Part shown: positions 1 through 64,000 of the stretch, in pieces
Layout of the letters: every line of letters begins with the position of its first letter
How positions within the stretch are numbered: position 1 is the stretch's first letter
DNA from: Chloroflexota bacterium
GTDB taxonomy: Bacteria > Chloroflexota > Chloroflexia > Chloroflexales > Roseiflexaceae
Direction: 5' to 3'
DNA: 64,000 nt
NCBI GenBank assembly: GCA_013388755.1
Contig: JACAEQ010000116.1
Location: forward strand, 62,001 to 126,000
The notes under the pieces: model-generated
Database searches by the model: none
The model's input: only the letters and a program-made list of their open reading frames with translations
What the model was told of the DNA's origin: nothing
Made by a program: the position numbers and the translations under genes

Positions 1-21
1 ATGATCCACTTTCTCAAACAC
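1..21 (-). CDS. 5' end of a gene leaving the window (partial)
   Basis: Only seven codons are visible on the minus strand, beginning with GTG at 21 and reading V-F-E-K-V-D-H. The start is well supported: a GAGGAGG ribosome binding site lies at 27-33, five bases upstream, and a consensus-like promoter lies at 58-86. The product cannot be identified from so little sequence. Confidence 0.7.
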
Positions 22-57
22 AGGCGCCTCCTCGTCACATGCGGCTAAACCAGCGGC

Positions 58-86
58 AGTGTAGCATCTGGCACGCACCGCGTCAA
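58..86 (-). promoter_or_regulatory. Promoter TTGACG-17-TACACT for the partial gene
   Basis: On the minus strand TTGACG (86-81) and TACACT (63-58) are separated by exactly 17 bases. The GTG start of the partial gene is 37 bases further on. This is one of the best sigma-70-type matches in the window. It also overlaps the 108-base gap after the SDR stop, which holds nothing else. Confidence 0.75.
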
Positions 87-108
87 TCAAGGCCATCGGG
101 ATTGCCAG

Positions 109-855
109 TCACCGCATCTCGCGCCCGCCGTTGACATCAAGCGTTGCGCCGGTCACGAAGCTCGAAGCCGGGCTGGCCAGGAAGACGATGCAACGCGCAA
201 TTTCCTCCGGCTCGGCGTAGCGTTGCAATGCCAGTCGCGTTCTGGCGTAATCCGGCGCGAGGCTGGCGACGGTCTCGCGCCCCATCGGCGTTAATGCAAT
301 ACCCGGCGCAACACAGTTGACCCGCACCCGTGGCGCGAGCGCACGTGCCGCGCTCTTCGTCAGGTTCACCACGCCGGCCTTGGCGGCGGCGTAATGCGCA
401 TGGTGCGGCGCGCCGGTTGAACCGGCAACGCTGGCAACGGTGACAATCGCCGCATTATCGCGCAAGAAGGGGATGACGGCACGAAGTGTGTAGAACGCGC
501 CATTCAGGTTTACACCAATGATGGCGTTCCATTCCTCGGGCGTTACCTCGGCAAGTGGCGTGACGATATTGCGCCCGGCGCACACGACGACGACATCGAA
601 GCCGCCAGTTTCCACACCGGCTGCCTGGATCGCGCTGGCGGTCGCAGCAGCATCAGCAGCATCGAATCGGGAGAGCCAGGCGCGTCGCCCGGCAATTTCA
701 ATCGCCGCCGCCGTCCGCCGCGCACCGTCCGCATCATTGCCGAAGGCCACGACCACGTCAGCGCCCTCGTGCGCCAGCAGGCGCGCCACCGCCGCGCCAA
801 TCCCGCTCGACGCGCCGGTGACCAGCGCAATCTTGTTCTTCAGACCGAGATCCAT
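109..855 (-). CDS. Short-chain dehydrogenase/reductase (SDR)
   Basis: A 248-aa classical SDR, probably a cytosolic NAD(P)H-dependent oxidoreductase of the FabG-like type. The Rossmann motif TGASSGIG is at residues 13-20. The catalytic set N116, S142, Y155 and K159 is complete (YAAAK motif). The usual NNAG is replaced by VCAG near residue 93. The C-terminal PG region and the FVTGATLDVNGG tail are typical of the family. The substrate cannot be told from sequence. The ATG lies four bases after the stop of the upstream small membrane gene, so the two are almost certainly co-transcribed. Confidence 0.92.
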   Translation of the reverse strand: MDLGLKNKIALVTGASSGIGAAVARLLAHEGADVVVAFGNDADGARRTAAAIEIAGRRAWLSRFDAADAAATASAIQAAGVETGGFDVVVVCAGRNIVTPLAEVTPEEWNAIIGVNLNGAFYTLRAVIPFLRDNAAIVTVASVAGSTGAPHHAHYAAAKAGVVNLTKSAARALAPRVRVNCVAPGIALTPMGRETVASLAPDYARTRLALQRYAEPEEIARCIVFLASPASSFVTGATLDVNGGREMR

Positions 856-858
856 GCC

Positions 859-1050
859 TTACTTGCTCCCAAACGCGCGATGCACCAGGTAGTCGATCGC
901 CAGAAACAGCGCCACACCCATCAGCAGCAACGCCCACCAGGGTGTAGCGACCCAGATCACGATCCACACCCGGCCAAGGATCATCCAGAGGATCCAGAGG
1001 AATACGACTGCCGTCACCAGCGATGCAACCCGCCGCCCAATGGTGTTCAT
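859..1050 (-). CDS. Small two-TM membrane protein (63 aa)
   Basis: Begins MNTIGRRVASLV and is almost entirely two hydrophobic segments (about residues 8-28 and 32-52) with a short basic tail (VHRAFGSK). I chose the ATG at 1050 because a GGGGGG ribosome binding site precedes it; a longer frame to 1095 has no such signal and runs into a hairpin. It lies between tRNA-Gly and the SDR gene on the same strand, with three bases to the SDR start. I do not recognise a family; a membrane function is inferred only from hydrophobicity. Confidence 0.72.
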   Translation of the reverse strand: MNTIGRRVASLVTAVVFLWILWMILGRVWIVIWVATPWWALLLMGVALFLAIDYLVHRAFGSK

Positions 1051-1072
1051 GGTACGCCCCCCGGAATGTAAT

Positions 1073-1113
1073 GAACCCTGCCCCAATGTACGCATGTACC
1101 GAGAGCAGGGTTC
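1073..1113 (-). other. Hairpin downstream of tRNA-Gly
   Basis: GAACCCTGC at 1073-1081 and GCAGGGTTC at 1105-1113 form a perfect 9-bp stem. Inside its loop a second palindrome (GTACGCATGTAC, 1088-1099) could form an inner hairpin. It sits between the tRNA 3' end and the small membrane gene. There is no U-tract, so it could be a processing site or weak terminator rather than a canonical intrinsic terminator. Confidence 0.5.
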
Positions 1114-1124
1114 CGTTGCAGACC

Positions 1125-1198
1125 TGGTACGGGAGACGGGAATCGAACCCGTGACTTGAGCTTGGAAGGCTCTCGCGTTACCACTACGCCACTCCCGC
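1125..1198 (-). tRNA. tRNA-Gly (anticodon TCC)
   Basis: Read on the minus strand: acceptor GCGGGAG pairs with CTCCCGT (terminal G-U), the D-arm is GCGT-loop-ACGC, the anticodon loop CTTCCAA gives TCC, and the T-arm ACGGG-TTCGATT-CCCGT is perfect. Discriminator A is followed by an encoded CCA (1125-1127). The outermost anticodon-stem pair appears to be an A-A mismatch. A 17-spaced promoter lies immediately upstream at 1210-1238. Confidence 0.95.
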
Positions 1199-1209
1199 GT
1201 GGTATCCTG

Positions 1210-1238
1210 ATTCTAATCGGGCGTCGCTTAACCGTCAA
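1210..1238 (-). promoter_or_regulatory. Promoter TTGACG-17-TAGAAT for tRNA-Gly
   Basis: Minus-strand TTGACG (1238-1233) and TAGAAT (1215-1210) have a 17-base spacer. Transcription would start a few bases before the tRNA 5' end at 1198. The -35 box physically overlaps the AAGGGG ribosome binding site of the divergent sugar-kinase gene. Confidence 0.78.
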
Positions 1239-1248
1239 GGGGATGTCC

Positions 1249-2250
1249 ATGCTCCTATCACTGACCTGCAATCCTGCCATCGACCGGGTGTTGATCGTTC
1301 CCGGCTTTCGCAACGCTGAAGTCTGCCGTGTGGCCGAGCGCAGCGATGCTGCCGGTGGCAAAGGGTTCAATGTCGTGCGCGCGGCGCGCACACTTGGCCT
1401 GGCGGCGCGTGCATGCGCACCACTCGGCGGTGAAAACGGGCGTCATATTGCGACGCTTGCGGCGGCCGAAGGGATTGACGGGAGCTGGCACTGGCTCGAG
1501 CAGGGTGAGTCACGTATCTGCTTGCTGATCACCGATCCGGAATCGCGCGACCATCTGACGATCAATGAACGCGGCCCGACGATGATCGCGGATGACTGGC
1601 GCGCGTTCGCCGAACTTGCATGGCGATGTGCTACTGGCGCATCGCACGTTGCCATTTCCGGCAGTGTGCCGCCCGGCATCCATCCGCAGCAGTACGTTGA
1701 CCTGCTGCGTGGCCTGCCATCTGGCACACAGATCTGCGTCGACACCAGTGGCGACACACTGGTTGCCGCGCTGGATCTACCGGTTGATCTGTTGAAGGTC
1801 AACGGGCACGAACTTGGCGCAGCATTGGGAAGCGATATCAATACGCCGGATGCGGCGCGCGCGGCTGCCACCGCCGTGCTGCAGCGCGGCCCGCGAATGG
1901 TCATCGTGACGCTGGGTGCACAGGGTGCAGTGGCAGTAGATGCCTCGGGTGCATGGTGGGCGCGGACACCACCCATCGATCCGATCAGTACTGTGGGAAG
2001 CGGCGATGCTGCATTCGCGGGCATCATCTCCGTTTTGCATACCGGCAGGTCGCTTGCCGAAGCGCTGCGCATGGGTGTGGCGTGTGGCGCAGCCAACACG
2101 CTGCTGGTCGGCGCGGGCCGGTTGCGCCTGGACGATGTGGTGCAGCTCCATGCGGCCAGCGAGCTTATGACACTGGCCGGGCCATGGAGCGATGCATGGT
2201 ATACTGTCGCTCCTGAACATCGTGGCGGTTCCCAGGAGACGTGTGAATGA
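1249..2250 (+). CDS. PfkB-family hexose-phosphate kinase (1-phosphofructokinase-like)
   Basis: A 333-aa ribokinase-fold kinase starting MLLSLTCNPAIDR, the typical opening of the 1-phosphofructokinase/tagatose-6-phosphate kinase subgroup. The PfkB signature 1 region AGGKGFNVVRAARTLG lies near residues 36-51. The anion-hole/catalytic motif GSGDAAFAG has its general base Asp at about 253. It should phosphorylate a sugar phosphate with ATP in the cytosol; fructose-1-phosphate is the family default, but no fructose PTS gene is nearby, so the substrate is open. ATG 1249 is preferred over ATG 1243 because AAGGGG sits six bases before it. The next gene starts 30 bases downstream. Confidence 0.88.
   Translation: MLLSLTCNPAIDRVLIVPGFRNAEVCRVAERSDAAGGKGFNVVRAARTLGLAARACAPLGGENGRHIATLAAAEGIDGSWHWLEQGESRICLLITDPESRDHLTINERGPTMIADDWRAFAELAWRCATGASHVAISGSVPPGIHPQQYVDLLRGLPSGTQICVDTSGDTLVAALDLPVDLLKVNGHELGAALGSDINTPDAARAAATAVLQRGPRMVIVTLGAQGAVAVDASGAWWARTPPIDPISTVGSGDAAFAGIISVLHTGRSLAEALRMGVACGAANTLLVGAGRLRLDDVVQLHAASELMTLAGPWSDAWYTVAPEHRGGSQETCE
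2197..2205 (+). promoter_or_regulatory. Extended -10 promoter (TGGTATACT) for moxR-like gene
   Basis: TGG followed by TATACT (2200-2205) lies inside the 3' end of the kinase gene, 75 bases before the MoxR start. The surrounding ATGGTATACTGTCGCTCC closely matches the sequence upstream of dcd (26344-26359). That suggests a separate promoter for the ATPase gene. Confidence 0.5.
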
Positions 2251-2280
2251 TCACGGGCTCGCCGTTGCACAGGGAAGGTC

Positions 2281-3252
2281 ATGGAAGACGTCAAAACAAT
2301 CGTGGAACGAATTGCAGCGAATGTCGAGCAAGTGATTATCGGCAAGCGCCGCGCGGTCGACCAGGTACTGACCGCATTGTTATGCAAAGGGCACATCCTG
2401 CTGGAAGATGTGCCCGGCACCGGCAAAACCATGCTGGCCAAAGCAATCGCCCGTTCCATCGGGTGCAGCTTCAAGCGCATCCAGTTTACTCCCGATCTTC
2501 TCCCTTCCGATGTCACCGGCATTTCGATCTTCAATCAGCGCACGCACGAATTTGAGTTTCGTCCCGGTCCGGTCATCGCCCAGATTGTGCTCGCCGACGA
2601 GATCAACCGTGCGACCCCAAAGACCCAGAGTTCGCTCCTCGAAGCGATGGAAGAGCGCCAGATCACCGTCGATGGCGCCACCTATCCCCTGCCGGCTCCA
2701 TTCATTGTTCTGGCGACCCAGAACCCGATCGAGTATGAGGGCACCTTTCCGTTACCCGAGGCGCAACTCGATCGTTTTCTGATGCGCATCCATATCGGCT
2801 ACCCTGAGAAAAGCGACGAGATTGCCATCCTGCGCCGCCAGCGCCAGGCACATCCGATCGACGCGCTGGGCCAGGTTGCCTCGGCCGAGGAGTTGATCGA
2901 ACTCCAGGAGCGCATCAAAACGATCTATGTTGACGAACTGATTGAGGATTATATCGTTTCAATCGTGACCGCGACGCGCAACCACGAGGACGTCTATCTG
3001 GGAGCAAGCGCACGCGGTTCGCTGGCGCTCTACCGTGCAGCACAGGCCTGGTCGGCGCTTGTCGGGCGTGACTATGTCATTCCTGATGATGTCAAGGCGC
3101 TGGCTGAATCGGTGCTGGCGCATCGCCTGATCATCAGCCCATCCGCCCGCATCCGCAATATCACGGCGGCGACAGTTATCTCCGATGTGCTTAATTCGGT
3201 GGCTGTGCCGGGCGCACGTGCCGGGCGCAGATTCGAGCGGCCCGCGCGGTGA
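2281..3252 (+). CDS. MoxR-family AAA+ ATPase
   Basis: A 323-aa MoxR/RavA-type AAA+ chaperone-like ATPase. Walker A is PGTGKT (residues 45-50) and Walker B lies in ADEINRA. The diagnostic [18 protein letters not shown] segment with its LDRF arginine-finger helix and the C-terminal lid are present. MoxR proteins usually help assemble or activate membrane or cofactor-containing complexes together with DUF58/vWA partners. Here the next gene is convergent with a two-base gap, so no partner is encoded in the operon. The ribosome binding site GGAAGG precedes the ATG. Confidence 0.93.
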
Positions 3253-3254
3253 AC

Positions 3255-3938
3255 CTACCTGCTGCCTGACCGCTGCTTCCAGCCAGTATGCAATTCGTCC
3301 GGCGCATGGCGCAAAAAGAACAACCCTGCCTCCATGCGGTTACTCACTTTCAGTTTCGCCAGAATGTTGCTCACGTGTTTCATCGCCGTGTTGTAGCTGA
3401 TATCCAGCCGCCCGGCGATCTCGCGATTGCCCAGGCCTTCGGCCAGTAACTGCAGGATCTCGATTTCCCGCGCCGTCAGATCGTGCAGACTTGCCGCCGG
3501 CCCACTCACCGCCGGCGGTCGCACCGCGCGCCGCATCACATCTGCCGCAAACAGAAGTTGCCCCTCCTGAAGTCGCCGTACGGCGTGCAGGTATGCAGCG
3601 GCCGGTAATTCCTTCGACAGGCATCCCGCCGCGCCGGCAAGAAATGCCTGGGTCTGCAAACCTGCCGCCTCGTGCTCATACGCCACCAGCAGTAGCAGCG
3701 CCGTCTGCGGTTGCAGCGTGTTGAGCATGTGGATGTATTCGAGGATGTCCCCGCCGGGCAGGTAGCGATCCAGGATGACGATCTCAGGTTCAGTGTCGAT
3801 CATGCAGCGATCGAGACCTTCAAGGTTGTCCGTCTCGCAAACAACCAGGTATCCCCCACTCTGGAGATGGTGTGCCAGGCTCTGTCGAAACAGATAGTGC
3901 CGATCGGCCAGCACGATTCGCGCGCGCCGCGAGGCCAT
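3255..3938 (-). CDS. NarL/FixJ-type response regulator
   Basis: A 227-aa two-domain regulator. The receiver (about 1-125) has a single N-terminal acidic residue at D12 (ADRHYLF rather than the usual DD pair), phospho-acceptor D57 in VILDRYLPGG, and a switch lysine in CLSKE. The C-terminal LuxR HTH (about 155-215) starts LTAREIEILQLLAEG and contains the recognition helix NTAMKHVSNILAKL. The start at 3938 is set by GGGGAGG seven bases upstream; an upstream in-frame extension lacks support. No histidine kinase is adjacent, so the partner is unknown. It ends two bases from the convergent MoxR gene. Confidence 0.9.
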   Translation of the reverse strand: MASRRARIVLADRHYLFRQSLAHHLQSGGYLVVCETDNLEGLDRCMIDTEPEIVILDRYLPGGDILEYIHMLNTLQPQTALLLLVAYEHEAAGLQTQAFLAGAAGCLSKELPAAAYLHAVRRLQEGQLLFAADVMRRAVRPPAVSGPAASLHDLTAREIEILQLLAEGLGNREIAGRLDISYNTAMKHVSNILAKLKVSNRMEAGLFFLRHAPDELHTGWKQRSGSR

Positions 3939-4289
3939 TGCTCGCCTCCCCGGAAGAGTTGCAGTACTCCGCCGGCAGTTGCGCAGTACCAGTGTTGCGC
4001 CAGCAATACCGGGATACAGGTACCTGAGATGCGTACTGTTGCACGTACAGCATGTCGTAACGGTAAGATACGCAAATCCATCATAGCACATGTCTCCACG
4101 CGCGTGCTATGGTGCATCGCAGAACGTTAACGAAATCCCAACTGGTTACGCCTCGACTGCTCAGATGATGTCAAACGACTTCCTGGCGATCGCGTGGTAC
4201 GCCGGCGATGGCCGGCATTGCTGTGACCTGTGCCGGCCATGCCGTCGCATGCCGGCGATCGACCGGGCCGGGTTGCACGAGACAAACAC
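3939..4289. other. Intergenic region with divergent control signals
   Basis: A 351-base gap between the divergent response-regulator and amidase genes. A minus-strand TATGAT (4085-4080) is a candidate -10 for the regulator. Around 4198-4258 there are overlapping GCCGGC/CATGCCG inverted motifs. I see no coding frame with a ribosome binding site. Confidence 0.4.
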
Positions 4290-5561
4290 ATGACCGTTGC
4301 CATCAACACGACCATTCGCTCACCAAACTATGGTTCGCGCGGCGATCGTCCGGTATCCATGATTGTGCTGCATGCGACCGTTGGTTCGGCACGCAGTGCG
4401 CTGGCATGGCTCACAAATCCGTCGGCACGCGTATCGGCGCACTATCTGATCGACAAGGCCGGCCAGATCTTCCGCCTGGTGCCGGACGAACACGCTGCAT
4501 GGCATGCCGGGCGCGCCACATGGCGCGGCGAAACAGCGATTAATGAGGTGTCGCTTGGGATCGAGCTTGAGAATGCCAACAATGGTTCCGACCCGTACCC
4601 TGCGGCACAGATTGATGCTCTGGTATGGTTGACGCGTGAAAAGGTGGCGCAGTACCGCATCGCACCCGACATGGTCGTGCGCCATCTTGATGTCGCGGTG
4701 CCGCGCGGGCGGAAAAGCGATCCGGCCGGATTTCCCTGGGCCAGTTTTCTGCAACAGGTGTTTCCCGAATTGCCCGCCATCAATCCAGACCGTTCGCCGC
4801 GCCCCCGCCCTGCCGACCGCGCCGCGCTGGCCCGGCTGATCCTGGCCGAAGCGTATCGCCAGGTCGGGGCAGTCGAGTGGCCCGATTGGGCGATGACTCG
4901 TCTGGCCCGCACCGCGGGGCTTGGCTTGCCGGTAGCGCCGTCGTTCGATCTGACGGTTGCCGGGCGCAACTATATCGGCCAGTCGTTCGGACGCGAGACC
5001 CTGGCCAGCCCGATTGGCGACTGGCGGCGCGTCGAGCGGCTCGGTACGCTGGTCGCGCCGGAGCAGCAATCGCTACGCGATGCACTATTGCGAGCAGTCT
5101 ACGCGCAGGCGGGTGAGACGTACCGGCCTGACTGGGCCTTTCACCAGTATGCGCTGCGGACGCCGGTCGGGCCGCCGTTAAGCGCCAGTTTCCGTGTACG
5201 CGCCGGCGGCGCCGAGTGGTCAGCGGCAATATACGCGCTCGATACACTCTATAGCCCGGTTGGTCGCTGGCAGGAGGTAGGTCGGCTCAGCGAACTGGCA
5301 ACCCGGCGCGAGCCACATGATCCGCTGGCGCAGGAACTGCTGGAGCGCGTGTACGAACGCGCGGGCAGCCAGTGGCGGCCGGCCTGGCCATCGCAGCAGT
5401 ACGCACTGGAGCAACGGCTCGGCGCGCCGCTCGGGCCAAGTTTCCGTGTGTCGTTTGAAGGGCATGACTATGTCGCCGAAGCATTCGCGCTCGATGTGCT
5501 CTATTGCGTGATCGGCGACTGGGACAATGTCCAGCGCCTGAGCGATCTGCTCAAATCATAG
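4290..5561 (+). CDS. N-acetylmuramoyl-L-alanine amidase with three C-terminal repeats
   Basis: A 423-aa protein whose first ~155 residues are a zinc Amidase_2 (AmpD/PGRP-like) domain. The metal ligands are H28 (VLHATVG), H132 (RHLDVAV) and D144 (KSDPAG), and SLGIELEN holds the conserved Glu. It should cut the MurNAc-L-Ala bond in peptidoglycan. From about 175 to the end there are three tandem ~80-residue units, each beginning with a helix like LLxxVYxxAG, a PDWA/PAWP motif, a SFRV strand, and ending IGDW..V.RLS.L. I cannot name the repeat. No signal peptide is visible, so export is uncertain. The ATG at 4290 fits the domain start; its ribosome binding site is weak. Confidence 0.85.
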   Translation: MTVAINTTIRSPNYGSRGDRPVSMIVLHATVGSARSALAWLTNPSARVSAHYLIDKAGQIFRLVPDEHAAWHAGRATWRGETAINEVSLGIELENANNGSDPYPAAQIDALVWLTREKVAQYRIAPDMVVRHLDVAVPRGRKSDPAGFPWASFLQQVFPELPAINPDRSPRPRPADRAALARLILAEAYRQVGAVEWPDWAMTRLARTAGLGLPVAPSFDLTVAGRNYIGQSFGRETLASPIGDWRRVERLGTLVAPEQQSLRDALLRAVYAQAGETYRPDWAFHQYALRTPVGPPLSASFRVRAGGAEWSAAIYALDTLYSPVGRWQEVGRLSELATRREPHDPLAQELLERVYERAGSQWRPAWPSQQYALEQRLGAPLGPSFRVSFEGHDYVAEAFALDVLYCVIGDWDNVQRLSDLLKS

Positions 5562-5732
5562 CGCTCTTTCAACAACACAGCGCCTGTACCGCGCGTCCTC
5601 GTTCCGTCGCGCTGCTGCATCCCCGCTCGATGCCGTCTGTGTCTCGCCCCGATATGCGACATCATCACATGTGCAGGGACCCGACCAGTGAGCCGGCGTT
5701 CTGGTTGTTCGGCTCACAAGCGAGGAGGCGCA

Positions 5733-7109
5733 ATGTTCATCCCGATCAGTCACAACCATGCCGAAGCCGCCAACTCGTCGGGACGCCGCCTGTTCGGCGC
5801 CACCCGCAGTGTGCGTCATCCGGATGTCGATGCACAGACGCGCCGGCTCGGTGATTATGGCGCGGGCGCATTCCGTACTACGTTGCTCTTGCTCGGCGGA
5901 ATTGAGCTTGCGTGGCGTAGCGCGTCGCCGGGAAACGTACCATTGCTCACGGCGGCATCGTTGCTTGCAGCGACGATGTTGCTGGCCGGCCTGGCCTGGC
6001 GCGCACCATTATGGCTCACGCTGCTTGCCGACGGTGCTGCGGTCATGCTGCTCGTCCTGGCAACCGGGGGAGCCGCGAGTCCGTTTCTGACCCTGATCCT
6101 GGCGCTCATTCTTCAAGGGGGATTGCTCGGCGGTGAGCGCGATGCGGCTGCCGGAGCGGGCGCTGGCCTGGTGGCGTTGCTGCTGATCTCGGTACTCGAT
6201 CCGGCCGGTGTGAACAGTCTGTTGATCGAGATTGCCATGATCCATGCCATCACCAGTATTCTGGCAGTCTGGTGGATTCGCCAGGCGCGCATGGCGCTGG
6301 CGCACCTGCGCGACGATGCAGCGCAGCGTACCCGCGCCGACCAGGACTGGCACGATGCGCGCCGCGCCATCGAGTGGCAGCGTCAGAATCTGGCGGCCCT
6401 GGGCACGTGCAATTCGACCGCCGAACTGTTGCAGCGCGCAGCCGAACGAGCGGCGGCAATCGCCGGCACGCCCGCTACCCCTGATACCGCTCCAGATGGG
6501 GCGCCAGGGGGCTGGCACGTGCTACCGCTGGCAGCTATCGGGCGACTGATTGTTCGCCGCACACCTGCCGAACTGACGCGCCTGCAACGTGATGCGCTCG
6601 ATCACCTGGCGGAGATCGCCCGGCAGCGAGCGGAAGTGTTACGGTCAACCAGCGCGCTGCAGCGACATCACGATGCACTGGCGGCACTCTGGGAAGTCGC
6701 CGGCATGCTGCGCGCGGCGCCCGACCCCGGCCGCGCCGCCACGGAAGCCTGCCGGCGGATCGCAACTGCGCTTGATCTGGACTGGCTGGCGTTCCTCGGG
6801 CTTGATCAGCAGCACACGCTTGCGCCCTTGCTGCTTGTCCGCGGAGGTAGCGCCGGTACGGCGCCGCGTCTGCATGCAGCGCAACTGCGGGTTGCCGCCG
6901 AAGCGCTGCGCGGCGGGCGGTCGCTGGTGCGTGCCGAGCAGGGTAAGACCCTGGCCTGCCTGCCGGTTCGGGTGCAGGGTGAGACATCGTTCGTCCTGGC
7001 GGCACGCGGCATGGTGGATGAGGCTGCACTGCAGGCGCTGCTGATGCTGTTCGGCGATCTGGTTGCGGAACGGCTGGTCGAGGGCTGGAGCCTGGAAGTC
7101 GGGAGGTAA
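5733..7109 (+). CDS. Multi-TM sensor with coiled coil and GAF-like tail, no kinase
   Basis: A 458-aa protein. Residues about 45-185 contain six hydrophobic segments, resembling the membrane part of sensor histidine kinases. A charged, probably helical stretch (about 190-240) and a C-terminal region (about 310-455) that reads like a GAF-type ligand-binding domain follow. There is no DHp, HATPase, GGDEF or other output domain. The start is fixed by GAGGAGG before ATG 5733. It heads the block of six co-directional genes containing the NACHT-TPR and C25-like protease genes, so it is a candidate membrane input or anchor for them. The GAF assignment is by sequence impression and needs profile confirmation. 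Confidence 0.7.
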   Translation: MFIPISHNHAEAANSSGRRLFGATRSVRHPDVDAQTRRLGDYGAGAFRTTLLLLGGIELAWRSASPGNVPLLTAASLLAATMLLAGLAWRAPLWLTLLADGAAVMLLVLATGGAASPFLTLILALILQGGLLGGERDAAAGAGAGLVALLLISVLDPAGVNSLLIEIAMIHAITSILAVWWIRQARMALAHLRDDAAQRTRADQDWHDARRAIEWQRQNLAALGTCNSTAELLQRAAERAAAIAGTPATPDTAPDGAPGGWHVLPLAAIGRLIVRRTPAELTRLQRDALDHLAEIARQRAEVLRSTSALQRHHDALAALWEVAGMLRAAPDPGRAATEACRRIATALDLDWLAFLGLDQQHTLAPLLLVRGGSAGTAPRLHAAQLRVAAEALRGGRSLVRAEQGKTLACLPVRVQGETSFVLAARGMVDEAALQALLMLFGDLVAERLVEGWSLEVGR

Positions 7110-7225
7110 TGCTGCAAACTCGATGGCGTCAAGACGACGAGTGACGCGATGGACCGCGCGGAGTGCAAACGGAGGTCTGGAGGAGACCGCATAACGCTCA
7201 CGCTGAAGCGCCGGGAGTCACATCT

Positions 7226-7543
7226 ATGGCTGAACAGATTCAAATAGGTATGACGGTCATTCTCTTTGTCGCTGGCATCAGCATGCTGATCTGCGGTCTG
7301 GTGATCATTATGACCCGTGAATACCAGGAGGCCATGCGTTCGCTGGCAGGCCAGTCGTCGCGCCTGAGTGGAAAAGCACTGGCCGATATTGGCGTGCAGG
7401 CGGCGCTCGATGGCGCGGCGCACTTGCTTGAGTCAATCACGCGCCTGGTGCAGACGGCAATCGGCACCGGTGCATTCCTCTGCCTGCTCGGCACCATTAT
7501 CTGTGGTCTCGCCTTCTGGATGCTGACCATGGTTCATGGGTGA
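7226..7543 (+). CDS. Small two-TM protein upstream of NACHT-TPR
   Basis: A 105-aa protein starting MAEQIQIGMTVILF. One TM segment is near residues 7-27 and another near 80-102, with an amphipathic 50-residue stretch between (REYQEAMRSLAGQSS...). I chose ATG 7226 because GGGAG lies about eight bases upstream and the first TM then begins naturally. It ends 20 bases before the NACHT-TPR start, which implies co-transcription. No family recognised; the architecture fits a small membrane adaptor or effector, but this is inference from context. Confidence 0.72.
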   Translation: MAEQIQIGMTVILFVAGISMLICGLVIIMTREYQEAMRSLAGQSSRLSGKALADIGVQAALDGAAHLLESITRLVQTAIGTGAFLCLLGTIICGLAFWMLTMVHG

Positions 7544-7563
7544 TCGCTCGATAAGGAATCATC

Positions 7564-10500
7564 ATGGCAGTACAACTTGCTGGCTGGGCACATAGTTATC
7601 TTGAGGCGCTCTGCGCGCAGCCACGATTTGGCGCAGCGCGCACGGTCGCCCCGCTGTGGCTGGCGACCGACGCCGGTCTGGCCTCCGAGCCGGGCGCTCC
7701 GGTTGCGGCGCCGCTTACCATTCAGATGGCGGCCGAAGTGTTTCCGCGCCTGGTGCTCTCTGGCCCGGCAGGTGCAGGAAAGACAACCACGCTCCGCGCG
7801 CTTGCCGTCGGCCTGGCAGAAGCGCTACTGTCGGGAAATGGGCGGACGGCATGGGGCGGGGCAAGCGCGCCGCTGCCGTTGTATGTCGAACTGGCGCACT
7901 TCCAGGGGAGTATTGAGGCGACTCTTGCGGCCGAGTTCGGCGTTGGCGCGCCACCGCCGATCGATGAACTTGCGCGTGAGCGGCCGCTGCTCTTCATGCT
8001 CGACGGCCTGGATGAACTGCCTGTCGCCGCTCAGCTTGCCAGCCTGGCGGCACTCTCACACACGCTGGCGGCAGCCGGCGCCCAGACGCGCTGGATCGGC
8101 ACATGTCGCAGTGAGCATCTGGGGCTTTTTCGCCCCTGGCTGAATGGCGCCGAAGTGCGGGCGCTCCAGCCGCTCCGCCCGCGCGATGTGACCGCGCTGG
8201 TACAACGCCAGGCTGGCGACACGGCCGCCGCCTGGGTACAGCGCAACGATGAGATTGTGCGCCTGGCCACGCGCCCGCGCTGGCTTGCGGCCCTGCTGGA
8301 TGCGCGCGAGGCACTCACCACTCCTTCGCCGGGCCGTGGCCACTTGCTGGCGACCTGGATGCCCGGCGTTGTGGCGGCGGCGCTCGCGGCGCATCCACGC
8401 GCCGTATCCGTTGCGCAGGCAATCGAGGCGCTGCCGGAAATCGCCGGAGCGCTGGATCAGCTGGGCCAGGAGAGCCTGGCGTTTGATGAGACGATCGCCG
8501 CTATCGAGGTAGGTGAATATGTACCCGGCGCGCAGGCCGCACTTGGCGGCGAGCGCTGGTCGCCGGTTGTCGATCGGCGAACGCTGCGCGCTGCAACCGG
8601 CGAAGCCGCGTTACTGACACTGATTGATGCAGGGATCCTCAGCTTTGATGCAGAGAAGCGTACCGTCACCTTCCGGCACCCGATCCTGCGATCATTTGCA
8701 CAGGCCATGCTCCTGGCGCGTACACGCCCGGAAAGCTGGCCGCCCGCCATCCTTGGCCGCGCCTGGGTTGACGCCGTCATCTTTGCCTACAGCCTGTCCA
8801 CCGACCGTGAGGCCGTCTTGCGACGCCTGCTGGCAAGCGGCGCCGTCGGTCTCACAGCACGCTGCCTGCTCGATGCCGAGGCGCCGTCAAGTTACGACGG
8901 CCTGCTCGAACGCAGCGGCACGTTAACCCCACCGCTGCGTGTCATGCTGGCCGATGCATTTGCCGCCGAGGGCCTCGCGCGCGCTGCACTGGAACAACTG
9001 GAGCGCGCCGGCGCCGAGGGGTACGACGAGGCCGGGTTGTTTGGTCGCCTTGGCGATCTCTACAGCCATGCCAGCCAGTGGCGCCTCGCGCGAGCCGCGT
9101 ATGAACAGGCGCTGGCGCGTGAAGCCGATGACCTGCGCTACCGGCAGCAACTTGGCGTCGTGTGTAGCCGTATGGGCGAACTGGAACAGGCGGCGCTGGC
9201 GCTCGAGGCAGTACTGGACGCGCAGCAAAAGCGATCGGCCGCCGCGGCGCATGAACTGGGCCATGTCTATGTGCAGCAGGGACGGTTCGCGCACGCACTC
9301 GCGGCATATCACCAGGCCGTGCAACAGCAGCCCGGCGAACCGGCCTATCGGCGCAGCATGGCCACCGCGCTGCGGCGCCTTGGCCGCGCTGAGGAAGCCG
9401 AGGCGCAGCTGCGCGAGTTGCTCGCCGAGCACGGCGGTGATGCCGCATCCTATGCCGAACTCGGCGAAGTGTACGCCGAGTCCGGTCGCCCCGCCGAGGC
9501 TGCCGACTGTTATACACGCGCGGTGTCATTGCGACCCGACGACTCGCAGCTCTATGCGCGCCTTGGTCGCCTGCGCCGCGTCCTCGGCGATCTGTCAGGC
9601 GCTCGCGCCGCACTGCAACGCGCCGCAGAAATTGATGCCGCCGACGCGGCCCTGCAGTACGAACTTGGTCAGGTATTCGAAGCGTGCAACGAGGTTGAGA
9701 GCGCGCTGGCCGCCTATCGTTCGGCTGTGGCGCTCGACCCGCGTTGCGACGTGTATCAGCGCCGGCTGGGGGCATTGCTCCGCGATTGTGGCGATGGTGA
9801 TGCCGCAGCAGCGGCGCTGCGCACGGCGCTGGAATTACGTCCAGAGAGCGCCGAAACCTATGGCGAACTTGCCGAGTTGCTCTGGCGCTCGGGTGATCAC
9901 GAACAGGCGCTCGACGCATACCGGCGCGCATATTCGCTTGCGCCGACATCAGCCGATTACGCCCGCGCCCTCGGTCTGGCGTATGGCCGCCTCGGACGCC
10001 TCCGTGACGCGGAGCGGCTGTTGCGCCAGGCGGTGGAACTCGCGCCGGATCGCGCCGAACTGCACTATGACGCCGGAATGGCCACAGAAGCCGTCGAGCA
10101 GTGGGATGTGGCGCTGGCATACTATGAACAGGCGGCAGCGCTTGCCCCTGATCATGCCGAGTATGCTCGTGCCGCCGGTGCGTTGCACTTGCGCTGCGGC
10201 AACGTGAAACGCGCGCGCGCTCTGCTGGCCGTCGCTCTGCGCCATGCCAGGCACGATCCGGAGACACTCTTCCAGCTCGGGATGCTTCATGCGTCCGCCG
10301 GCGCCTGGCGCCTGGCGATTCGCGCACTCCGGCGGGCGACTCGTTCGGGGAATGCGGTACGCTACGAAACGGAACTCGGCCGGGCGCTGCTGCACCTCGG
10401 CCAGGCTGATGAAGCCTGTGCCGCCTTTGAGCGTGCGCTGCACGCGCAACCGGATGATGTCGCCACACTCGACGCGTACAGTGCGGCGCTTGAGGCGCGC

Positions 10501-13500
10501 GGCCGCATGGAAACGGCATATAACGTTGCGCGACACACTGCGCGCCTGGCGCCGGGGGAAGCCACGATCCAGGCGCGCGCCGGCAGTATTGCGCTGCGCC
10601 TGGGGCGGGTCAACGAGGCGCTGGAATTGCTCGATCGCGCGGTTGCGCTCGACTCGCGACTGGTGGACGCCCATATTCATCGTGGCCGGGCACTGTTGCT
10701 GCTTGGCCGGGCGGAGGCTGCCCTGGCCGCGGCTCACCACGCGCGCTCACTGGCGCCTGATCGCGCGCTGCCGTGGGTACTGGCCGGTGAGGCGCTGATT
10801 GCGCTTGATCGCGACCCGGAAGCGCACCCACTGCTTGAACGGGCCGTGGCACTCGACGAATCGCTTCTCCCGGCGCATACCGCATTGCGCGATGTGCTGG
10901 CGCGGGCCGGTGATTATGCTGCCGCGGTCACCGTCGCGTTGCGCGCCGTCGCGCTTGCACCTGGCGATCCCGCGCATCATATGCGGCTTGGCGAGTTGTT
11001 GCTCGAGTCGGACGATCTTGTACGTGCCGAGGAACAGCTTCAGCGTGCCTTACAGCTGGAGGCACAGCACGACAACGAACCGGGGGGCGCGATCAGCGCT
11101 GAATGTCATGCCCTGCTCAGCCGGGTGCGCGCCCGCGCCACCGATTGGGAGCGCGCCATCGAACATGCGCGCACAGCCGTTGCACTCGCGCCGAACGAGG
11201 GAGCGTATCGCGCATTGCTTGCCGCGGCACTCGAAGGTGCGGGCAACCTGGCGGCTGCAATCGCCGAGCTGGAGAATGCTGCCGCGCGCGAGCCGGAGCG
11301 CGCCGACTGGCAACTGCGCCTGGGGCAGTTCTACCGGCGCGCCGGAGATAACGCAATGGCATTGCCGTACCTGCGCCGCGCAGCATCGAGCTCCGGCAAC
11401 GCCGACGACTATCGTCTGCTCGGTATGTGCCTGCGGGCGCTCGATGACCTGCCTGCCGCCGCAGAAGCCTTTGAACAGGCATTGCGGCTGCGCCCGGACG
11501 CCGCCGCCTGGCGCGTGGAACTCGCCGAGGTGCACACGGCGCGTGGCTGGCATGGCGAAGCGCTCGCCGAACTCAACCAGGCGATCACCGCTGCGCCTGG
11601 CCTCGCCGGCATCTGGCGCGCCCGCGCTCGCGCGCAACTGGTTGTCGGCCAGGTGGAAGGCGCGCGTGCCGACCTGGTCGAGGCATTGCGCCGTGATCCG
11701 CGCGACGCCGAAAGTTACGCACTGCTGGCCGGGGTTTTGCTCGATCTTGGTCATCCGGCGCGCGCGCTCGATATTGCGCAGCGAGCCGTGGCGCTGCAAC
11801 CGGAGGTGCCGCAGCATCGCCACGCGCTGGCGCGCGCGTTCCGGGCCAACGGCCGGCGCGCCGAAGCGGTGCAGCAGCTTCTGCGTGCACTTGATGCATC
11901 CAGCCCGGCTCAATGGTGGGCCGACCTGGCCGATGATCACCTGGCGCTGAACGATCTGCCAGCCGCACGCGATGCACTCGAACGCGCCGTCACTGTGGCA
12001 CCCGATGATGCGTCGCTGCATTTCCGCCTGGGTGACGTCCTGGCGCGCCTGGGCGACCTTCCCGCTGCCGCCGGGCACCTACGCGCCGCACTTACCCGCC
12101 GGCCTGGCTATGCCGCAGCTCATGCCCGGCTGGCCGACGTCTTGCTGGCCCAGAACGACAGCACTGCGCCTGGTGTGTACGATGGCGCAGTGGCCGTGCA
12201 TACCATACCTGCGTCCCTCGAACAACAACACGCGACGCTCCCTGACGCGGCAGTGGAAGCTGCGCGCCTGGCCGTGGCGCTCGAAGGGCAATGTGCCGAT
12301 CACTGGCGCGCGCTTGGCGTTGCACTGCGCGCACAGGGGGCGCTGGCCGAAGCGATTGGCGCCTTACGCCGCGCTCACGAGCTTGATCCCGAAGCGCCCC
12401 GGTTCGCATTCCTGCTGGGACTTGCACTGCTCGAACACAGCGATCCAGCCGCTGCGCTCTCACCGCTCTCTGCGGCCGTCACTGCGGCGCCGGAAATCGC
12501 AGCCTATCATGGCTATCTTGGCGTGGCACAACGCGCCATGGTCACGCTCATCACCGATCCCGACGCATTGCGCGCCGTACCTGCCGAACGCCGCACAGCG
12601 CTCGCGCAGGCACGCCGCGCGTTGCAGCAGGCAACCACCATCGAACCGAAGAATGCGCGCTGGTGGTACGAGCTCGGCCTGGTTGAGCAACAGGCAGCCT
12701 GCCATCCTGCAGCGGTCGAAGCTTTCGATCGCGCGCTGGAACTGGAGCACGAAGGCGGGGAGACACCGGGCGAACATGGTGTGGCACAGGAAGACATCGT
12801 GCGCTCTCGCGCACTCTCCCGCTACCTGCTCGACCGCGCCGATGACGCGCGCGCCGATCTGGAGACGCTGGTCCAGATCGGCGCGGCCCGGCCGGCTGAC
12901 CGGTACCTGCTGGGACGCGTGCTGCTCGACCTTGGTGATGCTGCGGCTGCACGCGCTGAACTGTCGGCTGCAATGGCCGACCCGACGCATGCACCGGCCA
13001 GGCTGCTCCTCGGGCGGGCACACCTGGCGCTGGGCGAGACGCACGAAGCGATCGCCGCCATGGAACAGGCCGCCGATCTGCGGCCGGATCATGCGCCAAC
13101 CGCGGCAGCGCTCAGTGAAGCGTATGCTGCCGCCGGGCGCCACGAGCGCGCAATTGCTGCCGCACAGCGTGCCGTGCGACTCGACGCCGCCGCTGCCGGG
13201 CATCACCAGTTGCTGGCAACCCTCTATGCCGTCAGTGGTCGCTTCCACGAGGCACGCGCCGCGCTCATTAACGCGATGACCCTGCAACCGAACGTTGCCG
13301 CCTGGCACGCCCAGATGGGCGAGATTTGCCTGCAGATGGGCATGCACGATGCAGCGCGCAGCGCCTATGCGCGCGCGGTGCAACTTGCACCCGATGATGG
13401 CACCTATCGCTATGCACAGGCGCAATTGCTCGCCCGCCAGGGACGAGCTGGCGAGGCGCGTCAGGCGCTCGAACACGCTATCATGCTCGAACCTGACCGC

Positions 13501-14400
13501 GGCGCATGGCATTATGAACTCGCCGAAGTCTTGCAACGACAGCGCGATCCGGCAGCACTCGATCAATACATCGCCGCAGTCCAGCTTGCACCTGATGAGC
13601 CGCGCCACTGGCTCGGCCTGGCAGGCGCATTCCTCGCCCGGGGCGAGCATGACACGGCCCGGGAAACGGCGGAACGCGCACTCCTGCGCTTTGGCGATGA
13701 TCCGGCGCTGCATACGATCGTCGGGGCGATGCTCGAAGAGGAGGGGGATCCTGCCGGCGCAGCGTGGCACTATGAGATCGCGCTCGAACGTGCGCCGCAA
13801 CACGCCGAGCACTGGTGGCGACTGGGGCGGGTGCAACTTGATCTTGGCGATATGAATCGCGCTCGTGAACTCCTTGAGCGTGCCCTGAGCCTGGACGCCG
13901 ATTCGCCCGAGGCTCATGCGGCACTGGCACGGCTCTTCGCACGCCAGAACGATGGCCGCGCTGCGCTGATCCACAGCCAGCGCGCCGCCGAATTGTGCCC
14001 CGATGAACCGGCCTTCCAGATCCAACTCGCTGAAGCTTTTGCCTACCTGCGGCGCTTCGATGAGGCGCGCCAGGCGCTGGAGCGTGCCGTGCAGCAGGCG
14101 CCCGCCGACGCGGAATTGCTGGCGCGCTACGGCGAGATGGCCCTGGCCGTCGGGTTGCATCACGAGGCGCTGGGGGCATTTGAACGAGCCATTGACCGGA
14201 ATCCCGACGAACCGCGTTACCACTTCCTTGCTGGCCGGGCGCACCGCCGCATGAAGCACTATAGCCGGGCGATTGAACGTTTCCGCCGGGCGGTCAAGCT
14301 GCGCCCGGGCTACAGTGAGGCGATTATTGAACTGAGCACGCTCGGCCCACTGGCGTTTGTCGCGCAACACCTGCGCGGCGAAGGCGACGTTGCAGCATAA
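7564..14400 (+). CDS. Giant NACHT NTPase-TPR protein (2278 aa)
   Basis: The N-terminal ~400 residues are a STAND/NACHT-type NTPase: Walker A GPAGAGKT at 67-74, Walker B with the NACHT-typical DGLDEL at 147-152, then a sensor-1-like WIGTCRSEH and a helical/winged-helix section. From about residue 455 to the end the protein is tandem TPR, roughly fifty 34-residue units (recurring YxxLGxxxxxxG...A...Y..A..L.P). Such proteins act as ligand-gated switches in bacterial immunity or signalling: the repeats sense and the NTPase oligomerises. AAGGA precedes ATG 7564. Neighbours downstream are a 30-aa peptide and a TPR/C25-like protease. Length is at the extreme upper end for bacterial STAND proteins. 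Confidence 0.9.
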   Translation: MAVQLAGWAHSYLEALCAQPRFGAARTVAPLWLATDAGLASEPGAPVAAPLTIQMAAEVFPRLVLSGPAGAGKTTTLRALAVGLAEALLSGNGRTAWGGASAPLPLYVELAHFQGSIEATLAAEFGVGAPPPIDELARERPLLFMLDGLDELPVAAQLASLAALSHTLAAAGAQTRWIGTCRSEHLGLFRPWLNGAEVRALQPLRPRDVTALVQRQAGDTAAAWVQRNDEIVRLATRPRWLAALLDAREALTTPSPGRGHLLATWMPGVVAAALAAHPRAVSVAQAIEALPEIAGALDQLGQESLAFDETIAAIEVGEYVPGAQAALGGERWSPVVDRRTLRAATGEAALLTLIDAGILSFDAEKRTVTFRHPILRSFAQAMLLARTRPESWPPAILGRAWVDAVIFAYSLSTDREAVLRRLLASGAVGLTARCLLDAEAPSSYDGLLERSGTLTPPLRVMLADAFAAEGLARAALEQLERAGAEGYDEAGLFGRLGDLYSHASQWRLARAAYEQALAREADDLRYRQQLGVVCSRMGELEQAALALEAVLDAQQKRSAAAAHELGHVYVQQGRFAHALAAYHQAVQQQPGEPAYRRSMATALRRLGRAEEAEAQLRELLAEHGGDAASYAELGEVYAESGRPAEAADCYTRAVSLRPDDSQLYARLGRLRRVLGDLSGARAALQRAAEIDAADAALQYELGQVFEACNEVESALAAYRSAVALDPRCDVYQRRLGALLRDCGDGDAAAAALRTALELRPESAETYGELAELLWRSGDHEQALDAYRRAYSLAPTSADYARALGLAYGRLGRLRDAERLLRQAVELAPDRAELHYDAGMATEAVEQWDVALAYYEQAAALAPDHAEYARAAGALHLRCGNVKRARALLAVALRHARHDPETLFQLGMLHASAGAWRLAIRALRRATRSGNAVRYETELGRALLHLGQADEACAAFERALHAQPDDVATLDAYSAALEARGRMETAYNVARHTARLAPGEATIQARAGSIALRLGRVNEALELLDRAVALDSRLVDAHIHRGRALLLLGRAEAALAAAHHARSLAPDRALPWVLAGEALIALDRDPEAHPLLERAVALDESLLPAHTALRDVLARAGDYAAAVTVALRAVALAPGDPAHHMRLGELLLESDDLVRAEEQLQRALQLEAQHDNEPGGAISAECHALLSRVRARATDWERAIEHARTAVALAPNEGAYRALLAAALEGAGNLAAAIAELENAAAREPERADWQLRLGQFYRRAGDNAMALPYLRRAASSSGNADDYRLLGMCLRALDDLPAAAEAFEQALRLRPDAAAWRVELAEVHTARGWHGEALAELNQAITAAPGLAGIWRARARAQLVVGQVEGARADLVEALRRDPRDAESYALLAGVLLDLGHPARALDIAQRAVALQPEVPQHRHALARAFRANGRRAEAVQQLLRALDASSPAQWWADLADDHLALNDLPAARDALERAVTVAPDDASLHFRLGDVLARLGDLPAAAGHLRAALTRRPGYAAAHARLADVLLAQNDSTAPGVYDGAVAVHTIPASLEQQHATLPDAAVEAARLAVALEGQCADHWRALGVALRAQGALAEAIGALRRAHELDPEAPRFAFLLGLALLEHSDPAAALSPLSAAVTAAPEIAAYHGYLGVAQRAMVTLITDPDALRAVPAERRTALAQARRALQQATTIEPKNARWWYELGLVEQQAACHPAAVEAFDRALELEHEGGETPGEHGVAQEDIVRSRALSRYLLDRADDARADLETLVQIGAARPADRYLLGRVLLDLGDAAAARAELSAAMADPTHAPARLLLGRAHLALGETHEAIAAMEQAADLRPDHAPTAAALSEAYAAAGRHERAIAAAQRAVRLDAAAAGHHQLLATLYAVSGRFHEARAALINAMTLQPNVAAWHAQMGEICLQMGMHDAARSAYARAVQLAPDDGTYRYAQAQLLARQGRAGEARQALEHAIMLEPDRGAWHYELAEVLQRQRDPAALDQYIAAVQLAPDEPRHWLGLAGAFLARGEHDTARETAERALLRFGDDPALHTIVGAMLEEEGDPAGAAWHYEIALERAPQHAEHWWRLGRVQLDLGDMNRARELLERALSLDADSPEAHAALARLFARQNDGRAALIHSQRAAELCPDEPAFQIQLAEAFAYLRRFDEARQALERAVQQAPADAELLARYGEMALAVGLHHEALGAFERAIDRNPDEPRYHFLAGRAHRRMKHYSRAIERFRRAVKLRPGYSEAIIELSTLGPLAFVAQHLRGEGDVAA

Positions 14401-14434
14401 GCGCGCGGCGCAATCGTTGCAATGGAGGAGATCC

Positions 14435-14527
14435 ATGGTGTCACATATTCAGATCTGCGATGTCCCGTTTCCTAATCCACACCCCCCCGATCCGGAGCCG
14501 GATCCGCCGCCGGATTGGAGTGCCTGA
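14435..14527 (+). CDS. 30-aa proline-rich micropeptide
   Basis: A complete short frame beginning MVSHIQICDVPFP and ending in an acidic proline-rich tail (repeated PDPEP/PDPPPDW) before TGA at 14525-14527. It has one of the strongest ribosome binding sites in the region: GGAGGAGA at 14424-14431, three bases before the ATG. It sits between the NACHT-TPR gene and the protease gene. Its 30 codons alternate D and P in a way unlikely for random sequence. No homologue recognised. Possible roles: protease substrate, leader or regulator, or a ligand for the TPR array. A leader-peptide role without protein function remains possible. Confidence 0.6.
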   Translation: MVSHIQICDVPFPNPHPPDPEPDPPPDWSA

Positions 14528-14571
14528 TCAGGAACATTCACGTCCATCGTGACGAACTGGAAAGGACCGGC

Positions 14572-17193
14572 ATGACCACCACGGTTAAGCCGCTGCCGGC
14601 TACGGTTGACGCCGAGCAGGTGCGCAGCGCCATCGAGCTTGCACTACGCCTGGGTGATCCGGGTGCTGCCTGGCGCGCAACGCATGCGTTATTACGGGCG
14701 TTCCCTGATGCCGTCGTACCCCGGGTGCTGCTGGGCCAGGCATTGCTCGACGCCGGCAATGCGCCGGTGGCGGTTGACTATTTTCGGCGCGCACTGCGTC
14801 TCAATCCATTCGATGCGGTGGCCTGGGGTGGCCTTGCCGGCGCCCTGGCGCGAACCGGCCAGCAGAGCGCGGCGGCGGCGACGCTGAGTCGCGCCGTATT
14901 CCACGACCCGCTCGGCAGTGAAGCGCTTGCCCCCGGCGTTGCCGACGGGCCACCCTTAGCTGGTCTCGGCGTGGTCTACCTTCGCCGCGGTCATGCCGAC
15001 CTGGCGGTAGCCGAACTGGCCGTCGCGCTGGAACGCTATCCGCATCGTGATGACCTGCGCCTCTATTACATCGAAGCGCTGCGCCGCAGTGGTGACCTCG
15101 CCGCCGCCCGCCATCATGGAGCGCTGGTTGCGCCGGCATACGCTGAGCGCCTGCCGGCGTTGCTCGTTCGCGCAGCACTTGATGATCACGCCGTCACTGT
15201 GCGCAGACGTTGCGCGGAACTTGACCCCGATGGGCGCCTGACGCGCCGCTTCTTCGCGCCTGAACGCCCACCCTGGCCCATCCCGCCTCCGCCGCTCGTG
15301 CGCTGGTCGGAGGAGTTCGAACCAGTTGGCGCATACCTGCCACTTGCTTCGGGGCAAAAGGCACAGGCGCTCGGGAGCAACCATGATGCCGGCGAGCCTG
15401 CGCTGCCCATCCAGAAGCGGGCCGTGGGCACACCGCAGGCCACGCACGGTGCCGGGTGGCAGGGTGAGAACCGGCAACATGCCTCTCGACCCGCTCCACA
15501 TGATGATGCAGGTGCACGGCAGAGAACAACCGGCGATCTGCCCGATCATGCACTCAAGGATTTCATCGCCGCAACCGAGCAGGTTCGCCATCGTCTCGCC
15601 GATATTGGCGCGGCGCCGCGGCCTCTTGTTCCATGGGCCGACGGGCAGGCGTTCACGCAAGTGGTGCTCTCATCGCGGGCGGAACTACAGCGTCGCCTCG
15701 GCGCAGACGGCTTCGCTGCGGTTGATCGCCGCCTGCAACAGTATGCCCAGGCGTTGCGCCGGCGCGGCCTGGCTGCGCATATCTGCTACTGTGACGATGA
15801 GGCCTCATTACGGCTCGATGACGGGATCATGGCGGAGCCGGTGCGCGGCGATGCCGGCGGTCTGCGCGACCTGGTGCGAACACTTTCCGGCGCGCTCGCC
15901 GAACATGGTCGTGAGCTTGGCGCTGTGCTCATCGTCGGCGGTGACGAGGTCGTGCCATTCCACCGGCTGCCAAACCCGATCCCGGACGACGATGTGGTGG
16001 TGCTTTCCGACAACCCCTACGCGAGCGATGATCCGGGATACCTGGTGCCGCAACGGATTGTCGCGCGCCTGCCGGAAGGCGATGGCGGCGACTCATCTCT
16101 CCTGCTTGCCCAGCTCGACCGGCTGACGGCATACCACTACGGCAGTCGTCCGCGAACGCGCGCGTCGCGCTCGCCGATATCGCTGCCAGGGCTGCGCCAG
16201 CCGCACCCGATCGCAACGATGGACACGCTGAGCGCCGGCTATTGCGCCGAGATCTGGCACGAGACTTCGCGTGCCGTTCTCGATGCGCTTGCACCGGCAG
16301 CCCCACTCCGGTCGAGCCCGCCGCTCCATGCGGCCAATCTCGACCTGCGCGACCTGGGTGGCAGGCGGCTGCTCTACATGAACCTCCATGGCGCCGCTGG
16401 CCTGCCCAACTTCTATGGCCAGCCGGATGCCGTCTGGCCTGGTGCAGCGACGCGCCTGCCGGTCGCATTGCGGCCCGATCAGGTTGACGCTGACCTGGTG
16501 GATGGGGCGCTGTTGCTGAGTGAGGCGTGTTACGGCGTCGAACTGGCCGGCCGCACGGCCAGAACATCCATCCCATTGCGGGCGCTGGCAAGTGGCGCGC
16601 TGGCAGTGGTCGGCGCAACCGTCAATGCATACGGCAGCCTGGCGACTCCCCTGATCGGCGCCGATCTCCTCTTCCAGCGCATGCTGGCACATCTCGCGCG
16701 GGGGGTGCCAGTGGGCCGTGCATTGCACCAGGCGCGCATCGAGTTTGCGCAAGAGATGTATCGCCGCCAGGGGTTCCTCGATGATGTTGACATCAAGACA
16801 TTGATCGAGTTCGTATTGCTCGGCGATCCGTGGGGAGCGACGCATGAGCCAGTCGCTGCGTCCAGATCCTGGCGTGAGGAACGGACAATCGTGGCAGTCG
16901 AACGGATGCCGAAGCCACGTCCCAAAGCAGTACTCGACGAGACCGAGGCGCCGCGCGAGGCGCTCCGTCGCGCGCGCGATATTTTGCGCCGGGTCCTGCC
17001 AGGCGCTGCGGCGTTGCCGTTGCGTATCACCGCGCAGATCAACCCGCGTCGCCAGCGCAAGAGTGATCCGGAGCGCGACCTGACGTTCAGTGCGCGCGAA
17101 AGCCGTCCCACAGCCGATGGTCACTACCTGGCCCATGCCGCCCACATCACCATCAGCGGCGAAGCTGTGGTCAAAGTAGCAATGACCCGATAA
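14572..17193 (+). CDS. TPR protein with C25-like (caspase-fold) peptidase domain
   Basis: An 873-aa protein. Residues about 10-230 are TPR-like helices; about 230-330 is a charged/proline linker. The C-terminal part (about 340-790) reads like a gingipain-type C25/caspase-fold peptidase: strand-and-turn VLIVGGDEVVPFHRLPNP, then SDNPYA, catalytic His606 in MNLHGAAG, catalytic Cys653 in LSEACYG, and the closing LLGDPWG motif. A CHAT-type assignment is the nearest alternative. No signal peptide, so it should act in the cytoplasm, unlike secreted gingipains. ATG 14572 has AAAGGA upstream. The gene follows NACHT-TPR and the 30-aa peptide and probably supplies the proteolytic output. Confidence 0.8.
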   Translation: MTTTVKPLPATVDAEQVRSAIELALRLGDPGAAWRATHALLRAFPDAVVPRVLLGQALLDAGNAPVAVDYFRRALRLNPFDAVAWGGLAGALARTGQQSAAAATLSRAVFHDPLGSEALAPGVADGPPLAGLGVVYLRRGHADLAVAELAVALERYPHRDDLRLYYIEALRRSGDLAAARHHGALVAPAYAERLPALLVRAALDDHAVTVRRRCAELDPDGRLTRRFFAPERPPWPIPPPPLVRWSEEFEPVGAYLPLASGQKAQALGSNHDAGEPALPIQKRAVGTPQATHGAGWQGENRQHASRPAPHDDAGARQRTTGDLPDHALKDFIAATEQVRHRLADIGAAPRPLVPWADGQAFTQVVLSSRAELQRRLGADGFAAVDRRLQQYAQALRRRGLAAHICYCDDEASLRLDDGIMAEPVRGDAGGLRDLVRTLSGALAEHGRELGAVLIVGGDEVVPFHRLPNPIPDDDVVVLSDNPYASDDPGYLVPQRIVARLPEGDGGDSSLLLAQLDRLTAYHYGSRPRTRASRSPISLPGLRQPHPIATMDTLSAGYCAEIWHETSRAVLDALAPAAPLRSSPPLHAANLDLRDLGGRRLLYMNLHGAAGLPNFYGQPDAVWPGAATRLPVALRPDQVDADLVDGALLLSEACYGVELAGRTARTSIPLRALASGALAVVGATVNAYGSLATPLIGADLLFQRMLAHLARGVPVGRALHQARIEFAQEMYRRQGFLDDVDIKTLIEFVLLGDPWGATHEPVAASRSWREERTIVAVERMPKPRPKAVLDETEAPREALRRARDILRRVLPGAAALPLRITAQINPRRQRKSDPERDLTFSARESRPTADGHYLAHAAHITISGEAVVKVAMTR

Positions 17194-17237
17194 TCGTGTA
17201 TATTTCGCAACGCCGGGCGCATCCGGAGGAACGAACA

Positions 17238-17459
17238 ATGACTGACCGCGTACCCACCAGCAGCGTTCATTCGACCTCGACCAGCGAACCGTCGTCTCGT
17301 TCGCCCGGGCGAACCATCGGGATGCTGGCCGTTCCGCCGCTCACGCTGGTGCTCCTCGCTTTTACGTTGCGCGCCGGGCGCGCCGCCGATCTGGTGATTG
17401 CCGGGCTGGCCATGCTGGCGCTGGCACTGGCTGCCGCCATATTTGCGGCTGAAGAGTGA
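17238..17459 (+). CDS. Small membrane protein (73 aa) ending the NACHT-protease block
   Basis: Starts MTDRVPTSS with a Ser/Thr-rich N-terminal 30 residues, then two closely spaced hydrophobic segments (about 33-50 and 55-71). GGAGGAACG precedes the ATG at 17238; a longer frame to 17196 lacks such a signal. It follows the C25-like gene by 44 bases on the same strand. The position and two-TM build resemble small membrane effectors or cleavage targets, but no homology is visible, so the role is inferred only. Confidence 0.7.
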   Translation: MTDRVPTSSVHSTSTSEPSSRSPGRTIGMLAVPPLTLVLLAFTLRAGRAADLVIAGLAMLALALAAAIFAAEE

Positions 17460-17553
17460 TGGCTGAGGGCATCACTGACAGGACTCACGCACTCGCGTGG
17501 ACCGACTCGTCATAGCCTGTGGCAGCGTGCTCCTCGCGAAGAAGGGCGGCGCG

Positions 17554-18972
17554 TTACTGCAACTCGTTCAGCGCCTTCACCGTGGCCTCCAGGATATCGC
17601 GATCATGCTCGGTGAACCCGAGTTCTACCAGCGCTTCGGTCACCGGTCGGAGCAAGACAGGCGAGACGACGGGACCGGCCGCCACGCTGCTCGCGCTCTG
17701 AGCCGCTCGCACTTCGCGCCGCCCGCGCTCCGCCATCCCGGCGACCTCCCACAATGGCGCATCGCGCACTGGCCGGATGTCGCCCCAGCCATAATGGTGC
17801 GCCAGAAACCGCACATATCCCAGCGCGGCAGCATCGAGCGTATGCTCGCGCGCCACGTATGCTCGCGCCGCCTGACCCATTGCGTCGGCAAGATCAGGTC
17901 GTTGGGCAAGCAAACGGCAATACGCCAGGATGAGATCGCCTTCCGCTGGATCTGGATCAACCTGCGCCACAACTCCCCGGGGAAGTTCGATAAATGAGCC
18001 ACTGGCCGTCACCAGTGTCGGCCTGCCAGCGCCCAGCAACCGCAGGAGACTGGCCGATGTCTCACCGGCCGTCGGGTGGCGCAGGTTCAGGCAGATATCG
18101 GCCGCAGCAACATAATCCTCAAAATCGGCGCGCGAAACATAGCCGGTGATCGTGACGGCGTCGGCAAGGCCGGCGCGTTCCACCACGGCGCGCGCATCAT
18201 AATTTGTCGAGATGCTGCCAACCAGAAGGTACCGGACCGCGGGCCATGTCTCGCGCAGTTCACGCAGCGCCCATAACGCCGGCTCCAGGCGTTTGTACGG
18301 GTTGATATGGCCGAAGGATGCCAGGATCAGCGCATCCAGCGGCAACCCGAGGCGCGCGCGCGCTTCGGCGCGTGGAACAGCGGGCGGAAGCGGTACTCCC
18401 ATAGGAACCAGCATCGCCGGCAGATCGGGTCTGAGGGCCGCAACGCGTTCCAGGACATACCGGCTATGTACCAGCATACCGTCTGCGCGCGCCAGAACAT
18501 CTTCACAAAAAGGAAAATCGAACGCCGCAGCAGTAAAGCGCCCGCGCAGCATTAATTCGGCGACGCGCGCCCCATCCGCGCCATACCGCCGCGCCATCTC
18601 AGCGCGGTAGAGGTCGATCTGGCCACGCGACGCCACCATCTCCTGGAGCATGAAATGGTGCAGCACAAAATCATGGAGCACCACCACACCCGGAATCCGC
18701 TGCAATGCACGCCAGATTCCCAGGTGCGCCGGGCTATTACCCATATGATAGATGATCGCGTCGAACGGGCGCCGGCGCTGATCCCGCTCAAGCCGGCTGA
18801 TCGGGCGCACCTCGAGGTGGCGCGCCAGTTGCGGATTTGCCGGTCGCAGACCATCTTCGACGTACAGTGTGATTGCAACGTACTTGCCGAGATAGGGCAA
18901 TAATTCTTCGCTGTAGTCGGAGATGCCGGACGGCGCGGGATTGACCGGGGAGGCGTAGGCGATCCGCTTCAT
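17554..18972 (-). CDS. GT4 family glycosyltransferase
   Basis: A 472-aa GT-B retaining glycosyltransferase. The N-terminal domain opens MKRIAYASPVNPAPSGISDY, with a glycine-rich donor/acceptor loop. The C-terminal nucleotide-sugar domain contains the GH-x-N-P-Y-K-R segment (FGHINPYKR) and HPTAGETSASLLRLLGAG, which replaces the usual EX7E loop. It should transfer a sugar to a surface polymer or lipid acceptor. The C-terminal ~60 residues (VRDAPLWEVAG onward) look like an accessory helical tail. It starts two bases after the NUDIX gene on the same strand. Confidence 0.9.
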   Translation of the reverse strand: MKRIAYASPVNPAPSGISDYSEELLPYLGKYVAITLYVEDGLRPANPQLARHLEVRPISRLERDQRRRPFDAIIYHMGNSPAHLGIWRALQRIPGVVVLHDFVLHHFMLQEMVASRGQIDLYRAEMARRYGADGARVAELMLRGRFTAAAFDFPFCEDVLARADGMLVHSRYVLERVAALRPDLPAMLVPMGVPLPPAVPRAEARARLGLPLDALILASFGHINPYKRLEPALWALRELRETWPAVRYLLVGSISTNYDARAVVERAGLADAVTITGYVSRADFEDYVAAADICLNLRHPTAGETSASLLRLLGAGRPTLVTASGSFIELPRGVVAQVDPDPAEGDLILAYCRLLAQRPDLADAMGQAARAYVAREHTLDAAALGYVRFLAHHYGWGDIRPVRDAPLWEVAGMAERGRREVRAAQSASSVAAGPVVSPVLLRPVTEALVELGFTEHDRDILEATVKALNELQ

Positions 18973-18974
18973 AG

Positions 18975-19445
18975 CTAATCAAACGCCGCTTCGGAACGCC
19001 CGGCGAACGCATCGTGCAGCATGCGCACATAGCGCGGCATCAATGGCGGCAGATGATCGGGCGCATAGTAGGAGAGTGATACGAACTCGGCATGATCAGG
19101 TTGCAGGATGCCGCCCATAACGCGGCAGGCAAAGAACGCGCTGACAATCTGGGCCTGATCGCCGTTCGGATAGGTCCACTCAAACTCACGGCCAGTGTAC
19201 AGGCCGATCAACTTTTCAACCGTGATGTGCAACCCGGTTTCCTCCAGCACCTCGCGTACCAGCGTGCGCGCCGGCGTCTCGCCAAGCTGCACCACACCTG
19301 ATGGCGGCGCCCAGAGCATCACGTCGGTGCGCTGACCGAGCAGCACATGCCCGTGTTCGTTGGCAATAAATGCACTTGCGGCAAGCTGCAACAGCCGCTG
19401 ATGACCGACATAACTACGCAGCCAGGTGGTGTAGTTGACCATCAT
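18975..19445 (-). CDS. NUDIX hydrolase
   Basis: A 156-aa hydrolase starting MMVNYTTWLRSYVGHQ. The complete Nudix box (G-x5-E-x7-REVLEETG) is at residues about 62-84. The C-terminal part is enriched in aromatic residues. It should hydrolyse a nucleoside diphosphate linked to another moiety. GAGGG lies five bases before ATG 19445; the second Met at 19442 is an alternative. The frame is open far upstream, but that extension is the translated intergenic repeat at 19536-19687 and is not coding. It is followed within two bases by a glycosyltransferase gene, so it may act on sugar nucleotides. Confidence 0.9.
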   Translation of the reverse strand: MMVNYTTWLRSYVGHQRLLQLAASAFIANEHGHVLLGQRTDVMLWAPPSGVVQLGETPARTLVREVLEETGLHITVEKLIGLYTGREFEWTYPNGDQAQIVSAFFACRVMGGILQPDHAEFVSLSYYAPDHLPPLMPRYVRMLHDAFAGRSEAAFD

Positions 19446-19535
19446 TGGCGCCCTCGAAGATGATAGCGAACGATCACGTATCGTCTGTTGTGATGTGGTG
19501 CGGCGGGCGAAGCCGCCGCACCGTACCACATTAGA

Positions 19536-19687
19536 GCCTATCCGAATAACGCTACGCCTCCTGTCATTGCGAGGAGCGCGAGCGACAGCTTGCAGCGAGC
19601 GAAGCGTGGCTGAAGCGATCTCCGCTCGCGCCGGTAGATTGCTTCGCTTCGCTCGCAATGACAGCCAGTCCGTTTTTTCGGATAGGC
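19536..19687. repeat. Dispersed palindromic repeat, copy 1
   Basis: The best-preserved copy of a family seen four times here. It is bounded by GCCTATCCGAA and its inverse TTCGGATAGGC. Inside are TGTCATTGCGAG and CTCGCAATGACA, also inverted, so the whole element can fold on itself. The central part carries TTGCAGCGAGCGAAGCGTGG. Other copies are at 46900-47041, 47100-47206 (partial) and 59868-60000. Confidence 0.85.
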
Positions 19688-20014
19688 ACTTAGTATCGAG
19701 AGTACCACGCCGCCGCAGGTTAGAACGACGCTCCAAAACGCGCCATCGCCTGACTCGTCTCAGTTACACGACGTACGTGGTTGCGTACCAGCAGGGTGGC
19801 CTGGCGGGCATGCCGCCCGCCAGGGTCAAGCATCCGGCGGCGGGAAGGCAGTTGCAACGCGGAAACGAACGCCGTCCCGCCGGCGGACGGGCCCTGGCAT
19901 GCGCCCGGCTGGCCGATTGCACGCGTGACCGCGTCACTCCCGTCAGTTAGAGAAATGCAACGTATAACAATCGAGCCGCAATTATACCATCCTCCCGGGT
20001 GTCGCATTCTATGC

Positions 20015-20020
20015 TACAAT
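20015..20020 (+). promoter_or_regulatory. Extended -10 (TGCTACAAT)
   Basis: TACAAT preceded by TGC lies 35 bases before the 45-aa membrane-protein start. No clear -35 box is present at the right distance. Confidence 0.5.
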
Positions 20021-20055
20021 CGCTTCGACACAGGCCGTGACCTCTGGAGGGACAG

Positions 20056-20193
20056 ATGGAGATCATCGTCTACATCGTCAAGTACGCATTTATTGCTGCG
20101 CTGGCAGTGGAAGTTGTGTTGATCGGGCGCGCGATCGCCGGCGTGGCGATCGAGAAAGCCCGCGCCCCGAAGGCCGCCCCGGCTGCGGAGTAA
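20056..20193 (+). CDS. 45-aa single-TM protein
   Basis: Starts MEIIVYIVKYAFIAALAVEVV and contains one TM helix (about 4-26) followed by a basic, Ala/Pro-rich tail ending AAPAAE. GGAGGG lies four bases before the ATG, and an extended -10 lies 35 bases upstream. Its stop is six bases before the GTG start of the metallophosphoesterase, so translation is likely coupled. No family recognised; it could tether or regulate the phosphoesterase at the membrane. Confidence 0.75.
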   Translation: MEIIVYIVKYAFIAALAVEVVLIGRAIAGVAIEKARAPKAAPAAE

Positions 20194-20199
20194 TTGCCG

Positions 20200-21024
20200 G
20201 TGCGGCACACACTGATGCACATCTCGGATCTGCACGCCGGATCGCCATTTAATCCGCGTGTGGCGGATCAACTGGCACGCGAGGCACATGATCTGCACCC
20301 CGATCTACTGGTCATCTCAGGCGACCTTGTGCAGCGTGCCGACTTTCCTGCCCAGTGGGCGACCATTACGGAGTATCTGCGGATCCTGCCGGAACCACGC
20401 CTGATCATCCCCGGTAATCACGATGTGCCGCTGTTCAACCCGCTCGCGCGACTGTTTCGCCCGCTGGATGTCTATCGTCGTTACATCACGCCCGATCTCA
20501 ACCCGGTCTTCGAACGCCCTGGTCTTGCGGTTGTTGGCGGCAATAGTGCCCATGGTCTGACCGTGGATGGCGGGTATGTCAGCCGCGCGCAGCGCGAAAC
20601 GATGGAACGCACCTTTGCACGCTGGCCCGATGGCGTCTGTAAGGTTGCCGTTCTGCATCACGGCGTTGTGCGCCCGCCTGGCTGCGAACGACGCAGCATC
20701 ATTCGCAACGCCGACGATGTCATCCGGATGCTCGATCGCAGCGGTGTCGAATTGTTGCTGTGCGGGCACCATCATGTTGCCTATGTCGGCACCACCCGCG
20801 ATGTGCGCCCCGATCTGCAGCACGGAACGATCATTGTTCAGAGCGGCACCAGTACGTCGCGGCGCGTCAGGCATGGCGAACATGGTAGAAACTCGTACAA
20901 TGTCATCACGATTGAAGATGGAGTGATCCGTATTCGCCAGCATCTGTACCACGAAGATACCAGGCGCTACGTCGCTTCCGCCGAGCACGTGTTTCCACAA
21001 CGCTCCGCCCACGTCGCCACGTGA
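20200..21024 (+). CDS. Calcineurin-like metallophosphoesterase
   Basis: A 274-aa protein with the full dinuclear metal motif set: HISDLHAG (D-x-H), VISGDLVQRA (GD), IIPGNHDVPL (GNHD), an H in VLHHGV, and GHHH in LLCGHHHVAY. This matches cytosolic 3',5'-cyclic-nucleotide-phosphodiesterase-like (CpdA) enzymes; whether it cleaves cyclic nucleotides or another phosphoester is open. I take GTG 20200 as start, nine bases after GGAG; TTG 20194 is possible. The gene is tightly linked to the 45-aa membrane protein before it. Confidence 0.9.
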   Translation: MRHTLMHISDLHAGSPFNPRVADQLAREAHDLHPDLLVISGDLVQRADFPAQWATITEYLRILPEPRLIIPGNHDVPLFNPLARLFRPLDVYRRYITPDLNPVFERPGLAVVGGNSAHGLTVDGGYVSRAQRETMERTFARWPDGVCKVAVLHHGVVRPPGCERRSIIRNADDVIRMLDRSGVELLLCGHHHVAYVGTTRDVRPDLQHGTIIVQSGTSTSRRVRHGEHGRNSYNVITIEDGVIRIRQHLYHEDTRRYVASAEHVFPQRSAHVAT

Positions 21025-21165
21025 GTCGCATGCTTGAAGGGACGGCACACGATCGTTCGGATCTGTCGACATCAACGGGTGGCGCCGGGGGCACGGCGGC
21101 AGGTAATCCCCGGCGATACCCGGGGTATGTGTGGGCCAGCCGAACCGGCCAGACGGATCATCAGT

Positions 21166-21693
21166 ATGACCCTCGAGCAAACATCTGAACACAAAGTTGA
21201 TACCGGGCCGCTGCCGCCATTGCCACCGGAGCCGCCACCGCGCCGGCGAGCGCCAGCATGGGGTATGATCGCCGGGGTTGCCCTGCTGGCGCTGGCAGCA
21301 ATCGCCATCTGGTGGTTTACCCGTCCGCCCGACCCGATGCAGGATCGGCGACCGGTGCAGGTGGTGCAGCAGTTTGTTGCCGCTACCGAGGCGCGTGATG
21401 TCTCCCGGATGCTGGAGTTTGTCGAGCCGACCGATCTCAAGCGCCAGATCAGCCCTGAACTGCGCGCATATATGGAATATGTCACCGGACTACAATTTGA
21501 TGACAGCACGTACACGCTGGTGGATAATGACGGCGTCACTGCGCATGTGCGCCTGACCGGCACCGTTCGCTATACCATTGATTACGGTACGGTTCATTCC
21601 GGTACAAGTCCGGTCGACTCACTCTTCGAACTCGTCATGCTGGAAGGGTCATGGTATCTGCGGGGCATGACACTGCCTGAGATTGAACGGTGA
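21166..21693 (+). CDS. Membrane-anchored NTF2-like protein
   Basis: A 175-aa protein. A proline-rich cytosolic N-terminus (PPLPPEPPPRRR) is followed by one TM helix (about 35-52, ending IAIWWF), then a ~110-residue extracellular domain. The latter begins PVQVVQQFVAATEARDVSRM, typical of NTF2/SnoaL-like DUF4878-type lipid or ligand-binding folds. ATG 21166 starts just before the proline-rich stretch; the ribosome binding site is weak. It lies nine bases before the subtilase-FHA gene and is probably in the same transcript. Confidence 0.72.
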   Translation: MTLEQTSEHKVDTGPLPPLPPEPPPRRRAPAWGMIAGVALLALAAIAIWWFTRPPDPMQDRRPVQVVQQFVAATEARDVSRMLEFVEPTDLKRQISPELRAYMEYVTGLQFDDSTYTLVDNDGVTAHVRLTGTVRYTIDYGTVHSGTSPVDSLFELVMLEGSWYLRGMTLPEIER

Positions 21694-21702
21694 TCGTGGC
21701 TT

Positions 21703-23241
21703 ATGCCGTTCCGTACACTCCTGATCTTGCCGCTCGTCCTGCTCCTCTCCCCTGTCGCTCCCAGCGATCCGCGTCTCGACGATCAATGGGCGCTGCGCCG
21801 GGTTGGCGCCTCGTGCGCCTGGGATCGTACGACAGGTAGCGCGAACGTCCTGGTGGCGATCATTGACAGCGGTGTTGATCTGACTCATCCCGATCTTGCC
21901 GGCCGCCTGCGTGCCGATGGCTACGATTTTGTTGACAATGACGACGATCCGCGTGACGAGAACGGCCACGGCACCCACGTCGCCGGAATCATTGCCGCCA
22001 CACTTGATAATGAGGAAGGCATCGCCGGCCTGGCGCCGGGGGTGATGATTCTGCCAGTGCGGGTGATGAATGCGCGCGGTAAAGGCTCCGATTTCTCGAT
22101 TGCCCGTGGTATTCGCTTCGCCGCGGATCGCGGGGCACAGGTGATCAATCTCAGCCTCGGCGCAACACTGATGGTCAGTGCCGACTCGTCATCCCCTGAG
22201 GTCAATGATGCGTTGCGCTACGCCCAGGATCGCGGGGCGCTTATTGTCGTGGCAGCAGGGAACGACTATGTTCCACTGCCGAATGCTATCGCCGTTGATA
22301 ACCCCGATGTTCTGGTGGTTGCGGCGACCGACTCGCGCGATCGCAAGGCCGACTTTTCCAACTCCGGCCCGTGGGTTGGCGTAAGTGCGCCCGGCGTGCA
22401 GATCCTCTCGACCATGCCAACCTACGAGGTGTTTCTGACCAGCGATCGCGTGCCGCGCGACGAGCGTTTCCGTAATGGATACGACTATATGAGCGGCACC
22501 TCACAGGCAGCGCCGTATGTCGCAGCGCTGGCGGCGCTGCTTTTTTCGGCCCACCCGGAATGGGACGCCGCGCGGGTCGCGCAGGAGATCCGCGCCGCTG
22601 CAACGGATATCCGCAGCATCAACCCGGAACTGCAACTCGGCGCCGGACGCATGGATGCGTGCAAGTCGCTTGGTGGCCCGCCGGCAGCCGAGGTGCAACC
22701 GCCACGACTCCCTTCGTCGTCGCTCAATGAGGCATTCTTCGGTTTGCTGGCGCTGGCTGCGTGTGGAGTCACCCTGATCCTCATCCTGCTGGTGATCGGG
22801 CTGGCCATTGGCGGGCGCCGGCGGGCGCCCCGCCCGGCGCCGGCACCGGCGCCAGTCTATGTTCCGCCGCCATCGCCAGTTCGGCCGCAACCCTACCAGC
22901 CAGTCGTACCGCCGGCACCGCAACCAGCCCCTGCCCCGGCAGCACCAGGCGCCTGGGGCTCCCTCACCGTGATCGCCGGTCCCGCTCAGCAGCGCAACTA
23001 CCCGCTCATTGGCGTTGAAACGTTGATCGGGCGCAGCGAAGAATGCCAGATCGTGCTAATCGGCGATGGAACGATCTCACGTCGCCATGCCATCGTCCGT
23101 AACGATGGCCGTCAGGTGACGGTCGAAGATGCCGGCAGCAGCCACGGCAGCTACCTGAATGGTCAGCGCGTGACCCGGCCAGTGCCGGTGCGTCGCGGTG
23201 ATGTCTTGCAGGTCGGGCAGAGCCAGTTGCGGTTCGATTGA
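21703..23241 (+). CDS. Membrane subtilase (S8) fused to an FHA domain
   Basis: A 512-aa fusion. After a signal peptide (LLILPLVLLLSPVAP) comes a complete S8 serine protease domain with catalytic D55 (IIDSGVD), H89 (NGHGTHVAG), and S267 (MSGTSQAAP). A TM helix lies at about 345-370 (LALAACGVTLILILLVIGL). A proline-rich linker follows, then a C-terminal FHA domain (about 420-512) with GRS at the phosphothreonine loop, SRRH and NG motifs. The topology places the protease outside and the phosphopeptide reader inside. It could therefore be governed by Ser/Thr kinases such as the one at 44407. The ATG is weakly preceded by a ribosome binding site. Confidence 0.92.
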   Translation: MPFRTLLILPLVLLLSPVAPSDPRLDDQWALRRVGASCAWDRTTGSANVLVAIIDSGVDLTHPDLAGRLRADGYDFVDNDDDPRDENGHGTHVAGIIAATLDNEEGIAGLAPGVMILPVRVMNARGKGSDFSIARGIRFAADRGAQVINLSLGATLMVSADSSSPEVNDALRYAQDRGALIVVAAGNDYVPLPNAIAVDNPDVLVVAATDSRDRKADFSNSGPWVGVSAPGVQILSTMPTYEVFLTSDRVPRDERFRNGYDYMSGTSQAAPYVAALAALLFSAHPEWDAARVAQEIRAAATDIRSINPELQLGAGRMDACKSLGGPPAAEVQPPRLPSSSLNEAFFGLLALAACGVTLILILLVIGLAIGGRRRAPRPAPAPAPVYVPPPSPVRPQPYQPVVPPAPQPAPAPAAPGAWGSLTVIAGPAQQRNYPLIGVETLIGRSEECQIVLIGDGTISRRHAIVRNDGRQVTVEDAGSSHGSYLNGQRVTRPVPVRRGDVLQVGQSQLRFD

Positions 23242-23274
23242 TGCAAACCGGCAGTGGCCCACCCCTCGGATGGC

Positions 23275-23793
23275 TCAGTCATGCTTATCGTCGCCGCGTT
23301 CACTGCCGTGCTCGCTGCCAAATGTCGCCAGCAAGCCGTCGATCAGTTGCTGGCGCTCCAGTGGTGAGAGATTCGCCTCCGGATGGAGCGGCAGATAGAA
23401 CCAGAGCGGCATCTCGCCCTTCTGTACCGTTTCCGCTGCTTCGTCTCCTTCATTCTTCTCTGGTCGACCCCATTCCGAGACATTGAACTTCGCGCGCCCT
23501 TCATTGACATCGCGCACGATCAACCACGAGACTGGCGCAACCTGGCTGTACCACGGCCAGACGGTCTCGTTACTATGGCAGTCGGCACAGGCGCGGAAGA
23601 AGAGCGCCCGTGTCTGCGGCGTATCCCATACCGGCTCGGCCAGAACGGGCGGGTTGGCCCCGGCGCGACCCGCGGGAATGAACTGGATAATCAGCAGCAA
23701 TCCGATGACCCCGCCGAGCGCGATTGCCGCGATGCGGCGCGCGTTCCCTCGACGTGATGCAGGTGTTGATGAACTGGCCGTACCAGCGGTCAT
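23275..23793 (-). CDS. Haem-binding domain protein (single c-type haem)
   Basis: A 172-aa protein: an Ala/Ser-rich leader, one TM anchor (about 20-40), then a single CADCH haem c attachment motif (C69, C72, H73) followed by [16 protein letters not shown], a pattern of the Haem_bd family. The partner axial ligand may be a Met such as that in GEMPLW. It should be exposed outside the membrane. AAGGAG precedes ATG 23793. The ferric-reductase-like remnant ends 22 bases upstream, so the two were probably an electron-transfer operon before the remnant lost its 5' half. Confidence 0.88.
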
Positions 23794-23814
23794 GGTGTGC
23801 TCCTTGTGTGGGTA

Positions 23815-24039
23815 TCAGCTATGTCTCATTGGCGCCGTGGAGCGAGTCGATCCGGTCCGCTTGACGATTGATACCAGTATACGATAGATGGTCAGGAAGA
23901 GAACACTCGTCCCACTGGACCAGTAGAGCACGCGGGCCATGTCCGTCTGGCTGTCGCTACCGCTCGACACACCATGCGCCAGCGCCAACGCGAAGACAAC
24001 AAAGCTCAGGAAGTGGACCAGTCGCCATAGACGCCGACC
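23815..24039 (-). pseudogene. 3' remnant of a ferric-reductase-like membrane protein
   Basis: The last ~75 codons read GRRLWRLVHFLSF..., then two TM helices with AHG haem-region His and YRILVS. These match the C-terminal part of ferric-reductase/YedZ-like transmembrane domains. The N-terminal half, including the other TM helices and haem histidines, is missing. Upstream of 24039 the frame simply reads through the antisense of a histidine-kinase fragment. The open frame to 24219 is therefore chimeric, not an intact gene. Confidence 0.75.
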
Positions 24040-24315
24040 GGTGGCCGTATTACCCTTGCGGCCGGGCCACGCAGCCACGATGTTCTGATCCGGATCACTG
24101 ATACTGGCAGCGGTATCGCGCCGGAGCACCTGCCCCATGTCTTTGAGCGGTTTTATCGTGTCGATCCGGCGCGCGGGCGTGAGAACGGCAACGCAGGTCT
24201 GGGGCTGTCCATCGCACAAGGCCTGGTCAGGGCCATGGGTGGCCAGATTGCGCTTGAAAGCTTCCCGGGGGTAGGCACCACGGTGTGTGTGACTCTACCG
24301 CAGGCCCACGCCTGA
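24031..24315 (+). pseudogene. 3' remnant of a sensor histidine kinase
   Basis: From 24031 the plus strand reads TPTGGRITLA..., the end of the N-box, then ITDTGSGI (G1 box), HVFERFYR (F box), GNAGLGLSIAQGL (G2 box) and a normal C-terminus with TGA at 24313-24315. A stop codon precedes it at 24028-24030. DHp domain and sensor are absent. Only about 94 residues of the HATPase domain remain. Confidence 0.82.
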
Positions 24316-24427
24316 TCCGTCAAAAGATGGACATCGGGCCGCCTTTCCGGGGGACGCCATGCGCTGCGTTCTGTGGTACGCTGGTACCAGCGCAGCACCA
24401 TGCATGTTGCGGTGAAAGGAGTGTCTG

Positions 24428-25075
24428 ATGGAACCTGACGTATCAAAGAACGCGAAGATTATCGGTATCGTTCTGGTCGTTCTTGGTGCGCTGAGCCTGC
24501 TGCAGAATTTCGGTCTACTTGGCTTTGTGGCGTCGCTGGTCTGGGCAGCCATGTTCGCTGTCGGCGGTGCTGTCTTCCTCTATTTCTTCTTCCGCAACGC
24601 GGCACACTGGTGGGCGGCCATTCCGGCGGGCGCCCTGCTGGGGATTGCCGTAACGATCGGCGCGAGCGAATTGCCCTGGATTCCCGGTGGTGTGGTCGGC
24701 TCGCTCTTCCTCGGTATGCTCAGCCTTGGTTTCCTGGCAATCTATCTGACCGACCATTCGCGCTGGTGGGCGGTGATTCCCGGCGGTACGCTCCTGAGCG
24801 TTGCAGCGACTGCGGCGATGTCCGAGATCCTGCCCGGTGAGGCGACCGGCGGCGTTTTGTTCCTCGGCCTGGCGGCAACCTTTGCGCTGCTGGCGCTGTT
24901 GCCGGGCGCACCGAAACTGCGCTGGGCCTTCGTGCCGGCGGCCGTGCTTGGCGTCATGGGTGTGCTCTTGATGATGTCGGCGGTGCAACTGGCAAGCATT
25001 CTCTGGCCGGTGGTTCTGATCGCCGCCGGGATAGCACTGCTGTATCGGAACCGCCATCGCGAGATCTATCGCTAA
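24428..25075 (+). CDS. Multi-TM protein, LiaF/DUF5668-like membrane module
   Basis: A 215-aa integral membrane protein with about seven hydrophobic segments. It opens with a pair like IIGIVLVVLGALSLLQNFGL, a motif of LiaF-type/DUF5668 membrane domains (helix, NFG, helix), and closes with SILWPVVLIAAGIALLYRNR, the same signature. AAAGGAG lies six bases before ATG 24428. The next co-directional gene has the same N-terminal module fused to a toast-rack domain, so the two likely work together in envelope sensing or stability. The function is inferred from that relationship. Confidence 0.72.
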   Translation: MEPDVSKNAKIIGIVLVVLGALSLLQNFGLLGFVASLVWAAMFAVGGAVFLYFFFRNAAHWWAAIPAGALLGIAVTIGASELPWIPGGVVGSLFLGMLSLGFLAIYLTDHSRWWAVIPGGTLLSVAATAAMSEILPGEATGGVLFLGLAATFALLALLPGAPKLRWAFVPAAVLGVMGVLLMMSAVQLASILWPVVLIAAGIALLYRNRHREIYR

Positions 25076-25097
25076 TGTCGGTAACGTATTCGGTATC

Positions 25098-25128
25098 TGA
25101 TGCGGTGTGGCTTCGCCGCGCCGCATCA
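25098..25128 (+). terminator. 14-bp hairpin between the two LiaF-like genes
   Basis: TGATGCGGTGTGGC, loop TTC, GCCGCGCCGCATCA forms a 14-bp stem with two G-U pairs. It sits 22 bases after the first gene's stop. No T-run follows, so it could be a partial terminator or an RNA stabiliser rather than a full stop. Confidence 0.5.
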
Positions 25129-25217
25129 GAACCAGAATCCCTATGGGCCGGCGGCCCGAACCACCTGAAAAAGGGAATGCCCTACCGGCGCTCTCGTGCC
25201 TCAAAGGAGCGACCTGG

Positions 25218-26159
25218 ATGAATATGGCAGCTTCTGAACAACAGCCACGATCTCGTCCTGGCCTTGTCGGACCTGTGATCCTGATCGGTCTGGGCGTGAT
25301 CTTCTTGCTGAACAACTTTGGCATCATCAACTGGAACATCTGGAACACGCTGTGGCGTTTCTGGCCCGTGCTCTTGATTGTTGCCGGTCTTGACCTCCTC
25401 ATCGGCCGGCGCTCGACGCTTGTCTCGCTGCTCCTTGCGCTCTTGCTGGTAGTGGCGCTTGGTTTCGGCGTCTGGTATCTGAACGCGCAATCACCGGCAG
25501 CGATGGGCAATCTGGTCATTCAACCAGTCGAATACCCCGCCGAAGGGGTGATGCGCGCCAGTATTGAGATTCGCCAGCAAATCGGCGAGTTGCGCATAGC
25601 CGCAATGAGTGAGCCCGATGGCCTGATACGCGGGACGATCGCACTGCACGACGGTGAGCGGCTGACACGCGAATACAGCGTCAGCAACGGTGTCGCCTAC
25701 CTGGCGTTGCACGAGGAAGGGCCGCTCCGCCCTCAGGTAAACGAACCCTCGTTCGATAACCGTCGCTGGGATCTACGCCTCAACCCCGATCTTCCCCTCA
25801 GCCTGAATATCAGCGCGGGCGTCGGGCAGACGACGCTCGACCTGGGACGGTTGCAGGTGACGGCACTTGACGTCGGCACCGGTGTGGGTGACGTCATTGT
25901 CACGCTACCGGCGCAGGGCGTGGTGCGCGCAACAATTGGCGGCGGTGCTGGCAATACCACCGTGCGTATACCGGCGGGTGTGGCGGCACGCATCGAAACA
26001 TCGCGTGGCCTCGGCGATCTGAATGTGGCCGGGCGCTTTGAACGGCAGAGCGATCAACTGTACGTCTCACCCGATTATGAGAGCAATCCTGCTCGCGTGG
26101 ATCTGAAGGTGAGCGGTGGCGTCGGTAGTATTCGCATTGAAAGCGTGGTCGTACCATAA
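25218..26159 (+). CDS. LiaF-like TM module plus toast-rack domain protein
   Basis: A 313-aa protein. The N-terminal 95 residues hold three or four TM helices with LLNNFGIINWNIWNTLWRFWPVLLI split over NFG and WPV motifs, typical of DUF5668/LiaF-TM domains. Residues about 110-313 are beta-rich and contain repeated short strands (LDLGRLQVTALDVGTGVGDV, VRATIGGGAGNTTVRIP), matching the toast-rack fold of LiaF/LiaG/YvlB-type proteins that respond to cell-envelope stress. AAAGGAG lies eight bases before ATG 25218. No LiaRS-type two-component pair is adjacent. Confidence 0.82.
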   Translation: MNMAASEQQPRSRPGLVGPVILIGLGVIFLLNNFGIINWNIWNTLWRFWPVLLIVAGLDLLIGRRSTLVSLLLALLLVVALGFGVWYLNAQSPAAMGNLVIQPVEYPAEGVMRASIEIRQQIGELRIAAMSEPDGLIRGTIALHDGERLTREYSVSNGVAYLALHEEGPLRPQVNEPSFDNRRWDLRLNPDLPLSLNISAGVGQTTLDLGRLQVTALDVGTGVGDVIVTLPAQGVVRATIGGGAGNTTVRIPAGVAARIETSRGLGDLNVAGRFERQSDQLYVSPDYESNPARVDLKVSGGVGSIRIESVVVP

Positions 26160-26343
26160 CCAGGACAGTCGTATGACAGCACTCTGAGGAGGAGCCGTGC
26201 AGCGGCGTCGCGCAGGGTGAATGCCGTCGCCCCTGATAGGTGTCATACTGGTGGCAACCTCCATTTTTCCCACGCCGGGTGCGCGGCTCGCAGGAACAGA
26301 GGCGCGGCCGCGGGTCATCGTTGCTGCTCGCCGCCGTGGAACA

Positions 26344-26353
26344 ATGGTATAAT
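26344..26353 (+). promoter_or_regulatory. Extended -10 promoter of dcd (ATGGTATAAT)
   Basis: TGG directly precedes TATAAT (26348-26353), 41 bases before the dcd start. The surrounding sequence repeats that upstream of the MoxR gene. A TTGCTG at 26321 is too far away to be a normal -35. Confidence 0.6.
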
Positions 26354-26393
26354 GTCGCTCCAGTTTTAATACACGCACGGTGGAGGAGTGACG

Positions 26394-26948
26394 GTGACGA
26401 TCAAATCGGACCGCTGGATCCAGGCTATGGCACAGAATCACGGCATGATCGAGCCATTCGTCGCCGAACAGGTGCGTGGCGGCATTATTTCGTACGGCCT
26501 CTCCTCGTATGGCTACGACATGCGCGTGGCTGATGAGTTCAAGGTGTTCACGAATGTATTCAATACGCTGGTCGATCCAAAGTATTTCGATCCGCGCTCG
26601 TTCGTAGATATTCGGGGCGACTATTGCGACATTCCACCCAACTCGTTCGCGCTTGCCCGCTCAGTTGAGTATTTCCGTGTTCCACGCAATGTGCTCTGCA
26701 TCGTCCTCGGCAAAAGCACAATTGCCAGGTGCGGCATTATCGTCAATGTAACGCCGCTTGAGCCGGAGTGGTGCGGCTACGTGACGATCGAGATTTCGAA
26801 TACCACACCGCTGCCGGCGCGGATCTACGCCAATGAGGGCATCGCGCAGGTGTTGTTTCTTGAGGGTGATGAACCGCCGCGGGTGTCGTATGCCGACAAG
26901 GCGGGCAAATATCAGAATCAGGTCGGCGTGGTACCGCCGCGGATGTAA
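26394..26948 (+). CDS. dcd: dCTP deaminase
   Basis: A 184-aa enzyme converting dCTP to dUTP for thymidylate synthesis in the cytosol. The signature [10 protein letters not shown] and the catalytic-Glu segment [14 protein letters not shown] are intact, and the C-terminal lid region GKYQNQVGV is present. Length is normal for bacterial Dcd. The upstream GTG at 26388 lies inside the ribosome binding site, so GTG 26394, six bases after GGAGGA, is the start. It ends three bases from the convergent NUDIX gene. Confidence 0.96.
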
Positions 26949-26951
26949 CCG

Positions 26952-27398
26952 TTACGTTTGCGGTGGGATCAGGGTGGCCGCCCGCGCAATAATGTCGCGC
27001 ACCTTTTCATATCCGGCACGCTCCTGCGCATCGCCCGGCGTTACCCATTCAGCGGCACTGATCCCTTCTGCGGCTTCCGGCGTCGCGCTGGCACTGGTCG
27101 TGCGCATCAGAAAGAACGTCACGCGCTTGCGGTATGGTACGCCCTTTTTCCGGACGGTGTAGGTGATCGTCCCGATCGGCGCACCCAGCTCGCCGGTGAG
27201 ACCAGTCTCCTCGTGCACCTCGCGCACGGCTGCCTGCTCCACGCTCTCGCTGTCGTTACGGTGCCCTTTCGGCAGGGTCCATCTGCCATACCGATCGTGG
27301 ATCAGCAACATGAGCACCCGCCCATCGTCGTCATACCGGTAAACGACACACCCTGCCGCGTCGGCATCATCTGGCATCATGACACTCGCCTGTTTCAT
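26952..27398 (-). CDS. NUDIX hydrolase (MutT-like)
   Basis: A 148-aa protein with a complete Nudix box (GHRNDSE...REVHEETG) and the preceding RWTLPKG motif of MutT/Ap4A-type hydrolases. A basic loop VRKKGVPYRKR follows. The substrate is not determined. The ATG at 27398 overlaps the upstream CcdA stop as ATGA, indicating coupled translation; an internal Met at 27380 with GGCGAG upstream is the alternative start. A longer frame to 27473 lies within the CcdA gene and is rejected. Confidence 0.9.
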   Translation of the reverse strand: MKQASVMMPDDADAAGCVVYRYDDDGRVLMLLIHDRYGRWTLPKGHRNDSESVEQAAVREVHEETGLTGELGAPIGTITYTVRKKGVPYRKRVTFFLMRTTSASATPEAAEGISAAEWVTPGDAQERAGYEKVRDIIARAATLIPPQT

Positions 27399-28312
27399 CG
27401 CCCGAAGAAGACCTGTTGCACCCACTGCTCCAGGTTGAGCGCCCATTGGGCCAGCGGCGTGCGCGTCGTCCACTCGCTCAAGGCCGCCAGTTGTCCCGTC
27501 GCCAGCAAGACGCCCATCAACACCAGCAGCGCGCCGCTGATCAGGCTGGTCGTATGCAGATCAAGCTGATACCCCGCAACGTTCAGGCTGAAGCCACGCC
27601 CGCGCATCACCTTCCAGAACGTAGAACCTGTGCCGAGGCGACTAAAAAAGGTTGCCACGATGATCAACGGTGTTCCCAGGCCAAGTGCATAGATAAACGA
27701 CAGAATCGCACCCTGCAACACGGCGACCCCTTGCGTTGCCAGCAGTGTCAGCAGCGCCCCCAGAATCGGCCCGACGCACGCCGTCCATCCCAGGGCAAAG
27801 GTCGCGCCATACAGGTAGGATCCCGCAATGCTCGCCGACGGGCGTGAGAGCGTCTTGATGCCCGTGAACCCTTTGCCCAGCATGCTGGCGATACCAAAGG
27901 CAATCACGACGAGCCCGCCGATGAAGGTCAGGGTATCAAGGCTACGAAACAGGATCTGACTGAGCGCCGTGGCTGTAGCGCCCAGCAGGACCATGGTTGT
28001 CGCCAGGCCAAGAAAGAACGCCACCGTCATCAGGACGATGCGATCGCGCTGCGCCTGGAAGGTGAATGCAAAATAAGCCGGCAGGATTGGCAAGGTACAC
28101 GGCGAGAGGAAACTAAACACGCCTGCAAGAAACGCCGCTGGCGCGAGGATGAGCAGGCTGGCGCCCGTCGGAGCGACAGGGCTGTCGCTCCCCAGGCCCA
28201 ATAGCGCGATGACGGCGAAAAGCAGCACAACACCGGCGCCCAGAAACACCATGCGCCACGGAAAGCGTGCCTCAGGTGACACAACAGCCCGGTTCGAATC
28301 TGGACGTGACAT
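27395..28312 (-). CDS. ccdA: CcdA/DsbD-type thiol-disulfide transporter
   Basis: A 305-aa membrane protein of the CcdA/DsbD-beta family, carrying reducing power across the membrane for cytochrome c maturation or disulfide isomerisation. The redox cysteines are C72 in SFLSPCTLPILPAY and C179 in GWTACVGPILG, each in a mirrored TM hairpin. An additional N-terminal TM (about 20-40) and a C-terminal TM are present. GGAG precedes ATG 28312; a candidate -10 is at 28479-28484. A haem c protein at 23275 is a plausible client in the same region. Confidence 0.93.
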   Translation of the reverse strand: MSRPDSNRAVVSPEARFPWRMVFLGAGVVLLFAVIALLGLGSDSPVAPTGASLLILAPAAFLAGVFSFLSPCTLPILPAYFAFTFQAQRDRIVLMTVAFFLGLATTMVLLGATATALSQILFRSLDTLTFIGGLVVIAFGIASMLGKGFTGIKTLSRPSASIAGSYLYGATFALGWTACVGPILGALLTLLATQGVAVLQGAILSFIYALGLGTPLIIVATFFSRLGTGSTFWKVMRGRGFSLNVAGYQLDLHTTSLISGALLVLMGVLLATGQLAALSEWTTRTPLAQWALNLEQWVQQVFFGR

Positions 28313-28478
28313 GGCTATCTCCACGGGTGGTCGCCACCGAACAGATGACGATGATTGCGCTTTGCTGGACGACAATGCCACCTCGAAATCCGACAGTCCC
28401 ATGCACTCACCGTGCTTGACAACGGATCTTCGGATGGGCACCGTCCCGTTCCATGGCCCGCGCCTGTTCGTCCATGCG

Positions 28479-28484
28479 ATTATA
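28479..28484 (-). promoter_or_regulatory. -10 box TATAAT upstream of ccdA
   Basis: A perfect minus-strand TATAAT lies 166 bases before the ccdA start, in the 234-base gap after the FAD gene. No clear -35. The rest of that gap holds no gene I can support. Confidence 0.45.
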
Positions 28485-28546
28485 CACATACTCCCGCCAT
28501 CCACGGATGAACGTGCAATGAGAGCCACCGGCACCCCGGCCTGCAA

Positions 28547-29584
28547 TCACATCCAGCCCATGATCGTCTTGGCGATGTCACGCCCACTCGCGATCGCCAG
28601 ATGGATGCGCCCCAGACCGACAGTATAGTCGCCGGCAAAGAACAGACCGGTCCGAGTGGCGTTGAGCGCGGCACTATTGGCGACGCCATCCGGCAGCGCA
28701 TAGCGCCAGCCCTGGCGGTCGTACCACAGTGGCTTACTCACGTCTTCGCCCAGCGCTACACTTGCCAGTTCGATCACCGCCAGCGCCAGCTCATCAACAG
28801 GCGCATTCCAGTGCTCCATGCTGAAATGCCCCGCCATCTGAACGATGATCAGACTGTGGCCGGGCGGGCAGCGCTCCGGCCCTTTGGTATGTTCGAGCGC
28901 CAGCCAGGCGATCGGATGTCGCCGGTCAACATTGATCAGAGCATAGAATGGCCGATCAATCAGACGATCATACGCCAGGGTCAACGTGAGGCATCGCCGG
29001 TAGGGAACCCGCGACAACTCGGCGAGGATCATCTCGCGCGCATCGGACTCCAGATCGCTCGCCGCGACGATCTCAGCGGTTTGCGGCGCAGGTGGCGTCA
29101 GCAGCACCGCGTCGGCGGTGCCGAGCTGCACGCCGGTGGCATCGAACAGCGCCCAGCGCGCGGTTCCTGGCTCCCGGCGCAACGCCGCAACGCGCGTCTC
29201 GCGCCGTATATCGAGCCCATCGCCAAGCAGTTTCCCCAGGTGATTGATGCCACCGGCATAGGTCCAGCTTTGCTCAGCATTGAGCGCCGGGTCGCCAGGA
29301 ATACGCTCCCCTGCCGCGCCAAGCACCCACACCGGGCGCTCGACGCGACGCAGACCGTCGGATGGTAGTTCTGCGGTCAGCAACTGGCGCATCGCCTCGT
29401 CAGACGCCTTGATCACCTGTGCGCCATGATCGAAAATGGCACCGTCGCGGCGGCGCGTTGCAACGCGCCCGCCCAGGCCGCGGCTTTTTTCATAGATCGT
29501 GATGGCGAGATCAGGGCGGTGCCAGCGCAATTCGCGCGCCGCGCTCAGGCCTGCCATACCGGCGCCAATGATTGCCAGGTTCAT
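28547..29584 (-). CDS. FAD-dependent amine-oxidase-like protein (renalase-like)
   Basis: A 345-aa flavoprotein. The dinucleotide-binding motif IIGAGMAGLSAA is at residues about 5-16, followed by the EKSRGLGGRVATRR segment characteristic of the NAD(P)-binding_8/renalase-like subgroup. The C-terminal GLFFAGDYTVGLGRIHLAI closes the FAD site. It probably oxidises a small amine or nicotinamide-type substrate, not determinable here. GGAGG lies four bases before ATG 29584. The next gene downstream on the same strand is ccdA, after a gap containing its own -10, so they are probably separate units. Confidence 0.88.
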   Translation of the reverse strand: MNLAIIGAGMAGLSAARELRWHRPDLAITIYEKSRGLGGRVATRRRDGAIFDHGAQVIKASDEAMRQLLTAELPSDGLRRVERPVWVLGAAGERIPGDPALNAEQSWTYAGGINHLGKLLGDGLDIRRETRVAALRREPGTARWALFDATGVQLGTADAVLLTPPAPQTAEIVAASDLESDAREMILAELSRVPYRRCLTLTLAYDRLIDRPFYALINVDRRHPIAWLALEHTKGPERCPPGHSLIIVQMAGHFSMEHWNAPVDELALAVIELASVALGEDVSKPLWYDRQGWRYALPDGVANSAALNATRTGLFFAGDYTVGLGRIHLAIASGRDIAKTIMGWM

Positions 29585-29625
29585 GTGCCCTCCGCGAGTG
29601 CATACGAGCATGCGGCATCGTATGC

Positions 29626-29634
29626 ATCGTACCA
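29626..29634 (-). promoter_or_regulatory. Extended -10 (TGGTACGAT) for the FAD gene
   Basis: Minus-strand TGG plus TACGAT lies 41 bases before the ATG, the same spacing as at dcd. No recognisable -35. Confidence 0.45.
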
Positions 29635-29773
29635 TGCTTTTCCCTTCGGCGGAGAAGCAATACCCGGTTGCATTCAGACATACAACTGTACTGCTGGCGC
29701 ACCCGGGTACGCGGGCGGGACGCTCGTACATCCAGCATTGAATGACTGCCCCCATATCGCACCAGACACGTGC

Positions 29774-29779
29774 TATACT
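29774..29779 (+). promoter_or_regulatory. Extended -10 (TGCTATACT)
   Basis: TATACT preceded by TGC, 47 bases before the thioredoxin-like lipoprotein start. The 241-base gap before it holds nothing else I can support besides the divergent FAD promoter. Confidence 0.5.
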
Positions 29780-29826
29780 GCAGTCTGTCGCTGCCTGACC
29801 TTATCTTCGTTCGGGAGTATCGTGGC

Positions 29827-30771
29827 ATGTCCTATCGCCTCGTCTTCGCTTTGATCGCCCTGATGCTGCTTGCCGCCTGTGGTGCGCAGCAGCAAGTCGC
29901 GCCCGCCGGTGGTTCCATTACGCCGGTCTTTGCCTTTACCGAGGCCGTTGTCGGCCCGAATCGTATTGCGCTCGGCCTGATACGTAATGGTTCGCCCATC
30001 AATGATCCAGGGGCGAAAATCCATCTGCGCTTCTTCGATCTCGATGATACCAGCTCACCGGTCAAGTTCGAGTCCGACGCAACCTACTATGGTCAGGGGC
30101 TTCCAGCGGCGATCTACATCGCCTACCCCACCTTCGATCGTGCCGGTAACTGGGGCATCGAGGTACAGACGACGCTCAGCGGCCAGGCCGAGCCGAGTGT
30201 CGCCCGCCTGCGCCTCGAGGTCAAACAGCGCTCCGAAGCGCCGAACATCGGCGACCGGGCGATTGCGGTCAGGACATTGACCATACGCGACGTTCCTGAT
30301 CCATCGCACCTTTCGTCGGGGCGTGTCGAAGATGTGTCGCTGTACCAGATCAGCCTCGATGAGGCGTTGAGGAATGGCAGGCCGACAGCGCTGCTGTTTG
30401 CAACACCGGCCTATTGCCGCACTGCTGTCTGCGGCCCCAGCCTCCAGGTGATCCAGGGCTTACAACAACGCTACGGTGACCGTATGAACTTTATTCATGT
30501 CGAGGTCTTCCGCTACCCGTTCCGCGAGTCATTCGAGGCGCAGACGGCGGTGTTCCAGAAACTGGCCCGGGAAGGTCGCGCGCCGGGCCCCGAAGAGCGC
30601 AATGTCGGCCTCTCGGACCCCATGATCGCCTGGGGGCTGCCCTCCGAACCGTGGTTGTTCCTGATTGATGGCAGCGGCACGATCGTTGCGCGCTACGAGG
30701 GCGGCATTACAGCGGAGGAACTGGCACCGGCAATCGAGAAATTGCTCGCCGGCGAACCACCGCAGGGATGA
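29827..30771 (+). CDS. Thioredoxin-like lipoprotein with CX4C motif
   Basis: A 314-aa lipoprotein: signal sequence and lipobox LLAAC with acylated C18. An Ig-like beta region (about 35-145) is followed by a thioredoxin-fold domain (about 175-310). Its would-be active site reads ATPAYCRTAVCGPSLQ, so the cysteines are four residues apart instead of the CXXC of thioredoxins; the WLFLIDGSGTIVARYEG strand-turn is typical of the fold. It is probably a membrane-anchored redox or metal-handling protein. ATG 29827 is preceded by GGGAG at nine bases. Confidence 0.83.
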   Translation: MSYRLVFALIALMLLAACGAQQQVAPAGGSITPVFAFTEAVVGPNRIALGLIRNGSPINDPGAKIHLRFFDLDDTSSPVKFESDATYYGQGLPAAIYIAYPTFDRAGNWGIEVQTTLSGQAEPSVARLRLEVKQRSEAPNIGDRAIAVRTLTIRDVPDPSHLSSGRVEDVSLYQISLDEALRNGRPTALLFATPAYCRTAVCGPSLQVIQGLQQRYGDRMNFIHVEVFRYPFRESFEAQTAVFQKLAREGRAPGPEERNVGLSDPMIAWGLPSEPWLFLIDGSGTIVARYEGGITAEELAPAIEKLLAGEPPQG

Positions 30772-30984
30772 CCACCTGTTGCTGTTGAGTTTGCCCAAAC
30801 GTGTGAAACACCCGCGCCAGTGGCAGTCGGTGCGATCCCGGAGCATCTCCGGGGGGCATGGCACAACCATGTTCCACCTGGCAGCGCCGCCTCAACCGCC
30901 GCGACGACATCATCCGGCGCGCTGCTGCCGTTGTCGTGCCGCCGGATATCATCTCGGCGCCACCTGCATTCGACAGGAGCACAC

Positions 30985-31992
30985 ATGCGACTGGTCACGT
31001 TCCAATTCATCGATCGGCGCTCGCGTGCCGGCGCACTGCTCGGCGACACGCTGGTCGATCTGGCGGCAGCCGCACCGCTGGTGTTTGAGGAGCAGGCGGA
31101 TGCGCGCTGGGATCTGCTGGACATACTGCGTGGCGCGCCCGAGGGCATGGGGCTCGATGGCGCAGCCGAGATCGTCGCTGCCGTCATCGACCAGCTCGGT
31201 GGCGACGCCAATGATCTGCACCGGGCGTCCCACTATGGGCCGCTCGCCATTGGCGGCGTCGAAATGCTGATCCCGCTCGACGAAGCGCGCCTTCTCGCGC
31301 CGCTACCGCATCCCGCCAGCCTGCGCTACTTCGATGCGTGTGAAGATCACGTGGCAGCCGTGGCCCGCCTGCACGGCGCCAGCGTGCCGTACCCATGGTA
31401 TGAACGCCCGTTGTTCGTCTTTGGTAACCACAACGCAATCTACGGTCCTGATGATCCTGTGCCGCTCCCGCGTACTCGCGCCCTTGACTATGAACTGGAA
31501 GTCGCCTGCGTGATCGGGCGCACGGGCCGCGACATCTCGCCACAGGACGCTGGCGACCATATCGCCGGCTATCTGCTTCTGAACGACTGGACCGCGCGCG
31601 ATATGCAGCGCGAGGAACTCGTGGCCGGTCTTGCCTTCAGCAAGAGTAAGGATTTCGCCACCTCGATCGGCCCCTGGCTCGCTACACCCGATGAATTGCA
31701 CGAGTATGAACTCGGCGACGGTCATCTGAATCTGAACCTTATGGCGCGCCTCAACGGTATCGAGCAATCACGCGGCAGGTTGCGTGACCTGACCTATTCA
31801 TTTCCACACATGATCGCCGCCGCATCGCAGGATTGTACCCTCTTCCCGGGCGACATCATCGCCGGTGGGGCCGTCGCCGGCGGATCATTGCTGGAGGTTA
31901 CCGGCAACCAGGGCCCCTGGGTCGAACCAGATGACGTTGTCGAACTGGAGGCGACCGGGCTCGGCCTGCTACGTAATCGGGTTGTGGCATGA
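30985..31992 (+). CDS. Fumarylacetoacetate hydrolase family protein
   Basis: A 335-aa cytosolic enzyme of the FAH superfamily (2-hydroxyhepta-diene-dioate isomerase/acylpyruvase-like). The metal-binding carboxylates lie in DYELEVACVIG and LNDWTARDMQ, followed by KSKDFATSIGPWL and the C-terminal GDIIAGGAVAGGS loop. The substrate is not identifiable. The start ATG 30985 has AGGAG five bases before. The stop overlaps the next gene's ATG as ATGA, suggesting co-translation with the glycosyltransferase although their functions look unrelated. The upstream 212-base gap shows no other gene. Confidence 0.92.
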   Translation: MRLVTFQFIDRRSRAGALLGDTLVDLAAAAPLVFEEQADARWDLLDILRGAPEGMGLDGAAEIVAAVIDQLGGDANDLHRASHYGPLAIGGVEMLIPLDEARLLAPLPHPASLRYFDACEDHVAAVARLHGASVPYPWYERPLFVFGNHNAIYGPDDPVPLPRTRALDYELEVACVIGRTGRDISPQDAGDHIAGYLLLNDWTARDMQREELVAGLAFSKSKDFATSIGPWLATPDELHEYELGDGHLNLNLMARLNGIEQSRGRLRDLTYSFPHMIAAASQDCTLFPGDIIAGGAVAGGSLLEVTGNQGPWVEPDDVVELEATGLGLLRNRVVA

Positions 31993-34151
31993 GCCCGCCG
32001 GCAACTGGCGGTGCGCATCTGCAACGCTCCGGGTGGCGATATCTGGCCATCATTCTTGGCATTGCGTGGCTTACGACCCTCGTCACCACACGCACCGCTG
32101 GCCCACCTGTCTGTGATGTCGGCGCTGGCGACGATATTGGCTGCGCGCGCGGCTTCGAGACCCGCGAACGCGACAGCCACGGATCGTTCCGCTGGACCGA
32201 TGGCCAGGCTGCTGTTGTTCTTGCGGCATCTGGTTATGGCGCGCCACTCGTCGCTGAAATGTCAATGGCGGCGCCACGCCCTGCCGATGTGCCGCCGCCA
32301 CGCACACATGTCACGGCCGGTTCGACGGCGTTCACCATTGCACCAGCTTCTGCGCCGCGATGGTACCGTTTTCTGGTATCCCCGGGATTTCCTGCTGGCG
32401 ACGCTCTGACCATCAGTATCACCAGCGATACGTGGAAACCGCCACGCGATCGGCGGGACCTCGGTGTCATGCTCTATGCTGCGCGTATACGCCCGCCGGG
32501 CCTGGCGGCGCTCCCGCCGGTGCTGCACACCCTTGCCATGCTTGCGTTTGGCCTGGCAGCCGCTCGAGTAGCGCGCAATCCGGGGCGCCATCCGGCGCGT
32601 GGTGCGCTGCCCGTTCTCGGCGCCCTGGCCACCATTGGTTGTGTTGGTGCACTCTGGGTCTGGCTGCCTGCGCGCAGCGTTCCATTTCTGCCCCTGTATG
32701 CCCTGCTGACCGGCGGTATGGCATTGCTGGCGTCCTGGCGCGCCAGCGATGAAGCACCCCGATCTGCCGGTCGCTGGCCCTGGCCGGTTCTCCTGGCGCT
32801 GGCAGGCGGCGCTGCAATTGATGCGTTGTTCGTCACGGGCCTGGTGCGTGGTCCGTGGAGCGTGCCCGCCGTTGCGATCCAGGCCAGTCTGACCATGGGT
32901 GCGGTCTGGAGCATCTCGCGCACCCCGGCGCCCCACCATGCGGCCGTTCCTGCGCTTCAACCACCTACGTCTCTGCTGGCGCTCCTGCAGCTCGCACTGT
33001 TCGTACGGCTCCTGGCGCTGGCCATCCGGCTCCTCGGCGGCGCCGGATCCAGCGATCCGGACGTCGAATTATTCTACAGCTATGGCCGCGCAACGCTGGA
33101 GCTTGGCGTGCCACTTGTCGAGTATCCCTCCGGCGCACTGATCCCCTGGGCATTACTGGCGTTGCCTGCCAGCCGCGAGCTCTTTGCGCTCGCGCTACCG
33201 CTCGTCAATACCGGCGCCGACGTGGTGATCGTCTGGGCGATCTGGCTCATCGCCCACCGGCGGTCGCGAACGGCGGAGCCAGCCAGTCAGGAGGAAATCA
33301 GATCCCGGGGGCATGCGCTCGCATTGTTCTATGCGATCTCACCGCTCCTGCTCCCCTTCTGGCATGGCAAGTACGACTCGTTGCCGACCGCGTTTCTCAC
33401 ACTCGGGCTGGCAGCATTCGCGTGCGAGCGTTCGCTGTGGGCGGGGGTGGCGCTGGGAGTGGGAGGGACGATCAAGTGGGTTCCCTGGCTCGCAGCGCCG
33501 GGGCTGGCGCTCTCTCTGCTCAGGCCGGCGTCTGGACGGGAGGTGCGACATGTACGTCTCGACGGGCGACTCCTGCGGTTTGCAGCAGGCGGTGTGCTGG
33601 CTGTGACCGCCGTCTCGCTGCCGTTTGCGGCGTACAGCCTCGAGCGATTCCTTGCGCCGTACCTGCTCCAGGGCGGTCGCGCCATTACCGGCGAGAGCCT
33701 GTGGTTCCTGGCACTGCTGATCGCTGAGCCGGCATTGTGGCAACGACTACCCGCACCCTGGGGGCCGGTAGAGACAGGCAGCGTTCTGCTCGCTACGGCT
33801 GTCGCCACCCAGCTGGCAACGCTCCTGGGGCTCACATTGCTACCGCTGGCGCAACGATCGGGGGCGTGGCGCGCACTGGCGCTGGCGGCGCTCATCCCTG
33901 CGGCATTCCTGCTCCTGAACCGCGTGTTCAGCCCACAGTACCTCGTGACGATCACCAGCGCGATACTCGCTGCCGGTGCTGCCGTGGTGCGATCCCGCCG
34001 TGATATGCTGGAGATGACAGGATGGCTGATCGTGGCGCAGGCCGCCAATCTCCTGGTCTGGCCGAACACCATTGCCTGGTGGCCAGCGGCGTCGGCACTC
34101 ATGTTTGCAACTGCACTACTGGCGCTGATGCGGGCCGCGATCGCGCGGTAG
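31989..34151 (+). CDS. GT-C type polytopic glycosyltransferase
   Basis: A 720-aa membrane protein with about 12-14 TM helices. An early lumenal/extracellular domain (about 35-165) is predicted between the first TM and the rest. The region SSDPDVELFYSYGRATLELGV and YPSGALIPWALLALP matches the first catalytic loop of polyprenyl-phosphate-sugar-dependent GT87/DUF2029-like mannosyltransferases, with Asp residues in the loop. FWHGKYDSLPTAF and IKWVPW are further family marks. It should add sugars to a lipid-linked or surface glycan outside the membrane. Its ATG overlaps the FAH stop; it converges on the SnoaL gene. Confidence 0.83.
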   Translation: MSPPATGGAHLQRSGWRYLAIILGIAWLTTLVTTRTAGPPVCDVGAGDDIGCARGFETRERDSHGSFRWTDGQAAVVLAASGYGAPLVAEMSMAAPRPADVPPPRTHVTAGSTAFTIAPASAPRWYRFLVSPGFPAGDALTISITSDTWKPPRDRRDLGVMLYAARIRPPGLAALPPVLHTLAMLAFGLAAARVARNPGRHPARGALPVLGALATIGCVGALWVWLPARSVPFLPLYALLTGGMALLASWRASDEAPRSAGRWPWPVLLALAGGAAIDALFVTGLVRGPWSVPAVAIQASLTMGAVWSISRTPAPHHAAVPALQPPTSLLALLQLALFVRLLALAIRLLGGAGSSDPDVELFYSYGRATLELGVPLVEYPSGALIPWALLALPASRELFALALPLVNTGADVVIVWAIWLIAHRRSRTAEPASQEEIRSRGHALALFYAISPLLLPFWHGKYDSLPTAFLTLGLAAFACERSLWAGVALGVGGTIKWVPWLAAPGLALSLLRPASGREVRHVRLDGRLLRFAAGGVLAVTAVSLPFAAYSLERFLAPYLLQGGRAITGESLWFLALLIAEPALWQRLPAPWGPVETGSVLLATAVATQLATLLGLTLLPLAQRSGAWRALALAALIPAAFLLLNRVFSPQYLVTITSAILAAGAAVVRSRRDMLEMTGWLIVAQAANLLVWPNTIAWWPAASALMFATALLALMRAAIAR

Positions 34152-34170
34152 GGCGGCCCGCGCGCCACGT

Positions 34171-34605
34171 TTACCGCCCGACTTCCGCTGCAACCGGGAA
34201 CGCCCCGATCTGCAACATCATCGCCGATCCATCATAGCTCCACCAGGCTTCGGCTACCTTGCCATCAGCGAACAGCTCGATCGTAATCCCATGCAGCGTC
34301 ACCGAGTTTTCACTCGGCGGGATCGTTCCCAGAAAGCCGGTATGCGTACCGGTCCATGTCCAGCGCACGACCACGCGATCACGCTCGGCGATCAGATCGT
34401 CAATGGTCATGTGCATATCCGGGAACGCAACACGCAAGCGCTCAATCCAGCGTTTCAAGGTCCGGCAATCGCCCACCTGGTACGCCGAAGGGTCATGATT
34501 GACAAAGCCAGGGGCAAAGACGTCGTCAATCACATCCAGCTTTCCCTGGTTCCAGACCGATTCGGCGACATAGCGTGCAATTGCCCGATTGGCTTCAACA
34601 TACAT
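34171..34605 (-). CDS. SnoaL-like ester cyclase-family protein
   Basis: A 144-aa NTF2-fold protein. It opens with NRAIARYVAESVWNQGKLDVID and FVNHDP, then RTWTGTHTGFLG-type segments (here RWTWTGTHTGFLG), a pattern of the SnoaL-like polyketide/ester cyclase family. No enzymatic activity can be assumed; many members are uncharacterised small-molecule binders. GGAGG lies six to eight bases before ATG 34605. Confidence 0.87.
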   Translation of the reverse strand: MYVEANRAIARYVAESVWNQGKLDVIDDVFAPGFVNHDPSAYQVGDCRTLKRWIERLRVAFPDMHMTIDDLIAERDRVVVRWTWTGTHTGFLGTIPPSENSVTLHGITIELFADGKVAEAWWSYDGSAMMLQIGAFPVAAEVGR

Positions 34606-34887
34606 GGCGTCGCCTCCTTCTTTGCGCTGACCGGCCTCCCGTCCTCATTGCCGGTTGCTTCGGGCGCCTCACTGCGCCCCTGCAAGTCGTGCAGCGCCGC
34701 CCGAAATGGCGATACGCCGCTGCATGCACCACCTGCCTGACCGCATGCTCTACCGGAGACATCTGTATGATGAAGGGATGACCCCGCCGCATTCATGGCG
34801 GACTCACCCCCATACCCGTCATGGTAGCCGTAGACTCACTCTTGTGAGTAGCGCAGCGAATACGTAGGGTGACATTCCGACAACTTA

Positions 34888-34896
34888 TGGTACAAT
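34888..34896 (+). promoter_or_regulatory. Extended -10 (TGGTACAAT) before the glycosidase lipoprotein
   Basis: TGG plus TACAAT (34891-34896), about 100 bases before the GTG start. It belongs to the ATGGTAYAAT set seen at 2197, 26344, 43408 and 51951. The 392-base gap 34606-34997 shows no gene. Confidence 0.5.
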
Positions 34897-34997
34897 GCGC
34901 CGCTATTATGCTGCTCTGCGTTGAACGGCGTCCTGCGATCGCCAGGTGCGACTTCGCGGCGCCTCGCGCTCAGTTTGCAACGCTCAATTCGCCTGCC

Positions 34998-37202
34998 GTG
35001 AAGCACCTGATCCTCGCCTGCATTCCATTCCTGGTCGCCGCATGCAGCATGGCGTCGCGCGTGCCGCCCGCGAGCCCCGCCGGCGACAGCGTGACGCCCG
35101 GCCATACTTCTGTACCTGCGGCGCCAACCAGCAGCCAGGTCGCTGGCGACCCGGAAGCATTTCGCGAATACTGGGCCAGCCACGATGGCATGACGACACT
35201 CGGCGAGCCGCTTGGCGAACCGATTCTGCTCGATGGCGTGCTCACCCGGGTCTACCGGCGTGGCCTGCTTGTCGCCCGACCGGAAGGTATCACACCCGCC
35301 CCACTGCCGCCAGGCTGGGGCACTGCGCCGCCTGCCGACCTCGAGGTTCTGCCCGCTGCACGATGGCAAGCGACGCTCACGGCGCCAGCCACTGCATTAC
35401 CTCTCACTCCTACCAGCGTGCGTCTCGCCGTTCCGGGGTACAGCGGCCAGGCCGAGTTGCGTCTCTATGATGGGTATGGGCAGCCTGCCGGGCGCTGGCC
35501 AGTCACCATCACGGCAGGAGCTGGAACCGTTGTGGTCCAGCCGACCGGTGCGCTTGGAGCGCATAGCGGCCTGCTGCTGATAGACGGCGCCATCGCCGGT
35601 GGTGCGAGTCTGCTGTACACGCTCGATGCGGAAACATCCCTGGTCACCGGGCAGGAGCGTTTCGATACACTCTACCCGGCGATTCGCCGCTTCATGGAGC
35701 AGTGTGTACTCGACTATCGCCTTGACGGTGGTTTCGTTCGCGGCTATCGCTCGCCCGATAACCCGCTGCTCTGGCTGCGCGATCATACCTACCAGGCGCG
35801 CGGGTTCCGCTACTTCGAGCAGGATGTTGTCAGCCTGATCGATGCCTTTCGCCGCGCACAACGGCCAGACGGCAGTTTTCCCGATTTTCTTGCTCGCCCG
35901 ACGCTGGGTGTCCTGCAGCCCGGTCGCAAACAGGTCGAGGCCGACGTCGAGTTCCTCTTTGTGCAGGCGGTCTATGAAGCATGGCAGGTCACCGGCGACG
36001 ATGCCTGGCTCCGGGCCAATCTCGCTGCCATGCGCCGCGCCGTGCGCTACACCATGAGCGACCCCCTGCGCTGGGATGCAGAGCGGCAACTGGTGAAACG
36101 CCCATACACGATCGATACCTGGGATTTTGCCTACGGCCCGACCACCCGCGATCCAACGACCGGCAGGCCGGCGCCGCGTCACTGGATCGACGATACGACC
36201 ATCTGGGGCATCTTCCACGGCGACAACACCGGGCTGGCGCATGCGCTGGAACTTCTGGCGCGCGCCGAAGAGCGCGTCGGCGACGCGGCGCTGGCGGAGC
36301 AGTGGCGTGACGCAGCGGCAGGGATCATGGAGCGGCTGAACGCCCTTAGCTGGAACGGTCGCTTTTATACGCATTTTGTTCCGCTCGAACCGTTCGATAC
36401 GCCGGGCGTCGATGAAGCTGAACAACTGAGCCTGTCCAACGCCTATGCGCTCAATCGCGGGGTGCTACGGCGCAGCCAGGGGCGCGCCATTGTGCAGGAG
36501 TATTTCGATCGCGGCCTGCGGCGCGGTACAACCTTCGCTGAGTGGTATAGCATCGATCCACCGTTTCCTGCCGGCAGTTTCGGCCTTGCCGGGCGGCCAG
36601 GCGAACAACCGGGCGAATATGTCAATGGCGGGATCATGCCACTTGTCGGCGGCGAACTGGCGCGCGGCGCATTCCGCTACGGCGCCGAACGCTACGCCTT
36701 CGAGATTCTGCACCGGTATTACTTCCTGATCAGTACCACCGGCGCAACCTATCTCTGGTACTATCCAGCAGGTAATCCGGGGATCTCAGGCGTTGATACG
36801 CTGCCAACCGACGGCTGGGGGGCCTCCGCCATGCTCGGCGCGCTGATCGAGGGCGCGGCAGGGATCGAGGAACGCGATGCGCGCTACCGCGACGTGTCGC
36901 TTAGCCCGCGATGGATCTTCACCGATGATGTGCAGAAAGCGCGTGTGACGGCGCGCTATGCGGCCTCGGACGGATACGTCGCGTATGCCTGGCGCCGCCT
37001 GGCGCGCGGCGTTGAGGTAACATTCACCGGCTCGGGTGAACGCGCCCGGCTGCGGCTGCCATTGCCGGAAGGAGTGACGGCGCCGACGCGGGTACTGCTC
37101 AATGGAGCGCCGCAGGACTTCCGCCTTGAGGACGCAAGCGGCAGCCGCTACGTTGCCTTCGATGTGAACGCGCCGTCTGGCACGGCACAGGTCCAGTGGT
37201 GA
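34998..37202 (+). CDS. Six-hairpin glycosidase-like lipoprotein
   Basis: A 734-aa exported lipoprotein. I choose GTG 34998 because it yields a perfect lipoprotein signal, KHLILACIPFLVAAC, with the modified Cys at 16; the longer frame would bury this. A Ser/Pro-rich linker and a beta-rich domain (to about 215) precede a C-terminal catalytic-type (alpha/alpha)6 barrel (about 225-640), with LRDHTYQARGFRYFEQD, TIDTWDFAYGP, DDTTIWGIFHGDN and TFAEWYSIDPPF. The last looks like the site carrying an acidic residue of glycogen-debranching or GH63-like enzymes. A small beta domain closes the protein. The substrate is unknown. No clear ribosome binding site precedes the GTG. Confidence 0.8.
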   Translation: MKHLILACIPFLVAACSMASRVPPASPAGDSVTPGHTSVPAAPTSSQVAGDPEAFREYWASHDGMTTLGEPLGEPILLDGVLTRVYRRGLLVARPEGITPAPLPPGWGTAPPADLEVLPAARWQATLTAPATALPLTPTSVRLAVPGYSGQAELRLYDGYGQPAGRWPVTITAGAGTVVVQPTGALGAHSGLLLIDGAIAGGASLLYTLDAETSLVTGQERFDTLYPAIRRFMEQCVLDYRLDGGFVRGYRSPDNPLLWLRDHTYQARGFRYFEQDVVSLIDAFRRAQRPDGSFPDFLARPTLGVLQPGRKQVEADVEFLFVQAVYEAWQVTGDDAWLRANLAAMRRAVRYTMSDPLRWDAERQLVKRPYTIDTWDFAYGPTTRDPTTGRPAPRHWIDDTTIWGIFHGDNTGLAHALELLARAEERVGDAALAEQWRDAAAGIMERLNALSWNGRFYTHFVPLEPFDTPGVDEAEQLSLSNAYALNRGVLRRSQGRAIVQEYFDRGLRRGTTFAEWYSIDPPFPAGSFGLAGRPGEQPGEYVNGGIMPLVGGELARGAFRYGAERYAFEILHRYYFLISTTGATYLWYYPAGNPGISGVDTLPTDGWGASAMLGALIEGAAGIEERDARYRDVSLSPRWIFTDDVQKARVTARYAASDGYVAYAWRRLARGVEVTFTGSGERARLRLPLPEGVTAPTRVLLNGAPQDFRLEDASGSRYVAFDVNAPSGTAQVQW

Positions 37203-37340
37203 CAACCGCGGCGACGTTCGCTGTTGTGCTTATCGGGCGCGCCGCCGGTACGGTTCCCGGCAACCTGCCCGCGATGAGCTCCACACCGATCACCTCCCGA
37301 GGCGCCACGCCCGGGCGACGATCACGAATCGCCAGTCACA

Positions 37341-38192
37341 CTAGAGCGCATCCGTCGGCTGATTCTTGCGCCGGAACGGTCCGGTCAGCGCATCCACCAC
37401 GCGTTCGATTCGCTGTTGCGCCATTGCCGTCAACCAGATAACCGGGCGCGCCGCCAGTGTCACCGGGCCGCGCAGCGGCGTGCGTGCCACAATGACCGTG
37501 AGCGCCAGCACGCCGGCGGAGATGGCAAACTGCGTCAATTCTTCCAGGTGAATATGCCACAGCTCTTCCGCCAGCAGTTCGGCGCCGATCGCCAGCAACA
37601 GCAGGAACGCCCCGGTCTGGAGTGCCGGCTCCCAGGCGATCATACGAGTAAAGATGGTTGCCGCAAACCGCATGACCAGAATACCGATCGCCACGCCCAG
37701 CATCACCACCCAGAACGCATCCGACAGCGCCACCGCAGCAATCACGTTGTCAATGCTGAATGCCAGGTCGGCCAGTTCGATCGCCAGCACTGTCGGCCAG
37801 AACCCGCCGCGGACGCGCGGCGCCTCGGCATGGCCGGCCTCGATGCGGTGCGCGTGGTATAACTCGGCGAAATGGTGAAACGCCAGATAGACGAGATATG
37901 CCGCGCCGAGGATACGTAGCCACGGCACATGGATAATCACGCTCGCCAGCGCCAGCATCAACCCGCGACCTATGTATGCGCCCAGTAACCCCACCTTCAA
38001 CGCTGCCTCGCGTTGATTGCCGAGCGTTCGTTGCGACCAGCTGGACAGAAACGCCAGCCGCGGTGGCCAGGGGATCGGTCGATCGCCTGGCAGGTGCGCC
38101 ACCATCGCCCCAAGGACGGCGGCATTGTCGATTGAGAGGATGCCTTCCAGAAAAATTAACTGGATGATGATGGTTATGGCGCTGATATCCAT
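37341..38192 (-). CDS. TerC-family integral membrane protein
   Basis: A 283-aa protein with about seven TM helices. The two duplicated acidic signatures, LIFLEGILSIDNAAVLG near the N-terminus and ELADLAFSIDNVIAAVAL in the middle, define the TerC/YkoY family, which has been linked to manganese export or loading of secreted enzymes. I take ATG 38192; a GTG three codons upstream is possible. It is divergently placed from purA across a 155-base gap containing the purA promoter. Confidence 0.92.
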   Translation of the reverse strand: MDISAITIIIQLIFLEGILSIDNAAVLGAMVAHLPGDRPIPWPPRLAFLSSWSQRTLGNQREAALKVGLLGAYIGRGLMLALASVIIHVPWLRILGAAYLVYLAFHHFAELYHAHRIEAGHAEAPRVRGGFWPTVLAIELADLAFSIDNVIAAVALSDAFWVVMLGVAIGILVMRFAATIFTRMIAWEPALQTGAFLLLLAIGAELLAEELWHIHLEELTQFAISAGVLALTVIVARTPLRGPVTLAARPVIWLTAMAQQRIERVVDALTGPFRRKNQPTDAL

Positions 38193-38260
38193 GGTTGACA
38201 CATTCTTTCCGGCAGCACATCATTCTGGCCCGGGTGTGCCCGGCATGGGTAGAACTCGGC

Positions 38261-38266
38261 TATAAT
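38261..38266 (+). promoter_or_regulatory. -10 box TATAAT of purA
   Basis: A perfect TATAAT lies 82 bases before the purA ATG. No good -35 at 16-18 bases. Confidence 0.55.
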
Positions 38267-38347
38267 ACCGTGGCTGAAATACATACGCTGGCAGCGCCGC
38301 ATATCATAACATATTCAAAAACATACACAACAGAAGGGAGCCCACCA

Positions 38348-39640
38348 ATGCCGGTCGTCGCAGTGATCGGCGCCCAGTGGGGCGACGAAGGCAAAGGGCA
38401 TATCGTTGACATTCTTGCCGAGCGGGCGCGGCTTGTCATCCGTTACGGCGGCGGCAATAATGCCGGCCACACGGTCGTCAACCGCCAGGGCACGTTCAAG
38501 CTGCATATCGTGCCATCCGGCGTGTTCGACCCGGCGACCGTCAACATTATCGGCAGCGGCGTTGTTGTCGACCCGGCCGTGCTCTTACGAGAGATCGCCG
38601 ATCTTGAAACGCGCGGTATCTCCACTACCAGGCTCTTCATCAGCGATCGGGCGCATGTGATCATGCCCTACCATGTCATGCAGGATCAACTCGACGAGGC
38701 GGCGCGTGGCGAGGCGAAAATTGGCACCACCGGCCGCGGTATTGGCCCGGCCTATGCTGACAAAATGACACGGATCGGTATTCGCATGGGCGACCTGCTC
38801 CACGAAGAGACGCTCCTGCGCCGTCTGCGCCAGGCGCTTGACGTGAAGAACAGGCTGCTGACCACCCTCTATGGTGCACAGCCGCTCTCGTTGCACGAAA
38901 CCTTCCTGAAGTATCTCGAATACGGTAGTAAACTCGACCGTCACGTGACCGATGTTCACCCGATCGTTCAACGTGCGCTTGAGAAGGATATGCCGATTTT
39001 GCTTGAAGGTGCCCAGGGCGCACTCCTCGACATTGATCACGGCACCTATCCGTACGTGACGTCATCGCCGCCGGGAGCTGCCGGCGCCTGCCAGGGTAGC
39101 GGCATTGCGCCATCGTACCTGACATCGGTGATCGGCGTCTGCAAAGCCTATACGACGCGTGTTGGCGAGGGGCCCTTCCCGACCGAGGTCGATGGCGCCA
39201 CCGCTGACACCTTGCGCCAGATCGGGACGCCCTGGGCCGAGGTCGGCACGACGACCGGGCGCCTGCGTCGCGTCGGCTGGTTCGATGCGGTGATGATGCG
39301 TTACGCCGCGCGCCTCAATGGGATCGACACGCTGGCGATCACCAAGCTCGATGTGCTCGACACCTTGCCACGCATCAAGATCTGTGTCGGTTATCGGCGC
39401 AACGATACCGAACTCGACTACCCGCCGGCAAATAATGCCGTTCTCAGCCAGGTCGAACCGATCTACGAGGAACTACCCGGCTGGCAGACGCCAACCACCG
39501 CCGTGCGTAGCTTCGACAGATTACCCGCCGAGGCACGCGCCTATGTCGCCCGTGTGTGCGAGCTTGTCGGCGTCCGGCTGGGCATGGTCTCGATCGGGCC
39601 GGCCCATGATCAGATTATCGAGGTCAACCGGGTGATCTGA
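38348..39640 (+). CDS. purA: Adenylosuccinate synthetase
   Basis: A 430-aa enzyme making adenylosuccinate from IMP, aspartate and GTP in AMP synthesis. The P-loop-like GAQWGDEGKGH opens the protein (D13 catalytic). The family motifs GNNAGHTV, GTTGRGIGPAYADK, LLEGAQGALLDIDHGTYPYVT (split around ALL) and the GTP site at TKLDVLD are intact, and the length is normal. GAAGGGAG lies seven bases before ATG 38348. Confidence 0.98.
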   Translation: MPVVAVIGAQWGDEGKGHIVDILAERARLVIRYGGGNNAGHTVVNRQGTFKLHIVPSGVFDPATVNIIGSGVVVDPAVLLREIADLETRGISTTRLFISDRAHVIMPYHVMQDQLDEAARGEAKIGTTGRGIGPAYADKMTRIGIRMGDLLHEETLLRRLRQALDVKNRLLTTLYGAQPLSLHETFLKYLEYGSKLDRHVTDVHPIVQRALEKDMPILLEGAQGALLDIDHGTYPYVTSSPPGAAGACQGSGIAPSYLTSVIGVCKAYTTRVGEGPFPTEVDGATADTLRQIGTPWAEVGTTTGRLRRVGWFDAVMMRYAARLNGIDTLAITKLDVLDTLPRIKICVGYRRNDTELDYPPANNAVLSQVEPIYEELPGWQTPTTAVRSFDRLPAEARAYVARVCELVGVRLGMVSIGPAHDQIIEVNRVI

Positions 39641-39681
39641 TCGACTGCCCGGGGACGAGTAGACGCGCCTGGAACTGCTAT

Positions 39682-39749
39682 GGCGCACCGCCGGCGGAAC
39701 CATGTGCTCCGGGTCGTGGTACCCGCTCCCTGGTCCCTGGCGGTGCGCC
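39682..39749. other. Inverted repeat between convergent purA and ileS
   Basis: GGCGCACCGCC (39682-39692) and GGCGGTGCGCC (39739-39749) are a perfect 11-bp inverted repeat with a 46-base loop that contains further self-complementary GGTACC/GGGTC bits. It could act as a bidirectional terminator; there are no T-runs at either end. Confidence 0.4.
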
Positions 39750-39767
39750 CGGCAGCCGCAGGTGCGC

Positions 39768-42700
39768 TCAGGCGTGGCGGCTCACGCCGATGACGAGCGC
39801 TCGTCCGGCATCAAGCTCCAGTAGTGTGGTAGGTACATGCTCCGGTGGTGAGCAGAGACGCAGATCATCGGCCAGCGTCTCCTCGCGTACATAATCGCCC
39901 CAGGCGCGGAGCATCGCCTCCACCTCGGCATCGCCGTCGGCGCCGCCAAGGAAGACGATAATGCGGTCACTGATGGCGAAATCCGCTTCCTTGCGCGCAT
40001 CCTGGATGTTGCGCACCAGCTCGCGCGCCAGCCCTTCCATTGTCAGCTCGGGGGTCAGCGTCGTGTCGAGAGCCACCAGCACGCCGCCATCTTCGGCAAC
40101 CGCATATCCTTCAGGCGAGGTGCTTTCGACCAGTAACTCTTCAGGCAACAATTCCAGTTCCTGGCCTTCGACGGTCAGTATCACCGGCTGCCCTTCCTCG
40201 ACGGCGCGCGCCGCAGCGCTCGCCGCATTGCCGGCCAGATCGCGCAACGCCGCCGTCAGAGCCGGCACCAGCCTGCCATACTTCTTTCCCACCAGACGCA
40301 AGTTCGGCTTGAACCGGTACTCGACCAGGCTGGCGGCACTGTCGAGGTAGCGTACCGTCTTGACATTGAGTTCGTCACGCAGCTCGGCCTCGAAACGGCG
40401 CAACCCCTCGGCCTCCGCCGGCGTCGGCACACGCACCCACATCTCGCGCAGCGGCTGGCGCACCCGGATACCGGCGGCCCGTCGCGCCGCCCGGCCGATA
40501 GAAACAGCGCGCAACAACGTCTCGGTATCGGCGACGAGTCGCTCGTCCAGCAACGCCGCGTCCACCTGCGGCCATGCAGCCAGGTGCACACTGTCCGGAA
40601 CGCCCTCGATATCGCCGTCGGCGCTCAGGTTCTGGTATATTGCCTCGGCGACAAACGGCGCAAATGGCGCCAGCAGTTTCGTTACTGTGAGCAGGCAGGT
40701 ATAGAGCGTCGCATATGCTGCCTGCTTGTCGCTATCATGCTCACTTTTCCAGAAACGCCGCCGGTTGCGCCGGACATACCAGTTTGACAGTTCATCAACG
40801 AATGATTCGATTTCACGCGCTGCGGTTGTGACATCATAGGCCTCGAATGCTGCGGTCGCATCGCGCACCAGGCTGTTGAGCCGCGCCAGCGCCCAGCGAT
40901 CAATAGCACTCAGGGTCAGGAGATTCGGGGTTGTCTCTGCTGTGCCGGCATGGCCGGCGGCGCCGTTCCCCCGCAACCCATCACCTTGATCCGGCTGCCA
41001 GCCATCCAGATTCGCATAGGTAACGAAAAACGCATACGTGTTCCACAGCGTCAGCAGGAACTTCCGCAGGCTTTCGCCGACCAGGCCTGCCGAAAAGCGC
41101 CGCGGGCTGCCGGGAGGCGCGGCAGTGAACAGGTACCAGCGCAATGCGTCGGCGCCATGTTCGCCCATCACGGCCCATGGGTCAACCACGTTGCCTTTCG
41201 ACTTGCTCATCTTCTGCCCTTCCGCATCGAGGATGTGCCCCAGGCAGATCACATTCTTGAAGGCCGGCCGGTCGAACAGCAGGGTCGAGAGCGCGTGCAG
41301 CGTATAGAACCAGCCGCGCGTCTGGTCCACCGCCTCACAGATGTAGTCGGCCTGTTTCGCCGCTTCATAGATATCAGCGTTCTCCATCGGGTAGTGCCAC
41401 TGCGCCACCGGCATCGCACCTGAGTCGTACCAGCAGTCGGCGACGTCGGGAATGCGCCGCATAACGCCGTGCTGCGGGTCCACCCAGGTGATGTCATCAA
41501 CATACGGCCGGTGCAACTCCAGACCCTGCAGGCTGCGACCAGCCTTCTGTTCGAGTTCCGCCAGCGAACCGATGCATTCGGCATAGCCGTCTTCCGCCAT
41601 CCAGATGGGCAATGGCGTGCCCCAGTATCGCTCGCGGCTCACGGCCCAGTCAATGTTGTTCGCCAGCCAGTTACCGAAGCGCCCTTCGCGAATATGCTCC
41701 GGCACCCAGTTGATGATCGCATTGTTGGCGACCAGCCGATCCTTCAGCGCCGTGGTGCGGATGTACCATGAGCGCTTGGCATAGTAGAGCAGCGGCGTAT
41801 CACAGCGCCAGCAGAACGGGTATGAGTGCTTGACGCGCCCGCTCTTCAGCAGCAAGCCACGTTCGTTCAGGTTGCGCGTGATATCCGGGTCGGCCTGTTT
41901 GAAGAACTTCCCGGCAAAACCCAGTTCGCCAAACTCGGGCAATACGGCTCCCGCAAGATCGACTGAAAAGAGCGTCGGCAGGCCGTACTTCCGGCCAATC
42001 TCAAGGTCACCGTAGGCCGGCGCAATATGAACGATGCCGGTGCCGTCTTCGAGTGATACAAAGTCATCAGCGACGACCGTGTAGGCTCGCGACATGTCAA
42101 CAGTGTCACCCGGGCCAGGGACGCCGTCGAACAGGTTGTCGTAGCGCACACCGACAAGCTCCGTGCCGCGGAAGGAACGTTCGACCGCGACCCCCTCGCC
42201 GAGCACGCCGGCGACCAGCGCCTCGGCGAGCAGCAGGCGCTCACCCTGGTGCGCAACGACGAAATACGTTGCATCGGGCCTGACCGCCAGCGCCACATTG
42301 GCCGGCAGCGTCCAGGGGGTTGTCGTCCAGGCCAGGAACGACACTCCGTGGAGCGCCGGGGTAGGCGCATCATCGCGCACACGGAACTTCACCCACACAC
42401 TCGGGTCGTCAATGTCATCCTTGAAACCCAGTGACACCTCATGATCCGAGAGTGACGTGCCACAACGCGGGCAATGCATGGAGACTTTATAGTCGCGGAA
42501 CAGCAGGCCGCGATCCCATAGCTGGCGGAAGATCCACCAGAGCGACTCGATATAGTCGTTCTCATAGGTGATATAGGCATCTTCGCTGACCCAGTAGGCG
42601 AGGCGCCGGGTGAACTGCTTCCACTCCTGAATGTATTCCCAGACGCTCCGGCGACATTGCGCATTGAACTCCGCCACGCCATATGTTTCGATATCGGGTT

Positions 42701-43013
42701 TGCCGCTGAAGCCGAGTTTCTTCTCGACCTCGATTTCGACTGGCAGGCCGTGGGTATCCCATCCCTCGCGGCGCCCGATGATCCGGTAGCCCTGCATTGC
42801 GCGGTAGCGGCAGATAACATCTTTGAAGATGCGCGAGATAGCATGGTGCAACCCGGGGCGCCCATTCGCTGTCGGCGGCCCTTCGTAAAAGACGAACGGC
42901 CTGTCGCCCGATGCCAGGCTGCGTTCAACCACCTGCCGCTGTTTCCACAACTCAAGGATGCGCTCCTCGAGTTGCGGAAAATTGACCTTGCTATCCACCG
43001 GCTGAAAGGCCAT
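39768..43013 (-). CDS. ileS: Isoleucyl-tRNA synthetase (type-2-like)
   Basis: A 1081-aa class I synthetase charging tRNA-Ile. The HIGH element appears as GLHHA (54-58) within PPTANGRPGLHHA, and KMSKS is exact at 601-605. The editing domain, the CxxC of SMHCPRCGTSLSDHE, and a long C-terminal anticodon-binding plus extra domain are present. The length and the motif variants fit the type-2, eukaryote-like bacterial IleRS clade, known for natural mupirocin tolerance in some members. ATG 43013 is preferred because AGGAGGAGG sits 6-9 bases upstream; ATG 43019 abuts the ribosome binding site. The gene is controlled by a T-box leader. Confidence 0.97.
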   Translation of the reverse strand: MAFQPVDSKVNFPQLEERILELWKQRQVVERSLASGDRPFVFYEGPPTANGRPGLHHAISRIFKDVICRYRAMQGYRIIGRREGWDTHGLPVEIEVEKKLGFSGKPDIETYGVAEFNAQCRRSVWEYIQEWKQFTRRLAYWVSEDAYITYENDYIESLWWIFRQLWDRGLLFRDYKVSMHCPRCGTSLSDHEVSLGFKDDIDDPSVWVKFRVRDDAPTPALHGVSFLAWTTTPWTLPANVALAVRPDATYFVVAHQGERLLLAEALVAGVLGEGVAVERSFRGTELVGVRYDNLFDGVPGPGDTVDMSRAYTVVADDFVSLEDGTGIVHIAPAYGDLEIGRKYGLPTLFSVDLAGAVLPEFGELGFAGKFFKQADPDITRNLNERGLLLKSGRVKHSYPFCWRCDTPLLYYAKRSWYIRTTALKDRLVANNAIINWVPEHIREGRFGNWLANNIDWAVSRERYWGTPLPIWMAEDGYAECIGSLAELEQKAGRSLQGLELHRPYVDDITWVDPQHGVMRRIPDVADCWYDSGAMPVAQWHYPMENADIYEAAKQADYICEAVDQTRGWFYTLHALSTLLFDRPAFKNVICLGHILDAEGQKMSKSKGNVVDPWAVMGEHGADALRWYLFTAAPPGSPRRFSAGLVGESLRKFLLTLWNTYAFFVTYANLDGWQPDQGDGLRGNGAAGHAGTAETTPNLLTLSAIDRWALARLNSLVRDATAAFEAYDVTTAAREIESFVDELSNWYVRRNRRRFWKSEHDSDKQAAYATLYTCLLTVTKLLAPFAPFVAEAIYQNLSADGDIEGVPDSVHLAAWPQVDAALLDERLVADTETLLRAVSIGRAARRAAGIRVRQPLREMWVRVPTPAEAEGLRRFEAELRDELNVKTVRYLDSAASLVEYRFKPNLRLVGKKYGRLVPALTAALRDLAGNAASAAARAVEEGQPVILTVEGQELELLPEELLVESTSPEGYAVAEDGGVLVALDTTLTPELTMEGLARELVRNIQDARKEADFAISDRIIVFLGGADGDAEVEAMLRAWGDYVREETLADDLRLCSPPEHVPTTLLELDAGRALVIGVSRHA

Positions 43014-43057
43014 GTTCATCCTCCTCCTGCGTCCATCGCCCGTCGCCCGCCAACAAC

Positions 43058-43086
43058 AAAAAACCTCGCCCCCTGCAGGGACGAGG
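43058..43086 (-). terminator. T-box terminator hairpin of ileS leader
   Basis: CCTCGTCCC, loop TGCA, GGGGGCGAGG followed by TTTTTT (43063-43058) on the minus strand: a strong rho-independent terminator, mutually exclusive with the T-box antiterminator. Confidence 0.92.
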
Positions 43087-43407
43087 CATACACCCCGCGG
43101 TACCACCCTGGTTCAGCCGCCACACACTCGCCAGTATGGCATGTACGGCTGCACTCTCTGAGGCGCCAGCACGCCCCCGCCTGGATAACGGCCGGCGAGG
43201 CCGGAGGAAACTACTTGTGCATTGGGATGTGAATTGTGCAGGCTGGTCGTCGCACGTTCAGCTTGCGCAATTCCCCATGCTCAATTCCGTTCGCTTCTCG
43301 GCTCGGGAGGGATCTTCGGCGATCACCCCGGGCGCGCCTTGCACCATTCGCGCGCTCGCTGGCCGGGTCACTGGTCGCGTACTCGTCTCCGTCAACGCCT
43401 TTGTCGC
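43058..43407 (-). promoter_or_regulatory. T-box leader of ileS
   Basis: On the minus strand the leader between the -10 at 43413 and the gene contains the diagnostic T-box AGGGTGGTACCGCGGGG (43109-43093). It is followed by an intrinsic terminator (43086-43058). T-box RNAs read the charging state of a cognate tRNA: uncharged tRNA-Ile would pair its CCA end with the T-box bulge, form the antiterminator and let transcription continue. Two ATC triplets at 43323-43321 and 43313-43311 are candidate isoleucine specifier codons in the stem I region; I cannot fold the stem by eye to choose. Confidence 0.9.
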
Positions 43408-43416
43408 ATTATACCA
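43408..43416 (-). promoter_or_regulatory. Extended -10 promoter (TGGTATAAT) of ileS leader
   Basis: Minus-strand TGG plus TATAAT (43413-43408) lies 395 bases before the ileS ATG, placing the T-box in the transcript. No distinct -35. Confidence 0.65.
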
Positions 43417-43462
43417 TACTGTACGCCACGAGCGTCGGTCCTGAGCAGGATGCCTCGGCATC

Positions 43463-44320
43463 CTACCCGGGTTCCGGCCCGGTCGCTGCCGGACGCGCCG
43501 GATCGCTGCACCAGTCGCTCCACGACCCCTCGTAGAGCACAACGTTCTGCCAGCCGGCGCGTTGTAGTGCCAGGACACTATGTGCTGCCGTGACGCCGGA
43601 ACCACAGTAGCAGACGATGGTCTTCGCCGTACCAGCGCCGAGTGCGCCATAGCGTTCACGTAATGCTTCCGCTGAGCGCATGCGCCCGTCGGGCCCGACA
43701 TTGCCGGCGTATGGCGCCGACACCGCGCCCGGAATATGGCCGGCGCGTGGATCGATCGGCTCCAGGATACCTTCGTACCGCTCGGTGGCGCGCACGTCAA
43801 TCACCAGGGCGTGTGGGTCCCGCCGCAGAGCATCGACCATGGCGGCATCAACGACCATGGCACGATTGGGATGCGGCACGAAGAGCGCTGGCGGCGGCGC
43901 GGGAGCATCACCCACTTCAACCGGCAGACCTGCCGCCTGCCAGGCGGGCCAGCCACCATCCAGCAGTGACACACGATCGTGGCCGAAGTAGCGCAACAGC
44001 CACCAGAGACGCGCAGCATATGCTCCGCCGGCATTGTCGTAGGCAACGACATGGGTCGCCGCGCCGATTCCGGCGCGACTGGCCGTTGCGGCAAATGCCT
44101 CCGGCGCCGGAAGCGGATGGCGTCCCGGCCCCTGACCTTTCGGCGCAGACAGGTCGGTATCAATGTCCAGGTAGATTGCGCCGGGAATGTGCGCCTCGCG
44201 GTATTCAACGCGCCCGCGTCCCGGCTCCGTCAGGTACCAGCGTAGATCGACGACACGCAGCGCCGGATCGTCCAGGCGCGCCGCAAGCCAGTCGGGGGTC
44301 ACCAGTGGTTCGACTGTCAT
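43463..44320 (-). CDS. Thiosulfate/3-mercaptopyruvate sulfurtransferase
   Basis: A 285-aa tandem rhodanese protein. The N-terminal inactive domain includes the characteristic HIPGAIYLDID. The C-terminal active domain includes HIPGAV and the active loop CGSGVTA with its persulfide-forming Cys. The CGSGVTA loop is typical of SseA/3-mercaptopyruvate types. No ribosome binding site precedes the ATG; instead a TACAAT -10 box ends seven bases before it, so the mRNA is probably leaderless. Confidence 0.94.
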   Translation of the reverse strand: MTVEPLVTPDWLAARLDDPALRVVDLRWYLTEPGRGRVEYREAHIPGAIYLDIDTDLSAPKGQGPGRHPLPAPEAFAATASRAGIGAATHVVAYDNAGGAYAARLWWLLRYFGHDRVSLLDGGWPAWQAAGLPVEVGDAPAPPPALFVPHPNRAMVVDAAMVDALRRDPHALVIDVRATERYEGILEPIDPRAGHIPGAVSAPYAGNVGPDGRMRSAEALRERYGALGAGTAKTIVCYCGSGVTAAHSVLALQRAGWQNVVLYEGSWSDWCSDPARPAATGPEPG

Positions 44321-44327
44321 GGATCTG

Positions 44328-44333
44328 ATTGTA
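44328..44333 (-). promoter_or_regulatory. -10 box TACAAT giving a leaderless sulfurtransferase mRNA
   Basis: The minus-strand TACAAT ends seven bases before the ATG. With normal start-site spacing the transcript would begin at or next to the initiation codon. Confidence 0.5.
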
Positions 44334-44406
44334 TCCTTCTACTCCAGGCACATACGGCGTACACGCGAGCGGCAGGCGGGCGCGGTAACCGGCCTGCGCC
44401 AGGCCA

Positions 44407-46764
44407 TCAACGGACCGGCGCGAGCCGTACCTCGAACCTGCCGACGCCTTCATCCTTGTTGCTGCCGATGATCAGGCGATACCCCCCACTTTCGGGCAGT
44501 GTCAGCACACCGGGATCGCCACAGCCGAGACAACGGCTGTACACTTCGGCGCCGGACGGCGCCAGAAGGATCAGCATCAGCTGAGTAACCGCCGCGTCGC
44601 GCCGCACAACCGTGATCGCAACCTGCTGCCCGGCCTGCGCCTCGAAACGATATTCATTCCTTGCGCCGGGCGTGTCGATCCGTCCTGCCCCGGGCCCGGG
44701 CTGGTCGCCGGCGATAATGGCGTCGAGGCCAATCACGAACTCGCGTGGCGGCGGCACATTATACACTCCCAGTTCATATGTACCGATCGATGGCTCCCGC
44801 TCGCTGCCGACCACCAGAGTGTACGTGCCGGCACGTTGCAGGACGAAAGCGCCCGGGTTACCGCAGCCGAGGCAGGTGGAGAATATCTCACCACCGATGG
44901 GATCGAGCAGCCTGACGCGCACCTGGCTCAACGCCTGGTCACGCCGGCGCGTAACAACGAACACCTGCTGCCCGGCCTGCGCCTCGAATACATACTCCTG
45001 GCGCGCACCAGGGCTGACGATTTGCCCGGCGCCAGGTTCCGGCCGGCCAGCGCCAATGCCGGCGTCGAGAGTGATGGTGAAGCGTTCTGGCGGTGGAACG
45101 TCGTATATCTGGAGCCTGAATGCGCCGGCGCCTGCGTTTTCAGATCCGCTCACGATCAAGACATACTCGCCACGGCTTCGCAAGAAATGGACGCCAGGGT
45201 TGCCGCAGCCAAGACAGGAGCGAAATACCCGGCCCCCACCCGGTGCCACCAGTTCAAGGCCGACCTGCTGCATTCCCTGGGCGTATTCGCGCGTCTCGAC
45301 AAAGATCTGCTGCGGCTCCTCGATGGTGAATACATACCCCAGGCGCGTGTTGCGCGCACGAATCTCACCGGTAATCAGCTCGCCGATTCTGTAGGGAACC
45401 GTGTTGATGGGTCGTGGCTGGCCCGGCGGCAATGGCGCGTCGCTCGCCACGCTGGTTGCCAGTGTGACGGCGGTCTGTTGCGCTGCCGCAAGCGTTGGCG
45501 CCAGCACGGTCGCCTGCTCGGAGACGTTACCGACGGTCTGTGTGGAGACGGCTTCGAGTGTCTGCTGCGCGGCGATAAAGGTTGGCGCGGCTTCCGTCAC
45601 ACGCTCCAGCACTTGGTCGATCCCTTGTGAAACCTCCTGGCCGATGCGGCGCACCGCCAGCGTGATGCCAACCACGGCGGCGATCGCCACCACCAGCGTG
45701 ATGATACCCAGCACACCACATACGCCCGGGCCGCGGCGCTGTGCCGGTGCCGCGGCCGGCAGCGGCGGAGGCGCCGGCAGTGATCCGGGAACAGATGCCG
45801 GCATGGTTTCCTGCGATGGCAGGGTTGTGCGATCGGCGACTGGCGGGCCGGCCTGCGGTATGGATGGCGGGCGAATATCAGGGGCAACCATGGGGCGCCC
45901 GGCCACGACCGTCGCCTCGACCTGCGGATGCGCAGCCGGGGGGTGACGGGTGCTTTGCAGTGCGCGGCGCATCGCAACAGCGCTGGCAAACCGTGCTGCC
46001 GGGGCGAGCGACAGCGCCTGCATCAGGATCGCGCTGACATCCTGCGGCACCGATGGGTTGGCGATATGCGCCGGCTGGAGCGGATCCGGCTCACGCGTGA
46101 TAGTGGCAGCGGCGCGGGTGAGCGCATCGGGCGGCGGTGTACCGGTGATGAGGTTGTAGATGGTGGCGGCAAGCGCGTACAGATCGCTACGTGGCTCAGT
46201 ACCAGAGCCTTTGATCTGTTCGAGCGGCGCATACTGCGGCGTATACCCGAAGACGCTGCCGGTTATGGACTGGCTGTGCGCCACTGCTCCTTTCGCCAGA
46301 CCGAAATCAAGCAGGATGATCTCGCCACGCGGCGTCAGTTTCATGTTCTGCGGCTTGATGTCGCGATGAATGACCGGCGGCTGCTGGGAATGGAGATAGC
46401 TGAGCGCATCCAGCAGCGTGTCGGCCCACGCGAGCGCCTGCTCCACCGGAAAGGGTGAGTCACGGCGCGCCAGCAGCGTCGCCAGATCGTCGCCGGGGAT
46501 GAACTCCATGACCAGGAACTGCCCCTGATCATCAACAAAGTGATCGATGACGCGCGGCAGTGCCTGATGGCGCAGCGATGCCAGGAGTTGCGCTTCGCGC
46601 GCGAAGGCGCGGCTCAGCTGATCCCCCTCGACAATCATCTGCTTGAGCGCCACCGGGCTGTGCAGACGCTGGTCGAACGCCTCATAGACCGCGCCCATGC
46701 CGCCTTTGCCGATTGCGCGAATAACTTTGTACCGTCCATTGATGAGCGTATCAGGCGCCAGCAT
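44407..46764 (-). CDS. Membrane Ser/Thr protein kinase with three PPC-like ectodomain repeats
   Basis: A 785-aa receptor-like kinase. Residues 10-275 form a Hanks-type kinase: GKGGMG (19-24), K41, HRDIKPQN (133-140) and DFG (153-155), all intact. A proline-rich juxtamembrane linker precedes one TM helix (about 348-371). The outside part starts with a coiled segment and holds three ~115-residue beta domains. Each has a SPGARQEYVFEAQAGQQVF-type core and the motif CLGCG(N/D)PG at the same place, resembling PPC domains. AAGGAGA precedes the ATG. It could phosphorylate targets read by FHA domains such as that at 21703. Confidence 0.93.
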   Translation of the reverse strand: MLAPDTLINGRYKVIRAIGKGGMGAVYEAFDQRLHSPVALKQMIVEGDQLSRAFAREAQLLASLRHQALPRVIDHFVDDQGQFLVMEFIPGDDLATLLARRDSPFPVEQALAWADTLLDALSYLHSQQPPVIHRDIKPQNMKLTPRGEIILLDFGLAKGAVAHSQSITGSVFGYTPQYAPLEQIKGSGTEPRSDLYALAATIYNLITGTPPPDALTRAAATITREPDPLQPAHIANPSVPQDVSAILMQALSLAPAARFASAVAMRRALQSTRHPPAAHPQVEATVVAGRPMVAPDIRPPSIPQAGPPVADRTTLPSQETMPASVPGSLPAPPPLPAAAPAQRRGPGVCGVLGIITLVVAIAAVVGITLAVRRIGQEVSQGIDQVLERVTEAAPTFIAAQQTLEAVSTQTVGNVSEQATVLAPTLAAAQQTAVTLATSVASDAPLPPGQPRPINTVPYRIGELITGEIRARNTRLGYVFTIEEPQQIFVETREYAQGMQQVGLELVAPGGGRVFRSCLGCGNPGVHFLRSRGEYVLIVSGSENAGAGAFRLQIYDVPPPERFTITLDAGIGAGRPEPGAGQIVSPGARQEYVFEAQAGQQVFVVTRRRDQALSQVRVRLLDPIGGEIFSTCLGCGNPGAFVLQRAGTYTLVVGSEREPSIGTYELGVYNVPPPREFVIGLDAIIAGDQPGPGAGRIDTPGARNEYRFEAQAGQQVAITVVRRDAAVTQLMLILLAPSGAEVYSRCLGCGDPGVLTLPESGGYRLIIGSNKDEGVGRFEVRLAPVR

Positions 46765-46899
46765 GCAGCTCTCCTTGTACGCGGTAAAACGACATCACTC
46801 CTGTCAATCTCACGAGTTACGCGGTCGTCTGGCGAACGACTCGCGGAACCGCTCAATTTGCCTTCGGTAGAGCGATACCAGGTGCCTGTTGGAACAACG

Positions 46900-47041
46900 A
46901 ACGCTACGCCGCCTGTCATTGCGCGGAGCGCGAGTGACCGCGTGCAGCGAGCAACACGTGGTTGAAGCACGCTCCGCTCGCGCCGGTTGATGGCTTCGCT
47001 TCGCTCGCAATGCCATCCAGGCATCCAGGATGCGGATAGAT
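46900..47041. repeat. Dispersed palindromic repeat, copy 2
   Basis: Same family as 19536-19687: ACGCTACGCCGCCTGTCATT at the left, CGCTTCGCTCGCAATGCCAT at the right, and GCAGCGAGC in the middle. Diverged relative to copy 1. Confidence 0.8.
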
Positions 47042-47099
47042 ACTCATCTTCTCCTGTCACCTTGATCAGGAGTACCACGCTGCCGCAGGCGCCCTAAGA

Positions 47100-47206
47100 C
47101 GACAGCTTGCAGCGAGCGAAGCGTGGCTGAAGCAATCTACCGGCGCGATAGGAGATTGCTTCGCTCGCGCTCGCAATGACATTAACCATCTGGTTTTCGG
47201 ACAGGC
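47100..47206. repeat. Dispersed palindromic repeat, copy 3 (partial)
   Basis: Retains the central AGCTTGCAGCGAGCGAAGCG and the right end with CTCGCAATGACA and TTTTCGGACAGG, but lacks the left TGTCATTGCGAG arm. It interrupts flanking sequence that is contiguous beside copy 1. Confidence 0.75.
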
Positions 47207-47333
47207 TCCAAACGCACCATCTGCGCCACCGTGTGACCGGTGCATGGTACAGGATCATTTGCCCATCTGTCGAGTGTGGCGGGCGGCGACAGGTTACAGT
47301 TTGGCATCTCGCAGCAAGGCAGGCAATGGGTAT

Positions 47334-48344
47334 TCACCCGCGCCAGTAGCGCGGTGGCGCAAGCTCATCGGCCTGCATTTCATCAAGATTCGCGATCGTC
47401 AACTCGCCGCGCATGTCAAGATACTCGACATACGCACCGGCCTTCTGGAGCGCGAGCAATTCGTCGTAGCCGGTGGCACCGGGGTAGAGTGACGCCGCAA
47501 GCTGATAGGTGGTATGTGGCTCGCTGCACAATTCACGCACCTGGTCGAGGCGCTGCTGTTGCGCTTCAACAATCCGCCCGATGCTCCGGTGCAGATCGAT
47601 CATCGGTTCACCATGACCGCCGAGTGCCAGGCGGATACCGGGTAGCGCATCGATTGCCCGCAGCGCCTTGAGGTAATGATCGAGGCCGGTGGCGAGAGTA
47701 ATACTCTCCGGTGGAAGGAAGATCGATGTTTGTGGCAATACGTGATCGGCACTGAGCAGGATATCGCCGACGTGCAGGCAAATCTGGCCGGGACAGTGCC
47801 CGGGAACGTGGTAGACACGAAACAGATCATCAATGGTATCGCCGTCGCGCAGCGTCGTGGCCACATCTACCGAGTGGAACAGGTCCTTGCTCCAACCATA
47901 GAGTTGCATCAGCGCAACATGTTTCTGTGGGGGCGCGCCTGAGCGACGCAGAAAGACCGACACGGCGTGGCGAGCAAGCGTCAGACGCTCCTCATGATGG
48001 GTCAGAACGCGCCGATCGAGCTCGTGGACGGCGATGGGCGCGTCGGTGAGGCTGCGCACTGCCGTCAAGCCACCATAGTGATCGATATGTGCGTGGGTAA
48101 TGATCACGCGTCGCAGGTCGGTCCAGGTCAGGGGTTCATGCCAGTCGGTGCGTAGATCGGCAAACGCGGCGCGCAAGTCGGTCGTACTATCGCCAAGGCC
48201 GCTACCGGTATCAATCAGGGCAGCATAATCGCCGGCGATCACAACATACACGTTTGCCATCATGGCAGGGAAGACGCGCAGCGGCATGCGATAGATCCGT
48301 ATGCCGCCGGGCGCTTCATGGCGTGTTATCGGCTCGGTGGTCAC
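47334..48344 (-). CDS. Metallo-beta-lactamase fold hydrolase
   Basis: A 336-aa protein with the zinc motif HAHIDHYGG (HxHxDH), further ligands in VPGHCPGQICLH and SADHVL, and a C-terminal helical extension (YQLAASLYPGATGYDELLAL) typical of MBL-fold hydrolases of the glyoxalase II/lactonase-like group. The substrate is not evident. The GTG at 48344 is preferred: GGAG precedes it at seven bases, and it gives the natural start TTEPITRHEAPGGI. It overlaps the end of the BTAD activator gene by 29 bases, suggesting co-expression. Confidence 0.88.
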   Translation of the reverse strand: MTTEPITRHEAPGGIRIYRMPLRVFPAMMANVYVVIAGDYAALIDTGSGLGDSTTDLRAAFADLRTDWHEPLTWTDLRRVIITHAHIDHYGGLTAVRSLTDAPIAVHELDRRVLTHHEERLTLARHAVSVFLRRSGAPPQKHVALMQLYGWSKDLFHSVDVATTLRDGDTIDDLFRVYHVPGHCPGQICLHVGDILLSADHVLPQTSIFLPPESITLATGLDHYLKALRAIDALPGIRLALGGHGEPMIDLHRSIGRIVEAQQQRLDQVRELCSEPHTTYQLAASLYPGATGYDELLALQKAGAYVEYLDMRGELTIANLDEMQADELAPPRYWRG

Positions 48345-51300
48345 AATGGCTCTCCTCAAGACGTGTATACAGGGCGGATGCGGCATCGGCCAGCGGCGCC
48401 AGTTCAAGGGCACCGGCCAGCCTGGCGGCCGTGAGCAGGAGTGGAAGCACGGGCCAGGGGTCGCCGAAATCGCGTTCAATCCGGGCAATTTCGATGGCCG
48501 TGCGCGTGTATTCGGGAAGGAGCGCACGGTGAATGCTGTATCGTATGGCATGCGCCAGTGTTGCGCGGGCGCGCTGCAGATCCCCCTGAATGGCGGCGAG
48601 CCGCGCCAGGCCATGATGTGCGGTCACATATACAAAGCCGTACAACTGCTGCGGCGATTGCAACCCGGCCTGGATATGTGTGGCCGCCGCCGCAAGATCG
48701 CCACGCGCCAGCGCGGTCATCCCCAGACCGACCTCAACACTGGCACGATGCGACTGAAACGCCGGTACGCCGGCGAGTCGCGCACCCATTTCCGCGAACC
48801 GCCGCTCGGCCAGCGCAAGCTGGTCATCCAGCAACCAGAGAAATCCCTGGTGAATACGTGGCCAGATCGAGGCCCAGGCCGCCTCAGGCGCGCGCGCGGC
48901 CGTCTCCAGGCTACGTTCCAGCCAGGCATCCGTCTCGCCCGCTTTGCCAGCCAGCGCGTGGAGATGCGCCAGTTGCAATGCCGAGACCACTGCCGCAGGT
49001 GCCTGGCCGGTTGCAACCGCCAGGGTGTACGCCTGCAGCAGGCATGGGCGGGCGTCACGCACCAGCCCCTGCATCAGGGCGGCCCAGCCAATCTGAAAGA
49101 GCGCTGCCGCAGCATCATCCGGGCCGAGCAGGCGCGGTAATTCTTCGGCCGGTTCGCCCGGGATCGGTGGAGCGATCACAAACGGTGGAAGATCGTACCA
49201 GCCGCCATCCGGCACGGACACCAGGTGGACCTCGGCGCCATCACCCGCTACAGAGCGCGGGCCATCTTGCTGGCGATGCCGGTCACTGGCCCGGTCTGAT
49301 TGGCGGCCAGCAGGCGCGCGCTCGCCTGTGGCGATTGGCGTATCGTGCTGCAGGATAAGCGCCGTACGTCGCAACATATCCGCAATCACCGGCAGTGGTT
49401 CGGTGGAATCGGAGCCATGGCTGCGTGCCGTATGGGCTGCACCGATTGCGGCGGCGCCGGCAAGATCGCCCATCAGCGCGCGCAACAATACCATGCGGCG
49501 CGGCGCTACGATCGGTGGTGGTGCGATGCCAGTCTGCTCCGCCCAGCGCTCGAAATGCGCCGATGTCGCTACGATTCCATCCCAATCCAGCAATGTTTCA
49601 CAGGTCAATAACCGGCCAGCAAAGGCGCGTTGCATAAGTTCCGGCTCGGCGTCTGCGCCAAGGCGCTCACCTGCAGCGATCGCGACATCATAATGCTCAA
49701 GCGCATCATGATAGCCGAACGCGCGGCGCGCGTGATCGCCAGCAGCAGTTGCGTAACGCAACACATCGGCATCGGCGGCTCGACCGGCATGACAAAAATG
49801 ATACGCCAGTTCGGCAGCGCGTTCGGGCAGGTCACCCTCCAGCGCTGCGATCGCTTCACCGATGCGGCGATGCAGCAGGCGGCGGCGTGGCGATGAGAGG
49901 GTTGCTGCAGTGATGGATCGCACAAGATCGTGACTGAATGCAAGGTTCGCATCCATATCCTCAACCAGAATCTGGCGATCGAGCAGCGTCTGTGTCGCCT
50001 CCAGCGCAACCGCGCCGCCAAGCCGTTCGATCACATCGAGCGAGACCGGGCGACTGATGAGTGCGAGTTGTTCTACCAGATCGCGCGCTGCTGGCGGTAG
50101 CCGATCCAGGCGTGCCTGAACCAGATCGCGGATCTGCGGCGCTTCAGATGGATCGGGCAATGGCACACCCGCCTCAAGTTCCGGCAGCAGGGCAGCCAGT
50201 GATGCAGCGCCGCGCGTTTCGAGCAAGGCTTGCAGGGTCACCATCAACGCCAGCGGATTCCCGCCGCTGCTGCTCGCCAGGCGTGGTGCCAGCCGCGCGA
50301 CCCGCTCGGTATCCACACTGGCCAGGCCGGCCAGCAATTCAGCGACCGCCGGCGTATCGAGGCGGTGGAGCACCAGGGGGCGCAGCAGCATGTCGCGGCC
50401 AAGGGTGCGGAGCAGGCTATGGAGCGCAGGATTCTCGGCCAGTTCATCGGCGCGGTAGGCGAGGATGAGCAGTAGCGCGCGCCGTGGCGCCTGGCGGGCA
50501 AGCCGGTTGATGGTCGCAAGGGTTGCTTCATCCGCCCACTGCGCATCATCCAGCGCAATGACCAGCGGCAACAGACGCGCCAGGGCAAGCGCCAGTTCGA
50601 TCAGGCCATCGATCTGACGATTACGGCGCTCGTCAGGTGGAACGGCGGGCAGTTCCGCCAGATCCGCGATACGTTCACGCAGGACGGGAAACAGGTCAGC
50701 GATCTGAGCCAGGGCAAACTGTGGCAGGCGTCGCAGGCGCGGCTCAGGAGTCGTACGTAGCAGTGGGCGTAACGCCTCGCTTACCGGCGCAAAGGGCAAC
50801 CCTCGCTCAAGCGGCGTACAACGCAATTCCAGCGTCAGTGCACCACGATCGGCCGCGATCCGGAGAGCTTCCGCCACCAGGCGCGTTTTTCCAATACCTG
50901 CCTCGCCAACCACGGTCACAATGCCGCCCCTGCGCTGGTCAAGGTCGGCAAACCAGCTACGTAATGCCGCCAGTTCGTCCTGGCGCCCGACGATTGGAGT
51001 AGCAGATGGTGCAAGGAGCGTCGCCGCAGGCATGGCCGGCGTTGTGGGAACCCGCGTTGCGAAACCCACCCGATTGCGACCAGCTTCCCGCGCCCTGCGA
51101 TCCTCGGCACGCTGGCTCGCTGCACCGGCCAGATCGCCACGCAGAATTGCCGTGTGTAACGCCTGGGTCTGGGGTGAGGGAACGGCGCCGAGTTCGTGAT
51201 CGAGCATGTGACGATAGCGTTCATAGCTCTGCAGCGCGCCGGCCATGTCGCCAGCGAGCGCCTGGGCGCGCATCAACACGCGCCAGAGAGGTTCCGAGAG

Positions 51301-51909
51301 TGGAGCGATTGTGAGACCGCGGCCCGCCAGTGTGGCGGCAGCGACATGGTCGCCTTGCTCAAGCTTCATGTCTGCCAGCCGATGCAGCGCATGCAGATAA
51401 CGCGCGCGCAGCCGCTCACGCTCGATCAGAACCCATGGAAGCTCTTGCTCATCCTCGAGAAAATCGCCGCGATAGAGGGCAACGGCGCGTTCCAGGCTGG
51501 TCACTGATGTCTGTGGGATGAAGGGGACAACGTTCGTGGGGGCCGCAAGATGCTCGGTGAGTGCCAGAAACTCATCGAGGTCCACCCACGCGCCGCTCTC
51601 GCTGTTCCAGGCGTAGCCGCCGGAACGGGTGAGAATATAGTGGCGCGATGCGCGACCGGCGGCAGGCTCGAGTGTGCGGCGCAAATTGCTTATGGCGCTG
51701 CGCAGATTCACCGCCGCTCCGGCGACATCGGCGCCTGGCCAGAGCCATTCATACAGGCGCTCCGCGGCAACCGCCCGCCCACGCGCGGCCACCAGGATGG
51801 CAAGTAACCGCCGCTCCTGCCGCGAGCGCCATGCCGAGTCGGGCAAGGCATGCCCTGCACAGGTCACCGTCAACGGCCCGAGAAGCTCTATCCGCAGCTG
51901 ATCAGCCAT
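48316..51909 (-). CDS. BTAD/SARP-type AAA transcriptional activator (1197 aa)
   Basis: A large regulator. An OmpR-type winged helix (about 1-95) is followed by a bacterial transcriptional activator domain of TPR-like helices (about 100-255), then an AAA_16 ATPase (Walker A GEAGIGKT with K341, Walker B LPLVIALDDAQWAD) and a long helical TPR-like C-terminus. This is the SARP-STAND layout, in which ligand binding releases the DNA-binding module. ATG 51909 is eight bases after GAGG; a GTG two codons upstream is possible. A TGGTATACT extended -10 lies 42 bases upstream. The overlapping MBL hydrolase gene is the obvious target or partner. Confidence 0.92.
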   Translation of the reverse strand: MADQLRIELLGPLTVTCAGHALPDSAWRSRQERRLLAILVAARGRAVAAERLYEWLWPGADVAGAAVNLRSAISNLRRTLEPAAGRASRHYILTRSGGYAWNSESGAWVDLDEFLALTEHLAAPTNVVPFIPQTSVTSLERAVALYRGDFLEDEQELPWVLIERERLRARYLHALHRLADMKLEQGDHVAAATLAGRGLTIAPLSEPLWRVLMRAQALAGDMAGALQSYERYRHMLDHELGAVPSPQTQALHTAILRGDLAGAASQRAEDRRAREAGRNRVGFATRVPTTPAMPAATLLAPSATPIVGRQDELAALRSWFADLDQRRGGIVTVVGEAGIGKTRLVAEALRIAADRGALTLELRCTPLERGLPFAPVSEALRPLLRTTPEPRLRRLPQFALAQIADLFPVLRERIADLAELPAVPPDERRNRQIDGLIELALALARLLPLVIALDDAQWADEATLATINRLARQAPRRALLLILAYRADELAENPALHSLLRTLGRDMLLRPLVLHRLDTPAVAELLAGLASVDTERVARLAPRLASSSGGNPLALMVTLQALLETRGAASLAALLPELEAGVPLPDPSEAPQIRDLVQARLDRLPPAARDLVEQLALISRPVSLDVIERLGGAVALEATQTLLDRQILVEDMDANLAFSHDLVRSITAATLSSPRRRLLHRRIGEAIAALEGDLPERAAELAYHFCHAGRAADADVLRYATAAGDHARRAFGYHDALEHYDVAIAAGERLGADAEPELMQRAFAGRLLTCETLLDWDGIVATSAHFERWAEQTGIAPPPIVAPRRMVLLRALMGDLAGAAAIGAAHTARSHGSDSTEPLPVIADMLRRTALILQHDTPIATGERAPAGRQSDRASDRHRQQDGPRSVAGDGAEVHLVSVPDGGWYDLPPFVIAPPIPGEPAEELPRLLGPDDAAAALFQIGWAALMQGLVRDARPCLLQAYTLAVATGQAPAAVVSALQLAHLHALAGKAGETDAWLERSLETAARAPEAAWASIWPRIHQGFLWLLDDQLALAERRFAEMGARLAGVPAFQSHRASVEVGLGMTALARGDLAAAATHIQAGLQSPQQLYGFVYVTAHHGLARLAAIQGDLQRARATLAHAIRYSIHRALLPEYTRTAIEIARIERDFGDPWPVLPLLLTAARLAGALELAPLADAASALYTRLEESHCDHRADNTP

Positions 51910-51950
51910 CAGCACAACCTCATGGCGGCGTCATGCCGCATTGCATCATG

Positions 51951-51959
51951 AGTATACCA
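51951..51959 (-). promoter_or_regulatory. Extended -10 (TGGTATACT) for the BTAD activator
   Basis: Minus-strand TGG plus TATACT (51956-51951), 42 bases before ATG 51909; no clear -35. Confidence 0.55.
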
Positions 51960-52097
51960 TGCGCACCCGCGGTTCGCATGATGCCGGGGTGGGATGGGTG
52001 TGACGAACTGTCCTGCATATCCCTGCCAGATGCGAGCTTCCGGAACGCTCCGCCTGATGAGCATGTGGACCTGATGGCGCAGGTTGAGTGTCAGTCA

Positions 52098-52168
52098 GCC
52101 GGACTGGCGCCGCGTGGCATGCTTCCGGGAAGCTGTTCATTCCGCAGCCTGATTCGTGACACCTGCTG
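52098..52168 (+). repeat. 71-base intergenic repeat, copy A
   Basis: Closely matches 57441-57511. The shared core GCTTCCGGGAAGCTGTTCAT contains a GCTTCC-x-GGAAGC palindrome and is followed by TTCGTGACACC in both. Confidence 0.75.
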
Positions 52169-52338
52169 CGAGGACGGGTGATTCGGTCGGCGGTGGTTTC
52201 GGTGCGTTGTGGAGCGGGTTCAGCGGTGTACGACGCACGCGCTACAGACGGAAGGGGCCTGCGACCTGGAAGCGAAGCGCCCGCCACCGGCGGAGCGTGG
52301 CGGTGGCGGCTCGCCGTGACACTGAACTATCACCAGGT

Positions 52339-52587
52339 TCAGCGTTGTGTTTTGACGGATGCTGGCTTGCCCTGGTACGGTGTCGCAGCATCCTGCGCAT
52401 CATCCGGAGCCGTTGCCTTGACACGCAGGCCAGCGACCAGTGTGCCGATCAGGAGCAAGCCCATCGCTGCGAACACGGCGATCGTCAACGGCGACTCTTT
52501 TGCCGCCAGTTCGTAGCCAACCGCAAGGAACGGCAGCACCATCAGCAGAATCGCGACAATCGTCCAGATACGATTTGTGTTTTTCAT
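52339..52587 (-). CDS. Small two-TM protein (82 aa)
   Basis: Starts MKNTNRIWTIVAILLMVLPF, with TM helices at about 7-25 and 36-55 separated by a short acidic-basic loop (ELAAKESPLT). A polar tail ends ASVKTQR. GAGGGGCG precedes ATG 52587; a minus-strand TACTAT preceded by TGG near 52633-52641 may be its -10. No family recognised. Confidence 0.7.
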   Translation of the reverse strand: MKNTNRIWTIVAILLMVLPFLAVGYELAAKESPLTIAVFAAMGLLLIGTLVAGLRVKATAPDDAQDAATPYQGKPASVKTQR

Positions 52588-52763
52588 GGGTCGCCCCTCG
52601 CAACACAGTGGAGCAATCAATCAACAGGACGTATAGTACCACGCTTTTGCGATAGAGCTGCAACCCGACCACTGCGTCTTTTCCGGCTCACCGCTTTGTC
52701 AACATCTACACCTTCGGCGGCAGAGGGTGATGTGCGCATGCCCTGCTGGCGTCCTTCTCACAC

Positions 52764-52792
52764 TTGACGCTGGTACATCGCTCGGGTATGCT
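52764..52792 (+). promoter_or_regulatory. Promoter TTGACG-17-TATGCT of folC
   Basis: TTGACG (52764-52769) and TATGCT (52787-52792) with a 17-base spacer, 80 bases before the folC ATG. Confidence 0.65.
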
Positions 52793-52872
52793 TCCCGGCT
52801 ACTGTCATACAGCGGATCCTGTGCCGCAACGCAACTCGTATCACCCAGGCGTCTGGAGCCATAGAGTAGACC

Positions 52873-54237
52873 ATGGATTATCAGCAGGCGCTCGACTATC
52901 TCTATTCATTTATCGGCGGGGAACGCGGCGCCCGGCGCCAGCCGCCCGCCATGAACCTGGTGCGCACCCGGGCATTGCTTGCAGCGCTCGGCGATCCCCA
53001 GTGCGCCGTTCCATCAGTTGTTATTGCCGGCACCAAGGGTAAAGGATCAACCGCTGCGTTCCTTGAGGCAATGATGCGCGCGGCCGGCTTGCGAACCGGC
53101 CTGTGGACATCACCGCACCTGCATACCTACCGTGAACGGATTCAGGTGAACCGGCGACCGATCAGCCGCGAGGAACTGGCGCGGGCCGTCGAGGCGATCC
53201 GTCCGGCTGTGGAGCTGATGGCGGCCCGGCCCACCGGGGCGCCGGTGACATTTGCGATTGGCTTCGCACTCGCATTGCGCTATTTTGCCGAACAGGCAGT
53301 GGACGTGGCCATCCTCGAGGTTGGGGTCGGCGGCCGGTTCGATAGCGCTGCGGTCGTAACCCCTGTGGTGAGCGTCATCACGCCAATCAGTTATGATCAC
53401 ATGGATCTGCTTGGCGACACGCTCGCGCAGATTGCCTGGGAAAAGGCTGGTGTGATGAAGCCAGGCGTACCCACAATCAGCGCACCGCAGCATCCAGAGG
53501 CAACTGGTACACTGATCCGCTGCGCCGCAGAGGTTGGCGCGCCACTCTACGTTGTACGCGATGCAGCAACGGATCGAGCCGTGCTCATTGAGCCGCTTCA
53601 GACCGGACCCTGGCCCATCCCTGCCGAACACTATCTGGAGGTCGAACCGCAGCAACGTTTCCGGCGCGACATAACGCCATCGCTTCCCGGCACGTTTCAG
53701 GTGGTCAATGCACGCCTGGCAGTCGGCGCGGCCCTGTTGCTGTGCGACAGCAACATGCCGATCGGTGATGACGCCATCGCCACCGGTCTGGCCGAGGCGC
53801 GCTGGCCGGGACGCATGGAGATTGCCGGTGACGCGCCACTGGTCGTGCTCGATGGCGCGCACAACGGCGAGTCCATCCGCCAGCTCGTCGCCTCACTCGA
53901 TACACTGTTTCCGGGGCGGCAGCGCGTGTTCGTTTTTGGTACGTCGCGCGACAAGGATCTGGCGCGCATGTTGCCGGAACTGGCGGCGGCGGCTGATGCG
54001 CTGGTGCTCACCGCATCGCGCCACCCGCGCGCAATGGTTGCACTTGACGACTTGCGCCAGCGTGTTGCGCCGTTCCTGCGCACAGGCACACCGCTCATCA
54101 CCGTACCGGACCCGGTGGAGGCGCTGGCGCAGGCGCGCGCGCTCACTGCCTCCACCGGCCTGGTCTGCGTCACCGGTTCGCTCTTCGTTGTCGCTGCTGC
54201 GCGCGAGGCGCTCGGCCTCGCCGAGGAGCGCGACTGA
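52873..54237 (+). CDS. folC: Folylpolyglutamate/dihydrofolate synthase
   Basis: A 454-aa Mur-ligase-family enzyme adding glutamate to folates, and possibly making dihydrofolate from dihydropteroate. Its ATP loop GTKGKGST is at 53-60; the TSPHLHTYRERIQVN and TPISYDHMDLLGDT signatures follow, then AWEKAGVMKPGVP and the C-terminal-domain LDGAHN. Length is within the family range. The ATG at 52873 begins the conserved YQQALDYL helix; its ribosome binding site is weak. The convergent neighbour ends eight bases downstream. Confidence 0.95.
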   Translation: MDYQQALDYLYSFIGGERGARRQPPAMNLVRTRALLAALGDPQCAVPSVVIAGTKGKGSTAAFLEAMMRAAGLRTGLWTSPHLHTYRERIQVNRRPISREELARAVEAIRPAVELMAARPTGAPVTFAIGFALALRYFAEQAVDVAILEVGVGGRFDSAAVVTPVVSVITPISYDHMDLLGDTLAQIAWEKAGVMKPGVPTISAPQHPEATGTLIRCAAEVGAPLYVVRDAATDRAVLIEPLQTGPWPIPAEHYLEVEPQQRFRRDITPSLPGTFQVVNARLAVGAALLLCDSNMPIGDDAIATGLAEARWPGRMEIAGDAPLVVLDGAHNGESIRQLVASLDTLFPGRQRVFVFGTSRDKDLARMLPELAAAADALVLTASRHPRAMVALDDLRQRVAPFLRTGTPLITVPDPVEALAQARALTASTGLVCVTGSLFVVAAAREALGLAEERD

Positions 54238-54245
54238 ACCGCTCG

Positions 54246-56999
54246 TCACGGGCGCGCCACCAGCGGCAAGAAGATCGCGCGCGCCGGTTGCAGGATGAAC
54301 AGCCCGCCTTCGTCATCGGCTACGTACACCCTTCCGCCTACACAGGTGACATCAACGGCACGACCCGGCGTGTCATAGAAGCCGACTTCGACCGGATGCG
54401 CCGGATCGCTTATATCGATCACGCGCAGGCCGGCATAATCGTCGGCAATATAGGCATACGGCCATGCGATGGCGATGCCGTTTGCCATCCCCGGCGTGTC
54501 GTAAGCCCCAACCGCAACCGGCGACAACGGGTTGCTGATATCCACGATCTGCAACCCTCCGCCGAAATCGGCAACATAGGCAACATTGCCGGCAACTGCA
54601 ACGTCAAACGCAAATGACGGCGTATCATAGGAGCCTGCTTCGACCGGCGGGACGACGTTGACCCGGATCACGCGCAGGCCGCTGTTGTACGCGGCGATGT
54701 AGGCATATGGCCATTGCACGGCAACCCCCATCGCGTAACCGGGTAGCGTAAGCCTTCCCAGCTCCCAGGGATCGGCAGGATTGGAAATGTCAACCAGGCG
54801 CAGTTCTTTCGCCACGGCCAGGTACGCATAATTGCCGGCGACGGCGACATCCTTCGTCCCCCCTGCCGCCGGGTAGACGCCCTGCAATAACGGCGCGCCG
54901 GGCGTGCTGACATTGACGATGCTCAGATCGTAGCCGTCACTGATATATGCGCGCCCGCCCGACACAGCAAGCCGCCACGCATACCATGGTGTACGCACCC
55001 ACCCAATTTCGCGCATCGCTGCCGGGTCGGCCACCGCAATGATATGCAGCCCGCGATCGCGAACGCCCAGGTAAGCATAGTCGCCTGCAACGGCGAGGCC
55101 GCTGACCGGCGCAAGTGCCGGCAAGGCACCAGTGGTGCGCCACTGCGAGATAAGGAGGACACGCAGGCGGCCCCCGAAATCAGCGACATACGCATAGTTT
55201 CCGTCAATGGCGACTCCCAACGCCTTGCCGGGCGTGTCAATCGCTGCCACCAGCTTCGGCGTCGTCCGATCGGTTACATCGAGAATCGTCAACCCGTCGA
55301 GGTTGCTCGCAATGTACAGGTATGGCCACTCACCGGCAATCTGTGCGGCATATGCCGGGTTCACCCCGCTGGTATTAACCTTGACAGGGCTGGCAGGATT
55401 GGTGATATCCAGGATGATCAGGCCTCCATCACCATCCGAGACATACACGTCGCTATGCACAAGTTTTGCGACGTTCCTGGCGATCCCGGGGGTATCATAC
55501 GAACCAAGCTCGGTGATAGCGGCCGGGTTGGCAACGTGGAGAATCTGTAGGCCTCGATCACCATCCGCCACATACGCGTGGTTGTTGCTGCTGTCAATCG
55601 TCACATGATACGCAGTTCCCGGCGTATTGAAGACACCAAGCTCAACCGGTGCAGCCGGGTTGGCAATATCGACGACGCGGAGGCCAGCGAGACCGTCGGC
55701 GAGGTAGGCGCGCGAACCACTGACATGCACATGGTACGTGACGCCGGGCGTGTCGAAACTGCTCACCAGTGACGGTTGGGTCGGGCGCGCCACATCATAG
55801 ATCTGGATACCCCGGCTACCGTCGGCGATGAGCGCGTAGCACCCGTACAACGCGATGCCATAGGCCTCGCCAGGCGTATCATACGTGCCGATCACCTGCG
55901 GGTGGAGCGGATCGGCCATGTCGATCACGTACAGTCCGACGGGTTGCGCTGCTACATACGCATACCGTCCCCCTACCGTCACGCCGAACGCATTTCCGTC
56001 AAATTCGGCGAACGCGGCTTCAACAGGCGCAACCGGGCTTGAAACACTCATGATCCGTAGGCCATCCGCACCGGCAGCGACATAGGCGTAGCCGCCGGAG
56101 ACCACGACACGGCGCGCGATATCGCGGAACGCAACGAAACCCAGGTCGCCGGGCGCGGCAGGATTGCTGACATCCACAACCCGCATGCCGCCGTCATAAT
56201 ACCCATAAGCGACATACGCCTTCCCGCCCGACACCCTGACATCGCGTGCATGCCGGATATAGAGCGAACCGACATCAACCGGCAGCAACGGGTTTGCAAC
56301 ATTCATGACCGTCAAGAAGTAGAGATCAACGACATAGGCGTATGTTCCATCGACGGCAATGCGCGTTGTGTACCCCCGCGTCAGGTGATACCCAACCTCG
56401 ATCGGGTGCGCCGGGTCGCTCACATTGATGATCCGGATACCGCCATTATCATTGGCAAGGTAGACATACCCGCCCACCAGAGCGACCCCCCAGGTGGTAT
56501 GCATGGTCACGAACGAACCGGCCTCGACTGGCGCTAACGGATCGCCAACATCAATCACGCGCAGGGCGTTGCCGTCCGCCACATAGGCATACCTCCCGGC
56601 AACGGCGACATCGAGCGCGGTGTTGGGTGTATCGTACCTGCCAAGTTCGCGTAACTGTGCGGGATTGGTAATATCGAAGATGAACAGCCCGCCTTCACCA
56701 TCCGCCACATATGCACGGCCCGCATCCAATTGAATATGTTCGATGATCCCCGGCAGAGGGCGTGATCTGCCGACCGGTACAGGATTCGCCCGGTCGGCGA
56801 CATTCACTGCGACCAGGCGCGAACCCGTGCCAATGTAGGCAATATCGCCCTGGATGGCCACCGCGTGCACTGTCCCACCGATCTGGCCGACAACCGGGAC
56901 ATACATCGCCCGTGGCACGACGCTAGCCGGTGCAACCATCGCGTTGGTTGCGGGCAGCAACAGCGCGAGAAACGCCAGCATGAGTAGCTTGATCTTCAT
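54246..56999 (-). CDS. Secreted LVIVD-repeat beta-propeller protein (21 repeats)
   Basis: A 917-aa exported protein: signal peptide (LLMLAFLALLLPATNA), then 21 consecutive ~42-residue LVIVD repeats with the pattern AYVAD..GLRVIDISNP..P.EVG.YDTPG, ending in a short tail IFLPLVARP. LVIVD repeats form beta-propeller blades and usually mediate extracellular adhesion or protein contacts; 21 repeats would make about three seven-bladed propellers. The FLPLV-type tail is frequent at the C-terminus of Chloroflexota secreted proteins in my experience, and may be a sorting signal. GGAGGAG lies eight bases before ATG 56999; the longer frame lacks support. Confidence 0.92.
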   Translation of the reverse strand: MKIKLLMLAFLALLLPATNAMVAPASVVPRAMYVPVVGQIGGTVHAVAIQGDIAYIGTGSRLVAVNVADRANPVPVGRSRPLPGIIEHIQLDAGRAYVADGEGGLFIFDITNPAQLRELGRYDTPNTALDVAVAGRYAYVADGNALRVIDVGDPLAPVEAGSFVTMHTTWGVALVGGYVYLANDNGGIRIINVSDPAHPIEVGYHLTRGYTTRIAVDGTYAYVVDLYFLTVMNVANPLLPVDVGSLYIRHARDVRVSGGKAYVAYGYYDGGMRVVDVSNPAAPGDLGFVAFRDIARRVVVSGGYAYVAAGADGLRIMSVSSPVAPVEAAFAEFDGNAFGVTVGGRYAYVAAQPVGLYVIDMADPLHPQVIGTYDTPGEAYGIALYGCYALIADGSRGIQIYDVARPTQPSLVSSFDTPGVTYHVHVSGSRAYLADGLAGLRVVDIANPAAPVELGVFNTPGTAYHVTIDSSNNHAYVADGDRGLQILHVANPAAITELGSYDTPGIARNVAKLVHSDVYVSDGDGGLIILDITNPASPVKVNTSGVNPAYAAQIAGEWPYLYIASNLDGLTILDVTDRTTPKLVAAIDTPGKALGVAIDGNYAYVADFGGRLRVLLISQWRTTGALPALAPVSGLAVAGDYAYLGVRDRGLHIIAVADPAAMREIGWVRTPWYAWRLAVSGGRAYISDGYDLSIVNVSTPGAPLLQGVYPAAGGTKDVAVAGNYAYLAVAKELRLVDISNPADPWELGRLTLPGYAMGVAVQWPYAYIAAYNSGLRVIRVNVVPPVEAGSYDTPSFAFDVAVAGNVAYVADFGGGLQIVDISNPLSPVAVGAYDTPGMANGIAIAWPYAYIADDYAGLRVIDISDPAHPVEVGFYDTPGRAVDVTCVGGRVYVADDEGGLFILQPARAIFLPLVARP

Positions 57000-57440
57000 G
57001 GCCCACACTCCTCCAGATCGCCGGTTTCCGGCGATCACCCCGGCGCCTGCGCCCGGTCGGGTGGAGAAGCAGCGCCATGGATGCATCGTCTGCAGGGTAC
57101 GGTGGCGGCAGACGTTTGGAACAGGCAAGGAGGCGTGGATCGCTGAGCGCCATTGTGCGGCTGCTCACGGCGCCGTGCCATTGCCACGCCGCAGCACGTG
57201 CAGACGGCCAGGCGCAGGATGCCGAAACATGCACGGTACAGCCTGGCAAGGCCATCAGCTTTGCATCAGTGTAGCACCAGATGTGCCGCATTGATGGGAA
57301 GATCCATCTACGGTAGGGGAAGAGACTGTCACCGCCACACTGGTCCGTTGAGGATGTCACGACATATCGTGCATGAACCTGTCAAAAGCAAGCTACCTGA
57401 GGGCCAGCGGGGCTTGCTGGCGCTCCCCGGGCGACAGTGC

Positions 57441-57511
57441 GCCGGGTTGGTGCCGCATCGCAAGCTTCCCGGAAGCTGTTCATTCCACAGAATGTTTCGT
57501 GACACCCCTGT
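57441..57511 (+). repeat. 71-base intergenic repeat, copy B
   Basis: Partner of 52098-52168. The right end abuts the -35 box of the EF-G-like promoter. The central GCTTCCCGGAAGC is a perfect palindrome. Confidence 0.75.
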
Positions 57512-57538
57512 TGACCCGCTTGTGAAAATGCGTATAAT
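57511..57538 (+). promoter_or_regulatory. Promoter TTGACC-16-TATAAT of the EF-G-like gene
   Basis: TTGACC (57511-57516) and a perfect TATAAT (57533-57538) with 16 bases between; a ~153-base leader precedes the start codon. Confidence 0.75.
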
Positions 57539-57697
57539 TCCGAGTTAATCTTCTGTTCCTCCACTGGAAAGGTGGTAACTCCTCCAGTTCCTCACCATGC
57601 GTCTCTTCTTACGGTCAACTGCGCCGGGTGCATCGTGTTCGTGGCGTTCCGCAGTGCAGGCGCGTTCACGACCCGGCTTATTGTCAAGGAGGACACC

Positions 57698-59803
57698 ATG
57701 CGAGCATACGGTCCGGAATACATCCATACGATTGGCCTCTTCGGCCATGGCGGCAGCGGGAAGACCACGCTGACTGAGGCGTTGCTGCTCACCGCCAGGG
57801 CCATCTCCCGCACGGGTCGCGTCGAAGATGGCAATACCGTCTCCGATTACGATCCCGACGAGCAGCGACGCCGTATGTCGATCAACCTGACCATCGCGCC
57901 GGTTGAGTGGGAAAACAACAAGATCAACCTGATTGACGTTCCCGGCTACGCTGACCTGATCGCCGAGACGGCCGCGGCCATGCGGGTGGTGGATGGCGCA
58001 ATCATCGTGCTCGATGCCGCCGGTGGCGTCGAGGTTGGCACCGAGATTGCCTGGCAGGCCGCGCGTGAAGCGGGCGTGCCCACGCTGCTCTTCATCAACA
58101 AACTCGACCGCGAAAACGCGAATTTCTTCCGCTGCATCGAACAGGCACGCGAATTGCTCGATGAGTCGGTCGTGCCGATGCAACTGCCGATTGGCGCGCA
58201 GCGCGAGTTCGCCGGCATCATCTCATTGCGCCGCCAGCGCGCATGGATGATCTCCGAGAAGCATGACGGTGGCTTCGTCGAGGCCGATATCCCGGCTGAA
58301 CTGATCGATCTCGAACAGGAGTGGCGCGAAAAACTGGTAGATCGCATTGCCGCAACGAACGACAACCTGATCGAGAAATACCTTGAGGGTGGCGCGGATG
58401 CCCTGACCCAGGACGAACTGAACAGCGGCCTGCGCGCAGGTATCGCCAACGGCTCAATCGTCCCGGTCTTTTGCGGTTCGGCGCTGCAGGTTGCCGGTAT
58501 GGCCCAGTTGCTCAATGGCATTCTCGACAGTATTCCTTCAGCGGCGCGCAACCAGGTGACGGCACGCGATCTGCTCTCCGGCAAAGATGTTCCATTGAAG
58601 GCAGCTGCGTCCGAACCACTCAGCGCCCTGGTATTCAAAACAATCGTCGATCCGTATGGGAAGCAGACATATATTCGGGTATTCAGCGGCGAATTGAGTG
58701 CAAACTCGACCGTGTTCAACCCGCGCACGGGCAAAGATGAACGGATCGGGCAGCTCTATATGGTGCGCGGCAAGGAACAGACGGCCATCGCGGCGATCGG
58801 GCCGGGCGACATCGGCGTCGCCACCAAACTTGGTGATGTCAGTACCAACGACACACTCTGCGCGCATGATCGGCCGTTGCAGCTCGCGCCAATCGTCTTC
58901 CCGGCGCCGGCATTCACGGCAACGGTCAGGCCGAAGACCCGCGCCGACCTCGATAAGCTTGGCGGTGCGCTGCATAACGTGATTGAGGAAGACCCGAGTC
59001 TGCGCGTGTCACGCGACGCGATTACCGGCGAAAGTCTGCTCTCAGGCCAGGGCGAATCGCACCTTCAGATCGTCGCCGAACGGATGAAACGCAAGTTTGC
59101 AGTTGATGTTGACCTTGATCTGCCGCGCGTTCCGTATCGCGAGACGATTCGCGGCAAGGCTGAAGCGCAATACCGCCACAAGAAGCAGACGGGTGGCGCC
59201 GGCCAGTTTGCCGATGTCACCATCCGCATCGAACCACTGCCGCCCGATCCGAATCGCCAGGATCCGCTGGAGTTCGTCAATGCGATTGTCGGCGGCGTCA
59301 TTGATCGATCGTTCATTCCATCGGTCGAGAAAGGGGTGCGCGCGGCAATGTCGGAAGGGGTTGTCTCCGGCAACCAGATGGTTGACGTCCGGGTAGAATT
59401 ATTCGACGGCAAGATGCATCCGGTCGATAGCAAAGATATCGCCTTCCAGATCGCCGGCCACGAGGCATTCAAACTCGCGGCGCAAAAGGCCGGCCCGACC
59501 ATCATGGAACCGATCTACCAGCTCGAGATCACGGTGCCCGAGCACTATGCTGGCGACATCATGAGCGACATGAATACGCGTCGTGGTCGCGTGATGGGGA
59601 TGATGCCGGAAGGCAACGGACGCACCACCATTACGGCGCAGGCGCCGCTGGTCGAGATCTTGCGCTACGCGACCGATCTGCGTTCGCTGACGCAGGGGCG
59701 CGGCCGCTTCTCGATGACGTTCGATCATTATGAAGATGTGCCGCCGCACCTGGCGCAGGCGCTGATTGAAGCACAGAAAAAAGAGCATAGCTCGGGGCAT
59801 TGA
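57698..59803 (+). CDS. EF-G-like translational GTPase (EF-G2 type)
   Basis: A 701-aa five-domain GTPase. G1 is GHGGSGKT (16-23), followed by VEDGNTVSDYDPDEQ..RRMSINL, the hallmark of the EF-G-like/EF-G2 subgroup rather than canonical FusA; DVPGYADL is G3 and NKLDRE is G4. Domain IV contains KKQTGGAGQFADV, and C-terminal domain V is complete. Such paralogues bind the ribosome, but their exact role (recycling, stress or hibernation) differs. AAGGAGG five bases before ATG 57698 sets the start. It is transcribed alone from a strong promoter; no ribosomal-protein genes are adjacent. Confidence 0.93.
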   Translation: MRAYGPEYIHTIGLFGHGGSGKTTLTEALLLTARAISRTGRVEDGNTVSDYDPDEQRRRMSINLTIAPVEWENNKINLIDVPGYADLIAETAAAMRVVDGAIIVLDAAGGVEVGTEIAWQAAREAGVPTLLFINKLDRENANFFRCIEQARELLDESVVPMQLPIGAQREFAGIISLRRQRAWMISEKHDGGFVEADIPAELIDLEQEWREKLVDRIAATNDNLIEKYLEGGADALTQDELNSGLRAGIANGSIVPVFCGSALQVAGMAQLLNGILDSIPSAARNQVTARDLLSGKDVPLKAAASEPLSALVFKTIVDPYGKQTYIRVFSGELSANSTVFNPRTGKDERIGQLYMVRGKEQTAIAAIGPGDIGVATKLGDVSTNDTLCAHDRPLQLAPIVFPAPAFTATVRPKTRADLDKLGGALHNVIEEDPSLRVSRDAITGESLLSGQGESHLQIVAERMKRKFAVDVDLDLPRVPYRETIRGKAEAQYRHKKQTGGAGQFADVTIRIEPLPPDPNRQDPLEFVNAIVGGVIDRSFIPSVEKGVRAAMSEGVVSGNQMVDVRVELFDGKMHPVDSKDIAFQIAGHEAFKLAAQKAGPTIMEPIYQLEITVPEHYAGDIMSDMNTRRGRVMGMMPEGNGRTTITAQAPLVEILRYATDLRSLTQGRGRFSMTFDHYEDVPPHLAQALIEAQKKEHSSGH

Positions 59804-59867
59804 GGCACAGGTGCCATACCTGTCTGGTGTTCCACGCTCAGTGAATGTCGCGTGATGGTTGTTTCGT

Positions 59868-60000
59868 ACCTATCCGAAAACCGCTACGCCGCCTGTCAGT
59901 GCGCGGAGCGTCAGCGACCGCCTGCAGCGAGCGCAGCGTGGCTGACGCAATCTCCGCTCGCGCCGCTCGATTGCGTCGCTAGCGCTCGCAATGACATCCG
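59868..60000. repeat. Dispersed palindromic repeat, copy 4
   Basis: Begins ACCTATCCGAAAACCGCTAC, with CCTGTCAGTGCG and GCTCGCAATGACA as inverted arms, and GCAGCGAGCGCAGCGTGGC centrally. It stands alone in the 453-base gap between the EF-G-like and NACHT-FGE genes. Confidence 0.82.
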
Positions 60001-60045
60001 GCGGACCGTCCGCCCTGGTACTGAGATTCCTCCCTCCACGCAAAC

Positions 60046-60076
60046 CGGGCGTTCGGCATGATACGCCGAACGCCCG
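60046..60076. other. Perfect 12-bp hairpin
   Basis: CGGGCGTTCGGC, loop ATGATAC, GCCGAACGCCCG. Located 44 bases upstream of the -35 box of the NACHT-FGE promoter. No T-tract: a candidate operator, or terminator of the EF-G-like transcript. Confidence 0.6.
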
Positions 60077-60119
60077 CGTGCATGCACACAACTTTCACAA
60101 GCGCGCTACATTTCTGCCG

Positions 60120-60148
60120 TTCACACATTTTTCATCGTCTGATATACT
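60120..60148 (+). promoter_or_regulatory. Promoter TTCACA-17-TATACT of NACHT-FGE
   Basis: TTCACA (60120-60125) and TATACT (60143-60148) spaced by 17 bases, about 110 bases before the TTG start. Confidence 0.6.
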
Positions 60149-60256
60149 ACGGTAACCAGTACGACACCACGTATCCGTTCCTGATGGTTCATGTGACCGG
60201 TTCCAGGCCGAAAGTTTCGATCCTGGCGGGTATGCAATCTTGCCCATCGTAGCACG

Positions 60257-62617
60257 TTGAACTACCAGCGCGCATTTGCTAGCCGACTTCGATCCCTGTC
60301 GATCGCTGGTCTGGACGAGTCAGGTATCCTCAACCTGCCGCTCATGGAGATCTACGTTGAACGTAGCATCTCCAGCGATTATGCGTCTACTGGCGCCGGC
60401 GAACAACTGTCGCTGGCGGATCTTGCGCGTGAGCCGCGCGCACGCCTGGTGCTGGAAGGCCGCGCCGGAAGCGGTAAGAGCATCGTGTTGCGACGTCTGG
60501 CGCTGGTGTGTGCCGCCGCGGTTACCGGCGATCCCGATGGTGCAGCGATGCCACTCTCTGACTGGCCGGCGCCCATCCCGCTACCGATCTTTCTTGACTT
60601 CTCCGCAGGTACGGCAGTGCCTGACCCGGCGACCGATTCGTGGGCGCTCATTGATGCCCGGCTCGCAGCACACGATCTGGCCGCATATGCCCCCGTGGTG
60701 CACCAGGCGTTACACGCCGGCGAAGCGCTGCTGATCCTCGATGGCGTGGCTGGCGGTTCCGTGGCCGTTGTTGATCGTCTGGTCGCAACATTTCCTGGCA
60801 ACCGCTTTGTCATCTCCTGCCGCACATGCAATGATCCATTGCTGCAGCGCCACGGCTTCCGGCGGCTGCGCCTGATTGACCTCGACCGCGCACATATTGA
60901 TGACATGGTGGCTCGTCTGCTGACGGCGATCAGCCGGCGGCGCGTCACGCGCGATCCCGCGCCGCCACTGAATGACCGGATTGCGGATCTGCAGGGTCGC
61001 CTGCTGCTGGACGACGGTCTTCGTGCACTGACCGCCGAGCCACTCGCGCTGGCGATCGCAGTTGTCACCGATATTGGCGGGCATACGTTACCTGGCGCGC
61101 GTGCCGTGGTCTATCAGCGTTTCATTGATACGCTCTGGAGCAATGTTGAAGCTGCGCCGCCAGCGGCGCTTGGCCCGCTGGCGCTGGCATTTCATATGGC
61201 CATGGCCGATGGCGCCCGCGAAAGCATATTGCCGCACGCAGATGTCATGGCACAGCTCCGTGCCGGGCTCGCCGGTGCCGACGACGCCACTATTGCCAGG
61301 GTACTCGATCATGCGCTGGTTATCGGGTTGCTGGAACAGGTGCATGGCGCCAGCGGCGATGACACCCTGTACAGGATGCCACGCGCACCATTGCGCACGT
61401 TCCTCGCCGCAAGCGTGCTGGCGCGCGCCGATGACTTCGCGACACGCGTCCCCGTTCTTAGCGGCGACCCCGCCTGGCGCGAGGCGCTGATGTTTGCCGT
61501 CTGGCAACGTGAAGGCGCAATGTCGGGGACGGCCGCGCCACTGCTCCACCACCTGCTGATCAGGGAACAATCGGTCAATGACGCGAGCCGGCCAGCAACG
61601 GCCCGTGCCGCTGTGACCCGCCCGGCGCCTGCGACACCACGAATGCCGGCTGCAGTACCGGCGCACAACACTGTTCTGCTCGTGGCTGCGTGCCTGGAGG
61701 CGCTGGCCGGTGCAATTGATGACCAGGCGTTGACCAGCGCGGTGCGGCAGCAACTGCTGGCGATCATGACCGATCAGGAGGTCGCTGCGCCGGACCGGGT
61801 GCATGCCGGCCTGGCGCTTGGCCGTCTGGGCGATCCGCGCTTCGCCGACCTGATGCCGCCGCTGGCCCGGATTGACGCTGGTGTCTTCGTCCTGGGAAAC
61901 AATACGCCGGGCTATGATGATGAAGGGCCAGCACAACGCGTTGACCTGCCGGCCTTCCAGATCGGTATCTACCCGGTGACCAACTACGAATATGGGCGTT
62001 TTCTCGCGGCCCACCCTTCACATCCGCGGCCACGCTACTGGTTCGATCCGCGCTTTAATGGCCCGTCACAACCGGTTGTCGGCGTGACCTGTCATGAAGC
62101 CTCGGCCTATGCTGCATGGCTGAGCCGGCAACTTGCCGCGGCCGGCCGGTTGCCGGCCGGTATGGTTGTCCGTCTGCCGCTGGAGAGTGAATGGGAAAAA
62201 GCCGCTGCCTGGGGGCCGCGCGCGCGCCGGGCGCGGCGCTTTCCATGGGGCGATCGCTGGGAAACCGGCCTGGCGAATATCGCAGAGACCCGCACCGGAC
62301 CTGATGGGCACGCGCGCTGGGCAACGACGCCGGTCGGATGCTTCGCCGGCGGCGCGAGCCTCTATGGTGTCCACGACCTGATAGGCAATGTCTGGGAATG
62401 GACGGCCAGCGAGTATGCCAGTTACCCCGGGGCGCCGGTGCCGTTTCTCCAGCGCCAGAGCTATGTGCTGCGCGGATCGTCATTCAATTCGACGGCTATC
62501 AACGCGCGCGCCAGTTATCGCGGCAGTCACCTCCCACCCCAGTACTGGCGCTACAACCTTGGCTTTCGAATTGTCATCGGCCGGCCGCTTCCGCAACGAG
62601 TCGACGAAGATTCCTAG
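60257..62617 (+). CDS. NACHT NTPase fused to an FGE-sulfatase domain
   Basis: A 786-aa STAND-type protein. The N-terminus ends with LPLMEIYVERS, typical of the linker before NACHT. Walker A is GRAGSGKS (K74) and Walker B is LLILDGVAGG, where the second acidic patch (DEL) of NACHT is degraded. A helical region (to about 530) leads into a complete formylglycine-generating-enzyme fold (about 535-780): GIYPVTNYEYGRF, RLPLESEWEKAA, NVWEWTASEY, LGFRI. The catalytic Cys of true FGE appears replaced (ARASYR), so the domain probably binds rather than oxidises. The start is TTG 60257, the only candidate after the upstream stop; its ribosome binding site is poor. Confidence 0.88.
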   Translation: MNYQRAFASRLRSLSIAGLDESGILNLPLMEIYVERSISSDYASTGAGEQLSLADLAREPRARLVLEGRAGSGKSIVLRRLALVCAAAVTGDPDGAAMPLSDWPAPIPLPIFLDFSAGTAVPDPATDSWALIDARLAAHDLAAYAPVVHQALHAGEALLILDGVAGGSVAVVDRLVATFPGNRFVISCRTCNDPLLQRHGFRRLRLIDLDRAHIDDMVARLLTAISRRRVTRDPAPPLNDRIADLQGRLLLDDGLRALTAEPLALAIAVVTDIGGHTLPGARAVVYQRFIDTLWSNVEAAPPAALGPLALAFHMAMADGARESILPHADVMAQLRAGLAGADDATIARVLDHALVIGLLEQVHGASGDDTLYRMPRAPLRTFLAASVLARADDFATRVPVLSGDPAWREALMFAVWQREGAMSGTAAPLLHHLLIREQSVNDASRPATARAAVTRPAPATPRMPAAVPAHNTVLLVAACLEALAGAIDDQALTSAVRQQLLAIMTDQEVAAPDRVHAGLALGRLGDPRFADLMPPLARIDAGVFVLGNNTPGYDDEGPAQRVDLPAFQIGIYPVTNYEYGRFLAAHPSHPRPRYWFDPRFNGPSQPVVGVTCHEASAYAAWLSRQLAAAGRLPAGMVVRLPLESEWEKAAAWGPRARRARRFPWGDRWETGLANIAETRTGPDGHARWATTPVGCFAGGASLYGVHDLIGNVWEWTASEYASYPGAPVPFLQRQSYVLRGSSFNSTAINARASYRGSHLPPQYWRYNLGFRIVIGRPLPQRVDEDS

Positions 62618-62921
62618 AGTGACGTGCAGAATGATTGAACCTTGCGCGTGCCGGGAGCGCGGGCGTTATACGTGCACCATGCGCGCGATCCCGATGATAA
62701 TCCGTTCTGCACGTCGCTGGAGTGCAGTTCCAGGCGGCCCGGTCGAATATCAGGTGAGTGACGACCGCCTCCAGATAAGCCGCGCCCGCTCCACGATCAA
62801 CAATCGCCAATCCGTAATCGCACCGGGCCGACCGGTGGGCACATCCGGTTATTTCCTGCCGGCGTATACGTTACGGCAGGTCAATCCGACCGTACTGCCC
62901 ACTCGAGAGGATACACAGGCT
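62618..62921. other. 304-base intergenic region
   Basis: No supported gene. The glycosyltransferase frame is open through much of it, with an in-frame ATG near 62680, but the encoded stretch shows no domain; I treat it as leader. Confidence 0.4.
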
Positions 62922-64000
62922 GTGGAGATAGCATTCGTCGATTCGTGGGTACAGTCAAGCGCGGAGGGTAGCGGCACCGCCGTAGCCATCGGAGGGTTGC
63001 AGCGCGCGCTGCACACCCGTGGCGTGCGGGTGACGCGCCTGGCGCCACCGCAACCCTGGCCGCATAATCTGACGGCCCGCCGTCTGTTATTTAACCTGCA
63101 CCTGCCCGCACTCCTGCGCCGGATGCGGTATGACCTGGTCGTTGGCTTCGATATTGACGGCTTTCTCTGGTCATGGCGCGATCGCCGCACACCATACGTG
63201 GCGAGTATCAAAGGCGTTCTGGCCGAGGAGTCGCGCCAGGAGCGTGGCGCCGTTCGCCGTCTCCTCTGGTCGCTTTCGCGCCTGGAAGGGATCAATGCGC
63301 GCAACGCCGACGGCGTCATCACCACGTCGAACTACTGCCGGGGGGCAATACGGCGACACTATGGCGTAGCCGAGCAACAGGTGCACCTGGTGCCCGAAGG
63401 GATCGACCTGGCGCGCTGGCGGCGTATCGCGCGCGATGTGCCACGCGCGAGCGACGGCGCAACCATCCTGTGCGTCGCGCGCCAGTATCCGCGCAAACGC
63501 GTCGCCGATCTGCTGCGCGCCATGCCGCTGGTACGTGCCGTCATCCCGCATGCGCATGCCGTGATCGTTGGTGACGGGCCGGAACATGCAATGCTCCAAT
63601 CACTTGTCGCCGAATTGCGCCTGGAGTCGGCGGTGCGCCTGATGGGCTCCATCCCCGACGACGACGACGTGGCGCGGATGTACCGCCACGCCGATGTCTT
63701 CTGCCTGCCAAGTATCCAGGAAGGATTCGGCATCGTGTTTCTCGAAGCCATGGCCAGCGGCCTGCCGATCGTTGCAACCACTGCGGCAGCCATCCCGGAA
63801 GTCGTTCCGCATCGCCAGGCCGGGTTGCTTGTGCCACCACGCGATGTCGGCGCGCTGGCCGGAGCACTGATCGAAGTGCTGCAGAACCCGGAACAGCGCG
63901 CGGCATACGGCGCCTTCGGCCAGGCGTATGTCGAGGCCTACGATTGGCGCCGCGTCGCTGACCGCTTTCTCGACCAGATCGCGCCGTTTACCGATCACGG
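62922..64000 (+). CDS. GT4 family glycosyltransferase (3' end outside the window)
   Basis: The frame runs from GTG 62922 (EIAFVDSWVQSSAEG) to the window edge without a stop: about 359 residues are present. It has the N-terminal acceptor domain with a Gly-rich loop, a central CVARQYPRKRVADLL (the GT4 phosphate-binding segment), and the donor site EX7E as SIQEGFGIVFLEAMASGLP, near the end. It should be a retaining, nucleotide-sugar-dependent enzyme for surface polysaccharide or glycolipid. GAGG lies 11 bases before the GTG. Confidence 0.88.
   Translation, partial: MEIAFVDSWVQSSAEGSGTAVAIGGLQRALHTRGVRVTRLAPPQPWPHNLTARRLLFNLHLPALLRRMRYDLVVGFDIDGFLWSWRDRRTPYVASIKGVLAEESRQERGAVRRLLWSLSRLEGINARNADGVITTSNYCRGAIRRHYGVAEQQVHLVPEGIDLARWRRIARDVPRASDGATILCVARQYPRKRVADLLRAMPLVRAVIPHAHAVIVGDGPEHAMLQSLVAELRLESAVRLMGSIPDDDDVARMYRHADVFCLPSIQEGFGIVFLEAMASGLPIVATTAAAIPEVVPHRQAGLLVPPRDVGALAGALIEVLQNPEQRAAYGAFGQAYVEAYDWRRVADRFLDQIAPFTDH

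Follow-up and report, generated by a model that had tools for sequence, protein, structure and literature searches.

The window, a 64,000-nucleotide stretch of DNA from a Chloroflexota bacterium, contains a micro-protein gene located between the gene for a NACHT-TPR protein and the gene for a putative TPR-containing cysteine protease. The genes and features of this operon, all on the forward strand, are as follows.

4230-5561, +: Amidase_2-type amidase (PF01510, E=1.6e-32), syntenic in genomes G009 and G012
5688-7109, +: protein of unknown function with no Pfam match, syntenic in g1, g4, g3 and g8 genomes
7163-7543, +: small membrane-type protein, DUF7139 (PF23600) at its cut-off, a conserved operon member
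7564-14400, +: 2278-aa putative sensor, NACHT NTPase and very long TPR array (Pfam)
14424-14431, +: ribosome-binding site GGAGGAGA of the micro-protein (sequence)
14435-14527, +: micro-protein gene, 30 aa, MVSHIQICDVPFPNPHPPDPEPDPPPDWSA (translation; homologues in six other genomes; purifying selection)
14462-14518, +: conserved core VPFPNPHPPDPEPDPPPDW of the micro-protein, 19 codons, the same in five distinct free-standing homologues
14572-17193, +: TPR and C25-like cysteine protease, putative, 873 aa (N-terminal TPR matches; orthologue and motif evidence)

The NACHT domain (PF05729, E=6.8e-8) covers residues 63-215 of the 2278-aa protein, and many TPR matches are found across the rest of it. 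The order of the gene of unknown function, DUF7139, NACHT-TPR and protease recurs, whole or in part, in genomes of the order. Genomes of several families have a DUF7139 orthologue ahead of the NACHT gene, and several genomes of the window's family carry a glycosyltransferase gene after the operon. A search of plasmids found no match for the protease, and in PADLOC the NACHT-TPR protein gets weak matches only and the protease none. The operon looks vertically inherited and does not resemble a mobile defence cassette. At its upstream end, the C-terminal part of the amidase matches relatives at shifted positions, suggesting internal repeats.

The window protease itself has no match to PF01364 (Peptidase_C25) or to other Pfam peptidase families, and its putative placement in the C25 (gingipain-type) line comes from its orthologues and motifs. 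The orthologue L048 matches PF01364 with E=1.2e-15 (58 bits, cut-off 23), and its domain is 35% identical to the aligned window domain. The window protein carries the motifs NLHG...YGQ and SEACYG, and the corresponding His motif N[LV]HG and Cys motif SE[AC]C[YF]G are found in all 19 protease orthologues. The protease is nearer to C25 than to CHAT (PF12770), for which the best member reaches only E=0.08. Solved structures, searched with a profile of the catalytic domain, yielded nothing useful.

Coding status of the micro-protein frame

The micro-protein frame runs from the ATG at 14435 to the TGA at 14527, within the 171-base gap between the NACHT-TPR stop at 14400 and the protease ATG at 14572, which has its own ribosome-binding site, AAAGGA (14561-14566). 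The initial annotation had described a 30-aa frame between these two genes with a ribosome-binding site three bases before its ATG, and our coordinates and translation agree with it, as does the spacing of GGAGGAGA, which is exactly three. The same frame is also listed as a 56-aa ORF with a TTG start inside the upstream NACHT gene. A sequence search finds one copy of the micro-protein in the window's genome, and searches of Pfam, NCBIfam and PADLOC give no match for it. By itself, a frame of 30 aa would be unremarkable in a gap of 171 bases; it is the comparison of relatives that takes this one beyond chance.

When 158 genomes of the class were searched with a profile, seven gave strong matches, the window's own genome among them. 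The other six all belong to the same family and carry the homologue in the same place (E from 1e-9 to 2e-15). Five of these six are free-standing and one, in G005, is fused to the protease; as G009 and G019 are identical over the interval, the free-standing copies amount to five distinct sequences (window, G009, G003, G012 and G017). Each free-standing copy lies behind a ribosome-binding site and stops two residues past a Trp, so that start, ribosome-binding site and stop are kept in 5 of 5 distinct copies; the final residues differ (SA, NA, NI or TM). Purine-rich AGGAG-type sites stand ahead of the same ATG in G003, G009, G012, G017 and G005, and the fused copy in G005, with start and ribosome-binding site present, reads on into the protease. 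In G017, the ribosome-binding site and the frame are intact although repeat-like DNA flanks the micro-protein gene on both sides.

Across the five distinct free-standing sequences, the numbers of variable sites at the first, second and third codon positions of the 19-codon core are 0, 0 and 13. The window and G009 differ by 11 base changes in the core with no amino-acid change, and when an equal number of changes was randomised, 0 of 200,000 trials left the amino acids unchanged. The spacers on either side are non-alignable, and the core stands as a conserved island between them. These comparisons make it near certain that 14435-14527 on the forward strand is a real protein-coding micro-protein gene under purifying selection, with predicted translation. 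The purifying selection proposed as a check in the initial annotation is seen at 13 of 13 variable sites, the frameshifts or stops that it named as refuting were looked for in close relatives and the frame survived, and its reading as a real peptide gene emerges stronger than stated.

Several other interpretations of these data were rejected. The third-position pattern alone would also fit an antisense Gly/Ser-rich ORF, which is equally degenerate, but its end is not conserved, in contrast to the ATG, ribosome-binding site and stop codon of the plus-strand frame. A frameshift extension of the NACHT gene was also considered. In the window and in G009, the peptide and the NACHT end lie in different frames; in G003 and G012 they share a frame, but the peptide comes after a stop. 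The weak profile matches elsewhere in the class (E 0.006-0.9) were not accepted as homologues: sampled loci were scanned for P/D-rich stretches, and those inspected resembled chance frames. We note that in G017 (L034, about 1550-2180) the repeat-like DNA consists of GCGCCTTTGCG... and GTTCGTGCAAGCCCC...GGGGCTTC on either side of the micro-protein gene.

Relationship between the micro-protein and the protease

In G005 (L033), the micro-protein is fused in frame and forms the protease N-terminus, MITATSHPATPFPDPHPPDPGPEPPPWDTTDAVQLRRV..., in which the core is recognisable as TPFPDPHPPDPGPEPPPW. The junction is located immediately before the first TPR helix of the protease. This fusion comes from one metagenome assembly, and a sequencing slip is unlikely because there is a single stop-free reading frame and the intergenic DNA is absent. 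Synteny and the in-frame fusion together support a link to the protease. The protease is present in every genome with the micro-protein, and a genome of the same genus (G015, 99% complete) has neither. The comparison shows that, within one bacterial family, the micro-protein is inherited together with the NACHT-TPR/protease operon. As judged from the genomes compared, it is confined to that family, and conservation of the operon extends across the order. The majority of orthologous proteases in the order lack such a peptide, so the peptide is a family-specific addition and not an essential part of the enzyme. The micro-protein is probably a partner of the neighbouring protease, and its most likely predicted role is that of a small regulatory partner. 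A likeness between the micro-protein and the protease's own linker APERPPWPIPPPPLVRW was given no weight, as the linker pattern is also found in peptide-free clades.

The core contains no Arg or Lys, its bonds are mostly X-Pro, and nearly all of its acidic residues stand before Pro; in the free-standing core, the sole acidic residue without a following Pro is in an Asp-Trp bond. Such a core is expected to be stiff, acidic and proline-rich, of the polyproline-II (PPII) type. Enzymes of the C25 family are known to cut after Arg or Lys. With no Arg or Lys and with acidic residues nearly all before Pro, the core should be poorly cleaved by a C25 enzyme of this Arg/Lys type, and a non-cleavable strap or a tether fits better.

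Possible roles of the micro-protein

The reading we tentatively prefer, while granting that the alternatives together carry at least as much weight, is that the micro-protein is a detached N-terminal segment of the TPR-C25 protease, a strap that would hold the enzyme inactive or in position for as long as the NACHT-TPR protein has not acted. The core of the free peptide would bind the protease in trans, most likely in the TPR groove or at the junction of the TPR and catalytic domains. The bound peptide would be non-cleavable, because X-Pro bonds resist cleavage and no Arg or Lys is offered, and it may inhibit the protease by holding it inactive or in position, as securin does for separase. Once activated, the NACHT-TPR protein, whose TPR array is far larger, would then capture the peptide or push it aside and so set the protease free.

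Structure prediction and sequence comparison were used to look at TPR binding. In an AlphaFold2 model of the full G005 fusion, the peptide has a pLDDT of about 20-35 and is not docked (four aligned rows, one peptide-bearing). The mean pLDDT of this model is 42.5, and it is poor because only four sequences were eligible for alignment. When the peptide was modelled with the TPR domain alone, the domain was well folded (pLDDT mostly 75-95) and the peptide was undocked (pLDDT 31-52), again with a shallow alignment in which one of four rows holds the peptide, which makes this a weak test of docking in either direction. The TPR domains of peptide-bearing and peptide-free proteins show no distinctive difference in charge or aromatic pattern, and specificity-determining residues in the domain amount to three uninformative candidates only. 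A conserved free C-terminal motif, as expected of a carboxylate-clamp ligand, is absent. As the final residues differ between copies and the peptide of G005 has its C-terminus inside the fused protein, a free C-terminus is not needed, which argues against a Hop-like (Hop/EEVD) carboxylate clamp. Proline-rich peptides in PPII form are known ligands of TPR folds (PMC12433258). The PSB domain of collagen prolyl 4-hydroxylase is a precedent of this kind, for binding only, as the system is unrelated.

It is also possible, though we would not expect it, that the micro-protein is a tether or scaffold, a two-sided linear motif that bridges the NACHT TPR array and the protease TPR domain and recruits the protease without inhibiting it. 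Its gene is placed between the genes of two TPR proteins, and a 19-residue core is long enough for two contacts. A similar segment may also sit on the sensor side in g3 genomes (G002, G008), where the NACHT-TPR protein has a conserved, acidic and DP-rich tail at its C-terminus, DDEPE[ED]PYDPIDERP, with 2, 3 and 9 nucleotide differences at the first, second and third codon positions. Against this, the undocked peptide in the fold test with the TPR domain counts to the extent that its shallow alignment allows. We note that this DP-rich C-terminal tail (L040, L041) occurs in a genus without a separate peptide; we regard it as a lead, a candidate likeness to the micro-protein rather than evidence of homology.

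The initial annotation had suggested a substrate, an activator or a TPR ligand, and this interpretation is partly supported: the micro-protein may be an activator or a TPR ligand, but the lack of Arg and Lys and the pre-Pro position of most acidic residues disfavour a substrate. On the substrate reading, the protease would cut the peptide and a fragment would act as a signal or toxin, as has been proposed for the FxSxx, RxD and acidic peptides of actinobacterial peptide-processing systems, and a small conserved peptide, a protease and an NTPase-TPR protein in one operon do match the parts list of Kaur et al. 2020 (PMC7159879). We consider it improbable: the core offers mostly X-Pro bonds, and just one acidic residue, that of the Asp-Trp bond, lacks a following Pro; neither a metallopeptidase nor a radical-SAM gene is seen in the operon; and the fused copy would need self-cleavage.

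A translational device is very improbable. Proline runs stall ribosomes, and a short ORF directly upstream of the protease could be a leader in which proline stalling tunes protease expression; 16 bases (CCGCCGCCGGATTGGA) are indeed identical in four aligned free-standing genomes. However, the fusion in G005 puts the peptide inside the protein, the conserved residues include D, E, H, N, F and W rather than prolines alone, several hundred bases separate the gene from the protease in G017, and scans for terminators, promoters and Rfam families were empty. Finally, short frames are common in high-GC DNA and 126 frames of at least 25 aa overlap 12 kb here, but a chance open frame or annotation artefact is a negligible prospect given the third-position-only variation, the conserved start, ribosome-binding site and stop, the homologues in six other genomes and the in-frame fusion.

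Comparison with known systems

The nearest described kind is the ternary conflict peptide-processing module. In VMAP- and FtsH-ternary conflict systems, Kaur et al. 2020 described peptide-processing modules with FxSxx, RxD and acidic peptides (PMC7159879). As in these modules, a small conserved peptide gene lies beside the genes of a peptidase and of an NTPase with C-terminal TPRs, and in both cases the hosts are bacteria with a multicellular habit. The ternary conflict modules have a metallopeptidase, a fast-diverging precursor with a C-terminal motif, an AP-ATPase and often a radical-SAM enzyme, whereas the operon here has a C25-type cysteine protease, an invariant proline-rich core, a NACHT NTPase and a natural protease fusion. 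The micro-protein has no FxSxx, RxD or run of four contiguous acidic residues, the adjacent protease is of the cysteine type and not zincin-like, and no maturation enzyme is seen in the operon (amidase, protein of unknown function, DUF7139, NACHT-TPR, protease). With a cysteine protease in place of a metallopeptidase and no such precursor motif, we do not file the system under these modules.

Securin is an extended pseudosubstrate that holds separase, a TPR-like and caspase-like protease (PMC10317155; PMC6858450). The eukaryotic pair resembles the present one in having an extended disordered partner and a protease with TPR-like helical repeats and a caspase-like domain. It differs in that securin is much longer and has no sequence relation to the micro-protein; the likeness is one of logic, with inhibition here suggested by analogy. 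A bacterial securin-separase analogue, in which the 30-aa micro-protein holds the TPR-C25 protease inactive and the NACHT-TPR sensor removes or captures it, with intermediates still visible, is a doubtful but specific proposal. If it were true, the intermediates in living genomes would be the free peptide, the protease fusion and possibly the DP-rich sensor tail. TPR-CHAT (Craspase, type III-E CRISPR) is similar in that it joins TPRs to a caspase-like cysteine protease under the control of a second protein. Here, in contrast, the partners are a NACHT-TPR protein and a 30-aa peptide, and the protease is nearer to C25 than to CHAT.

Little is known of how NLR-like (NACHT-TPR) proteins of bacteria activate separate protease effectors. 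A peptide that is tiny, invariant and synthesizable, lies between sensor and protease and occurs in nature as a fusion to one of the two gives a handle on this question, as binding, inhibition and release may be approachable using two purified proteins together with a peptide of 19 residues. The comparison of relatives also allows short genes without a Pfam, NCBIfam or PADLOC match to be recognised as real in such operons.

Two other genes of the window are worth recording. The product of the gene at 21703-23241 (+) joins a subtilase (PF00082) with an FHA domain (PF00498), which is an uncommon combination. The protein encoded at 60257-62617 (+), with an FGE-sulfatase/FGS domain (PF03781) and a weak nSTAND NTPase match, recalls published bacterial conflict-system proteins.
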